From Flavobacteriales bacterium (GTDB taxonomy: Bacteria > Bacteroidota > Bacteroidia > Flavobacteriales_D > Sanyastnellaceae), in contig JAIXWP010000081.1 of NCBI GenBank assembly GCA_027491215.1, positions 1 to 41,877 on the forward strand: a stretch of DNA of 41,877 nt, read 5' to 3'. Below are positions 1-41,877 of this stretch, one piece after another; position 1 is the stretch's first letter, and each line of letters opens with the position of its first letter. A program made the position numbers and the translations under genes. Below the pieces are notes generated by a model. It was not told the origin of the DNA. It saw only the letters and a program-made list of their open reading frames with translations, and ran no database searches.

Positions 1-1
1 A

Positions 2-412
2 ATTGAACCTTCCAAAGGACCAGTAACCTTTATTTCAGAACACCCAAAAAGTAAACTAGGTGTTGCCACTTTGTTGCATCATCCTACAGTATATGTTCGA
101 TTCAACAAGAAGTTCAAACAAGCACAACACAAGATGGATGAAAGCATCCAGCTACGCGAATTCATCGCGGTTAAAGGCTTGAAAGCTATAGGTAATAAAT
201 TAACCAGCCTACCAATCCTCAGCGTAGACCTCTTGGAACCTGACGAGCAGCGTGAAAACGAATCAGAAAATTTGCTCCAAGAAATGCTTAAAGCAAAGCG
301 ACCTGCTAAAATTCAAATTGATAGACCAGATGCCTCAATAGGAATGGAGTCTGAAATCGAGTTGAAAAAGAGCGGATTAACAGGTACAGGAAAGCAGGAA
401 AGTCTCTTTTAA
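2..412 (+). CDS. parC: DNA topoisomerase IV subunit A (C-terminal end, partial)
   Basis: This is the last 136 residues of a protein that begins outside the window; the frame is open from base 2 to the TAA at 410-412. The sequence REFIAVKGLKAIGNKL, followed by a short LLEP motif, is typical of the end of the Bacteroidota ParC/GyrA-like subunit of topoisomerase IV, and the terminal SLF resembles the ends of its relatives. Topoisomerase IV (ParC2ParE2) separates linked daughter chromosomes by passing one duplex through a double-strand break. The catalytic N-terminal domain with the active-site tyrosine is not in the window, so assignment rests on this tail alone. A complete gyrA lies at 3716-6247, which fits this being the second type IIA A subunit. 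parE is expected upstream but cannot be seen. Confidence 0.75.
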   Translation: MEPSKGPVTFISEHPKSKLGVATLLHHPTVYVRFNKKFKQAQHKMDESIQLREFIAVKGLKAIGNKLTSLPILSVDLLEPDEQRENESENLLQEMLKAKRPAKIQIDRPDASIGMESEIELKKSGLTGTGKQESLF

Positions 413-423
413 GATAAAAGAAG

Positions 424-431
424 TATATTTG
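424..431 (+). promoter_or_regulatory. Candidate -7 box for the 458-2281 gene pair
   Basis: TATATTTG matches the Bacteroidota -7 consensus TAnnTTTG exactly and lies 26 nt before the ATG at 458. No TTTG-like -33 element is found at the usual 19-21 bp spacing, so the promoter may need an activator or be weak. A short inverted repeat (TTAGCT at 435-440, AGCTAA at 452-457) lies in the predicted leader just before the start codon. Confidence 0.35.
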
Positions 432-457
432 TATTTAGCTAATAACAACTAAGCTAA

Positions 458-1117
458 ATGCAAAAATACTTCTTTTCAATTGCTCTAATTTGTTCGAGCA
501 TGCTTGTAAGTGCCCAAAAAGATAGCACTTTCTTTGAAATTGGGATGAACGTCGTTCCAGTTATCAAGAACATTCAAAAAACTGAAAGCAAGTTTGTCAC
601 CTCGCCATACTTATTAACCCTAGAAAAAAGCTTCGGTAAAGTTGGACTTCGTGTTGGTGCTGGATATGATTCTGATTCTCGCACAGAATTAGCTGATCCA
701 AGCAACGGAAACACAAACTTCGATAATGACACGAGTTCAATGGACCTGCGCTTCGGTATTGTTTTTTATAAAAACTTCAATGAAAAATGGTCCTTAAAGT
801 ATGGAGTAGATGCTTTGATCTCAAATCAGTCAAGATCGAGCAACACATTCTTTATTGATCAAACTGGTAATGAAAATGAGACTTTAACCTCTTTGGATTC
901 AAAAGGCTTCGGAATTTCTCCATTTCTTTTTGCCCAATATCACGTTTCTAAAAACTTTAGCCTAGGCACAGAAATAGGTTTCAAATACATAGGATATACC
1001 TCTGTAGAAAAAGACGAAAATTCTGAGTTCCCAGAATTCAATACAGAAACAAATCGTGAATCAACGGTGTTATCAATTGTTCCCCCAACGTCTTTATTTT
1101 TAATAGTAAGATTCTAA
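458..1117 (+). CDS. Secreted outer-membrane beta-barrel-like protein, function unknown
   Basis: The protein has 219 residues. A signal peptide of about 19 residues ends at VSAQ, the usual Bacteroidota signal-peptidase I site. The rest is made of alternating polar and hydrophobic stretches with frequent aromatic and glycine residues (GLRVGAGYDSDS, SMDLRFGIVFYKNF, SLGTEIGFKYIGY), and it ends in SLFLIVRF, a terminal beta strand closing on phenylalanine as in outer-membrane barrels. The size suits an 8- to 10-strand barrel of the OmpW/OmpA type. No enzymatic motif is visible. The cytochrome peroxidase gene follows after only 12 nt, so the two are probably co-transcribed from the -7 box at 424-431. 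A link to the peroxidase or its substrates is inference from position only. I do not recognise a named family. Confidence 0.6.
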   Translation: MQKYFFSIALICSSMLVSAQKDSTFFEIGMNVVPVIKNIQKTESKFVTSPYLLTLEKSFGKVGLRVGAGYDSDSRTELADPSNGNTNFDNDTSSMDLRFGIVFYKNFNEKWSLKYGVDALISNQSRSSNTFFIDQTGNENETLTSLDSKGFGISPFLFAQYHVSKNFSLGTEIGFKYIGYTSVEKDENSEFPEFNTETNRESTVLSIVPPTSLFLIVRF

Positions 1118-1129
1118 ATAATAACTAGC

Positions 1130-2281
1130 ATGAGAAGATCTCACCTAACGATCATCACCCTATGCTCATTTATTGTTTTGGTATTTGCATGCCAAAAAGA
1201 TACTCCGCGCCCAGAGGAACGTGTTCTGAGCCTTCCGGAAAATGTTTACCGATATGACTCTCTTAACGGTCAAGTCAGCTTCGATCCTTTTGAAGGATTT
1301 CAAGTAAACAATCATAAGGCAACACTTGGAAGGGTGCTTTTTTATGAAACACAGTTATCCATCAATAATCGAATTAGCTGCGGAACATGTCACAAGCAAG
1401 CATATGGTTTTGCTGATAATGTTCAAAAAAGCCTCGGTTTTATGGACATACCTACCGATCGCAATTCGCCAGCAATTTTGAATGCGGGTCTTCAGGAAGC
1501 ATTTTTCCATGATTTAAGAGAGCCGATTCTAGACAATATGGTCCTTCAACCAATCGCTCACGAAGTGGAAATGGGCTTGGAAGACCCCGATTATATGGCA
1601 GCTAAAATTGCTAAAATCCCATATTATCAAGAGCTATTTTCAAATGCATTTGGGGATTCTTTTATTTCCAGAGAAAGAATTAGCGAAGCGCTCGTTCACT
1701 TCATAAGAGCAATGATCAGCGTAAACTCTAAGTTCGATATTGGAAAAGAAACAAATTTTGTAAACTTCACGGAAGAAGAATTGGTAGGAAAGGAGCTTTA
1801 TTTCCACGGCCTACCTTGCTCATCTTGTCATGGGGGAAACAATCTCAATGGCGGTTCAAGCGCTGCCGAAAACATCGGACTCGACAGATGGTATTCAGAT
1901 CGAGGTACAATGGACATTGATCCAGTATCTCTGGACTCCATGAACGGTTGGTTCAAAGTTCCATCACTTAGAAATATCGCGGTTACTGGTCCATACATGC
2001 ACGATGGGCGTTTTCGGACACTCGAGGAAGTTGTAGAGTTTTACAACAGTGGCATTCAACATCATCCACAATTGTCATTCATGCTTCGTAAGAATACGAA
2101 TGGCGGATTTTTCTTTCTAGGAGAAGATCCACAGGACACATATATGAACGAGTTAACCAATATTCAGCCGCTCAGAATGCACATGAGTGAAACTGAAAAG
2201 AGGGCATTGGTGGCGTTCATGAAGACATTTACTGATGAGAATTTCCTTCGCGACGAGAGATTCAGCGATCCATTTCAGTAG
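1130..2281 (+). CDS. Di-haem cytochrome c peroxidase / MauG-family lipoprotein
   Basis: The protein has 383 residues. It begins with a lipoprotein signal (lipobox LVFAC, lipidated Cys21), so the mature protein should be anchored to a membrane and face the periplasm. Two c-type haem sites are present: C84-x-x-C87-H88 (SCGTCH) and C230-x-x-C233-H234 (CSSCH). Two such sites about 146 residues apart, with the GPYMHDGRF segment near residue 288, are characteristic of bacterial di-haem peroxidases (CcpA/MauG). These either reduce hydrogen peroxide with electrons from cytochrome c or oxidise protein or small-molecule substrates. In Bacteroidota, lipoprotein members often sit beside secreted proteins of unknown role, as here. 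Peroxidase versus MauG-like oxidase activity cannot be settled from sequence. A minus-strand TPR gene converges from downstream. Confidence 0.88.
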   Translation: MRRSHLTIITLCSFIVLVFACQKDTPRPEERVLSLPENVYRYDSLNGQVSFDPFEGFQVNNHKATLGRVLFYETQLSINNRISCGTCHKQAYGFADNVQKSLGFMDIPTDRNSPAILNAGLQEAFFHDLREPILDNMVLQPIAHEVEMGLEDPDYMAAKIAKIPYYQELFSNAFGDSFISRERISEALVHFIRAMISVNSKFDIGKETNFVNFTEEELVGKELYFHGLPCSSCHGGNNLNGGSSAAENIGLDRWYSDRGTMDIDPVSLDSMNGWFKVPSLRNIAVTGPYMHDGRFRTLEEVVEFYNSGIQHHPQLSFMLRKNTNGGFFFLGEDPQDTYMNELTNIQPLRMHMSETEKRALVAFMKTFTDENFLRDERFSDPFQ

Positions 2282-2383
2282 AAACGTTTAAGCCAAAGCT
2301 AATCCGCAAGCGAATTGATTACCAAGAAGTTACTTTCTTACTCTTTATCATAATTTACATTATGTAAAGTAAAATAATCCATT

Positions 2384-2410
2384 AAAAGGCCGAGATATAC
2401 CCGACCTTTT
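2384..2410 (-). terminator. Rho-independent terminator of the TPR gene
   Basis: Arms at 2384-2394 and 2400-2410 enclose a 5-nt loop. Read on the minus strand the 11-bp stem pairs fully if two G-U pairs are allowed. On the plus strand the same positions become C-A mismatches, so the hairpin is built for minus-strand transcription. The 3' arm ends in TTTT directly after the stop at 2419. Confidence 0.6.
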
Positions 2411-2418
2411 AATTCCTA

Positions 2419-3570
2419 TTACTTAGCTAATAAAGCTTTCATTCTCTCATAGTCTTCTGTTCTACCTGCCTTCAAGTAAGCATCTTTCAAGGCTGTAAAC
2501 AACTGTCTCTCTTCTGAAGTTCCTTTTACATTCTCAGGAATATTCGAATTTGCAACTTCCAATTGCTCAACAGCTTTTGTAAACAATTTGGTAGCTTCAG
2601 CTACACACTCATTATACTTTGCCGTTTCTCTTGGCGGAATTTCATTGCATATAATATCACGATCTAATCCCTGGTTGAAATACAACGCTCCCAAATTAAA
2701 CAAGACATCATAATTCTTTGGGTTGATTGTCAAGGCTTTCTTATAAGCTTCTTCTTCATCAGACTTTTTACCGAGCTTATCGTAAGTGATACCCAATACA
2801 TACCAGAACATTTCATTGTTTGGATCTGCTTTCGTTAATGAAATCAAAAGTTCCTCAGCCTTTGCATATTCTTCGTCCGTGAGATAGATATTCACCTCAG
2901 CTCTAAGAAGCTCACTATCATTAGGATACTTAGCTCTTGCATCAGCCAAAACCTGCTTAGCTTTTGGTTTGTCACCAGCTTTTAAGTGGATTTCAGAGAT
3001 ATAGCGATAAACATCTGGCACATTATAGCCATATTCAGCGCACTTGGTATAACCAGCCATTGCCTCTGCAGTTTTACCACATTGGTCATTACACAAAGCA
3101 GTATTAAAAATCATAGAAGTATCGAGAACTCCGAATTTTGCAGAAATCTCACCTATTGAACCATAAGTTGAAGCAGCGCCACAGAAGTCCTTGTTATCCA
3201 AGTACTTATTAGACTCCAAAAAAAGTAATTCCTGAATTTTTCCAAGCGCTGACTGTACCTCTGCCTTGTAATCACCATACTTATCGAGCTCCAAGTTTTT
3301 AAAATAACTTTCTTTAGCTAAAGTCAATGCATTTGGAAACTCGGCCAAAAGCGCTGGGTTGTTCGCAATGTTTAAGTAGATCTCACCACGATATCTCCAG
3401 GTCTTTTCTTTTCCTGTAGCTTTTGGATCTTTCAAAGCCTCTTCGATATAGCCTGCTGCTGCTTTGAAATCACCGCTCTTATTTGCATTAAACGCATTGG
3501 TCACAGAAACCTGCGCGAAAGCTGTTGTTGCTCCAAAGAATGCAATAGAGAGAAAAACTGTTTTTTTCAT
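2419..3570 (-). CDS. Secreted tetratricopeptide-repeat (TPR) protein
   Basis: With the start at 3570 the protein has 383 residues and begins MKKTVFLSIAFFGATTAFAQ, a clear signal peptide. A start at 3633 would add 21 residues before this signal and would lie upstream of the promoter at 3591-3622, so I reject it. The mature part contains several 34-residue helical pairs of TPR type, for example around LISLTKADPNNEMFWYVLG and the repeat that follows it (AYKKALTINPKNYDVLFNLG). TPR arrays bind other proteins, so an envelope scaffold or assembly role is likely, but no partner is indicated. The gene is transcribed after gyrA but separated from it by a terminator and has its own promoter, so it is probably monocistronic. 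Confidence 0.8.
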   Translation of the reverse strand: MKKTVFLSIAFFGATTAFAQVSVTNAFNANKSGDFKAAAGYIEEALKDPKATGKEKTWRYRGEIYLNIANNPALLAEFPNALTLAKESYFKNLELDKYGDYKAEVQSALGKIQELLFLESNKYLDNKDFCGAASTYGSIGEISAKFGVLDTSMIFNTALCNDQCGKTAEAMAGYTKCAEYGYNVPDVYRYISEIHLKAGDKPKAKQVLADARAKYPNDSELLRAEVNIYLTDEEYAKAEELLISLTKADPNNEMFWYVLGITYDKLGKKSDEEEAYKKALTINPKNYDVLFNLGALYFNQGLDRDIICNEIPPRETAKYNECVAEATKLFTKAVEQLEVANSNIPENVKGTSEERQLFTALKDAYLKAGRTEDYERMKALLAK

Positions 3571-3590
3571 ATTTCTATTAATTAATTGTT

Positions 3591-3622
3591 CAAATGTAAA
3601 AGGGACGCCAGCGTTTTCCAAC
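3591..3622 (-). promoter_or_regulatory. Promoter of the TPR gene
   Basis: On the minus strand GTTG (3622-3619), a 20-bp spacer and TACATTTG (3598-3591) fit the Bacteroidota consensus TTTG-N19-21-TAnnTTTG, with an exact -7 box. The -7 box ends 20 nt before the ATG at 3570. This supports that start codon over the one at 3633. Confidence 0.6.
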
Positions 3623-3647
3623 TTCCCTGCCAAAGTTAGGTAAATAA

Positions 3648-3680
3648 AAAAACCGCATTCATGATTATGATGCGGTTTTT
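3648..3680 (-). terminator. Rho-independent terminator of gyrA
   Basis: An 11-bp perfect stem (3648-3658 with 3670-3680) has a GC core and an 11-nt loop, and on the minus strand it is followed by a run of seven T. It lies 36 nt after the gyrA stop and isolates gyrA from the TPR gene. Confidence 0.8.
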
Positions 3681-3715
3681 GAATTATTCCATAAAAATAA
3701 TACTAATTCTATTGC

Positions 3716-6247
3716 TTATTCTTCTGAAGAAGTTGCTTCTGATTCTGAACTACCTTCTGCTGGCATTGTGCCATCGTTTAGCGGTTCAGCGCCTTCAACT
3801 GTCTCTTCTTCATCATCTTTCATCCCTGAACAAACAGCGGCAATTTCATCATTACATCGCAAGTTGATGAGCTTTACCCCTTGAGTTGCTCTTCCCATCA
3901 CCCTCAAGTCCTCAACGCGCAATCTGATAGCAATTCCAGACTTATTGATAATCATGAAATCATGATCTTCGTCTACCCCAAGAATGGAGATCAAATTACC
4001 CGTCTTGTCAGTTACATTGATGGTTTTCACACCTTTACCTCCGCGGTTGGTTACACGGTAGTCGTCTAAAGATGATCTCTTACCAAAGCCTTTCTCAGAT
4101 ACTACTAAGATATCTTGTTCTGGATTGCTTACGCAAACCATTCCGATAACCTGATCATTTTCAGAACCTAAGGTCACACCTTTCACCCCTTGAGCTGTTC
4201 TACCCACAGCGCGAACAGTGCTTTCATGGAAGCGAATTGCTTTTCCTTCTTTCAAGCCCATGATGATTTCGCAATTACCATTGGTCAAGCGTGCTTCTAA
4301 TAATTCATCGCCATCCACAATAGTTATAGCGTTGATACCATTAGAACGAGGACGGCTATAAGCTTCGAGAGAAGTCTTCTTGATTAGACCTTGACGGGTA
4401 CAAAGAATAACGAAATTGTTATTTACGTATTCCTCATTCATCAAATCCTTCGTCGGGATGTAAGCCAAAACTTTGTCATCTTGTTCGATATTGATCAAGT
4501 TTTGGATTGCTCTTCCCTTTGAAGTTTTAGTTCCTTCAGGAACCTCGAACACTCTCATCCAGAAGCATCTACCCTTCTTAGTGAAGATCAATAACCAATC
4601 GTGATTGGTTGCTGTAAAGATGTGCTCAACGAAGTCCTCTTGACGAGCTGTTGTTCCTTTCGAACCTACACCTCCGCGAGATTGTGAGCGATATTCTGTA
4701 AGGTTTGTTCTCTTAATATATCCGGCGTGAGTAATGGTAATTACCACATTATCATCTGGAATCATATCCTCAATGCTCAAGTCAGCAGAAGAATACTCAA
4801 TCTGCGAGCGACGTTGATCACCGAATTTTTCTATTAAATATCTAAGTTCATCTTTGATGATGCCCTTTCTAAGGTCTTCACTAGCAAGGATTTCACGCAA
4901 TTTATTGATCAACTCCATCAATTGCGCATACTCTTCCTTGATTTTATCACGCTCAAGACCTGTAAGTCTCTGAAGACGCATATCAAGAATTGCACGAGAC
5001 TGAATATCAGAGAGGGCGAATTTAGTCATCAACCCTTCGCGAGCTTCCTCAGGAGTCTGAGAACCACGAATCAATGCAATTACCTCATCCAAATGATCGA
5101 GGGCGATCAACAGCCCTTCTAAGATGTGGGCTCTTTCTTCAGCTTTACGAAGTTCGTATTGCGTGCGGCGAGTCACCACTTCCATGCGGTGAAGTACATA
5201 ACTCGAGATGATATCCTTCAAGTTTAACACGAGAGGACGACCACCTACCAAAGCGATGTTATTAACTGAGAATGAAGTCTGTAAAGCGGTGTGCTTATAC
5301 AAATTATTTAACACAACATTCGGTATGGCATCGCGCTTTAATTCATAAACAACACGAACACCATTTCTATCTGATTCATCTCTGATCTCATAAATTCCTT
5401 CAATCTTGCCTTCTTGACAAAGGTCCCAAGTCTTTTTAACCATATCGGCCTTATTGACTTGGTAAGGAATTTCTTCTACGATGATACAATCTCTGTTATC
5501 AGCTTCTTCGAATCTAGTCTTAGCTCTGATCACAATTCGACCACGACCTGTTTCATAAGCCGATTTCACACCATCGACTCCATGGATAACACCACCTGTT
5601 GGGAAATCTGGGGCCTTGATGTAATTCATCAAACCCTCAATTGTGATTTCCTCATCCTCTATGTAAGCGATGATTCCTTCGCAAACTTCTACAATGTTGT
5701 GAGGAGGCATGTTGGTAGCCATACCAACCGCGATTCCAGAAACACCGTTTAATAAAAGGTTTGGAACTTTTGCTGGAAGAACTTTTGGTTCTTCTAGCGA
5801 ATCATCGAAGTTTGGCTGAAAATCAACAGTTTCTTTATCGAGGTCTTCAAGAAGCTCTTCTGCGATTTTTCTAAGACGTGCTTCAGTGTAACGCATCGCT
5901 GCAGCGCTGTCGCCGTCCATACTTCCGTAGTTACCTTGGCCATCAACCATTGGGTATCTCAACGACCAATCTTGAGCCATACGTACCATGGTTTCGTAAA
6001 CGGCGCTGTCACCATGTGGGTGAAACTTACCGAGTACCTCTCCTACAATACGAGCTGATTTTTTATGAGGTCTATTTGAAAGTACACCCAACTCGAGCAT
6101 ACCAAAGAGAACACGTCTGTGTACGGGCTTTAATCCGTCTCTTACATCTGGAAGTGCTCTGCTCACAATAACAGACATCGAATAATCGATGTAAGCTGTT
6201 TTCATCTCATCTTCGATGTTGATGCGAATAATCCTGTCTTCTGCCAT
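3716..6247 (-). CDS. gyrA: DNA gyrase subunit A
   Basis: The protein has 843 residues, normal for GyrA. With GyrB it introduces negative supercoils using ATP. The breakage-reunion domain (about 1-470) carries the active-site tyrosine Tyr120 in AMRYTEARL. The C-terminal pinwheel domain follows, and a GyrA-box-like motif QSRGGVG at about 522-528 separates it from ParC. The last ~35 residues are strongly acidic (DDEEE...SSEE), a regulatory tail in many gyrases. The quinolone-resistance region reads [12 protein letters not shown], with Ser81 and Glu85 at the positions of E. coli Ser83 and Asp87. This is the usual susceptible-type pair, with no known resistance change. The gene is divergent from clpC and ends in a strong terminator. 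I could not find a convincing promoter in the 270-bp upstream gap. Confidence 0.97.
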
Positions 6248-6393
6248 TTCGTCTATTTTTAAAATTGCGCACGGATTTTGAAACTACGCGGCCCGCGAAA
6301 GTACGATTTTGATAGGGTTTTACTTGTATAACAATGGTGGTTTTTTATTCACATTCCCACAACATCGTGTGAATAATTAACGATTAAAAAATG

Positions 6394-6419
6394 ATGTATT
6401 TGGAATCGTCCAAATACAT
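6394..6419. promoter_or_regulatory. Perfect 11-bp dyad between gyrA and clpC (candidate operator)
   Basis: ATGTATTTGGA (6394-6404) and its exact reverse complement TCCAAATACAT (6409-6419) flank the 4-nt spacer ATCG. The right arm overlaps TACATTTG (6415-6422), an exact TAnnTTTG -7 box facing clpC, about 97 nt before its ATG. No T-run follows on either strand, so it is not a terminator. The layout fits a repressor or activator site controlling clpC, gyrA or both. It does not resemble the CtsR direct repeat known from Firmicutes. Confidence 0.5.
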
Positions 6420-6519
6420 TTGGAAAGTCGGTAGAAATGCTGTTTCATTGTATAATCTATCAACGCGCAACTTTTTCGCATAAAAAGTGGTTGAACTAAT
6501 TAGAAAAGACGGAGTTTTT

Positions 6520-9120
6520 ATGAGTATGGAAGCAAAATTTTCACCTCAGGTAAAGGATGTAATTACCTACAGTCGCGAGGAAGCACTTCGTTTGGGACAT
6601 AGCTACATTGGAGTGGAGCACTTGTTATTAGGGCTCATCCGTGAAGGCGAAAGTGTTGCAGTAAAAGTGCTTTTAAGCCTTGATGTAGACTTGAGCAAGC
6701 TGAGAAAGGTGATCGAAAGTTCGATCAAATCGACTGCTTCTCAACCTACAGTGAAGCCTGCTGCCTCTGGAATGATTCCACTGGTGAAGCAAGCTGAGCG
6801 TATTTTGAAAATAACCTATTTGGAAGCAAAGACTTTCAAAGCCACGTTGGTTGGCACAGAACATTTACTACTATCCATCCTAAAGGACCAAGATAACGTA
6901 GCAACAAGAGCTTTGAAGAGCTTCAGTGTAGATTACCAAATCGTAAGAGATGAACTAGAAAACATGTCTGGTCTCTTGAGCGAGCGTGATCTTCCTAAGG
7001 CTGAATTGCCATCACAAGATGATGATGACGATGATAGAGCATTTGGCGGCGGATCTGGAGGTGCTTCAGGTGGCGGTGGCGCTAAAAAACCTGGAGAAAG
7101 CAAAAGCAAAACTCCTGTTCTCGACAATTTTGGTCGCGATCTAACCAAACTAGCTGAGGAAGGAAAGCTTGATCCAATCGTCGGTAGAGAAAAGGAAATC
7201 GAACGTGTTTCTCAGATTTTATCAAGAAGAAAAAAGAACAATCCAATTTTGATTGGTGAGCCAGGTGTGGGTAAATCAGCTATTGCTGAAGGTCTCGCTC
7301 TTCGCATCATTCAGAAGAAAGTATCTCGCGTTCTATTCAATAAGAGAATCGTTACACTCGATATCGCTTCTTTGGTTGCTGGTACAAAATACCGCGGTCA
7401 ATTTGAAGAGCGAATGAAGGCTGTAATGAATGAATTGGAAAAGTCTCCGGATGTGATCTTGTTCATCGATGAAATCCATACTATCGTTGGTGCCGGCGGT
7501 GCGAGCGGCTCTTTGGATGCTTCGAATATGTTCAAGCCTGCGTTAGCAAGAGGCGAAATTCAATGTGTGGGTGCTACTACACTTGATGAGTATCGTCAGT
7601 ATATTGAGAAAGACGGTGCTTTGGAACGTCGTTTCCAAAAAGTAATCGTCGATCCGACTACAGTTGACGAAACCATACAAATCCTTCACAATATCAAGGA
7701 TAAGTACGAGGAACACCACAGTGTAACTTATACTCCAGAGGCTATAGAGTCTTGTGTTAAACTCACCGCTCGATACATTACAGATCGTCACCTTCCAGAT
7801 AAAGCTATCGACGCTTTAGATGAAGTAGGGTCTCGTGTTCACTTGAATAATATTAATGTTCCTAAAGAAATCATCGATATCGAAAAGAGCATCGAGGATA
7901 TTAAGGAAGAGAAAAATCAAGTGGTGCGCTCTCAGAAATATGAAGAAGCTGCAAAGCTTCGTGATAAAGAGCGTCAACTACAGGAGCGCTTGGAAGAAGC
8001 GAAGCGCAAATGGGAAGAAGATACCAAGACACATCGTGTAACAGTTACCGAAGCTAACGTGGAGGAAGTTGTTGCAATGATGACTGGCATTCCAGTAACA
8101 CGTGTTGCTGAAAAAGAAAGTGGCCGTCTTGCAAAGATGGATCAAGAGTTAGAAGGAAAAGTAATCGGACAAGACAATGCGATTAAGAAAGTGGTGAAAG
8201 CCATCAAACGTAATCGCGCAGGATTGAAAGATCCTAATCGTCCAATTGGTTCTTTTATATTCTTAGGCCCAACGGGTGTTGGTAAAACACAATTGGCAAA
8301 AGAACTTGCAAAGTACCTATTCGATTCAGAAGAAGCTCTTATCAGAATTGACATGAGCGAATACATGGAGAAATTCGCTGTTAGCCGCTTGGTTGGAGCG
8401 CCTCCCGGATATGTTGGATATGAAGAAGGAGGACAATTAACTGAGAAAGTTCGTCGTCGCCCATACTCTATCATTCTTTTGGATGAAATTGAAAAAGCTC
8501 ACCCAGATGTATTCAATCTACTGCTACAAGCTTTAGATGATGGTCAAATGACAGATAGTCTTGGTCGTAAAATCGACTTCAAGAATGCTATCATTATCAT
8601 GACATCTAACATCGGAGCTCGTCAATTACAGGACTTTGGAACAGGTGTTGGATTTGGAACTTCATCAAGAAATTCTCAAGAAGAAGCCGATAAGAAAGGT
8701 GTTATAGAAAATGCTTTGAAAAAAGCGTTCGCTCCTGAATTCCTCAACCGTATAGATGATCTTATCGTTTTCAATGCGTTGAAGAAAGAAGACATTCATC
8801 AAATTATCGATATCGAATTAGCGAAATTATTCCATCGCGTTACTGATCTTGGTTACAATATCAAGTTGACAGATGAAGCAAAAGACTATATCGCCGATAA
8901 AGGATATGACGAAAAATTTGGTGCTCGTCCTCTGAAAAGAGCCATACAGAAGTACTTGGAAGATCCTATTGCTGAAGAAATAATCAGCAGTAACATCAAG
9001 ACAGGTGAAACGCTTCTAGTTGATTTCAATAAAGAAACAGAAGAAATCACCATGAAGGTTGAAAAATCAAAACCTTCTAAGAAAGAAGAAAAGACGAAAG
9101 ACTCCGGAACGGAAGAATAA
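6520..9120 (+). CDS. clpC: ATP-dependent Clp protease ATP-binding subunit ClpC
   Basis: The 866-residue AAA+ unfoldase feeds substrates to ClpP and acts as a chaperone. Domains in order are two Clp N repeats (about 1-150), an unusual acidic and glycine-rich linker (six Asp followed by [12 protein letters not shown]), and AAA module D1 with Walker A GEPGVGKS at 246-253. A UVR/middle coiled coil follows (from about 473, [14 protein letters not shown]), then D2 with Walker A GPTGVGKT at 583-590 and the C-terminal small domain. The UVR-type middle region marks it as ClpC and not ClpA or ClpB. I chose the ATG at 6520, preceded by GGAG with a 5-nt gap. The ATG at 6526 is an alternative. A GTG at 6487 would add 11 residues not expected for the family. 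The last ~20 residues are lysine- and glutamate-rich. Confidence 0.95.
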
Positions 9121-9121
9121 T

Positions 9122-9158
9122 AAAAATCCCCTTGTCAGTGACAAGGGGATTTTTTTTT
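9122..9158. terminator. Bidirectional terminator between clpC and mutB
   Basis: Perfect arms AAAAATCCCCTTGTC (9122-9136) and its complement (9140-9154) enclose the loop AGT, with an A-tract before and a T-tract after. It serves both converging genes. The mutB stop (9157-9159) lies inside the T-tract. A near-copy of this hairpin ends the thioredoxin genes at 41115-41149. Confidence 0.9.
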
Positions 9159-11220
9159 ACTTCTTATATCCTTCGATTAGAATATTCAATATTTCTATTG
9201 CAGCTGAGGGGATCTTGGTGCCAGGTCCAAATATTCCCACACACCCAGAATCATAAAGGAAATCATAGTCTTGTTCAGGAATGACTCCTCCCGCAACAAC
9301 AAGAATATCTTCTCTGTTTACTTTCGATAATTCTGAGATTAATTCTGGAACCAAAGTTTTATGACCTGCAGCAAGTGAGGATGCACCAACAATGTGTACA
9401 TCATTTTCAATTGCTTGTTTAGCCACCTCTTCAGGAGTTTGGAATAATGGTCCAATATCCACATCAAAGCCCATGTCTGCAAAGCTTGTCGCAATTACTT
9501 TTGCTCCTCTATCATGTCCGTCTTGCCCCATTTTTGCGATCATAATTCTAGGGCGGCGGCCTGCAATACCTGCAAATTCGTCAGCCAATTGTCTGGCTTC
9601 TTTAAAGTCTTTGTCCATGCTTGATTCAGATGAATAAACGCCGCTTACGCTTCTAATTTGTGCTTTGTATCTTCCAAAAACTGATTCAAGAGCTGAAGAT
9701 ATTTCGCCGAGACTAGCTCTCTTTCTCGCAGCATCAATCGCCAATTCTAGTAGGTTACCACTCCCCGATTTTGCGGCTTCTGTGATTGCTTCTAATGCCT
9801 TCAGGGCAGCAGTTTCATCACGTTCACCTTTTAATTTTTGAAGACGTGTGATTTGTGAATCACGCACTGCAGAATTATCAACTTCAAGAATATCCATCTT
9901 GGTTTGATCATCCACCTCAAATAAATTAACACCAATAATTTTATCCTTTCCACTATCAATGCGGGCTTGTTTTCTTGCTGCTGCTTCTTCAATTCTCAAT
10001 TTTGGAAGTCCTGCTTCAATAGCTTTAGTCATTCCTCCCATCTCTTCTACTTCTTGAATCAACGCCCATGCCTTCGCTGCTATTTCTTCAGTAAGTTTTT
10101 CTACATACTTAGAACCTGCCCATGGATCAATAGCTTTTGTAGTGTGAGTTTCCTCTTGAATATAAATCTGGGTATTACGAGCAATCCGCGCGGAAAAGTC
10201 GGTTGGCAGTGCTATTGCCTCGTCCAATGCATTGGTGTGTAAACTCTGTGTGCCTCCGAAAGTAGCAGCCATCGCTTCAATACATGTTCGAGCTACGTTA
10301 TTGAAAGGATCTTGTTTTGTCAGGCTCCAACCACTTGTCTGACAATGTGTTCTGAGTGCCAGAGATTTAGAATTTTTTGGATTAAAGCTTTTTAGAAGCT
10401 TCGCCCATATCATCCGAGCTGCGCGCATCTTAGCGATTTCCTCAAAATGATTCATCCCGATCGCCCAGAAAAATGAAAGTCTAGGTGCAAACTCATCCAC
10501 GTTCATTCCAGCCTTGATACCTGCTCTAACGTATTCAAGCCCATCTGCTAGAGTATATGCAAGTTCTTGCTCAAGTGTTGCACCTGCTTCTTGCATATGA
10601 TATCCGCTAATGGATATGGGATTAAATTTGGGCATGTGCTTCGAAGTGTATTCGAAAATATCACTCACGATTTTCATACTTGGAGTTGGTGGATAGATAT
10701 AGGTATTTCTAACCATGAACTCCTTCAGAATATCATTTTGTATGGTTCCACTCAATTTATCTTGAGAAACCCCTTGTTCCTCAGCTGCAACAATGTAGAA
10801 TGCTAGAATGGGAATGACTGCTCCATTCATGGTCATCGATACTGACATCTCTCCCAATGGAATTTCATCAAAGAGAATTTTCATATCTAAGATGCTATCG
10901 ATCGCCACCCCTGCCTTTCCAACATCTCCTTTCACTCGCGGATGATCTGAATCGTAGCCTCTATGGGTTGCCAAATCAAATGCAACGCTAAGTCCTTTCT
11001 GACCTGCTGCAAGATTTCTCTTGTAGAAAGCATTTGATTCTTCAGCAGTACTGAATCCGGCATACTGACGAATAGTCCAAGGACGGATGCTATACATACT
11101 TGCGTAAGGCCCCCTTAGAAATGGTGCAATACCTGCATCAAAGTATTCGTGAGCAAATGCCGACTTGCTTTCGGATGCAGCGTTCGAGAGTGGCCTATTA
11201 GAAAAGTCTATTCTACTCAT
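9157..11220 (-). CDS. mutB: Methylmalonyl-CoA mutase, large (catalytic) subunit
   Basis: The 687-residue subunit interconverts (R)-methylmalonyl-CoA and succinyl-CoA using adenosylcobalamin. It links propionate, odd-chain fatty acids and branched amino acids to the TCA cycle. The N-terminal TIM barrel (to about 520) includes [20 protein letters not shown] and the conserved active-site stretch [18 protein letters not shown]. The C-terminal B12-binding domain has the DxHxxG motif DGHDRG with His569, the residue that coordinates cobalt in this family. It is slightly shorter than the usual ~715 residues because of a trimmed N-terminus. Its start overlaps the mutA stop by 4 nt (ATGA), so the subunits are translationally coupled. 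No epimerase or MeaB chaperone gene is in the window. Confidence 0.96.
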
Positions 11221-12557
11221 TTTTTATCCTCCATCTCTTTTTCAATGATAAAAGATAAACGCTCCTGCACTCCTTCGCTGAGTACCTTCGAATCAATTAT
11301 CTCCTTCTTATTGGGATATTTATTTACACCAAGAATTGGAATTTCTCCCGATTTGACTTTTTCGATTTGACTATTCCTAAACTCCATCATTTTTGAATTA
11401 AAGAGTTCCCAAGCCTGCGAAATTCCTCCATTGCTCTCTAATTCTTGAAAAAGTCCCCAAGCATTCGAGCATAAAGAATCGATCAGCTGCTCGATATAAT
11501 AAGCACCATCTGTAGCATTAGACAACTCTGATAAATAGCTTTCCTCTCTGAGAAGATGTAGAATATTGGATGCCCATCTATTGCTTTCAGAAGATGGATG
11601 ATTACTGAATTGATCAAAAGCGAGCGGGACAACAGTGTCAACGTCACCTACAATTGCGCTCATCGCTTGAGTTGTAGAACGTAGCATATTGTTATGTTGA
11701 TCGGCTGCTGCTTGAAGATAGAGACTGCCGAAACCGTCGATTTTAGTATTGACGCTACACTCATGTACCGGTTGGTAAGCGTTCACTACTTCACTCCATA
11801 AAAATCGGAAAGCCTTGTATTTGGCTATTTCTGGAAAATATGAAGAAGACGTTGCAAACTGAAATCTCACCATTGCTGATGCCTTATCGATGGTAGTGCT
11901 TGCTTCAGAAATAATTCGGTGAAGCGTTTCATTTCCCTCTGCTAGTGCGTACCCGAGAGACTGAATAATCGATCCCCCTTTATTATGAATCTTGTCTGCA
12001 TGCACAGTGAATACTTGCCACTTTCCTGAGAGTTCACCAAAAAACTGTTCTCGCTCTTTTATTTCATTCTTCGAAATTTTTTCGATGGAAGGGGAATCAA
12101 AACTTCCAGAGGTCTTTTCAATCTCATCTGTTTTATGTTTCAAAAACTCAATGAAAGTTCTAATCATTGAATTATCGACACCTTTACCTTTGAAATGAAT
12201 CGTGATATATTCAAGAAAAACACCTTCCAACAATACATCCCAAGATATCTTTTGAGATTGCTCGAATTGAATAAATAATGCATTCACTCCTAGATTCAGT
12301 GATGAAAGAATATGCTGGTTAGTTTCTTTTTCTGTTGTAAAAGAGATCACCTGACCTATCTCCCAGTCTTTTTGAATTCTTGAAACGCGAGGAAATTTTG
12401 AGTCATATGATTTGAGATAAGGAGGTGTTTTCCAACCGTCCTCAATTTCCCAATCCAAACTTTCATATGGTTTGTCTTTCAATTCTTTGACCACTTGGCC
12501 CTTCCAATCCTCAAATGTTGAGGGGGGAAACTCATTGAAATCTAATTTCGTTTTCAT
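11217..12557 (-). CDS. mutA: Methylmalonyl-CoA mutase, small (non-catalytic) subunit
   Basis: The 446-residue protein opens with [33 protein letters not shown], split here only by the field limit: [16 protein letters not shown] at the start and the WE.. region near residue 35 are typical of MutA. It is homologous to the MutB barrel but lacks the residues needed for catalysis and stabilises the heterodimer. It ends soon after the barrel ([12 protein letters not shown]) and has no B12-binding-like C-terminal domain, whereas actinobacterial MutA is around 620-640 residues. Short forms of this kind are, to my knowledge, common in Bacteroidota, so this is probably not a truncation. It is the first gene of the mutA-mutB operon. 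A -7 box sits only 5 nt before its ATG (see 12563-12570). csaA is divergent. Confidence 0.92.
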
Positions 12558-12562
12558 CGCAT

Positions 12563-12570
12563 CAAACTTA
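12563..12570 (-). promoter_or_regulatory. -7 box abutting the mutA start (possible leaderless mRNA)
   Basis: The minus strand reads TAAGTTTG, an exact TAnnTTTG match, ending 5 nt before the ATG (12557). If used, transcription would start at about the A of the ATG. No -33 TTTG is present at the expected distance, which lowers confidence. Confidence 0.35.
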
Positions 12571-12610
12571 CAATTTTGTAACTTATTTTGATCCTAGAAA
12601 TATTAAGAAA

Positions 12611-12949
12611 ATGACACACTTATCATGGGAAGAATTTGAGCGGGTTGAAATGCGAGTTGGCACTGTAAAGTCTTGTGAAAACAATACAAGTTCGAAAAAG
12701 CCAGCATTTATGCTAACAATTGATTTTGGGTTGGAGTTAGGAGTTCTTAAATCGAGCGCTCAAATCACAAATCTATACAAGCCCGAAGAGGTCATAGGTT
12801 CTCAAGTCATCGCTGTAGTTAATTTTCCAAAGAAGCAAATAGGGAAAATGATGAGTGAATGTTTAGTGCTAGGATTGCAAGATGAAAATGGTGCAATTTC
12901 CCTCATACGTCCAGATCATCTCTTACCAAACGGGGGAAGAGTCTGTTGA
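12611..12949 (+). CDS. csaA: CsaA-family tRNA-binding protein / chaperone
   Basis: The 112-residue protein is a stand-alone OB-fold tRNA-binding domain of the EMAP-II/CsaA type. It has RVGTVKSCE near the start, then FGLELGVLKSSAQIT, the dimer-forming YKPEEVIGSQVIAVVNF and the end PNGGRVC, all closely matching B. subtilis CsaA (about 110 residues). CsaA is described as a small cytoplasmic homodimer that binds tRNA and has chaperone-like activity in protein export. Its exact role is not settled. The length is complete. It is divergent from mutA with 53 bp between starts and appears monocistronic. A TTATTTTG sequence at 12583-12590 is a one-mismatch -7 box. Confidence 0.88.
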   Translation: MTHLSWEEFERVEMRVGTVKSCENNTSSKKPAFMLTIDFGLELGVLKSSAQITNLYKPEEVIGSQVIAVVNFPKKQIGKMMSECLVLGLQDENGAISLIRPDHLLPNGGRVC

Positions 12950-13107
12950 AAAGCATGAATGAGATAAATTGAAAGATGAATATTATTCTCGGTAACATGA
13001 GTTGTAAAAACTGCTATTTAATGCATAAATAGTGACCAAAACCGCCTGAAATTATTAGTATTTCAAATAAAATTCTCTGTCGTTGAAATATTGCCATTCA
13101 GCTAATT

Positions 13108-13200
13108 TTTGTTGATTTCGGTTTATCAACATTCTATCTTTAACAAGAATCATTGTTAAACCTGCAAGGGAAACGGAGCCTCGACCGTTTTTAAGGATGG
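13108..13200 (+). promoter_or_regulatory. Dyad-rich promoter/leader of the STAS-phosphatase operon
   Basis: Three consecutive inverted repeats occur before the ATG at 13228. They are TGTTGAT/ATCAACA (13110-13116 with 13125-13131), TTTAACAA/TTGTTAAA (13139-13146 with 13153-13160) and AAACGG/CCGTTT (13171-13176 with 13185-13190, followed by TT). A possible promoter GTTG (13111-13114)-N20-TATCTTTA (13135-13142, one mismatch in -7) overlaps the first two, making these candidate operators. The third would then be a leader hairpin. The whole could instead be a structured 5' UTR transcribed from further upstream. The 12950-13107 part of this gap shows nothing more than an 18-codon open frame. Confidence 0.45.
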
Positions 13201-13227
13201 TGTTTTTAAACCCTAACTCCACCGCCT

Positions 13228-13632
13228 ATGTCTGTCCTTTACTACGAAAACGACTATGCTTGGATGTCAATCAACAATGACATTCTTTCGATTTATGTCA
13301 AACAAGGCTTCGTTTTGGACGAAAAGGAGATTGATATGATCCTTACCGATGCGAACCGCCTTCTAGATGAAAAACCTTATTTCACGGTCTTTGATATGTC
13401 CAATATCAAAGAAGTTAGTCCAGCAGCACGACGTTTCTATTTCGATCACATAAGCAATAAAAACAAATTAGCAGAAGCTTTGATTGTGAATTCGCTAACC
13501 ATGAAGATGTTTGCGACATTCTATATACAATTCTATAAGCCGTCGGTTCCGACAAAGCTTTTTAATACCATCCTTCAAGCAGAAACTTGGATAAAAAATG
13601 TAAAGTCCGCAGAAACCACTAATATAGCTTAG
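13228..13632 (+). CDS. Small STAS/SpoIIAA-like domain protein
   Basis: The 134-residue soluble protein has no signal peptide. Its pattern is a beta-rich N-terminus (WMSINNDILSIYVKQGFVLD), a central VFDMSNIKEVSPAARRFYFD, then ALIVNSLTMKMFATFYIQFYKP and a C-terminal helix ending in ETWIKNV. This resembles the STAS/SEC14-related SpoIIAA-like proteins that are widespread in Bacteroidota. In that fold the loop before the ARRFYF helix corresponds to the phosphorylation-site region of anti-sigma antagonists; here it contains Ser (VSPAARR). It is separated by only 2 nt from the downstream PP2C-type phosphatase gene. The pair therefore looks like a partner-switching module, with this protein as the likely regulator or substrate. 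That functional link is inference. No cognate kinase is visible. Confidence 0.6.
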   Translation: MSVLYYENDYAWMSINNDILSIYVKQGFVLDEKEIDMILTDANRLLDEKPYFTVFDMSNIKEVSPAARRFYFDHISNKNKLAEALIVNSLTMKMFATFYIQFYKPSVPTKLFNTILQAETWIKNVKSAETTNIA

Positions 13633-13634
13633 CT

Positions 13635-16100
13635 ATGGCACATTCTCCCCTAGCAATTTCCGAAATATCAAAATTGCTCATGAGCGATTTTGCGGGATTC
13701 TATCTCGTTTCAGATTGGAGATCTGAATTGAGAAAGAACGGAATCATTTCAAAAATCTATGAGCTGCTCAAAACAGAGTCAAGAAAAAAATTCATAGAGT
13801 TCTTGAGCCAGGGTGAGGACGATATTAAAATCGCTCATCACGAGAATTTATTTCATTACACAAAAGGCTTTCAGAACACGGGGCACTTTAGAATTTCACT
13901 AATAAATGGTCGCGCTGCAGGTATTACTGGATTGGTTTTGTTTATTCAAAATGTAACGGAAGAGTTTCAGGCTTTTGAAAATTTACAAAAAATCAACAGT
14001 AGACTTTCCAATTTCTTCGAGTATTGCCCGCATGGCTTCGCAATAGCTGTAAATGGTCGAATGAGTTTTATGAATAAAAAACTCATTGAACTCACTGGAT
14101 TTTCAAATTATACACAAGGAAGAAATTTTGAAGATGTTTTCCCTTTGCTTGAAGCACAGAGCGAAAGCACATGGCGACGAAAGCGCAACATCACCCAACA
14201 CACTACCATTCAGCACAGAGATGGTCATTCGATGGTAGTAGATTCAATTGGTCACCTAAGTAATGAGAAAGGACAACAGATCAAATTAGTATGCGTTGGT
14301 GAAACAAATAGCGGCAGTAAAGTTGAAAACAACTTGCTTCGATATCTCGTTAGCTTCAAGCAAATCGCAGATAGCATTCCTGATGTGCTTTTCCAAATTC
14401 GTTTTACTATTGCTGGACATATTGAGTTTGCATACTTCTCAGGAAATACGACGAGTGTTTTAGGTTTTGCAATAGATATCCTTCAAGACAATCCTTCTCT
14501 TCTGTTATCCTATATAAAACTTGATGATATCAATAGAATGAGTGCAAGCTTTAAGAATAGTTTTCAAAGCGGCACTACTTGGGAAGATGAATGTGCTATA
14601 GAAGAATCATTGCATTCAGAAAAATGGATAAGTGTGCGAGCATCTATTATTCGAGATCACGATGCTTTTGAAGTTTCAGGGATCATCAATAACATCTCTG
14701 AGGAAAAAAAGAAGCAAAAACAAGAAGCCAATATTCGAAAGTTTTTGCTAGACATTCATAGTAACGACGCTGTTCAAAGTGGCGATATTGAAGGGACGTA
14801 TGAACTATTATCTAAGGCTATTCACGAAAGTCTTCGAAGTGACTATGTTTCATTTTGGTTTTTTGATGACCAACATGAAAGCATGTGTTGCGACTATTCC
14901 AAGTTTAGTAGTGAAAACTTTGTATTGAAGGGCCAAGTGATTACGTCAGAGTTTTATCCATTCGAGTGGAATGAACTAAAAAATACCGGAACACATTTTT
15001 ACAATGTTTTTTCCGAAACATCAACACGCACAAATATTTTTCAAAAGACAAATCTATTTGCCGCAATTATCCACAACGGACAGATGTCGGGTGTATTACA
15101 AATCACGTGGGATCGAATGGAAAGACAACTCAACTCGTCTGAAATTCAATTTGTAAGAAACTTAACAGAAATAATTTCTTACAGCAGAAGTGTTGGTGAA
15201 AAGAGAATATTTGAAAATGAACTAGTCTATTTAAATAACCATTTGAGTCAGTTGGTTCAAAGAAGAACAGAAGAAGTCTCGAGAAAACGATCACTTCTTG
15301 AGCAAAAAAATACAGAGATCACGAGCTCTATTCGATATGCTAAGCATATCCAAGCATCTCTTCTTCCAAGTCAAGATTTTTTTGAATCTGTATTTCACGA
15401 ATCATTTGTTATTTATGAGCCAAAGGATATCGTTGCTGGAGACTTTTACTGGATTGATGAAATTAATTCACAACAAAATGAAGAGATAAAAATCATTGCA
15501 TGTTGCGACTGTACTGGTCATGGCGTACCTGGAGCAATGATGAGCATGTTAGGGTCTTCTGCGCTTTCTCGCGCGGTCCATCAAAACAACCTTTCAGATC
15601 CAAGCGAAATATTGTTACAAGTAAATAACATCCTAAGAGAAAACACTAAAAAAGGGAAGCACGAAATCTTTGATGGCATGGATGCCAGTATTTGCACACT
15701 GCAATATTTAGATCAAGATAAAAGAACAGCTAAAATTCAGTTCGCAGGTGCGAATGCAGCAATTTGGCTTTTCAGAAAAAATGATAGTGGTTATGAATTG
15801 GAAATTTTCAAAGGCGATAAGTTTATGATTGGTGCTTGTCAAAACAATCAATCCTTCACCCAACAGACCATCAATGCTTCATCTGGCGATATGGTATACA
15901 TGTTTACTGATGGAATGGCCGATCAATTTGGGGGGCCTTTCGGAAAAAAACTAAAATATCGCAGAATGAGAGAAATGATTCACGAAGTGATTCATCTACC
16001 TTTATCCATGCAAAAAAGATGTATTGAGTCTGCATTCAATCACTGGAAAGGCCAAACAGATCAGGTTGACGACGTCATGTTAATTGGTTGGAAAGTATGA
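13635..16100 (+). CDS. PAS-GAF sensor protein with SpoIIE-type (PP2C) phosphatase output
   Basis: The protein has 821 residues with no transmembrane segment or signal peptide. The N-terminal region looks like three PAS-like domains: one ending at LVLFIQNVTEE (about 20-120), one from about 128 (FFEYCPHGFAIAVNGRMSF), and one from about 239 (IPDVLFQIRF...VLGF). A GAF-like domain spans about 370-530, followed by a coiled coil at about 535-580. The PP2C/SpoIIE phosphatase domain runs from about 585. Metal-binding aspartates are conserved: Asp603 in AGDFYW, Asp625 in DCTGHGVPGAMMS, Asp759 in TDGMADQFG, and Asp812/Asp813 near the C-terminus (QVDDVMLIGW). It should be a cytoplasmic metal-dependent Ser/Thr phosphatase controlled by the sensory domains. 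The STAS-like protein encoded 2 nt upstream is the likely substrate (inference). The ligand sensed is unknown. Confidence 0.85.
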   Translation: MAHSPLAISEISKLLMSDFAGFYLVSDWRSELRKNGIISKIYELLKTESRKKFIEFLSQGEDDIKIAHHENLFHYTKGFQNTGHFRISLINGRAAGITGLVLFIQNVTEEFQAFENLQKINSRLSNFFEYCPHGFAIAVNGRMSFMNKKLIELTGFSNYTQGRNFEDVFPLLEAQSESTWRRKRNITQHTTIQHRDGHSMVVDSIGHLSNEKGQQIKLVCVGETNSGSKVENNLLRYLVSFKQIADSIPDVLFQIRFTIAGHIEFAYFSGNTTSVLGFAIDILQDNPSLLLSYIKLDDINRMSASFKNSFQSGTTWEDECAIEESLHSEKWISVRASIIRDHDAFEVSGIINNISEEKKKQKQEANIRKFLLDIHSNDAVQSGDIEGTYELLSKAIHESLRSDYVSFWFFDDQHESMCCDYSKFSSENFVLKGQVITSEFYPFEWNELKNTGTHFYNVFSETSTRTNIFQKTNLFAAIIHNGQMSGVLQITWDRMERQLNSSEIQFVRNLTEIISYSRSVGEKRIFENELVYLNNHLSQLVQRRTEEVSRKRSLLEQKNTEITSSIRYAKHIQASLLPSQDFFESVFHESFVIYEPKDIVAGDFYWIDEINSQQNEEIKIIACCDCTGHGVPGAMMSMLGSSALSRAVHQNNLSDPSEILLQVNNILRENTKKGKHEIFDGMDASICTLQYLDQDKRTAKIQFAGANAAIWLFRKNDSGYELEIFKGDKFMIGACQNNQSFTQQTINASSGDMVYMFTDGMADQFGGPFGKKLKYRRMREMIHEVIHLPLSMQKRCIESAFNHWKGQTDQVDDVMLIGWKV

Positions 16101-16131
16101 TTTGAAAGTGTACAAAATACACTTATGTTTG
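16101..16131 (+). promoter_or_regulatory. Consensus promoter of the amylase operon with a dyad in the spacer
   Basis: TTTG (16101-16104), a 19-bp spacer and TATGTTTG (16124-16131) match the Bacteroidota consensus at every fixed base. The spacer holds AAGTGTA (16106-16112), CAAAA and TACACTT (16118-16124), a perfect 7-bp dyad centred between the two promoter elements, where a repressor or a MerR-like activator would bind. The predicted start is about 16137, 8 nt before the ATG at 16145. Confidence 0.65.
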
Positions 16132-16144
16132 TGTTTTATAACCA

Positions 16145-17554
16145 ATGCAAATGAAAACATTTACTCTAATCTTTACCGCGGCAGTCATTGCTTTGCAGTC
16201 GTGCGGAATGAAAACGGCACCAGATAGTACAGCCACAGCAAACCTTGTTGGACATTCCGAAACAAAGGTATTGCGTCACCCAGAGTGGGCAGCAAATGCT
16301 ACGATCTATGAAGTCAATATTCGTCAGCATACCCCAGAAGGAACATTTGCAGCGTTTGAACGCGACCTGCCAAGATTGGATAGCATGGGTGTAGACATTT
16401 TATGGCTTATGCCAATTCATCCAATTGGAGAATTAAATAGAAAAGGAAGCCGTGGAAGCTATTACAGCGTTCGGGACTATAAAGGAGTAAACCCAGAGTT
16501 TGGTAATATCGAGGATTTCAAACGCTTAGTTAGAAATGCACATGCCCGAGGAATGAAAGTTATTATTGATTGGGTTGCCAATCACACTTCATTTGATGCA
16601 GTATGGACTCAGCAGCACATTGATTGGTATACATTAGATACAGCTGGCAAACCGATACCTCCTGTTGCCGATTGGAGTGATGTTGCTGATCTCAATTATG
16701 ACAAGCCAGAAATGCGTCGGGCCATGATTGATGCAATGAAATACTGGGTGAATGATTGCGATATTGATGGATTCAGATGTGATGTTGCAATGATGGTACC
16801 TACTGATTTCTGGGATGATACTAGATCTGCATTAGACAGTATCAAGCCCGTATTCATGCTTGCTGAGGCTGAAATGAAAGAACATCACTTGAAGGCATTT
16901 GACATGAGTTACTCTTGGGAGTTTAACGGACTCATGAATGATATTGCAGCCAAGAAGAAGTCGCTTAACGATATTGATACCTATCTAGCAAAACAAGATA
17001 CTGCGTTTCCTAAAAATGCTTATCGCATGACATTTACCACCAACCATGATGAAAATACATGGAATGGAACTGGCAACGAGCGTTTAGGAAAAGCCCGCCA
17101 AGTTTTTGATGTGTTGGCTTTCACTTTAACAGGTATGCCATTGGTATATTCGGGACAGGAAGGCGGAGAGCAATATGCCGATGGAAAGCCTCATAGATAC
17201 AGATTCTTTGATAAAGATACCATCAATTGGAATGGTTATAAATTCCAAGATTTCTATGGCAAACTTCTAAACGCTCATAAAAATAACAAGGCATTATGGA
17301 ATGGTGAGCACGGTGGAAAAGCTAAAAGAATCAAGACTTCAAATGATGATATAATTTATGCATTTTCTCGTAAAGTAGATAATAATGAAGTGGTGGTTTT
17401 ATTAAACTTTAGTGATAAGCCACAAAAAATCGACTTTGTAGAAGATCTCCCATCTGGTGATTTCTTGAGTATTTTCAATAATCAAACATTCAGTATTTAT
17501 TCAAGAGGAGATGTTAAGCTCCCTGCTTACGGCTACCAGGTGTTCGTTAAGTAA
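16145..17554 (+). CDS. GH13 alpha-amylase-family lipoprotein
   Basis: The 469-residue protein has a lipoprotein signal (lipobox LQSC), so it is probably a periplasmic or surface-anchored glycosidase. The GH13 barrel shows the four conserved regions. These are IDWVANHTS (region I), DGFRCDVAMMVP with nucleophile Asp213 (region II), FMLAEAEM with acid/base Glu241 (region III), and TNHDEN with Asp302 (region IV). GH13 enzymes of this compact form act on alpha-1,4-linked glucans or maltooligosaccharides. A short C-terminal beta domain (VVVLLNFSDKPQKIDF onward) is typical of the family. The ATG at 16151 is an alternative start. It is followed by prmC after 10 nt and then a second GH13 gene, all on the same strand and apparently from the promoter at 16101-16131. 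Exact specificity is not determinable. Confidence 0.9.
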   Translation: MQMKTFTLIFTAAVIALQSCGMKTAPDSTATANLVGHSETKVLRHPEWAANATIYEVNIRQHTPEGTFAAFERDLPRLDSMGVDILWLMPIHPIGELNRKGSRGSYYSVRDYKGVNPEFGNIEDFKRLVRNAHARGMKVIIDWVANHTSFDAVWTQQHIDWYTLDTAGKPIPPVADWSDVADLNYDKPEMRRAMIDAMKYWVNDCDIDGFRCDVAMMVPTDFWDDTRSALDSIKPVFMLAEAEMKEHHLKAFDMSYSWEFNGLMNDIAAKKKSLNDIDTYLAKQDTAFPKNAYRMTFTTNHDENTWNGTGNERLGKARQVFDVLAFTLTGMPLVYSGQEGGEQYADGKPHRYRFFDKDTINWNGYKFQDFYGKLLNAHKNNKALWNGEHGGKAKRIKTSNDDIIYAFSRKVDNNEVVVLLNFSDKPQKIDFVEDLPSGDFLSIFNNQTFSIYSRGDVKLPAYGYQVFVK

Positions 17555-17564
17555 TTAGTGAAAT

Positions 17565-18437
17565 ATGAATGATATTCTCAGGGACAATCTTGTATCTACT
17601 TTTCTTGATTATTTAGAACAAGAATTGTCATCCATTTACGATGTGCGCGAAAGTCAGCAAACCATTCAATGGTTATTTCATGACCTCAAAAATTGGAACA
17701 GAGCTGATCTTATTATGAATAAATCAGCTCGTCTTTCAGAGTCCGAGATTCTGACTTTACACTTCAATTTGAAAAGACTGAAGCTAGGCGAGCCTATTCA
17801 ATATGTCGTTGGAAAAGTTGATTTTTTTGGATTACAACTTAGAGTCAATCCATCTGTTCTGATCCCGAGACCAGAAACAGAAGAGCTTGTTAAGCTTATT
17901 ATCACTGAGAACAACCTACCAGATACTTCAATATTAGATATAGGAACAGGAAGTGGGTGTATTCCTATAGCTTTGAAAAAACTACGCCCTCAATGGAAAG
18001 TATGTGCCTTGGATGTTTCTGTTAACACCTTAAACACAGCAGAACAAAATGCCAGATTGAATGATGTTAGTATTCAATTTGAAAAATGTGACATCCTTCA
18101 CTCCTATCCTCATCATGGCCCTTTTGATATCATCGTGTCTAATCCACCCTATGTTCTTGATTCTGACAAATCTGAAATGACAGATCAAGTCCTTAATCAC
18201 GAGCCACATCAGGCACTTTTCGTGCCTGACAATGACCCCTTTTTATTTTATAGAAGAATATTAGAAATTATGCCTGAGGTACTTAAACCTGAAGGGAAAG
18301 TTTACTTCGAAATTCATGAGTCAAAAGGAAAGGAAATGAAACAACTCTTGGAGAAGTTCCCAGTAAAAAATATTCATCTTCATCAGGATATGCAAGGCAA
18401 AGACCGCATGCTATCTATTCAATACAACCCAAATTAA
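17565..18437 (+). CDS. prmC: Release factor glutamine N5-methyltransferase
   Basis: The 290-residue cytoplasmic enzyme uses S-adenosylmethionine to methylate the glutamine of the GGQ motif in release factors RF1 and RF2, which improves translation termination. The SAM-binding motif DIGTGSGCIP includes Gly127-Gly131, and the signature NPPY at 193-196 (SNPPYVLD) contacts the substrate glutamine. An N-terminal helical domain (about 1-90) and the segment VLIPRPETEEL are typical of PrmC. Length is normal. The gene lies between two amylase genes: 10 nt after the first, and its stop overlaps the ATG of the second (TAATG), so it is translated with them. This coupling of a housekeeping gene to secreted amylases is probably positional and not functional. 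Confidence 0.95.
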   Translation: MNDILRDNLVSTFLDYLEQELSSIYDVRESQQTIQWLFHDLKNWNRADLIMNKSARLSESEILTLHFNLKRLKLGEPIQYVVGKVDFFGLQLRVNPSVLIPRPETEELVKLIITENNLPDTSILDIGTGSGCIPIALKKLRPQWKVCALDVSVNTLNTAEQNARLNDVSIQFEKCDILHSYPHHGPFDIIVSNPPYVLDSDKSEMTDQVLNHEPHQALFVPDNDPFLFYRRILEIMPEVLKPEGKVYFEIHESKGKEMKQLLEKFPVKNIHLHQDMQGKDRMLSIQYNPN

Positions 18438-20803
18438 TGAGCCGTATATTCCTTTATTCTTTCGTAGTAATTTTTCTATTTTCTTGTGCTTCAAATGAAG
18501 AACGAAGTACAATAGAGTTGAAGAGTTATATCATTGGTAATGCCCAACCCATCAAGCTATCCGATGACACTTCAAAATTAAAAGTGTCAGATCTCTTTGC
18601 TGATATAAATGGGTTTGAAAGTGCATCGATTGGAGATAAAAAACTTGAAGTAAAAGAAAACAAGATTATAATTCCTAATGATTGGGTGCCAGCACCTGTA
18701 TCAAATCTAAGAGTAATTTATAAAGGAGTTCAGCATGATATTCCTCTTTTTAAGAGTGAAAAGTTAGCGTATACTTTCAATTATAACGGTGGTTTAAATT
18801 CAAAGACAGTAGGTCTTGCAGGCAGCGTGAATGGTTGGAATTATAAGGCTGATAGTCTTACCAAAACTGATAAAGGTTGGAGCAAAACATTCAAGCTCGC
18901 ACCTGGTAGATATCCCTACCGCATATGGGTAGATGGTAAAGAAGGTTTAGATGAAACTAATCCCAACACCATGGACAATGGTCTTGGGGGACTAAATAAT
19001 TATTTCATAGTAGGTATTGAAAATGAAAAGGTAGAACTACTTCAGACCCTTTCTCCTTCTCAAGACACCATTTTTGTGAAAGCTCCAGCATCACTAAAAA
19101 ACATTCTTGCTTATTTAGAGAATCGATTGATCTCTGTAGAAAGAAAGGAAGACAAAGCATTTATTGTTATTCCTAGCTCGGTTGAGAAAACCGAGCGAAC
19201 GTTCGTTCGCTTTTATGCAGATAATGGTTCGAAAAGAACTAATGATTTGCTAATTCCTCTTCAGAATGGCCGCCCAATCCAACAAAGTATTGATTTGAAA
19301 AGAGAGGATTTGCATGCTACTGTGATGTATTTTATGATGGTAGACCGATTCATGGATGGAGATAGCACTAATAATCGCCCCACACCAGATCCAGCAATCA
19401 AACCTCAGGCGAATAATTTAGGAGGTGATCTCCAAGGTATCACGCAAAAAATTAAGGATGGCTACTTCCAAAGTTTGGGAATTAACACCATCTGGATTTC
19501 GCCAATTTCCCGCAATGCTGAGGGTGCTTGGGGTCTTTGGGATAAAGGCACTAAAAGTACGTTCAGCGCCTATCACGGTTATTGGCCAACAGCTTTAACC
19601 AAAATTGATGATCGATTTGGAAATGAAAAGGCTTTTAGAGAACTAATTGATCTAGCCCACGAGAATGGAATAAACGTAATCCTCGATTATGTCGCACATC
19701 ACGTTCACCAAGATCATATCTTATACAAGCAGCATCCAGAGTGGACCACTCAATTATACCTTCCAGATGGTACGTTAAACACAGAAAGATGGGATGAGCA
19801 CCGCTTAACTACTTGGTTCGATAAGTTCCTCCCCACATGGGATTTTTCTAAGCCTGAAGTAGTAAGTGCACTAACAGATACAGCCATGTATTGGGTTACA
19901 AATTATGAATTAGATGGATTCAGACATGATGCTACTAAACACATCCCTACAGAGTTCTGGGAGGAGCTAACGAAAAAAGTAAAGTCTAATAGCAAGAAAA
20001 AGCTATTTCAAATCGGTGAAACCTATGGATCACCAGAATTGATTTCGTCTTACATCACCAATGGGCAATTGGATGCACAATTTGATTTCAATCTTTATGA
20101 TGCTATTGTCGATGCCTTCGCAAAAGATGAGACTTCCTTTGATAATTTAGATCGAGTTTTAAATGAAAGTTTGAAGACTTATGGTCACCACCATTTGATG
20201 GGAAATATCACTGGTAATCAGGATAGAGCACGTTTCATATCATATGCCGATGGCAGTGTGAAGTTTTCGGAGGATGCAAAACTCGCAGGTTGGACTAGAG
20301 ACATTCAAAACCAAGGTGAAGTTGGATTCAATAAAATGGCTTCTCTTCAGGCATTTTTAATGACTACACCAGGAATTCCATGTGTTTATTATGGCGATGA
20401 AATTGGACTTCCTGGCGGTAATGACCCAGACAATCGTCGCATGATGAAATTCCAGGATTGGAATGATAATCAGAAAAAATTGCACGATGTTTCTTCTAGG
20501 CTTATTCAATTGCGCAGATCGAATCTTGCACTATCATATGGCGAGTTAATCCCTCTTTATAAGGACCCAACAACCTTCGTTTTTGCAAGAAATTACCTCG
20601 GTGAAACAACAATTGTGGTATTTACCAAAGGTCAAACTTCAAGTGCAAAGAACATCAGCTTTGATTGGCCATTTAATGAAATTGATTTGAAAAAAGAATC
20701 CTTCTTTGGACAGTCAACTATCCAAATAAACGGCCGTAAATGTTCATTGGATCTCAAAGGTGAATCTGTTGGAAAATATGGCTTTGAGATCTTTTACAAT
20801 TAA
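18437..20803 (+). CDS. GH13 amylase/neopullulanase-like lipoprotein with N-terminal glycogen-binding-like domain
   Basis: The 788-residue protein begins with a lipoprotein signal (lipobox LFSC, Cys17). Beta-sandwich domains follow, including a CBM48/AMPK-type glucan-binding module at about 115-190 (VGLAGSVNGWNYKADSL, PGRYPYRIWVDGKEG). The GH13 barrel starts near 295 (ATVMYFMMVDRFMDGD). Catalytic residues are nucleophile Asp498 in DGFRHDATKH, acid Glu528 in IGETYGS and Asp596 in GNQDRAR. Region IV, normally NHD, reads N-Q-D here (Gln595). A C-terminal beta domain closes the protein. The layout fits a surface or periplasmic alpha-glucan hydrolase of the cyclomaltodextrinase/neopullulanase type. 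It overlaps prmC by one base. Substrate is inferred as starch or glycogen fragments. Confidence 0.88.
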   Translation: MSRIFLYSFVVIFLFSCASNEERSTIELKSYIIGNAQPIKLSDDTSKLKVSDLFADINGFESASIGDKKLEVKENKIIIPNDWVPAPVSNLRVIYKGVQHDIPLFKSEKLAYTFNYNGGLNSKTVGLAGSVNGWNYKADSLTKTDKGWSKTFKLAPGRYPYRIWVDGKEGLDETNPNTMDNGLGGLNNYFIVGIENEKVELLQTLSPSQDTIFVKAPASLKNILAYLENRLISVERKEDKAFIVIPSSVEKTERTFVRFYADNGSKRTNDLLIPLQNGRPIQQSIDLKREDLHATVMYFMMVDRFMDGDSTNNRPTPDPAIKPQANNLGGDLQGITQKIKDGYFQSLGINTIWISPISRNAEGAWGLWDKGTKSTFSAYHGYWPTALTKIDDRFGNEKAFRELIDLAHENGINVILDYVAHHVHQDHILYKQHPEWTTQLYLPDGTLNTERWDEHRLTTWFDKFLPTWDFSKPEVVSALTDTAMYWVTNYELDGFRHDATKHIPTEFWEELTKKVKSNSKKKLFQIGETYGSPELISSYITNGQLDAQFDFNLYDAIVDAFAKDETSFDNLDRVLNESLKTYGHHHLMGNITGNQDRARFISYADGSVKFSEDAKLAGWTRDIQNQGEVGFNKMASLQAFLMTTPGIPCVYYGDEIGLPGGNDPDNRRMMKFQDWNDNQKKLHDVSSRLIQLRRSNLALSYGELIPLYKDPTTFVFARNYLGETTIVVFTKGQTSSAKNISFDWPFNEIDLKKESFFGQSTIQINGRKCSLDLKGESVGKYGFEIFYN

Positions 20804-20830
20804 TTAAGTTGTAAATGTGATATAGGTTGC

Positions 20831-20861
20831 CTTGGTTAATTGTAATGCGTGGTTAACTTTG
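20831..20861 (+). promoter_or_regulatory. Promoter of pruA
   Basis: CTTG (20831-20834), a 19-bp spacer and TAACTTTG (20854-20861) form a Bacteroidota-type promoter with an exact -7 box. The predicted start at about 20868 lies 9 nt before the ATG at 20877. It also excludes upstream in-frame starts such as 20832, which would fall within the promoter. Confidence 0.6.
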
Positions 20862-20876
20862 ACCAAAATTACAATT

Positions 20877-22505
20877 ATGCCAAAAGGAGTTTACAAGATC
20901 CCCTTCCCTATCAATGAGCCTGTGAAGAGCTATGCTCCAGGTAGCCCTGAAAAGGAAGAATTGCTCAAAGCATACAAAGCCCTTTATGATCAGAAAGCGA
21001 TTGATATTCCGATGTATATCGGTAGTCATGAAGTTCGCACTGAGAATAAGCGTCCATTGATTACACCTCATGAGCATGCAAAAGTGATTGCTCATTATAA
21101 TTATGGTAGTAAAGAAAATGTTGTTGCAGCGATCGATGCTGCCCTAGAGGCAAGAGAGCGTTGGGCTCAATTATCTTGGGAACATCGGGCAAGTATCTTC
21201 TTAAAAGCTGCCGATCTTCTCGCTGGTCCTTTCAGAGCAAAAATGAATGCGGCAACTATGCTTGCGCAAAGCAAAAATGCCTTTCAAGCGGAAATTGATG
21301 CGGCATGTGAGCTCATTGACTTCTTGAGATTCAATGTTGCGTATATGCAACAAATCTATCAAGATCAACCAGGCTCACTTCCTGGAATGTGGAACCGCAT
21401 GGAATATCGCCCACTAGAAGGATTCGTGTTTGCTTTAACGCCATTCAACTTCACAAGTATTGCTGCAAACCTGAGTGTTGCTCCAGCATTAATGGGTAAC
21501 GTAGTCGTTTGGAAACCAGCTGAAACTCAAATTTACAGTGCGCAAGTGATAATGGAGCTTTTCCAAGCAGCAGGCGTACCTCCAGGAGTAATTAATATGG
21601 TAACAGCAAGTGGTCAAGAAATGGGAGATGTTATATTCAAGCATCCTCAATTTGCGGGAATTCACTTCACAGGTTCTACAAGTGTTTTCAAAAGCCTTTG
21701 GAAAGAAATTGGGAACAATATTGATATCTATAAATCCTATCCTCGTATTGTTGGTGAAACCGGTGGAAAGGACTTTATCGTTGCACATCATTCCGCTAAC
21801 CCTTTGGAAGTAGCTACTGCAATTACAAGAGGAGCCTTCGAATTCCAAGGGCAGAAGTGCAGTGCAGCCAGCCGAGGATATATTCCAAAATCTATTTGGC
21901 CAGCAGTAAAAGAAAAAATCGTGGCAGATTTGAAGTCATTCAAAATGGGAAGTCCTGATAATTTTTCAAACTTCATTAATGCAGTAATCGATAAAAAGGC
22001 ATTCACAAAAATCTCTGGATATATTGATTATATCAAAGAACAAAAAGATGCTGAAATTATAGCTGGTGGTAACTATGATGGCAGCGTCGGTTATTTCATT
22101 GAACCTACAGTTGTTGTCACTACCAATCCTAAGTTCAGAACAATGTGTGAGGAAATCTTTGGTCCAATTATGACCATCTTCGTTTACGAAGATGAACTTT
22201 GGGCTGATACCCTTCATCTTGTGAATGAAACTAGCGAGTACGCTTTGACAGGAGCGATTTTGTCAAATGATAGATATGCTATTGATCAAGCAACAAGAGT
22301 TCTTGAAAATGCCGCAGGTAACTTCTACATCAATGACAAACCTACTGGTGCCGTAGTTGGTCAGCAGCCCTTCGGTGGAGCTCGTGGCAGCGGTACAAAT
22401 GATAAAGCGGGATCATATCTCAATCTCCTTCGTTGGGTTTCTCCTCGAACTATTAAAGAGACATTCAATCCTCCAAGTGACTATAAATATCCCTTCTTGG
22501 GATAA
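20877..22505 (+). CDS. pruA: L-glutamate gamma-semialdehyde (1-pyrroline-5-carboxylate) dehydrogenase
   Basis: The 542-residue NAD-dependent aldehyde dehydrogenase oxidises glutamate semialdehyde, the product of proline dehydrogenase, to glutamate. It opens with PKGVYKIPFPINEPVKSYAPG and contains the P5CDH-specific region LPGMWNRMEYRPLEGFVFAL. The general base is Glu294 in GETGGKD and the catalytic cysteine is Cys328 in GQKCSAASR. The end IKETFNPPSDYKYPFLG resembles monofunctional PruA of Bacteroidota and eukaryotic ALDH4. Start 20877 is chosen because of the promoter and the family N-terminus. Proline dehydrogenase is not adjacent. A strong terminator follows. Together with the nearby peptidases it fits catabolism of proline from protein. 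Confidence 0.95.
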   Translation: MPKGVYKIPFPINEPVKSYAPGSPEKEELLKAYKALYDQKAIDIPMYIGSHEVRTENKRPLITPHEHAKVIAHYNYGSKENVVAAIDAALEARERWAQLSWEHRASIFLKAADLLAGPFRAKMNAATMLAQSKNAFQAEIDAACELIDFLRFNVAYMQQIYQDQPGSLPGMWNRMEYRPLEGFVFALTPFNFTSIAANLSVAPALMGNVVVWKPAETQIYSAQVIMELFQAAGVPPGVINMVTASGQEMGDVIFKHPQFAGIHFTGSTSVFKSLWKEIGNNIDIYKSYPRIVGETGGKDFIVAHHSANPLEVATAITRGAFEFQGQKCSAASRGYIPKSIWPAVKEKIVADLKSFKMGSPDNFSNFINAVIDKKAFTKISGYIDYIKEQKDAEIIAGGNYDGSVGYFIEPTVVVTTNPKFRTMCEEIFGPIMTIFVYEDELWADTLHLVNETSEYALTGAILSNDRYAIDQATRVLENAAGNFYINDKPTGAVVGQQPFGGARGSGTNDKAGSYLNLLRWVSPRTIKETFNPPSDYKYPFLG

Positions 22506-22507
22506 AC

Positions 22508-22540
22508 AAAAAGTCCCGATGAATTCGGGACTTTTTTTTG
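22508..22540. terminator. Bidirectional terminator between pruA and yqgE
   Basis: A 12-bp perfect stem (AAAAAGTCCCGA at 22508-22519 with 22525-22536) encloses a 5-nt loop and is followed by T residues on the plus strand. The A-tract on the other side makes it usable for the converging yqgE gene. Confidence 0.88.
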
Positions 22541-22549
22541 TTTTAATAT

Positions 22550-23128
22550 TTAGTTCAAACTAGGATCTTCCGGAAGATTGGCGATCATCTCGCCTTGCCT
22601 GCCTTGTTGTTTCATAATCACCTTCCACAAATCTTCGATATCGGTATTCATAACTGTATCCTTATCAACATTTGTAACAAACCAGGAATTACTTTCAATT
22701 TCAGATTGTAATTGATCGGCTGACCAACCGCTGTATCCCACGAAGAACCGAACGTTCTCTTTTTCCAACTTACCCGCAACAAGCAACTTTTTCAAATGAT
22801 CAAAATCACCACCCATATAAATTCCAGGCATTATCTCGACGCTTTCTTTTATTTCGTCTCCTAAGGAATGTATATAGTACAAATTGGAGTTTCTTACTGG
22901 CCCGCCAATACTAATGCGTGTTGGAAAATGTGGCATCTCCTCCATTATTTGATCGAGCTCAACATCAATGTAATTATTCAAGACAAATCCAAATGATCCC
23001 TCATGATTATGCTCACAAAGCAACACAACAGTGCGTTTGAAATACGGGTCATTCAAAAAAGGCTCAGATAAGAGCACGTTTCCTTTGACAGGTTTAATCT
23101 TGCTATTCGGGGAAAAATCAATCTTCAC
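22550..23128 (-). CDS. yqgE: YqgE/AlgH family (UPF0301) protein
   Basis: The 192-residue cytoplasmic protein matches the UPF0301 family. It has a GNVLLSEPFLNDPYFKRTVV opening, then LLCEHNHEGSFGFVLN, the GGPVRNSNLYYIHS segment and VGYSGWSADQLQSEI. The length is the family norm (about 185-190). The family is conserved across Gram-negative bacteria and was once linked to alginate regulation (AlgH). Its biochemical function is not established, and I infer none. It is a single gene, convergent with pruA and divergent from the M14 peptidase gene (59 bp between starts). Confidence 0.9.
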   Translation of the reverse strand: MKIDFSPNSKIKPVKGNVLLSEPFLNDPYFKRTVVLLCEHNHEGSFGFVLNNYIDVELDQIMEEMPHFPTRISIGGPVRNSNLYYIHSLGDEIKESVEIMPGIYMGGDFDHLKKLLVAGKLEKENVRFFVGYSGWSADQLQSEIESNSWFVTNVDKDTVMNTDIEDLWKVIMKQQGRQGEMIANLPEDPSLN

Positions 23129-23187
23129 GGTCTAAATTTATGGCAAACAAGCCTAAAATTTAACATCAAATCATGTAGTTTTATACA

Positions 23188-24900
23188 ATGAGACATTTTC
23201 TTCTTTTAGCATTTATAATCATTGCCTTAAACGCATCTAGCCAGCATGATGCTTTTTCAGGCAATACGACAGTTACTTGGCAAGATTGTATTCAAATATT
23301 TTCCAAAATCGATGAGTCAAGTGACATTGCTCAGCTTACTGAAATGGGAAAAACAGATATCGGAAAACCTTTACATCTGTTAGTCATTAATAAAGAGAAA
23401 GAGTTCGATCCTAAAAAGTTCAACCCCAAAAAAACAATCATTCTCATTAATAATGCAATACACCCAGGCGAACCCGATGGTGTAGAGGCTTCTATAAACT
23501 TCAGTCGTGAAATCATTGATCCTGCCAACAAGCTTCATTTTCTATTGGACTCTGCTATTATTTGCATCATTCCAATTTACAATATCGATGGTTCATTTAT
23601 TCGAAATGGGTATAGCCGAACCAATCAAAACGGACCAATAGAATATGGCTTTCGTGGAAATGCTAAAAACCTCGATCTCAATCGCGACTTTATCAAATGT
23701 GATAGCGAAAATGCAAAATCATTCACCAAAATATTTCACCTGGTGAAGCCTCATGTTTTCATTGACACACATGTAAGTAACGGCGCAGACTATCAATATG
23801 TAATGACACTCATTTCCACTCAAGCGAATAAATTGGGAGGATCACAAGCTCAATTTTTAAAAAATCAAATGGAACCTGAGCTGTTTGAAAGAATGGCTCA
23901 AACTGGTTTTGAAATGAGTCCTTATGTCAATCATATGGGAGATATTCCAGAAACAGGAATTGCAGATTTTCTCGAAACTCCTCGATTTGCAAGTGGCTAC
24001 ACAGCCCTGTTTCAAACCCTTGGCTTTATTACAGAGACTCACATGCTTAAACCATATGCTCAAAGGGTTGAAGCTACATATTACTTTTTCAAATGCATGC
24101 TTGAATATGTCAATGAAAATAACTCAAGCATCGTTAAGCAAAAGGAAAAGGCAATCAAAGAATGGGCTTCAATAAAAAAATATCCACTCAATTTCAGATT
24201 GGATACCTTGAAAAAAGAAGCCCTTAGTTTCAAGGGATATGAAGCTGTATATGAAAGTTCATTGGTTGGAAACGGCAAAAGACTGAGATACGATCGCAAT
24301 AAACCATATGTAAAATCAATTCCATATTTCAGAAACTACACCCCAGAAATTACGATTGATGTTCCTAAATTCTATATCATTCCTCAGGCATGGAATGAAG
24401 CAGTAGACAGATTGAAGCTGAATGAAATTCAATTAGACCGAATTCAAAAGGATACTACCTTGGAAGTAAGCGGATATTATTTATACGGAGAATCAACAGG
24501 TAAAAAGCCATACGAAGGTCACTATGTTCATTCTGGCGTGCAAGCTCGAGAGGAAAAAATGAAGATCCTTTTTTTCGAAGGGGATTACATAGTACCAACA
24601 AATCAACCAGGTCTCAGATACATCATTGAAACCCTTGAGCCACGATCAGTGGATAGTTTCTTCAGTTGGAATTTCTTTGATAGTGTGCTACAACAAAAAG
24701 AATGGTTTAGCGATTATGTTTTTGAAGAAATGGCTTCTCAGTATCTGAATGAAAATGCTACTTTGAAGGCAGAATTCGAAGATGCCCTGAAAAATGATCC
24801 AGAAATGCAAGAGCACTGGGCTCAATTGTATTGGATTTATAGGCACTCGCCACATTACGAAGAGAGCGCATTTAGGTACCCTATTTATTTTCTAAAATAA
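23188..24900 (+). CDS. Secreted M14-family zinc carboxypeptidase
   Basis: The 570-residue protein has a signal peptide of about 18 residues (MRHFLLLAFIIIALNASSQ). The zinc site of M14 carboxypeptidases is intact: His92 and Glu95 in HPGEPDG and His195 in IDTHVSNGAD. The likely catalytic Glu283 lies in GFITETHML. The segment NLDLNRDF, which binds the substrate carboxylate in relatives, is also present at about 165-172. The peptidase domain covers about 20-310. The C-terminal ~260 residues form a further region of unknown role, as in other Bacteroidota M14 proteins. It should remove C-terminal amino acids from peptides in the periplasm or outside the cell. It ends 9 nt from the end of the convergent DUF5723 gene, with no terminator visible between them. 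Confidence 0.88.
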   Translation: MRHFLLLAFIIIALNASSQHDAFSGNTTVTWQDCIQIFSKIDESSDIAQLTEMGKTDIGKPLHLLVINKEKEFDPKKFNPKKTIILINNAIHPGEPDGVEASINFSREIIDPANKLHFLLDSAIICIIPIYNIDGSFIRNGYSRTNQNGPIEYGFRGNAKNLDLNRDFIKCDSENAKSFTKIFHLVKPHVFIDTHVSNGADYQYVMTLISTQANKLGGSQAQFLKNQMEPELFERMAQTGFEMSPYVNHMGDIPETGIADFLETPRFASGYTALFQTLGFITETHMLKPYAQRVEATYYFFKCMLEYVNENNSSIVKQKEKAIKEWASIKKYPLNFRLDTLKKEALSFKGYEAVYESSLVGNGKRLRYDRNKPYVKSIPYFRNYTPEITIDVPKFYIIPQAWNEAVDRLKLNEIQLDRIQKDTTLEVSGYYLYGESTGKKPYEGHYVHSGVQAREEKMKILFFEGDYIVPTNQPGLRYIIETLEPRSVDSFFSWNFFDSVLQQKEWFSDYVFEEMASQYLNENATLKAEFEDALKNDPEMQEHWAQLYWIYRHSPHYEESAFRYPIYFLK

Positions 24901-24909
24901 ATACAGTAC

Positions 24910-26349
24910 TTACCAGCTTGGACAAGGCAGCGGTTCAAAACCTTGGCGACGAACTTTAGGCTGTTTTTTGTTTTTCTTGTCACCGCATTTCCAATGCTTG
25001 AAGAGAGTTATTTTTAATGACAAATAAAAGTCCGCTCCGTAGATATCTTTTTTGCGTACAATTGATAGCAGATCATCACTTCCAATGATAAGGCTGTTAA
25101 GCCTCAATGCCAAGCCAGCCATGGGCTGTCTAAATTCATGTATCGTAACGGGAACTGATATTTCGAATCGTTTCTTCTCCCATCGCGGTGCGATACCAAT
25201 GTATGATGCACGCTGAACCCCTAGTCTATTCTGCCAAGGAATTCCAGCTGTAACGACAGAATAAACATAAAAACCTCTTCCTAGATTGTAGTCAAATTGA
25301 GCAGAAAATGCTCCGGGTAGCATCATTGTGAATGGACGAGTGTCGGAGTTATTTTGGGCAGCGCCAAGCCCTTCGGTCAACAAACTGTCTATGCTTGAGA
25401 GATCTTCTATTTGAGTATTCGAAAAGTCTTGCCATTCATTCTGCTCTGTTTCATTGAAAATATTTCTGAATGATGGAGACTTGAATTTGATTCTTCCAAT
25501 ATCTAATAATGAAAAGCCTAAGCGATAACGGTAATCACCATCAGTGCATGGATCATAAGGCGTGTAACCTTCTGAAGACTTGAAACGCTGCTTGAAAGTG
25601 ATTCCTAAATCAGTAGAGTAACCAGTGCCGTTATTCCATGAGAAACCGTCGCGCATAGGGTCGTTAAAGCCATACTCACCACTAAATGTCTGAGTCTCCA
25701 AACTACTGCTGTCCCTTACTACATAAGTCCAATCGTCAATGCGAAGCCCTACTCCACCAATGCCCCAAAGTCTTTTGACAGAAATGGCTGCTTGAGTTAT
25801 CATGTCACCTCTAGCGCTAATAATAGTTCCATAAGTAAATCCGATTTCTGCCCAATTCAAGGAATGTGCTCTCAAATTTTTCGATTGCTGCAGTGCTCCC
25901 ATTTGTGGCGCATATTGAAAGCCTTCTATTAAATAATTACCTAACTCTTCATCGATGCCTCTGGCATCCGTAACCGAACGAACGTTCGAGAAAACAGCAA
26001 AAGCACTTTTCTTTACTGCAAATGTGAACGAAGGGCCTCCAATTGAAACATCAGCATAAGCTCTGTAATCAGACTTTCCCAGATTGTATCCTGGCTCTTT
26101 AAGCTCACTTAGCGCTTGACCATTCAACGAACCACCGGGAAGAAAAACAAAGTTATTTCTTGCAAACGTACTTACACCGAAAAGTTGAATGTCAATGAAA
26201 GCCCGTGAATCGACAATGGTAGATGGGTTGTTCAGGAGTGTGTTTACTGGAGACCTTGAGCTTCCTGCAATACCCAAATTATCTTGAGCACGCGCAATAA
26301 AGCCCGCAAGCAGAAATAGGGTGAAGAGATAATGTTTCAAGGCGACCAC
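24910..26349 (-). CDS. DUF5723-family secreted/outer-membrane protein
   Basis: The protein has up to 479 residues, starting at a GTG (26349). A TTG at 26340 gives MKHYLFTLFLLAGFIARAQ, a more usual signal peptide for this phylum, so the true start may be there. No ATG is available. The mature N-terminus LGIAGSSRSPVNTLLNNPST and the many amphipathic strands match the DUF5723 family of Bacteroidota, thought to be beta-barrel proteins of the outer membrane. The function is unknown. It is the last gene of a minus-strand group with nrnA, a GldI-like protein and an FKBP lipoprotein, 48 nt after the FKBP gene. Its C-terminal residues are Cys-, Lys- and Arg-rich, which is odd for a barrel end. Confidence 0.75.
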   Translation of the reverse strand: MVALKHYLFTLFLLAGFIARAQDNLGIAGSSRSPVNTLLNNPSTIVDSRAFIDIQLFGVSTFARNNFVFLPGGSLNGQALSELKEPGYNLGKSDYRAYADVSIGGPSFTFAVKKSAFAVFSNVRSVTDARGIDEELGNYLIEGFQYAPQMGALQQSKNLRAHSLNWAEIGFTYGTIISARGDMITQAAISVKRLWGIGGVGLRIDDWTYVVRDSSSLETQTFSGEYGFNDPMRDGFSWNNGTGYSTDLGITFKQRFKSSEGYTPYDPCTDGDYRYRLGFSLLDIGRIKFKSPSFRNIFNETEQNEWQDFSNTQIEDLSSIDSLLTEGLGAAQNNSDTRPFTMMLPGAFSAQFDYNLGRGFYVYSVVTAGIPWQNRLGVQRASYIGIAPRWEKKRFEISVPVTIHEFRQPMAGLALRLNSLIIGSDDLLSIVRKKDIYGADFYLSLKITLFKHWKCGDKKNKKQPKVRRQGFEPLPCPSW

Positions 26350-26397
26350 TTTTACTTGAAACGAATTTCACCCTTAACTTGTTTCTTTATCAATGAA

Positions 26398-27267
26398 TTA
26401 TTTACTTTTTTTCACCTCGAGTACGTTGATATCAAAGTAAATCGGAGTCTTAGGAGGAATGATTCCGGTTTGACTTCCATCTTCACCGAAAGCGAGACTT
26501 GATGGCATATAAACAAGTGCACGTTCACCAGATCGCATCAGGGATATTCCATATTGCATCCCTGGAATCATCTGTCCGGGCTTACCAAAGGTTGTTTGCA
26601 TATTAGTCAGAGAATCCTTTCTTGTTCCATCCAACCAATAAGTATTGTACTCGATAGTTATTTCATCTCCAGATTTTATACTATCACCATCTGTTTTATT
26701 AATCCAAGCCATAGAAATTTTGCCATAATCAAGCCACTCCATGTTCTTAGTGCTTTGACAAAGTTTGATGGCATCAATTTCATCCATCATATTCTCTTGT
26801 GCTTTGTGCATGAAATACTCGCAAATATTATCATCAGAAGCAAATCGTTTTTCCATCTTTACTTCGTATTCCACTTCCGCTCTACTTACTAGTTCCGTTG
26901 AATCTGCGCTGAATAACAGAAGAGATTCTTTCCCTGGTAGAATGTATCGACATACTTCACCTTGCTTCATTTGATTGATGTCTTTCAACAAACTTTCATG
27001 AGGAAAATATTTATACAATTCCTCTGGGTGAACTAAAAGATAAGTTCCTTTTTGATTTCCTAGCGAATCAGGAAACAGCGTGACTTGAAGGGCAAAATAT
27101 GATGATATTACAGCATTACCTTGATCATCTCCTAGAGCCAAGAGCTTTTTATAATGCCCATCTCCTAGATCAAGATATTCTGGGTGTTTCCCTTCACAAG
27201 ATGCTATAGTTACAGCAATAAGTGATACAAAAACGCCAATAAATAATGATTGAAATTTCATTGTCAT
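26398..27267 (-). CDS. FKBP-type peptidyl-prolyl isomerase lipoprotein
   Basis: The 289-residue protein has a lipobox IASC at Cys24, so it is a lipid-anchored envelope protein. The N-terminal half (about 25-175) is a distinct domain with repeated SYFALQV/AEVEYEVKMEK strands, possibly a degenerate FKBP or substrate-binding part. The C-terminal ~110 residues form an FKBP domain, with GDEITIEYNTYWLDGT, the MIPGMQYGISLMRSGERA turn and YMPSSLAFGEDG. FKBP enzymes speed proline isomerisation during folding. The ATG overlaps the stop of the upstream GldI-like gene by one base (TAATG). Both sit downstream of nrnA. The linked pair of envelope PPIases suggests a role in folding of exported proteins such as gliding or type IX components (inference). 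Confidence 0.85.
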   Translation of the reverse strand: MTMKFQSLFIGVFVSLIAVTIASCEGKHPEYLDLGDGHYKKLLALGDDQGNAVISSYFALQVTLFPDSLGNQKGTYLLVHPEELYKYFPHESLLKDINQMKQGEVCRYILPGKESLLLFSADSTELVSRAEVEYEVKMEKRFASDDNICEYFMHKAQENMMDEIDAIKLCQSTKNMEWLDYGKISMAWINKTDGDSIKSGDEITIEYNTYWLDGTRKDSLTNMQTTFGKPGQMIPGMQYGISLMRSGERALVYMPSSLAFGEDGSQTGIIPPKTPIYFDINVLEVKKSK

Positions 27268-27785
27268 TAATCTAAAGCTACAAGTTCAAGATCGTATAAA
27301 AGAGGCATACTCTGTGCGACTTTTTTAGAGTCACCGGTAAGCCCAAAAGCTAAGTGACTTGGCAAAATCACTTTTGCTTTATCTCCTACTTTCATTAACA
27401 ATATCATTTCATGAAGACCACTTTCTACATTGTCCTGACCTATTAAAAACTGACTAGGCTTTGAAAAATCTGATCTGTAAAGCTCTGTTCCATCAAACTT
27501 ACTCACGATATACTGGATACTTGCAACATTATTCAACTTTGCTTGTGCCCCACTGCCAGGCTGATAAATCCAATATCGAAGTCCCGTTCCTGTTGTAGTC
27601 ATTTTCCAATTTTGGGTGGCGATAAAGTCATCGATTAGCTGAATCTCTTCTTCGTGAAGTGCTTTGTTATGAGCCACTAAATCTTTCATCAATTTATCTT
27701 GAGTGATCACTTCTTGCGACTCTCGTTGCTCTCTGCATCCATTGCAACTCATTAACACCACTAACAAAAACGGAATTATTCTCAT
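27267..27785 (-). CDS. gldI: GldI-like FKBP-type peptidyl-prolyl isomerase lipoprotein
   Basis: The 172-residue lipoprotein (lipobox VLMSC, Cys14) has one FKBP domain: LRYWIYQPGSGAQAKL, YIVSKFDGTELYRS, SGLHEMILLMKVGDKAKVIL and LAFGLTG. Its size and lipoprotein form match GldI, which is needed for gliding motility in Flavobacterium johnsoniae and is thought to help fold gliding or type IX secretion proteins. The order nrnA-gldI-PPIase is, as far as I recall, common in flavobacteria. I use the symbol with moderate certainty because no other gld gene is in the window. It overlaps nrnA by 4 nt (ATGA) and the next PPIase gene by 1 nt. Confidence 0.7.
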   Translation of the reverse strand: MRIIPFLLVVLMSCNGCREQRESQEVITQDKLMKDLVAHNKALHEEEIQLIDDFIATQNWKMTTTGTGLRYWIYQPGSGAQAKLNNVASIQYIVSKFDGTELYRSDFSKPSQFLIGQDNVESGLHEMILLMKVGDKAKVILPSHLAFGLTGDSKKVAQSMPLLYDLELVALD

Positions 27786-28816
27786 GACGCTAATATATCA
27801 TTTTTAACAGCCATCACTTCTTCCTTCAATCGTTTCAATGCATCCATAATATTCTCAGATGTTGCTCCACCCGCTGCATTCTTGTGTCCACCGCCATTCC
27901 AACTTTTTCTAGCAAACTGATTCACATCAAAAGTATTCTTAGAACGGAAGGAAAGTTTCACTTCACTATTTCCCTCTCTAAGGAAGACTGCCATTTTCAC
28001 TCCTTTGATCGACAATGCTTGATTGACTAGCCCTTCAGTATCACCTTGACGGTGTTTAAATCGAACCAACTCATCATTTGTCAACCAAATGATTGCAGTT
28101 GCTGCTTCTTCAATAACCTCCAGCTTTTCACTCAAGGCATACCCCACAAGCTTCAATCGATCCAACAGATTGGTATCATAAACCTCACGATGAATGCGGG
28201 CATGATCTAAGCCATGCTCAATTAAATAACCAACAATTTCATGTGTTTCAGAACTCACGGATGGAAATCTAAAGGATCCACTATCAGTCATGATTCCCAA
28301 ATAAATTGCTTCCGCCATGGCTAATGATATTCTCTTTCTCCAGCCGCATTGGTCTGTGAATCTGAAAACCATTTCACAGGTGCTACATGCAGAAGTATCA
28401 CTATAAAGGACTACTGGGAAATCTTCAGGTTGCTGATGATGATCAATGAGAATACTTGGACGAGCTGCTGCTTTCAATACAGCTCCCATTTTCTCACCTG
28501 TTCGAGTCAAAAGATTATAGTCTGCACAAAAAATAAGATTGGCTGCACTGATTAAATCTGTCGCTTCTTTTTCGTCTTTATCGAAGAAAATGATATCATT
28601 GTAGCCATGCACCCATTGTAAAAAGTCAGGAGCAGCGTCAGGTAAAATGACATGAACATTTTCTTTCCCTAGTGCTTTCATCAAATGATATAGTGCTAAG
28701 CTAGATCCCACTGCATCGCCATCAGGCGATTTATGACTGGTGATGACAATCGAATCGCTTTGCTGTATGAGCTTTTGAGCAGCTGCTATTTGCTCGCTAT
28801 TTAATATGCTTGACAT
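27782..28816 (-). CDS. nrnA: DHH-family phosphoesterase, NrnA-like (nanoRNase/pAp phosphatase)
   Basis: The 344-residue cytoplasmic protein has the DHH/DHHA1 arrangement. Metal ligands lie in SHKSPDGDAVGS (Asp32, Asp34), ADYN (Asp99), the DHH triad IDHHQQ (125-127) and GIMTDSGSF (Asp178). The C-terminal DHHA1 domain ends in GGGHKNAAGG (about 317-326). Members with this layout degrade short RNA oligonucleotides, dephosphorylate 3'-phosphoadenosine 5'-phosphate or hydrolyse cyclic dinucleotide products. Which activity dominates here is unknown. It heads an operon with gldI, an FKBP lipoprotein and a DUF5723 gene, coupled by a 4-nt overlap. A -7 box at 28821-28828 ends 4 nt from its ATG, so the mRNA may be leaderless. 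Confidence 0.9.
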   Translation of the reverse strand: MSSILNSEQIAAAQKLIQQSDSIVITSHKSPDGDAVGSSLALYHLMKALGKENVHVILPDAAPDFLQWVHGYNDIIFFDKDEKEATDLISAANLIFCADYNLLTRTGEKMGAVLKAAARPSILIDHHQQPEDFPVVLYSDTSACSTCEMVFRFTDQCGWRKRISLAMAEAIYLGIMTDSGSFRFPSVSSETHEIVGYLIEHGLDHARIHREVYDTNLLDRLKLVGYALSEKLEVIEEAATAIIWLTNDELVRFKHRQGDTEGLVNQALSIKGVKMAVFLREGNSEVKLSFRSKNTFDVNQFARKSWNGGGHKNAAGGATSENIMDALKRLKEEVMAVKNDILAS

Positions 28817-28820
28817 GTGT

Positions 28821-28828
28821 CAAAATTA
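28821..28828 (-). promoter_or_regulatory. -7 box abutting the nrnA start (possible leaderless mRNA)
   Basis: The minus strand reads TAATTTTG, an exact TAnnTTTG match, and only 4 nt separate it from the ATG (28816). No -33 box is recognised at the normal spacing. Confidence 0.35.
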
Positions 28829-28887
28829 CTCTTCGATGTTCAATTGTTGTATATTTCAATCGTAAACTTGCCAACGCATTTATCACC

Positions 28888-29376
28888 ATGAAGAAGTTCT
28901 TGTTATTCCTAATGTTCATACCCTTGGCGGCGTTTGTACCGCACAAGTTCTATGTGACCAATAATATCGTTGAATACAATGCTAGAACAGGCATTTATGA
29001 GGTCACATGTAAAATTTTCACAGATGATCTGGAAAAAGCTGTTTCACCTAATGGTCAGGTCTTGCATCTCGGTGAGGCTAACGAAGACATCAATGCTAAC
29101 ATGTACATTTTTGAATACCTTCAAAAGCATATGAAAGTGCAGATTAATAGTCAGCCAGTTTCATTTAAATACATAGGAAAAGAGGTTGCACCAGATCTCA
29201 CGCATGTTTACATGGAGTTCCAATTTCCAGATCCTGTAAACGTAATTTCCGTAGAACACGATGGCTGGATGGAGCACTTCAGCGACCAAAAGAACATCAT
29301 TGACATTCGTATAAATGGCTGGAACTACACTATGATTCTTACAAAAGACTTGAAAAAAGAGACCAAGTTTCGATAG
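28888..29376 (+). CDS. DUF6702-family protein
   Basis: The 162-residue protein has the start at 28888, giving MKKFLLFLMFIPLAAFVPH, a signal-peptide-like hydrophobic N-terminus. An upstream start at 28810 would put 26 unlikely residues before it and overlap nrnA. The following HKFYVTNNIVEYNARTGIYE and VTCKIFTDDLEKAV are hallmarks of DUF6702, a Bacteroidota family of small exported proteins of unknown function that often occur near M1-type peptidases. No catalytic residues are evident. It is followed 5 nt later by nth. It is divergent from nrnA, and TATATTTC at about 28850 is a one-mismatch -7 box. Confidence 0.75.
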   Translation: MKKFLLFLMFIPLAAFVPHKFYVTNNIVEYNARTGIYEVTCKIFTDDLEKAVSPNGQVLHLGEANEDINANMYIFEYLQKHMKVQINSQPVSFKYIGKEVAPDLTHVYMEFQFPDPVNVISVEHDGWMEHFSDQKNIIDIRINGWNYTMILTKDLKKETKFR

Positions 29377-29381
29377 ACATT

Positions 29382-30008
29382 ATGACCAAAAAAGAAAAGG
29401 CTGCATACGTTGTAGAACAACTTGAAAAACTATATCCTACCACTCCAATACCATTGGATCATACCGATGCTTTCACGTTATTAATAGCAGTGCTGCTTTC
29501 AGCGCAGTGCACTGATGAACGTGTAAATAAAGTAACTCCTCACCTATTCAAACTAGCCAATAATCCATTTGACATGGTGAAGCTCAGTGTGACTGATATC
29601 GAAAATATCGTGAGGCCTTGCGGATTGTCTCCTGCAAAAAGTAAGAACATACACCGCCTATCTGAAATGCTGATCGAAAAGTACAATGGCGAGGTTCCTG
29701 CTTCATTTGAAGCTCTAGAAGAACTTCCAGGAGTTGGGCATAAAACCGCATCTGTAGTAATGGCGCAAGCTTTTGGAGTGCCTGCATTTCCAGTTGACAC
29801 CCATATTCATCGACTTATGACGAGATGGAAATTAACCAACGGAAAAAACGTGGAGCAAACGGAGAAGGATGCTAAAAAGCTTTTCCCAGAAGAACTTTGG
29901 AATAAGCTTCATCTTCAGATCATTTTCTACGGTCGTCAGTATTCTCCAGCAAGAGGAGATCTTTCAAATGATTTCATTACACAATTTGTTACTGCCAAAA
30001 AGAAATGA
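29382..30008 (+). CDS. nth: Endonuclease III-type DNA glycosylase/AP lyase lacking the [4Fe-4S] cysteines
   Basis: The 208-residue protein (E. coli Nth has 211) removes oxidised pyrimidines and nicks abasic DNA. The helix-hairpin-helix motif LPGVGHKTASVV carries Lys121, and VDTHIHRL carries Asp139, matching E. coli Lys120 and Asp138. The C-terminal region reads LHLQIIFYGRQYSPARGD followed by LSNDFITQFVTAKKK. The first cluster cysteine position is a serine (YSPAR in place of YTCIAR), and the last 40 residues contain no cysteine. The iron-sulfur cluster of classical Nth is therefore absent, although the frame is intact and the end is clean. The only cysteines are at AQCTDE and RPCGLS, far from that site. 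It overlaps the next gene by 4 nt (ATGA), so the two are coupled. Confidence 0.93.
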   Translation: MTKKEKAAYVVEQLEKLYPTTPIPLDHTDAFTLLIAVLLSAQCTDERVNKVTPHLFKLANNPFDMVKLSVTDIENIVRPCGLSPAKSKNIHRLSEMLIEKYNGEVPASFEALEELPGVGHKTASVVMAQAFGVPAFPVDTHIHRLMTRWKLTNGKNVEQTEKDAKKLFPEELWNKLHLQIIFYGRQYSPARGDLSNDFITQFVTAKKK

Positions 30009-30877
30009 GCACTCAAAAAAAGGGCTGGAGAAATAATTATCATCCACGAACTTCGTGGCTAGAAGTAATCGGTAAAGATTTGAAATTTGCTTGGGCAGAT
30101 TTCCGTAAGCTTTTGAAAAATGGCGGCCAGCTCAAGTCTATTGTGGTTTATCCTGACTTCCCAAGTAAGAAAACTACCATTTTCAAGATTGCCAACTTGC
30201 TAGGATATCGCCTTACTAACAAAGCAATTTCGAATCCAGATCTGGTGATCTATTTTGAAGATATTACCCATGGGGATACATCACGCATTCGAGAAATTTA
30301 TAAGGAGAGAATTATAAATGTTGACTGCGATGATATTTCAAAACAAAAAGTAGATCGCATTCATAAGGAAGTATTTGGATACAATACTTTCATCGATCCA
30401 ACAAAATATTCGGGAATAGCGGTTCAAAAAAGCGATACCAATGCCTTACATGATGGGCAAATTGTTCATTGTCCATTACCGGCAGGTAAAGAAGGTAGTG
30501 TCTATCAGTTGCTGATTGACAATCAATTCAATGATGAATTAGTTGTTGACTTACGAGTTCCAGTAATCGGTGCTGAAATTCCTTGTGTCTATAAAAAGTA
30601 CAAGCAGATGGAAGTACGTTTCACCAACGAAGTCAGCTACTCCACTTTCCACGAAACATCAGATGTGTTGAGTGCTTCAGAGCAAGAAGCGGTGCTCTCT
30701 TTTGCAAGAGCAATGAATGTTCAGTTCTGTGAATTTGATTTACTTCGTCACTCCGATGGCCGAATATTTATCATTGATGTGAACAAGACACCGTACGGAC
30801 CTCCTTTCAGGTTAGACAAACCTGATGAAGCGTTAGATAGACTTGTAAGCAGTTTCAAACGAGCTTTTATAAAATAA
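30005..30877 (+). CDS. ATP-grasp-like protein, substrate unknown
   Basis: The 290-residue soluble protein has no signal peptide. I do not recognise a named family, but the C-terminal third looks like an ATP-grasp catalytic half. It has a FARAMNVQFCEFDLLRHSDG segment, then RIFIIDVNKTPYGPPF, in which the acidic residues and Asn of FDLL...IDVNKTP correspond to the metal/ATP ligands of ATP-grasp ligases (EFD...DVNPTP). The N-terminal half has Rossmann-like pieces (KSIVVYPDFPSKK, NPDLVIYFED), as expected of a preATP-grasp domain. Such enzymes join a carboxylate to an amine, thiol or imino group, but the substrate cannot be predicted. The start overlaps nth by 4 nt. A strong terminator follows the stop. 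Functional linkage to DNA repair is not implied. Confidence 0.65.
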   Translation: MSTQKKGWRNNYHPRTSWLEVIGKDLKFAWADFRKLLKNGGQLKSIVVYPDFPSKKTTIFKIANLLGYRLTNKAISNPDLVIYFEDITHGDTSRIREIYKERIINVDCDDISKQKVDRIHKEVFGYNTFIDPTKYSGIAVQKSDTNALHDGQIVHCPLPAGKEGSVYQLLIDNQFNDELVVDLRVPVIGAEIPCVYKKYKQMEVRFTNEVSYSTFHETSDVLSASEQEAVLSFARAMNVQFCEFDLLRHSDGRIFIIDVNKTPYGPPFRLDKPDEALDRLVSSFKRAFIK

Positions 30878-30901
30878 AAAACGCCCCTTCGGGGCGTTTT
30901 T
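30877..30901. terminator. Bidirectional terminator
   Basis: AAAAACGCCCC (30877-30887) pairs with GGGGCGTTTTT (30891-30901) around a TTC loop, giving an 11-bp stem with flanking A and T tracts. It ends the nth operon on the plus strand and fabI on the minus strand. Confidence 0.92.
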
Positions 30902-30919
30902 CTTTATCGATCAAAAAAA

Positions 30920-31741
30920 TTATTCTGCATCAGTAGCAAATCTTTCTACAACATTTTGAGTCACACCTGTGATGCTGAATCCACCATCATGGAAAAGATT
31001 CTGCATTGTTACATAGCGCGTCAAATCACTGAACAAAGCCACACAATATTGTGCACATGCCTCTGCATCAGCATTTCCTAGTGGTGACATAGCCTCAGAG
31101 TAATTGATGAAACCATCAAAACCTTTTACTCCGCTTCCAGCTGTTGTAACTGTTGGAGATTGAGAAATTGTATTAATACGTACTTTCTTTGCAGTACCAT
31201 AATGATAGCCAAAGCTACGAGCGATGCTTTCTAACAATGACTTAGCATCAGCCATATCATTGTAATCAGGGAAAATACGTTGAGCAGCGATGTAAGTCAA
31301 TGCTACTACAGAACCCCATTCATTAATGGCGTCTTTCTTATATGCAGTTGCTAACATTTTATGCAAGCTTGTAGCACTTACATCCAATGTTTGCTTATAC
31401 CATTCATAATTCAAATCTGTGTAATGACGACCCTTTCTAACATTGGGAGACATTCCAATGCTGTGTAAAACGAAATCTACTTTACCACCGAAGTGTTCCA
31501 TTGACTTTTCGAAAAGATTATCTAAGTCTTGTTCATTCGTAGCATCTGCTGCGATTACAGGAGCGTTGATTTTGGTAGCAAGTTCATTGATTTCGCCCAT
31601 TCTCATAGCGATTGGAGCATTCGTTAAAACGATTTCCGCGCCTTGTTCATGAGCGATTTCCGCTACTTTCCATGCGATTGACTTACTATTGAGGGCACCA
31701 CTAATAATGCCCTTCTTTCCTTTCAACAAATTATTTGACAT
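30920..31741 (-). CDS. fabI: Enoyl-[acyl-carrier-protein] reductase (NADH), FabI
   Basis: The 273-residue cytoplasmic reductase carries out the last step of each fatty-acid elongation cycle. The NAD(H)-binding N-terminus is KGIISGALNSKSIAWKVA. The FabI catalytic pattern Tyr-x6-Lys is intact as Tyr160 and Lys167 in PDYNDMADAKSLLES, with the preceding Tyr150 (ALTYIAAQ) at the position of E. coli Tyr146. The region IRVNTI...SPTVT is present in the form VRINTISQSPTVTT. Length is typical of Bacteroidota FabI. It appears to be transcribed from its own promoter, whose -7 box overlaps the stop of the upstream flavoprotein gene. It converges on the nth operon with a shared terminator. Confidence 0.96.
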   Translation of the reverse strand: MSNNLLKGKKGIISGALNSKSIAWKVAEIAHEQGAEIVLTNAPIAMRMGEINELATKINAPVIAADATNEQDLDNLFEKSMEHFGGKVDFVLHSIGMSPNVRKGRHYTDLNYEWYKQTLDVSATSLHKMLATAYKKDAINEWGSVVALTYIAAQRIFPDYNDMADAKSLLESIARSFGYHYGTAKKVRINTISQSPTVTTAGSGVKGFDGFINYSEAMSPLGNADAEACAQYCVALFSDLTRYVTMQNLFHDGGFSITGVTQNVVERFATDAE

Positions 31742-31761
31742 AAGGTCTTGGGTTTATATGG

Positions 31762-31790
31762 CAAAGCTAATAGGATTTTTCAGAGACCAA
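31762..31790 (-). promoter_or_regulatory. Promoter of fabI, overlapping the end of the upstream gene
   Basis: The minus strand reads TTGG (31790-31787), a 17-bp spacer and TAGCTTTG (31769-31762). The -7 box matches TAnnTTTG exactly. The spacing is a little short and the -33 box imperfect. The TAG within the -7 box is also the stop codon of the upstream flavoprotein gene. Confidence 0.4.
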
Positions 31791-32996
31791 TGCATTTGAA
31801 ATAGACTTTGCGCACAGAATGGATGTCGTCCATGCAGCTTGAAAGTTAAAGCCTCCTGTGACAGCGTCTATATTCAACACTTCTCCGGCAAAATAAAGGC
31901 CTTTGAACTGTTTGGATTCCATCGTCTTAAATTCCACATCTGCTAAATCAACACCACCTGCTGTTACAAACTCATCCTTGAAGGTTGATTTCCCATCTAC
32001 TTTAAAGACCCCTTGAGATAGTTCAAGTGCAATTGAATCAATGGCCTTATTATTAATGTCAGCCCATTTTAGATCATGCGGGATATAAGGTGAAATGAGA
32101 GATTGCCAAAGCCTAGCAGGCAAATCTACAGGGCTGTACGAGTGAACCAATCGGCGCGGATCTGAAGATCTCAAATTTTTGAATCGATCGATCAAACTTT
32201 CTTTAGATTCATTCCCAAGCCAATTGACGACAATGTCAAACTTATATTTTTTGGCTTCTAATTCGCGCGCCGCCCAAGCTGATAATTTTAAAATACCAGG
32301 ACCACTTAGCCCCCAATGTGTAATGAGCATTGGGCCGTCCGATTCCATTTTGATTGAAGGAATCGAAACCTCGGCATATTTGGTGGACAAACCAGCAAGT
32401 CCCTCTATTCTTGAATCTTTGATATTGAAGGTAAATAGTGATGGGACTTGATGAATCATTTTTACTCCTAAGGCTTGCAGCATTTCCCAAATTTGCGGAC
32501 TGCTTCCAGCGGCCATTATTACATAATTACATGGTATAACATCGTTATTAGATGTTACCACATTCCATTCATTACCATTCGGTACAAGATTTTGGATTCC
32601 AGTTTGAAGTTCAATTTTTATATTCTTCTGATTTGCTTCCTTCAAAAAGCAGTCAATGATGGTTTGCGAACTATCTGTATTTGGAAAAACCCGCCCATCA
32701 TCTTCAATTTTTAGAGATACACCGCGCTTTTCAAACCAATCAAATGTATCACCACATTGAAATGAATGAAAAGGACCGACTAATTCTTTTTTTCCTCTGG
32801 GGTAAAATGTAGAAAGCTCTTTTGGATCAAAACAAGCATGCGTGACATTGCATCTTCCTCCACCACTAACTTTTACCTTAGAAAGTAATTTGTTTGACTT
32901 TTCTAATATTAGAATTTCGATGTCAGCTGGAAGATTGAGATTGATGGCAGTGAAAAAACCTGCAGCGCCACCTCCCACTATTACTACTCTTTTCAA
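31767..32996 (-). CDS. YhiN/HI0933-family FAD-dependent flavoprotein
   Basis: The 409-residue protein starts at TTG (32996). No ATG or GTG lies upstream before an in-frame TAG, and the dinucleotide-binding motif VVIVGGGAAGFFTAINL begins immediately, so TTG is required. The motifs SGGGRCNVTHACF (about 44-56) and the C-terminal TGGFNFQAAWTTSILCA with a second flavin contact (FAGEVLNIDAVTGG) are characteristic of the HI0933/YhiN (BaiN-like) family. These are cytoplasmic NAD(P)H/FAD oxidoreductases of poorly known substrate. It lies upstream of fabI on the same strand, only 25 nt away, yet fabI seems to have its own promoter. The TTG start suggests modest translation. Confidence 0.87.
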   Translation of the reverse strand: MKRVVIVGGGAAGFFTAINLNLPADIEILILEKSNKLLSKVKVSGGGRCNVTHACFDPKELSTFYPRGKKELVGPFHSFQCGDTFDWFEKRGVSLKIEDDGRVFPNTDSSQTIIDCFLKEANQKNIKIELQTGIQNLVPNGNEWNVVTSNNDVIPCNYVIMAAGSSPQIWEMLQALGVKMIHQVPSLFTFNIKDSRIEGLAGLSTKYAEVSIPSIKMESDGPMLITHWGLSGPGILKLSAWAARELEAKKYKFDIVVNWLGNESKESLIDRFKNLRSSDPRRLVHSYSPVDLPARLWQSLISPYIPHDLKWADINNKAIDSIALELSQGVFKVDGKSTFKDEFVTAGGVDLADVEFKTMESKQFKGLYFAGEVLNIDAVTGGFNFQAAWTTSILCAKSISNALVSEKSY

Positions 32997-33047
32997 AGGA
33001 TAAATTTTATGTGGCTAAAATAGCGGAAGAAAACGAAACGTATATAA

Positions 33048-33181
33048 CCAAAAAGTCCCACCTCGTTGGCGGGACTTAATGGCTTAAACTGAAAAACTAA
33101 AAACTATCGTAATTGTTTTGAGCCAGGACGGCTCAACTCAACTAACTCTTTATGTGTATTAAGGTACACTACCTAAATACA
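33048..33181 (-). ncRNA. Candidate structured small RNA (~130 nt)
   Basis: In the 324-bp gap between the flavoprotein and glcD genes, a minus-strand unit can be drawn. A -7 box TATATTTG (33192-33185) is followed at about 33181 by a hairpin with arms TGTATT+AGGTA and TACCT+AATACA (33155-33181, one A-A mismatch, 3-nt loop). A second hairpin TTGAGCC/GGCTCAA (33118-33136) follows, then an AT-rich linker and a terminator (33053-33077) with five T. There is no open frame of note. I do not recognise an Rfam family. The 3' UTR of glcD is an alternative. The rest of the gap (33193-33320) shows only a small perfect repeat, CATCTA...TAGATG, near the glcD stop. Confidence 0.45.
33050..33077 (-). terminator. 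Rho-independent terminator on the minus strand
   Basis: AAGTCCC (33053-33059) and GGGACTT (33071-33077) form the stem, extended inward by CC/GG after one mismatch. On the minus strand it is followed by five T (33054-33050). The plus strand has no T-run, so it ends minus-strand transcription: the candidate RNA or glcD read-through. Confidence 0.7.
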
Positions 33182-33184
33182 GTG

Positions 33185-33192
33185 CAAATATA
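33185..33192 (-). promoter_or_regulatory. -7 box of the candidate small RNA
   Basis: TATATTTG on the minus strand is an exact TAnnTTTG match, and its end lies 3-4 nt before the first hairpin of the candidate RNA. No TTTG -33 element is seen at 19-21 bp. Confidence 0.4.
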
Positions 33193-33320
33193 CTAGAATA
33201 TTCTGGAATAGAATTTCTCATAACATCATTTTAACGAATTTTCGATGTACGCTTGGAAAGCTATTCTAAATCAAAAGTTTCGATCAACGTTTTTTTTGAA
33301 CATCTAGTCAATTAGATGGT

Positions 33321-34733
33321 TTAAGGCAAAATTTTGGACGGATTCAATATATTCTTAGGGTCGAAAACATGCTTAATTGATCTCATTAATGTCAACTCAG
33401 TTTGGCTAAAAGATATAGGCATATATTCCTTTTGCACCCACCCTATTCCATGCTCGCCACTTAGAGTTCCACCTAATTGGACACACAATTCAAAAATCTC
33501 TTTGATAGCTAATGGCAATTGATGAGTCCAAATTTCATCACTTAAATCCCCTTTAATAATATTGATGTGTAAATTTCCATCACCAGCGTGGCCATAGCAA
33601 ACGGATTGAAATCCATATCGGCCGCCAATTTCCTTCACACCTTTTAATAAAGTGGGTAATTCAAATCTTGGGACAACTGTATCTTCTTCCTTATAAACAC
33701 TATTAGATTTTACAGCCTCTCCTACTCTCCTTCTCAATTTCCAAAGCTTATCCTTTTGGGTTTGATCATCTGCGAATAATATTTCACCTGCTTCAAACTC
33801 TTGGACCACTTCCATAATTATTTCACAATCCTTCATCATCATATCGAGATGATTTCCATCAATCTCTATAAGCAAATGTGCTTGTACCTCATCTCCTATA
33901 GGTAGCTGAATATCATCAACAAACTTGAGTGTCCAATCAATTGCATCTCTTTCCATGAACTCCAGAGCGCTAGGTGTAATGCCTGCTCTGAAAATAGCGC
34001 TCACTGCTGCACAAGCTCTTTCTGCAGAACTAAATGGAACCAGCATGAGAATGTCATGCTTTGGTTTCGGGATAAGTTTTAAAACCGCCTTAGTAATGAT
34101 ACCAAGCGTTCCTTCACTCCCTACCATTAACTGAGTAAGGTTGTATCCCGTTGAGTTCTTTAGCGTATTTGCTCCCGTTTGAATTATTTCTCCATTGGGA
34201 AGAACTACTTCTAAATTCAAAACAAAATCTTTCGTAACACCATATTTAACAGCATGAGGGCCACCAGCGTTCTCTGCCAAATTTCCGCCAATAAAACAAC
34301 TCCCTCTGCTACTAGGATCAGGAGGATAGTATAGTCCTTGCTTCTCAACCGTTTCTTGAAGAACTTGGGTGATCACGCCAGGTTGAACATGCACTTGTAA
34401 ATTCTTCTCATCAATTTCTAATATCTGATTAAAACGCTCCATTGATAATCCTACACCACCATGCACAGCTAAAGCGCCGCCACTCAAACCCGTCCTTGCA
34501 CCTAGCGGAGTAACGCAAATATTCATCTCAAAGCAATACTTCATCACCTCACTAATCTCTTTCGTCGTGGAAGGTTTTAAAACCACATCTGGTGGAAAAT
34601 TAAGATCCTCTGTTTCGTCATGACCATAATGTATGCGGTCTTCCTGAGAAACTAAAACGAATGGCTCGCCAATAATTTTTTGAAAAAAAAGTATATCCTT
34701 TTCTCCTATGGAATGGAAATGATGTGTACTCAT
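33321..34733 (-). CDS. glcD: FAD-linked oxidase, GlcD/D-lactate dehydrogenase type
   Basis: The 470-residue flavoenzyme has a VAO/PCMH-type FAD-binding N-terminal domain. Motifs include TPLGARTGLSGGALAVHGGV, PDPSSRGSCFIGGNLAENAGG and GTLGIITKAVLKLIPKPKHD. The C-terminal FAD-oxidase domain carries CYGHAGDGNLHINI and GTLSGEHGIGWVQKEYM. The last of these includes the conserved HG(I/V)G that contacts a 2-hydroxyacid. It oxidises an alpha-hydroxy acid such as glycolate or D-lactate. No iron-sulfur domain is fused, and glcE/glcF partners are not adjacent, so the exact substrate is open. It is divergent from dpp4 by 128 bp. No promoter was identified with confidence. The candidate small RNA lies downstream. 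Confidence 0.88.
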   Translation of the reverse strand: MSTHHFHSIGEKDILFFQKIIGEPFVLVSQEDRIHYGHDETEDLNFPPDVVLKPSTTKEISEVMKYCFEMNICVTPLGARTGLSGGALAVHGGVGLSMERFNQILEIDEKNLQVHVQPGVITQVLQETVEKQGLYYPPDPSSRGSCFIGGNLAENAGGPHAVKYGVTKDFVLNLEVVLPNGEIIQTGANTLKNSTGYNLTQLMVGSEGTLGIITKAVLKLIPKPKHDILMLVPFSSAERACAAVSAIFRAGITPSALEFMERDAIDWTLKFVDDIQLPIGDEVQAHLLIEIDGNHLDMMMKDCEIIMEVVQEFEAGEILFADDQTQKDKLWKLRRRVGEAVKSNSVYKEEDTVVPRFELPTLLKGVKEIGGRYGFQSVCYGHAGDGNLHINIIKGDLSDEIWTHQLPLAIKEIFELCVQLGGTLSGEHGIGWVQKEYMPISFSQTELTLMRSIKHVFDPKNILNPSKILP

Positions 34734-34800
34734 GATAACAAATGAACATACGGAAATTCAATTATTTCAGTGTATGGCATGAAATTAACTAACACCATTT

Positions 34801-34842
34801 ATCCAATTTCTTTGAAATTGGATGGAGTACGCCTTAAATTCG
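34801..34842 (+). promoter_or_regulatory. dpp4 promoter with a perfect 10-bp dyad over the -33 box
   Basis: ATCCAATTTC (34801-34810), TTT, GAAATTGGAT (34814-34823) form a perfect inverted repeat. The -33 box TTTG (34811-34814) sits at its centre. After a 20-bp spacer comes TAAATTCG (34835-34842, one mismatch to TAnnTTTG). The predicted start is about 34849, 13 nt before the ATG at 34862. The dyad lies between divergent genes and lacks a T-run, so an operator is more likely than a terminator. A binding protein would block -33 recognition. Confidence 0.55.
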
Positions 34843-34861
34843 GCCCAATTGATATCTTATT

Positions 34862-37066
34862 ATGAATAAAGTAATACTTTCATTAGCAGGTTTTATACTC
34901 GCTATTTCAAGCTCTCTCGCTCAATCCAACCTCACCAATCAGCTCATTTGGGCATCACCTGAGTTTAGTGGGGAATTCTACGGTGGTCTAAATTCAATGA
35001 ATGATGGTAATCACTATACTGTCCTTGAAGAGTCTGACGCTGTAGGAGCCTCCATTGTAAAATACAGCTATTTGACCGGTGAAAAAGTAGCTGTAGTAGC
35101 AACCGCTAAAGACATTTTTGGAAATACAGATATCGCTATTGATGACTACTCATTTAGCAAAGATGAAACGAAACTGTTGATCCAAACGGAAACGGAATCC
35201 ATTTATCGCCATAGCTTTTATGCCATATACTATGTGCATGATCTGACCACAAAAAAGACTACCCCAATTTCAGATAAAGGAAAAGGAAAGCAACGATTGG
35301 CGGAATTCTCCCCTGATGGAAGCAAGGTTGCTTTTGTTAGAAATAACAACATTTTCTTCGTGGATCTCGCATTGAAACAGGAAGAACAAGTAACTCGTGA
35401 TGGAGAAAATAATAAGATTATCAATGGAGCCACCGATTGGGTATATGAAGAAGAATTTGCTTTTGACAAAGGCTTTCAGTGGAGCCCAAAAAGCAATCGC
35501 ATTGCTTACTACAAATTCGACGAATCGAAAGTGAAAGAGTTTGGAATGGATATGTATGGGGAGCTCTACCCAGAAAGGTATACTTTCAAATATCCAAAAG
35601 CAGGGGAAGTAAACAGCACTATTTCAATTCATGTTTATGATGTCCTTTCAACTGCAGATAGAAGGTTAGATCTGGGTTCAGAAAACGATATCTATATTCC
35701 TCGAATTAAATGGACCAATAACAATGATGCTCTTTGCGTAATGCGTTTGAATAGACATCAAAACCACCTGGAGTTTTTAGTTACTGATCTTTCGCTAATT
35801 CAACCATTTGATATTGCATTGAAATCTATTTATGATGAGAAGGCAGATACCTATATTGATGTAAACGACGCTTTATCGTTCTTGGCAGATGGCACAGGCT
35901 TCGTGTGGAACAGCGAAAGAAATGGTTACAACCACCTCTACCATTTCGATATGACAGGCAAAGTAGTTACACAGTTGACTATGGGAGCTTGGGATGTTGT
36001 AGACTTCTATGGCTTCGAGCCTTCTACTCAAACAGTTTACTTCAGTTCAAGTGAAGTGAGTGCTACAGAAAAACATGTTTACTCATGCACTTTTAAAAAA
36101 GGTAAAGTAAAGACCAACAAACTCAGCACAAAGGCTGGGGTCAATGACGCGACATTCAGTAAAGGCTTCAAATATTATATTCTGAATCACAGTGATGCCA
36201 ATACTCCAACCACATTCTCTTTGCACGACCAGTCTGGTAAGATGATTCGATCCCTTGTTGATAATAGTGCATTAAATGAGCGACTGAAAAAATATAATCT
36301 TACAAAAAGAGAATTTTTCACCTTTAAGAATAGCGATGGGATTGATCTAAATTGTTGGATGATGAAACCCACCAATTTTGATTCTAATAAAAAATACCCT
36401 GTTCTCGTAGCCATCTACGGAGGACCTGGACATAACACCGTTATGAATCAATGGGAAGGTCGCAATATGATGTGGCACCAACTTCTTTGTCAGGAAGGAT
36501 ACATTGTAGTGAGCGTCGACCCTCGAGGCACGCAGTATCGTGGACGTGATTTCAAGCACGCTACATATATGAATCTTGGAAAATTAGAGACTAACGACTT
36601 TATTGATTTTGCAAAATACCTTGGACAACAATCTTATGTTGACTCAAAGAGAATTGGAATGCAAGGCTGGTCTTACGGAGGCTACATGACTTCATTGTGC
36701 ATGACAAAAGGCGCTGATTATTATACAACAGGAATTGCAGTCGCTCCAGTGACCAATTGGAAATATTATGATTCCGTTTACACAGAAAGATTCATGCGTA
36801 CACCTCAAGAAAATAGCGGTGGATACGAGAATAATTCTCCTATCAATTTCGTGAGTTCACTAAAAGGGAAATACCTATTGGTGCACGGCAGTGCAGATGA
36901 TAACGTTCATTTCCAGAATACAATGGATATGATAACAGCATTGGTGAAAGCAAATAAGCAGTTTGATTTATTTGTATATCCCAATAAGAATCATGGAATC
37001 TCTGGGGGGACTACCCGATTGCATTTATTTACAAAAATGACAGACTATCTGAAGACGAATTTATAA
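34862..37066 (+). CDS. dpp4: Secreted dipeptidyl peptidase IV (S9B)
   Basis: The 734-residue enzyme has a signal peptide (LSLAGFILAISSSLAQ) and acts in the periplasm or outside, removing X-Pro or X-Ala dipeptides from peptide N-termini. The N-terminal eight-blade beta-propeller (about 40-460) holds the motif DWVYEEEF, with Glu197 and Glu198 equivalent to the paired glutamates that bind the substrate amine in human DPP4. The alpha/beta-hydrolase domain follows, with the catalytic triad Ser604 (GWSYGGYM), Asp679 (HGSADDNVHF) and His711 (NKNHGISGG). The family length is normal. Downstream lie two POT transporters and a thioredoxin-like protein, which suggests a peptide-use locus. A terminator with a long loop (37089-37135) and a new promoter separate them. 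Confidence 0.95.
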   Translation: MNKVILSLAGFILAISSSLAQSNLTNQLIWASPEFSGEFYGGLNSMNDGNHYTVLEESDAVGASIVKYSYLTGEKVAVVATAKDIFGNTDIAIDDYSFSKDETKLLIQTETESIYRHSFYAIYYVHDLTTKKTTPISDKGKGKQRLAEFSPDGSKVAFVRNNNIFFVDLALKQEEQVTRDGENNKIINGATDWVYEEEFAFDKGFQWSPKSNRIAYYKFDESKVKEFGMDMYGELYPERYTFKYPKAGEVNSTISIHVYDVLSTADRRLDLGSENDIYIPRIKWTNNNDALCVMRLNRHQNHLEFLVTDLSLIQPFDIALKSIYDEKADTYIDVNDALSFLADGTGFVWNSERNGYNHLYHFDMTGKVVTQLTMGAWDVVDFYGFEPSTQTVYFSSSEVSATEKHVYSCTFKKGKVKTNKLSTKAGVNDATFSKGFKYYILNHSDANTPTTFSLHDQSGKMIRSLVDNSALNERLKKYNLTKREFFTFKNSDGIDLNCWMMKPTNFDSNKKYPVLVAIYGGPGHNTVMNQWEGRNMMWHQLLCQEGYIVVSVDPRGTQYRGRDFKHATYMNLGKLETNDFIDFAKYLGQQSYVDSKRIGMQGWSYGGYMTSLCMTKGADYYTTGIAVAPVTNWKYYDSVYTERFMRTPQENSGGYENNSPINFVSSLKGKYLLVHGSADDNVHFQNTMDMITALVKANKQFDLFVYPNKNHGISGGTTRLHLFTKMTDYLKTNL

Positions 37067-37088
37067 GCACTTCTTTTACAACACATTT

Positions 37089-37135
37089 CATCCTGATAAT
37101 GTAGCATTTCGCCTCACTATCAGGATGTCTTGTTT
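37089..37135 (+). terminator. Probable terminator of dpp4
   Basis: Perfect 10-bp arms CATCCTGATA (37089-37098) and TATCAGGATG (37118-37127) enclose a 19-nt loop. The following TCTTGTTTATT is only moderately T-rich and also contains the -33 box of the next promoter, so termination may be partial. Confidence 0.55.
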
Positions 37136-37159
37136 ATTGCCGTCTGTTTCTTACATTTG
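37129..37159 (+). promoter_or_regulatory. Promoter of the POT transporter operon
   Basis: CTTG (37129-37132), a 19-bp spacer and TACATTTG (37152-37159) give an exact -7 box and a near -33 box. It has the same CTTG-N19-TAnnTTTG form as the pruA promoter. The leader to the ATG at 37192 would be about 26 nt. Confidence 0.6.
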
Positions 37160-37191
37160 GCCGAAACCTATATAACCAATTAAATAATTCA

Positions 37192-38931
37192 ATGGCAGAG
37201 CAAACAACTTCAGGATCAAAGCACCCGAAGGGTCTTTACGTATTGTTTTTCACTGAAATGTGGGAACGATTTGGATACTACCTCATGCTTGGTATCTTTT
37301 CTCTTTATATGCTTGACGGATGGGAAAGCGGAGGAATGGGCTTTTCAGGTCAAAAGAAATCTGACGTTTATGGAACATACATTGGATTAGTTTATTTGAC
37401 GCCTTTCATCGGTGGATTGTTAGCCGATAGATTATTAGGATATAGACGATCGATCTTCTTAGGAGGATCATTGATGGCGGCAGGTTATCTCGGGCTATCA
37501 GTACACAATGAAACCATCTTCTATATTTCATTGCTTTTGATCATCCTAGGAAATGGATTTTTCAAGCCAAATATTTCAACATTAGTTGGTAATCTATATA
37601 ATGATAGCAGATATATTGCGAATAAGGATAGTGGCTATAATATCTTCTATATGGGTATTAATATAGGAGCATTTGTTTGCAATTTCGTTGCAGCTTACAT
37701 GAGAAATAACTACGGCTGGGGCTATGCTTTCGCTGCAGCCGGTGTAGGTATGATCATCGGACTTATTGTATTTGCTTCAGGAACTAAACACGTGAAAGAA
37801 GCAGATGTATTAAAGCCTGCAAAAGCTGGAGATCTTTCAACTGGGGTGATACTTCTATCAACCATTGTTCCTATGATTGTCTTTGGTGTACTTGGATATT
37901 TTTTCAAAGGAGTAACCGATCCAACCAACAACCCTCATGGAAATTTGCTTGGAACAGATAGTAATGATGCTTTCATCTTTGGATGTTTACCTGTAGCTCT
38001 ATTCTTCGTTTATATGATGCTGAAATCGGATAAGGAGGATAGAAGACCTGTAGCTGCTCTACTTTCAGTGTTTGCATGTATCATCATTTTTTGGGCTGTA
38101 TTCCACCAAAACGGCGATGCATTAACGGTGTGGGCGGAAGAATATACTCACAGAGAAATGCCAGAAGCGATCTCAACACCAGCTGATAAAGTAGGAATGG
38201 CACAGAAAGTAACTTACGGTGAGTGGGTTGATATGCCAGAAGAGCAGTTTGGACACTACATCGATTCATTAGCTCAAATAAAGGCTAGTTACCCAGAAAA
38301 GTCTCCTGAAGCAGAACAAATGACTGCTCAAATTAAACTAGTTGAATCATCTCACAAATATTTTGAAAATCTTCCAGTTGATAGTCGTCCAGAAAAGGGA
38401 AGTTCTTTATTACTTGCCTCTACTGAATTATACCAAAGCATCAATCCATTTTGGGTGATACTTTTAACACCCGTTGTTGTAGGAATTTTTTCTGCTCTCA
38501 ATAGAAGAAAGAAAGAACCTAGCACTCCTACTAAAATTGCCATCGGATTAGTAATAACCGCACTCTCGGCCCTTGTGATGGTACTCGCTGTTCAGTCTAC
38601 AGATATCGCATCTGACAAGGCTAGCACTTTGTGGTTATTTGCTACATATGGGGTAATTACTTTAGGGGAATTATGTCTTTCCCCAATGGGATTATCATTG
38701 GTATCTAAGCTTTCTCCACCTCGACTTACGGCATTGATGATGGGTGGATTCTTCCTATCAACATCAGTTGGAAATAAGCTTGCTGGAATACTTTCAAGTA
38801 ATTTCGAGGCAACTGAAGACAAAGGCGGTTTCTTCTTCATGAACTTCGCTCTTGTAATGGCAGCGGCAGTCCTATTGTTTATTCAGTTGAAGTGGTTAAA
38901 TAAAATCATGCGCGAGAAAGGCGTATTCTAA
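37192..38931 (+). CDS. Proton-dependent oligopeptide transporter (POT/PTR2), with a large hydrophilic loop
   Basis: The 579-residue major-facilitator protein of the inner membrane imports di- and tripeptides with protons. The POT signature ExxER on helix 1 is Glu22-Met-Trp-Glu25-Arg26 (FFTEMWERFGYY). The FFKPNISTLVGNLY motif follows, and GELCLSPMGLSLVSKL lies in the late helices. Between WAVFHQNGDALTVWAEEYT and the next membrane helix there is a loop of about 90 charged residues (roughly 320-408). The adjacent POT copy lacks it, and it probably faces the periplasm. It is followed after 22 nt by a second POT gene and has its own promoter. Substrate range cannot be told from sequence; products of the neighbouring dipeptidyl peptidase are plausible. 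Confidence 0.93.
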   Translation: MAEQTTSGSKHPKGLYVLFFTEMWERFGYYLMLGIFSLYMLDGWESGGMGFSGQKKSDVYGTYIGLVYLTPFIGGLLADRLLGYRRSIFLGGSLMAAGYLGLSVHNETIFYISLLLIILGNGFFKPNISTLVGNLYNDSRYIANKDSGYNIFYMGINIGAFVCNFVAAYMRNNYGWGYAFAAAGVGMIIGLIVFASGTKHVKEADVLKPAKAGDLSTGVILLSTIVPMIVFGVLGYFFKGVTDPTNNPHGNLLGTDSNDAFIFGCLPVALFFVYMMLKSDKEDRRPVAALLSVFACIIIFWAVFHQNGDALTVWAEEYTHREMPEAISTPADKVGMAQKVTYGEWVDMPEEQFGHYIDSLAQIKASYPEKSPEAEQMTAQIKLVESSHKYFENLPVDSRPEKGSSLLLASTELYQSINPFWVILLTPVVVGIFSALNRRKKEPSTPTKIAIGLVITALSALVMVLAVQSTDIASDKASTLWLFATYGVITLGELCLSPMGLSLVSKLSPPRLTALMMGGFFLSTSVGNKLAGILSSNFEATEDKGGFFFMNFALVMAAAVLLFIQLKWLNKIMREKGVF

Positions 38932-38953
38932 TTGATAAAAATCTTTTAAAATC

Positions 38954-40483
38954 ATGAGTCAAATTCTCGACGCAGAACTAACTGCTGGAACTACATCTAA
39001 TGGAAATTCAGAGTTAGATAAAATTCAAAATTTCCAAGGAAAGTATCCTAAGCAATTATGGTATTTATTCTTCTCTGAAATGTGGGAGCGTTTTAGCTTC
39101 TATGGAATGAGAGGGATGCTGGTGGTATTTATGGTGAGCCAGCTTGGAATGAATGAAGGTGTTGCAAACTTGCAATACGGTGCCACGCAAGCTTTCGTTT
39201 ATGCATTCACTTTCATTGGTGGACTTTTCGCAGATAAAATTCTTGGTTTCAGAAAATCTCTTTTCTGGGGAGGTTTATTGATGATCACAGGTAGCCTTAT
39301 TCTGGCTATTGATCCAAAAAATTTCTTCTTCCTTGGTCTTAGCTTTAATATCATCGGAACTGGTTTCTTTAAACCAAATATTTCTACGATGGTAGGCACA
39401 CTATACAAAGAAAATGATAGTCGACGAGACGCAGGGTTTTCTTTGTTCTATAGTGGTATCAATATCGGTGCTCTTCTGGGAGGATACCTCTGTGTGTCTA
39501 TCGGACAGTCCTACTCGTGGAACATTGCTTTCGGTCTAGCTGCTGTGGTAATGACCATCAGCTTGCTTACATTCTTGTTTACGCAGAAAACACTCGGTCC
39601 TATTGGTCACTCTCCTTTCAAAGGAACATCAGATGAAGCGACGAAGAAGTGGTATGACTATGCTGTTTACGCAGGTACCCTTGTGGCTATTCCAGTTATC
39701 ATGACATTGGTAGCTAAGACAGAGTACACTAACTGGTTCATGGCTATCGTTGGCCCGGCGGCACTCTTGTACATTTTCTATGAAATGACCAAGTACTCAG
39801 CTGCAGAAGTGAAAAAACTATTTGCTGCTCTCATTTTCATTTTGTTCTCTGTCCTGTTCTGGGCATTCTTCGAACAAAGCGGAGGTTCATTAAGCTTGTT
39901 TGCTGCAAATAACCTAGATAATAAACTACTCGGGATGCTAGAAGTAAACCCGAATGGAGTGAATAATGCTGCTAACTCATTATTTGTAATCATTTTCGCT
40001 CCACTGCTTGGTCTTGTTTGGATTTGGCTTTCAAAAAGACGTCAAGAACCAAATACGGTTATCAAATTTGGACTCGGCTTCCTTTTCTTGGCAATGGCCT
40101 TCTATGTATTCTTTGCGACTAGATTCTTTGCCAACGTTGCGGGAATGACCTCTCTCGATGTATTCACTGTCGCCTATTTGATTATCACTTTTGGTGAACT
40201 TTGCCTCTCTCCAATTGGTCTATCCATTATGACCAAGCTCGCACCAAAGCCGTTGCAAGGTGTAATGATGGGGATGTGGTTTTTAGCAAGCGCTTATGGA
40301 CAATATGTAGCTGGACTTTTAGGAGCAGGCATGACTTCTCCAAACCCAGAAGCTACTGCTGCCGAGAAGCTCATTTCTTATACCGATGGATATCAACAAC
40401 TAGCCATCTATGCATTAATCGCGGGCGTAGTTCTCATCGCGATATCTCCTTTGGTCAGAAAATTGATGATGGAAGTAAAATAA
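38954..40483 (+). CDS. Proton-dependent oligopeptide transporter (POT/PTR2), second copy
   Basis: The 509-residue POT protein has a ~30-residue polar N-terminal extension, then the signature Glu42-x-x-Glu45-Arg46 (FFSEMWERFSFYG). It also has the FFKPNISTMVGTLYKENDS motif and the late-helix GELCLSPIGLSIMTKLAPK. It is a paralogue of the upstream POT gene but more compact: the helix 7-8 connection is short (about 30 residues, SGGSLSLFAANNLDNK region). Tandem POT genes often differ in peptide preference. The thioredoxin-like gene starts 8 nt after its stop, so all three genes are probably one transcript. The ATG at 38954 fits the polar extension seen in relatives. Confidence 0.93.
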   Translation: MSQILDAELTAGTTSNGNSELDKIQNFQGKYPKQLWYLFFSEMWERFSFYGMRGMLVVFMVSQLGMNEGVANLQYGATQAFVYAFTFIGGLFADKILGFRKSLFWGGLLMITGSLILAIDPKNFFFLGLSFNIIGTGFFKPNISTMVGTLYKENDSRRDAGFSLFYSGINIGALLGGYLCVSIGQSYSWNIAFGLAAVVMTISLLTFLFTQKTLGPIGHSPFKGTSDEATKKWYDYAVYAGTLVAIPVIMTLVAKTEYTNWFMAIVGPAALLYIFYEMTKYSAAEVKKLFAALIFILFSVLFWAFFEQSGGSLSLFAANNLDNKLLGMLEVNPNGVNNAANSLFVIIFAPLLGLVWIWLSKRRQEPNTVIKFGLGFLFLAMAFYVFFATRFFANVAGMTSLDVFTVAYLIITFGELCLSPIGLSIMTKLAPKPLQGVMMGMWFLASAYGQYVAGLLGAGMTSPNPEATAAEKLISYTDGYQQLAIYALIAGVVLIAISPLVRKLMMEVK

Positions 40484-40491
40484 TAATTCTA

Positions 40492-41097
40492 ATGAAGAAA
40501 ATACTTTTTCAAACTGCATTTGCATTAATAGGATTCTCAATAGCATCTTCAAATGCTAATGCTCAAACAACAGGCATACCGGTTACAGCATCAATTAAGT
40601 CAGAAGCAGTAACTTCAACTCAAATCAACTGGATGACCGTTGAGGAGGCTATCGCAGCTGCCGCAAAGAATCCAAAAAAGATAATGGTAGATGTGTACAC
40701 CAAATGGTGCGGCCCTTGTAAAATGATGTCACAAAACACATTCACTGATCCCACTTTTATCGAATACATGAACGCCAATTATTACTGTGTTAAATTCGAT
40801 GCTGAATCAGCGGAGCCAGTTCAATATAAAGGTCAAACCTATTCTAATCCAGATTACGACGCTACAAAACAAGGTCGTAATGGAGTTCACCAATTTGCTA
40901 GATATCTAAATGTTTCTGCATATCCGACTCTCGTATTTCTTGATGAAAACGGTACCTATATCGGTCCTGTGGTTGGATATAAAGTGGCAAAAGACTTAGA
41001 GATTTTCGTCAAGTTCTTTGCAAACAACGATTACAAATCAGTTCTTACTCAAGAACAATGGGTGACCTACCAACAGAATTTTAAGCCTACTTGGTAA
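40492..41097 (+). CDS. Secreted thioredoxin-fold protein
   Basis: The 201-residue protein starts at 40492 with MKKILFQTAFALIGFSIASS and a signal peptide ending near NANAQ. A longer frame reaching back into the POT gene is spurious. The thioredoxin active site WCGPC is at residues 72-76 (YTKWCGPCKMM), with the cis-Pro region NVSAYPTLVFLD later. The insertion between these, with YKGQTYSNPDYD, is longer than in cytoplasmic thioredoxin and resembles the thioredoxin_7/DsbD-gamma-like periplasmic proteins of Bacteroidota. It probably reduces or isomerises disulfides of exported proteins. It is 8 nt downstream of the second POT gene and is followed by a strong terminator. Confidence 0.88.
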   Translation: MKKILFQTAFALIGFSIASSNANAQTTGIPVTASIKSEAVTSTQINWMTVEEAIAAAAKNPKKIMVDVYTKWCGPCKMMSQNTFTDPTFIEYMNANYYCVKFDAESAEPVQYKGQTYSNPDYDATKQGRNGVHQFARYLNVSAYPTLVFLDENGTYIGPVVGYKVAKDLEIFVKFFANNDYKSVLTQEQWVTYQQNFKPTW

Positions 41098-41114
41098 GCT
41101 TTTAAAATAGAACA

Positions 41115-41149
41115 AAAAAAATCCCTTGTCGATGACAAGGGATTTTTTT
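41115..41149. terminator. Bidirectional terminator between thioredoxin genes
   Basis: AAAAAAATCCCTTGTC (41115-41130) and its exact complement (41134-41149) enclose the loop GAT. It ends both the POT operon and the convergent trxA. Its core differs by one C/G pair from the clpC-mutB terminator at 9122. Confidence 0.92.
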
Positions 41150-41167
41150 ATGCTTTGTGATTGGAAA

Positions 41168-41488
41168 TTATCCAAGTAATGCTTCGATTTTTTCAGTAAG
41201 GACGTTCTTAGGAACAGCTCCTACGCTTTTGTCAACCACCTGACCACCTTTCAAGAAGATGATTGTTGGGATATTGCGAATACCGAATTTTGCGCTGATA
41301 TCTGGATTCTCATCCACATTCACTTTACCGATTACAGCTTTACCGTTATAATCGTTTGCCATTTCCTCAACGATTGGCGATACCATGCGGCAAGGACCGC
41401 ACCATTCTGCCCAAAAGTCAATCATTACAGGCTTATCTGAATTCATTGCAAGTTCTGCAAAGTTTGAATCAGTGATTTCTACTGCCAT
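41168..41488 (-). CDS. trxA: Thioredoxin 1
   Basis: The 106-residue cytoplasmic thioredoxin has the redox motif FWAEWCGPCRMVSP with Cys30 and Cys33 and the cis-Pro turn RNIPTIIFLKGG. A buried Asp24 (MIDFW) assists thiol chemistry. It lacks a signal peptide and is the usual length. It reduces ribonucleotide reductase, peroxiredoxins and other protein disulfides, taking electrons from thioredoxin reductase, which is not in the window. It converges on the secreted thioredoxin-like gene with a shared terminator. A possible promoter (-7 at 41589-41596) would give a leader of about 95 nt. Confidence 0.95.
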   Translation of the reverse strand: MAVEITDSNFAELAMNSDKPVMIDFWAEWCGPCRMVSPIVEEMANDYNGKAVIGKVNVDENPDISAKFGIRNIPTIIFLKGGQVVDKSVGAVPKNVLTEKIEALLG

Positions 41489-41588
41489 GGTTTTTTATTA
41501 TTTGTAAAAAAGTTATTTTAATTGATGCGCCCTATGACAACAATCCTTCCACATGTAATGTTCGGAATTTCTGACATATAACGGCCGG

Positions 41589-41596
41589 CAAAGGTA
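41589..41596 (-). promoter_or_regulatory. Candidate -7 box for trxA
   Basis: TACCTTTG on the minus strand matches TAnnTTTG exactly but lies about 100 nt upstream of the trxA ATG. No clear -33 element is seen. Confidence 0.35.
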
Positions 41597-41624
41597 AAGA
41601 AATTTTTTAGAGTCTACATGGTAT

Positions 41625-41632
41625 TACTTTTG
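41625..41632 (+). promoter_or_regulatory. -7 box abutting the DinB-family gene start (possible leaderless mRNA)
   Basis: TACTTTTG matches TAnnTTTG exactly, and only 5 nt separate it from the ATG at 41638. No clear -33 box is present. Confidence 0.35.
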
Positions 41633-41637
41633 CTCAC

Positions 41638-41877
41638 ATGGAAACAGTTGATCTATTAAGGGAAACACCAGTAGCTCTAGCAAACATGGTCAAAGAACTC
41701 GATAAAAGTCTATTGGTTGCAAAGCCAGATTCTAAATGGAGTATTCAAGAGCATGTGGGTCACTTGCTGACTATAGAAAGCTTGTGGATAGCGCGTTTTG
41801 ATGATTTTGTACTTGAAAAACCCTTTCTAAGACCATGGAATGGGACCAACGCGGACAACGACGCAGGTCAATTCAAT
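41638..41877 (+). CDS. DinB-family (DinB_2-like) protein, N-terminal part, truncated by the window end
   Basis: The first 80 residues are present and the frame runs off the window. The pattern is an opening helix (VDLLRETPVALANMVKELD), then KWSIQEHVGHLLTIESLWIAR, with a WSIxEHxxHL core holding the first putative metal-ligand histidine (His47). This is typical of the four-helix-bundle DinB/YfiT superfamily. Members are metal-binding proteins, some acting as thiol-dependent transferases. The DNA-damage link in the family name does not apply generally. No prediction of substrate is possible from the fragment. Confidence 0.7.
   Translation, partial: METVDLLRETPVALANMVKELDKSLLVAKPDSKWSIQEHVGHLLTIESLWIARFDDFVLEKPFLRPWNGTNADNDAGQFN

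Follow-up and report, generated by a model that had tools for sequence, protein, structure and literature searches.

The gap between a glcD-like gene and an HI0933-like gene in the window (the whole stretch of 41,877 nucleotides analysed here) very probably encodes a separate RNA, and by sequence comparison this RNA belongs to a real, conserved sRNA family that is not catalogued in the Rfam copy we searched. The sRNA is predicted to be about 131-135 nt long, to run on the minus strand from around 33180 to 33050-33046, and to have its own sigma-A promoter and an intrinsic terminator. Taken as a whole, we consider it fairly probable that it is a stand-alone, Hfq-independent paralogous sRNA that base-pairs through a tract in front of the terminator. 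The promoter box, structure, paralogy and conservation rest on the comparison of sequences; transcription, pairing and a regulatory effect of the sRNA are what we infer.

The gap of 324 bp separates two genes of the minus strand, the glcD-like FAD oxidase gene (33321..34733, Pfam PF02913 and PF01565), which ends at 33321, and the HI0933-like gene (31767..32996, Pfam PF03486), which starts at 32996. The original prediction, that it holds a minus-strand box, a 27-nt hairpin, a 7-bp hairpin and a terminator in that order, was borne out by the sequence and the folds. The sigma-A -7 box TATATTTG lies at 33185..33192 and is followed by hairpin 1 (33155..33181, TGTATT-AGGTA/TACCT-AATACA), which is 27 nt long, is seen in single-sequence folds and opens at the predicted start. 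Hairpin 2 (33110..33144) folds into an outer helix TAGTTG/CAATTA and an inner stem, which is the perfect 7-bp hairpin TTGAGCC/GGCTCAA at 33136-33118. Next come the 27-nt tract ATAGTTTTTAGTTTTTCAGTTTAAGCC (33081..33107), our candidate pairing region, and the stem-loop AAGTCCCGCC-AACGA-GGTGGGACTT of the intrinsic terminator (33053..33077), with TTTTTGGTT directly 3' of it. The 3' end consists of a T-run and GGTT (33046..33054), all of these elements being on the minus strand. A terminator scan of 32900-33500 found one terminator (0.3 expected in shuffles). For the predicted RNA 33182-33050 the folding energy is -42.8 kcal/mol; shuffled sequences average -24.7 (z -5.35), and none of 200 folds as well. 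The open reading frames that overlap it encode 20-22 amino acids at most.

The check for conservation that came with the original prediction gave a clear result. With 331 bases of the gap as a blastn query against 60 relatives, we obtained matches with E < 1e-4 in 18 genomes, all from the same GTDB family (f1), and the part shared most widely was the tract together with the terminator. Exact copies of the 19-nt core of the tract, TAGTTTTTAGTTTTTCAGT, number 35, spread over 26 of the 114 f1 genomes and 11 of the 21 genera (reversed control 0). Nine of these 26 genomes have two exact copies, which are of different types and have different 5' parts. Sorted by eye, the copies fall into types A (like the window), A2 (the same plan with other hairpins), B (one small hairpin, at another locus), B2, C and D; in types A, A2, B and B2, which make up 33 copies, alignment and folds show the tract followed by a terminator of variable sequence.

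We then looked at how far the family extends. A 21-nt pattern found 31 stretches in named genomes, which by their record titles are 22 Flavobacteriales, 7 Chryseobacterium gleum, 1 Crocinitomicaceae and 1 Atribacterota. The Atribacterota stretch (L089) lacks the neighbours and an evident terminator; we take it for a chance match and excluded it from the alignments. The records labelled Chryseobacterium gleum (L071, L080, L081, L085, L088, L090 and L091) carry the RNA and are placed in f1, so their labels look wrong. We also sampled 395 genomes of the class: 22 of them have a match with up to three mismatches, but the 24-nt form is exact only in G000 and G013, both of f1. Those with two or three mismatches outside f1 look like A/T-rich repeats or chance (two were read); for example, G410, G228 and G149, from other families, have several copies per genome of an A/T-rich sequence of the TAGTTTTTAGTTTTT type, probably unrelated repeats. 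No exact tract match was found in viral contigs. As far as these comparisons reach, the RNA family is seen only in one uncultivated family of Flavobacteriales.

A covariance model of tract plus terminator found matches in 33 of the 114 f1 genomes at E <= 0.01. Read by eye, several of the weaker matches belong to other sRNA-like units or are ordinary terminators, and five of them (L127, L132, L136, L137 and L141) look like terminators after coding sequence. A second sRNA-like unit occurs in the genus of the window (L124, at G000:C139:6845-6892, L125 and L126), with the tract GGATAAGTTTAGTTGTTAGTTAAA before its terminator. In L128, L129, L133, L134, L135, L139, L140 and L202 (minus strand) the terminator is preceded by TTGGTTAAGG or TTAGTTAAGG; several of these units have an exact TAnnTTTG box, and they can be clustered, with three in about 830 bp (L135) and two in about 2.1 kb (L128). 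A third sRNA-like unit is found in genus g9 (L131, in G029:C94, and L138, in G078:C133), with TTAGATAGTTAATTGTTTTCATT in L131, or a near copy of it, before the terminator.

Is the RNA transcribed from its own promoter? Taken alone, the TAnnTTTG box is weak evidence, with 38 such boxes in the window against 43 expected. A scan for sigma-70-type promoters found none on the minus strand at the site, and by eye the -33 element is poor. TAnnTTTG promoters are the common type in the Flavobacterium psychrophilum genome, and the box lies at -12 to -5 relative to the start (PMC9723704); because of this position we predict the start at about 33180. An exact box 115-25 nt upstream of the tract is present in 19 of the 33 copies; over 300 rounds of first-order resampling the average was 2.4 and the highest count 7. 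The 33 copies are related and thus not 33 independent observations. This recurrence among the copies makes the predicted promoter convincing. As the 5' part lengthens, the box or near-box (the inexact ones chosen by eye) moves away from the tract, from a distance of about 37 nt to one of about 112 nt. Nine copies of type A have an exact box, and in all nine the first base of hairpin 1 is no more than 2 nt from the start that the box predicts; over types A, A2, B and D, this holds for 12 of 21.

A rival reading of the locus takes the RNA for a stable product from the 3' UTR of the glcD transcript, with no independent transcription. Relatives of glcD, 63-79% identical to that of the window, are indeed the usual upstream neighbour: 20 of 22 type A and A2 copies have one on their own strand (in one case with a 131-aa open reading frame between), and the same terminator would also end the glcD transcript. 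Against this reading stand the recurrent box and, in type A, the opening of hairpin 1 at +1. Moreover, two type A copies do not follow glcD, types B, B2 and C are located elsewhere, and type D, whose surroundings are otherwise similar, is followed by an HI0933-like gene but has no glcD. We find a glcD 3'-UTR product improbable. A leader or riboswitch acting in cis on the downstream gene is more improbable still and is largely refuted by the comparison of neighbourhoods. The RNA ends in a terminator and lies upstream of an HI0933-like gene in the window and in five other compared copies (L018, L019, L066, L074 and L077), as a leader might, but this neighbour is not constant: in relatives the downstream gene is HI0933-like, FabI-like (or another protein in its place), and mostly not HI0933-like, and beside copies of other types (L027, L028, L063, L068 and L093) it is on the opposite strand. 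Since the downstream gene varies in this way, a leader is unlikely.

The separate sRNA is also consistent with the pattern of substitutions. In 14 sequences of type A, 97.0% of the cells of the consensus structure are paired, and 8 of its 26 pairs have changed on both sides (shuffled mean 3.7, with none of 500 shuffles reaching 8; at most 2 when the partners were slid). Of these eight, the extended terminator stem has six and the inner stem of hairpin 2 the other two. The outer and inner helices of hairpin 2 have 97.6% and 94.3% paired cells in these sequences, and the outer helix has no pair with changes on both sides. The A2 alignment has 7 of 27 pairs changed on both sides and more broken cells. 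Hairpin 1 appears in single-sequence folds and is absent from both consensus folds (A and A2), because it differs too much between copies. Covariation thus speaks for the terminator and the inner stem of hairpin 2 of the original prediction, while hairpin 1 stays outside the consensus. With the recurrent box, the conservation and this covariation, the proposal of a separate small RNA gains support.

The original prediction was silent on what we regard as the most telling feature of the RNA, the tract that separates hairpin 2 from the terminator and hardly varies. It is the most conserved stretch of the blastn matches, is U-rich and hardly changes across the 33-copy alignment. Many loci were fetched with the tract as the query, which inflates its invariance; the blastn matches are free of that bias. 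In the consensus fold it is unpaired, save for its last AAGCC, which can pair with the GGTT of the 3' end to give a longer terminator stem in the folds; the GGT is invariant across the 33 copies. In the minimum-energy fold of the window's own RNA, seven bases in the 5' third of the tract are paired as well.

The tract common to the paralogues would be the most likely pairing region, and the variable 5' hairpins probably protect and present the RNA. Candidate partners were found in two genera. Both g7 genomes have GGCTTAAAGTGAAAAACTA in an intergenic unit with its own box, closed by a terminator-like hairpin. The boxes, TAAATTTG and TACTTTTG, are of the TAnnTTTG form, and by eye the start they predict coincides with the first base of GGCTTAAAGTGAAAAACTA in G008, whereas in G027 it precedes that base by 2 nt; 21 bases of the complement (GGCTTAAAGTGAAAAACTATT) are identical in both genomes and the flanks are only partly alike. 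In g12, GGCTTAAACTGAAAAACAA (G013) or a variant of it ending in CAG (G032) lies in a 3' UTR, between an htrA-like gene, which in G013 encodes Trypsin_2 and PDZ domains, and its terminator. The g7 and g12 candidates are complementary to the core in 17-18 of 19 bases.

To put numbers on these sites, we calculated duplexes with the 27-nt tract and obtained -30.4 for G008, -28.8 for G013, -28.4 for G032, -24.3 for G027 and -30.2 for a site in g9 (G078:C24). Of 46,248 background tiles sampled in G000 and G013, none surpasses the g12 site with its -28.8, and the best non-partner reaches -21.7; extrapolated, chance would give about 0.01 duplexes per 8 million strand-bases at -30, 0.17 at -27 and about 2 at -24. 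Of the four sites in g7 and g12, three are thus well outside the background, while the G027 duplex alone is unremarkable and notable only as the counterpart of that in G008. Calculated with the 34-nt stretch of the respective genome, the duplexes come to -32.2 (G008), -27.1 (G027, the best of 300 shuffled targets reaching -27.0), -30.0 (G013) and -29.6 (G032). A weaker complement is common to five g9 genomes; in the two tested it gives -20.3 and -20.9, no better than the best shuffles.

Searching for the 19-base complement with up to two mismatches and tract copies excluded, we found 10 places in 9 of the 26 tract-bearing genomes (about 80 Mb), two pairs of them from genus mates, and none in 26 core-less genomes (about 63 Mb); the reversed control gave 2 and 3. 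Two of the places touch coding frames, the one in G017:C80 lying antisense within its frame and the one in G016:C79 overlapping the end of a frame. Looser searches showed no excess. With up to three mismatches, the 26 tract-bearing genomes have 36 non-tract places, and the reversed pattern has 47 there; the numbers in the same 26 are 94 against 116 for a wobble pattern with up to one mismatch, which was run on 52 genomes. Neither did the short complements TTAAACTGAAAAACTA (up to two mismatches) and CTGAAAAACTAAAAACTA (up to three) exceed the reversed pattern in 12 genomes. A general blocking of translation starts is not supported, as 50 and 51 of 60 shuffled tracts pair at least as well as the real one (210 genes of G000 and 265 of G013). 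Nor did we see a strong partner in the genus of the window, nothing there equalling those of g7 and g12: its start-region matches in G000:C144 and G002:C16 lie upstream of unrelated genes and are missing from the set of duplexes at -21.5 or better.

Potentially, the tract could instead be the site of an RNA-binding protein (e.g. an RRM-1 protein); the sRNAs would then be decoys or titrators bound by the protein, and the tract no seed. It is mostly unpaired, and it stays nearly the same despite the different 5' parts of the paralogues; the lack of excess pairing with translation starts and in the looser complement searches points the same way, and RbpB of Bacteroides prefers single-stranded regions in paralogous sRNAs (PMC11697453). 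A protein site, however, gives no reason to expect the candidate partners of g7 and g12, in which 17 or 18 of 19 bases are complementary, and we think this alternative unlikely. In the base-pairing model that we prefer, the sRNA would need no Hfq to bind complementary RNA, whose translation or stability it would alter, and in some genera it would be bound in turn by RNAs that carry the complement of the tract. It is possible, and we propose it tentatively, that this amounts to an Hfq-free circuit, in which a nearly invariant tract common to paralogous sRNAs with differing promoters and 5' parts is countered by dedicated anti-tract RNAs of separate origin in each genus (the stand-alone anti-sRNA of g7, the 3' UTR of the htrA-like protease in g12 and perhaps the weaker 3' site of g9).

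In enterobacteria, RNAs complementary to the pairing region of an sRNA are known as sponges or anti-sRNAs (SroC and the like). The putative g7 unit and g12 3' UTR would act alike; on the other hand, enterobacteria are another phylum, and here no Hfq was found. A literature search found no publication on sponge RNAs for sRNAs in Bacteroidota. Hfq has a match in one of the 114 genomes of the family, in none of the 50 better ones and not in G000, which led us to reject an Hfq-dependent sRNA. That sole match (L094, G130:C40:14715-14903) is in a genome that is 85% complete and is possibly contamination.

The RNA matches no family of the Rfam copy searched, in agreement with the original prediction, which did not recognise one. 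Rfam gave no match at gathering scores in the window or in 20 loci; around the site there are seven matches at E <= 10, all under the gathering scores, and a search for tRNA and tmRNA found none. A 6S RNA has the shape of a long hairpin with a central bubble; here, 6S has no Rfam match and the fold consists of separate hairpins, so that we rejected this candidate too.

In its plan, the family resembles FopS of Bacteroides, a genus of Bacteroidales and thus of another order than Flavobacteriales. FopS of Bacteroides thetaiotaomicron is a set of paralogous sRNAs with 14 copies in the genome and susC start regions as targets; these sRNAs are bound by RbpB and repress susC mRNAs (PMC11697453). Both have paralogues, a conserved single-stranded region before a Rho-independent terminator and sigma-A-type promoters of their own (predicted in our case), which is a likeness of plan. 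They differ in that there are one or two exact copies per genome here instead of 14, type A has two 5' hairpins, and the susC targets have no recognised counterpart here. With the Rfp sRNAs (PMC9723704), ours would share that they are structured, independently transcribed flavobacterial RNAs; Rfp18 of F. psychrophilum is predicted there to pair through its third stem-loop, whereas here it would be the unpaired tract.

With a candidate tract and candidate partner RNAs defined, the idea of base-pairing is directly testable by compensatory mutation. Regulation by sRNAs in Bacteroidota is known mainly from Bacteroides. This is also the tenor of PMC11697453. The RNA described here would add another family of paralogous sRNAs, this one in Flavobacteriales and apparently without Hfq.
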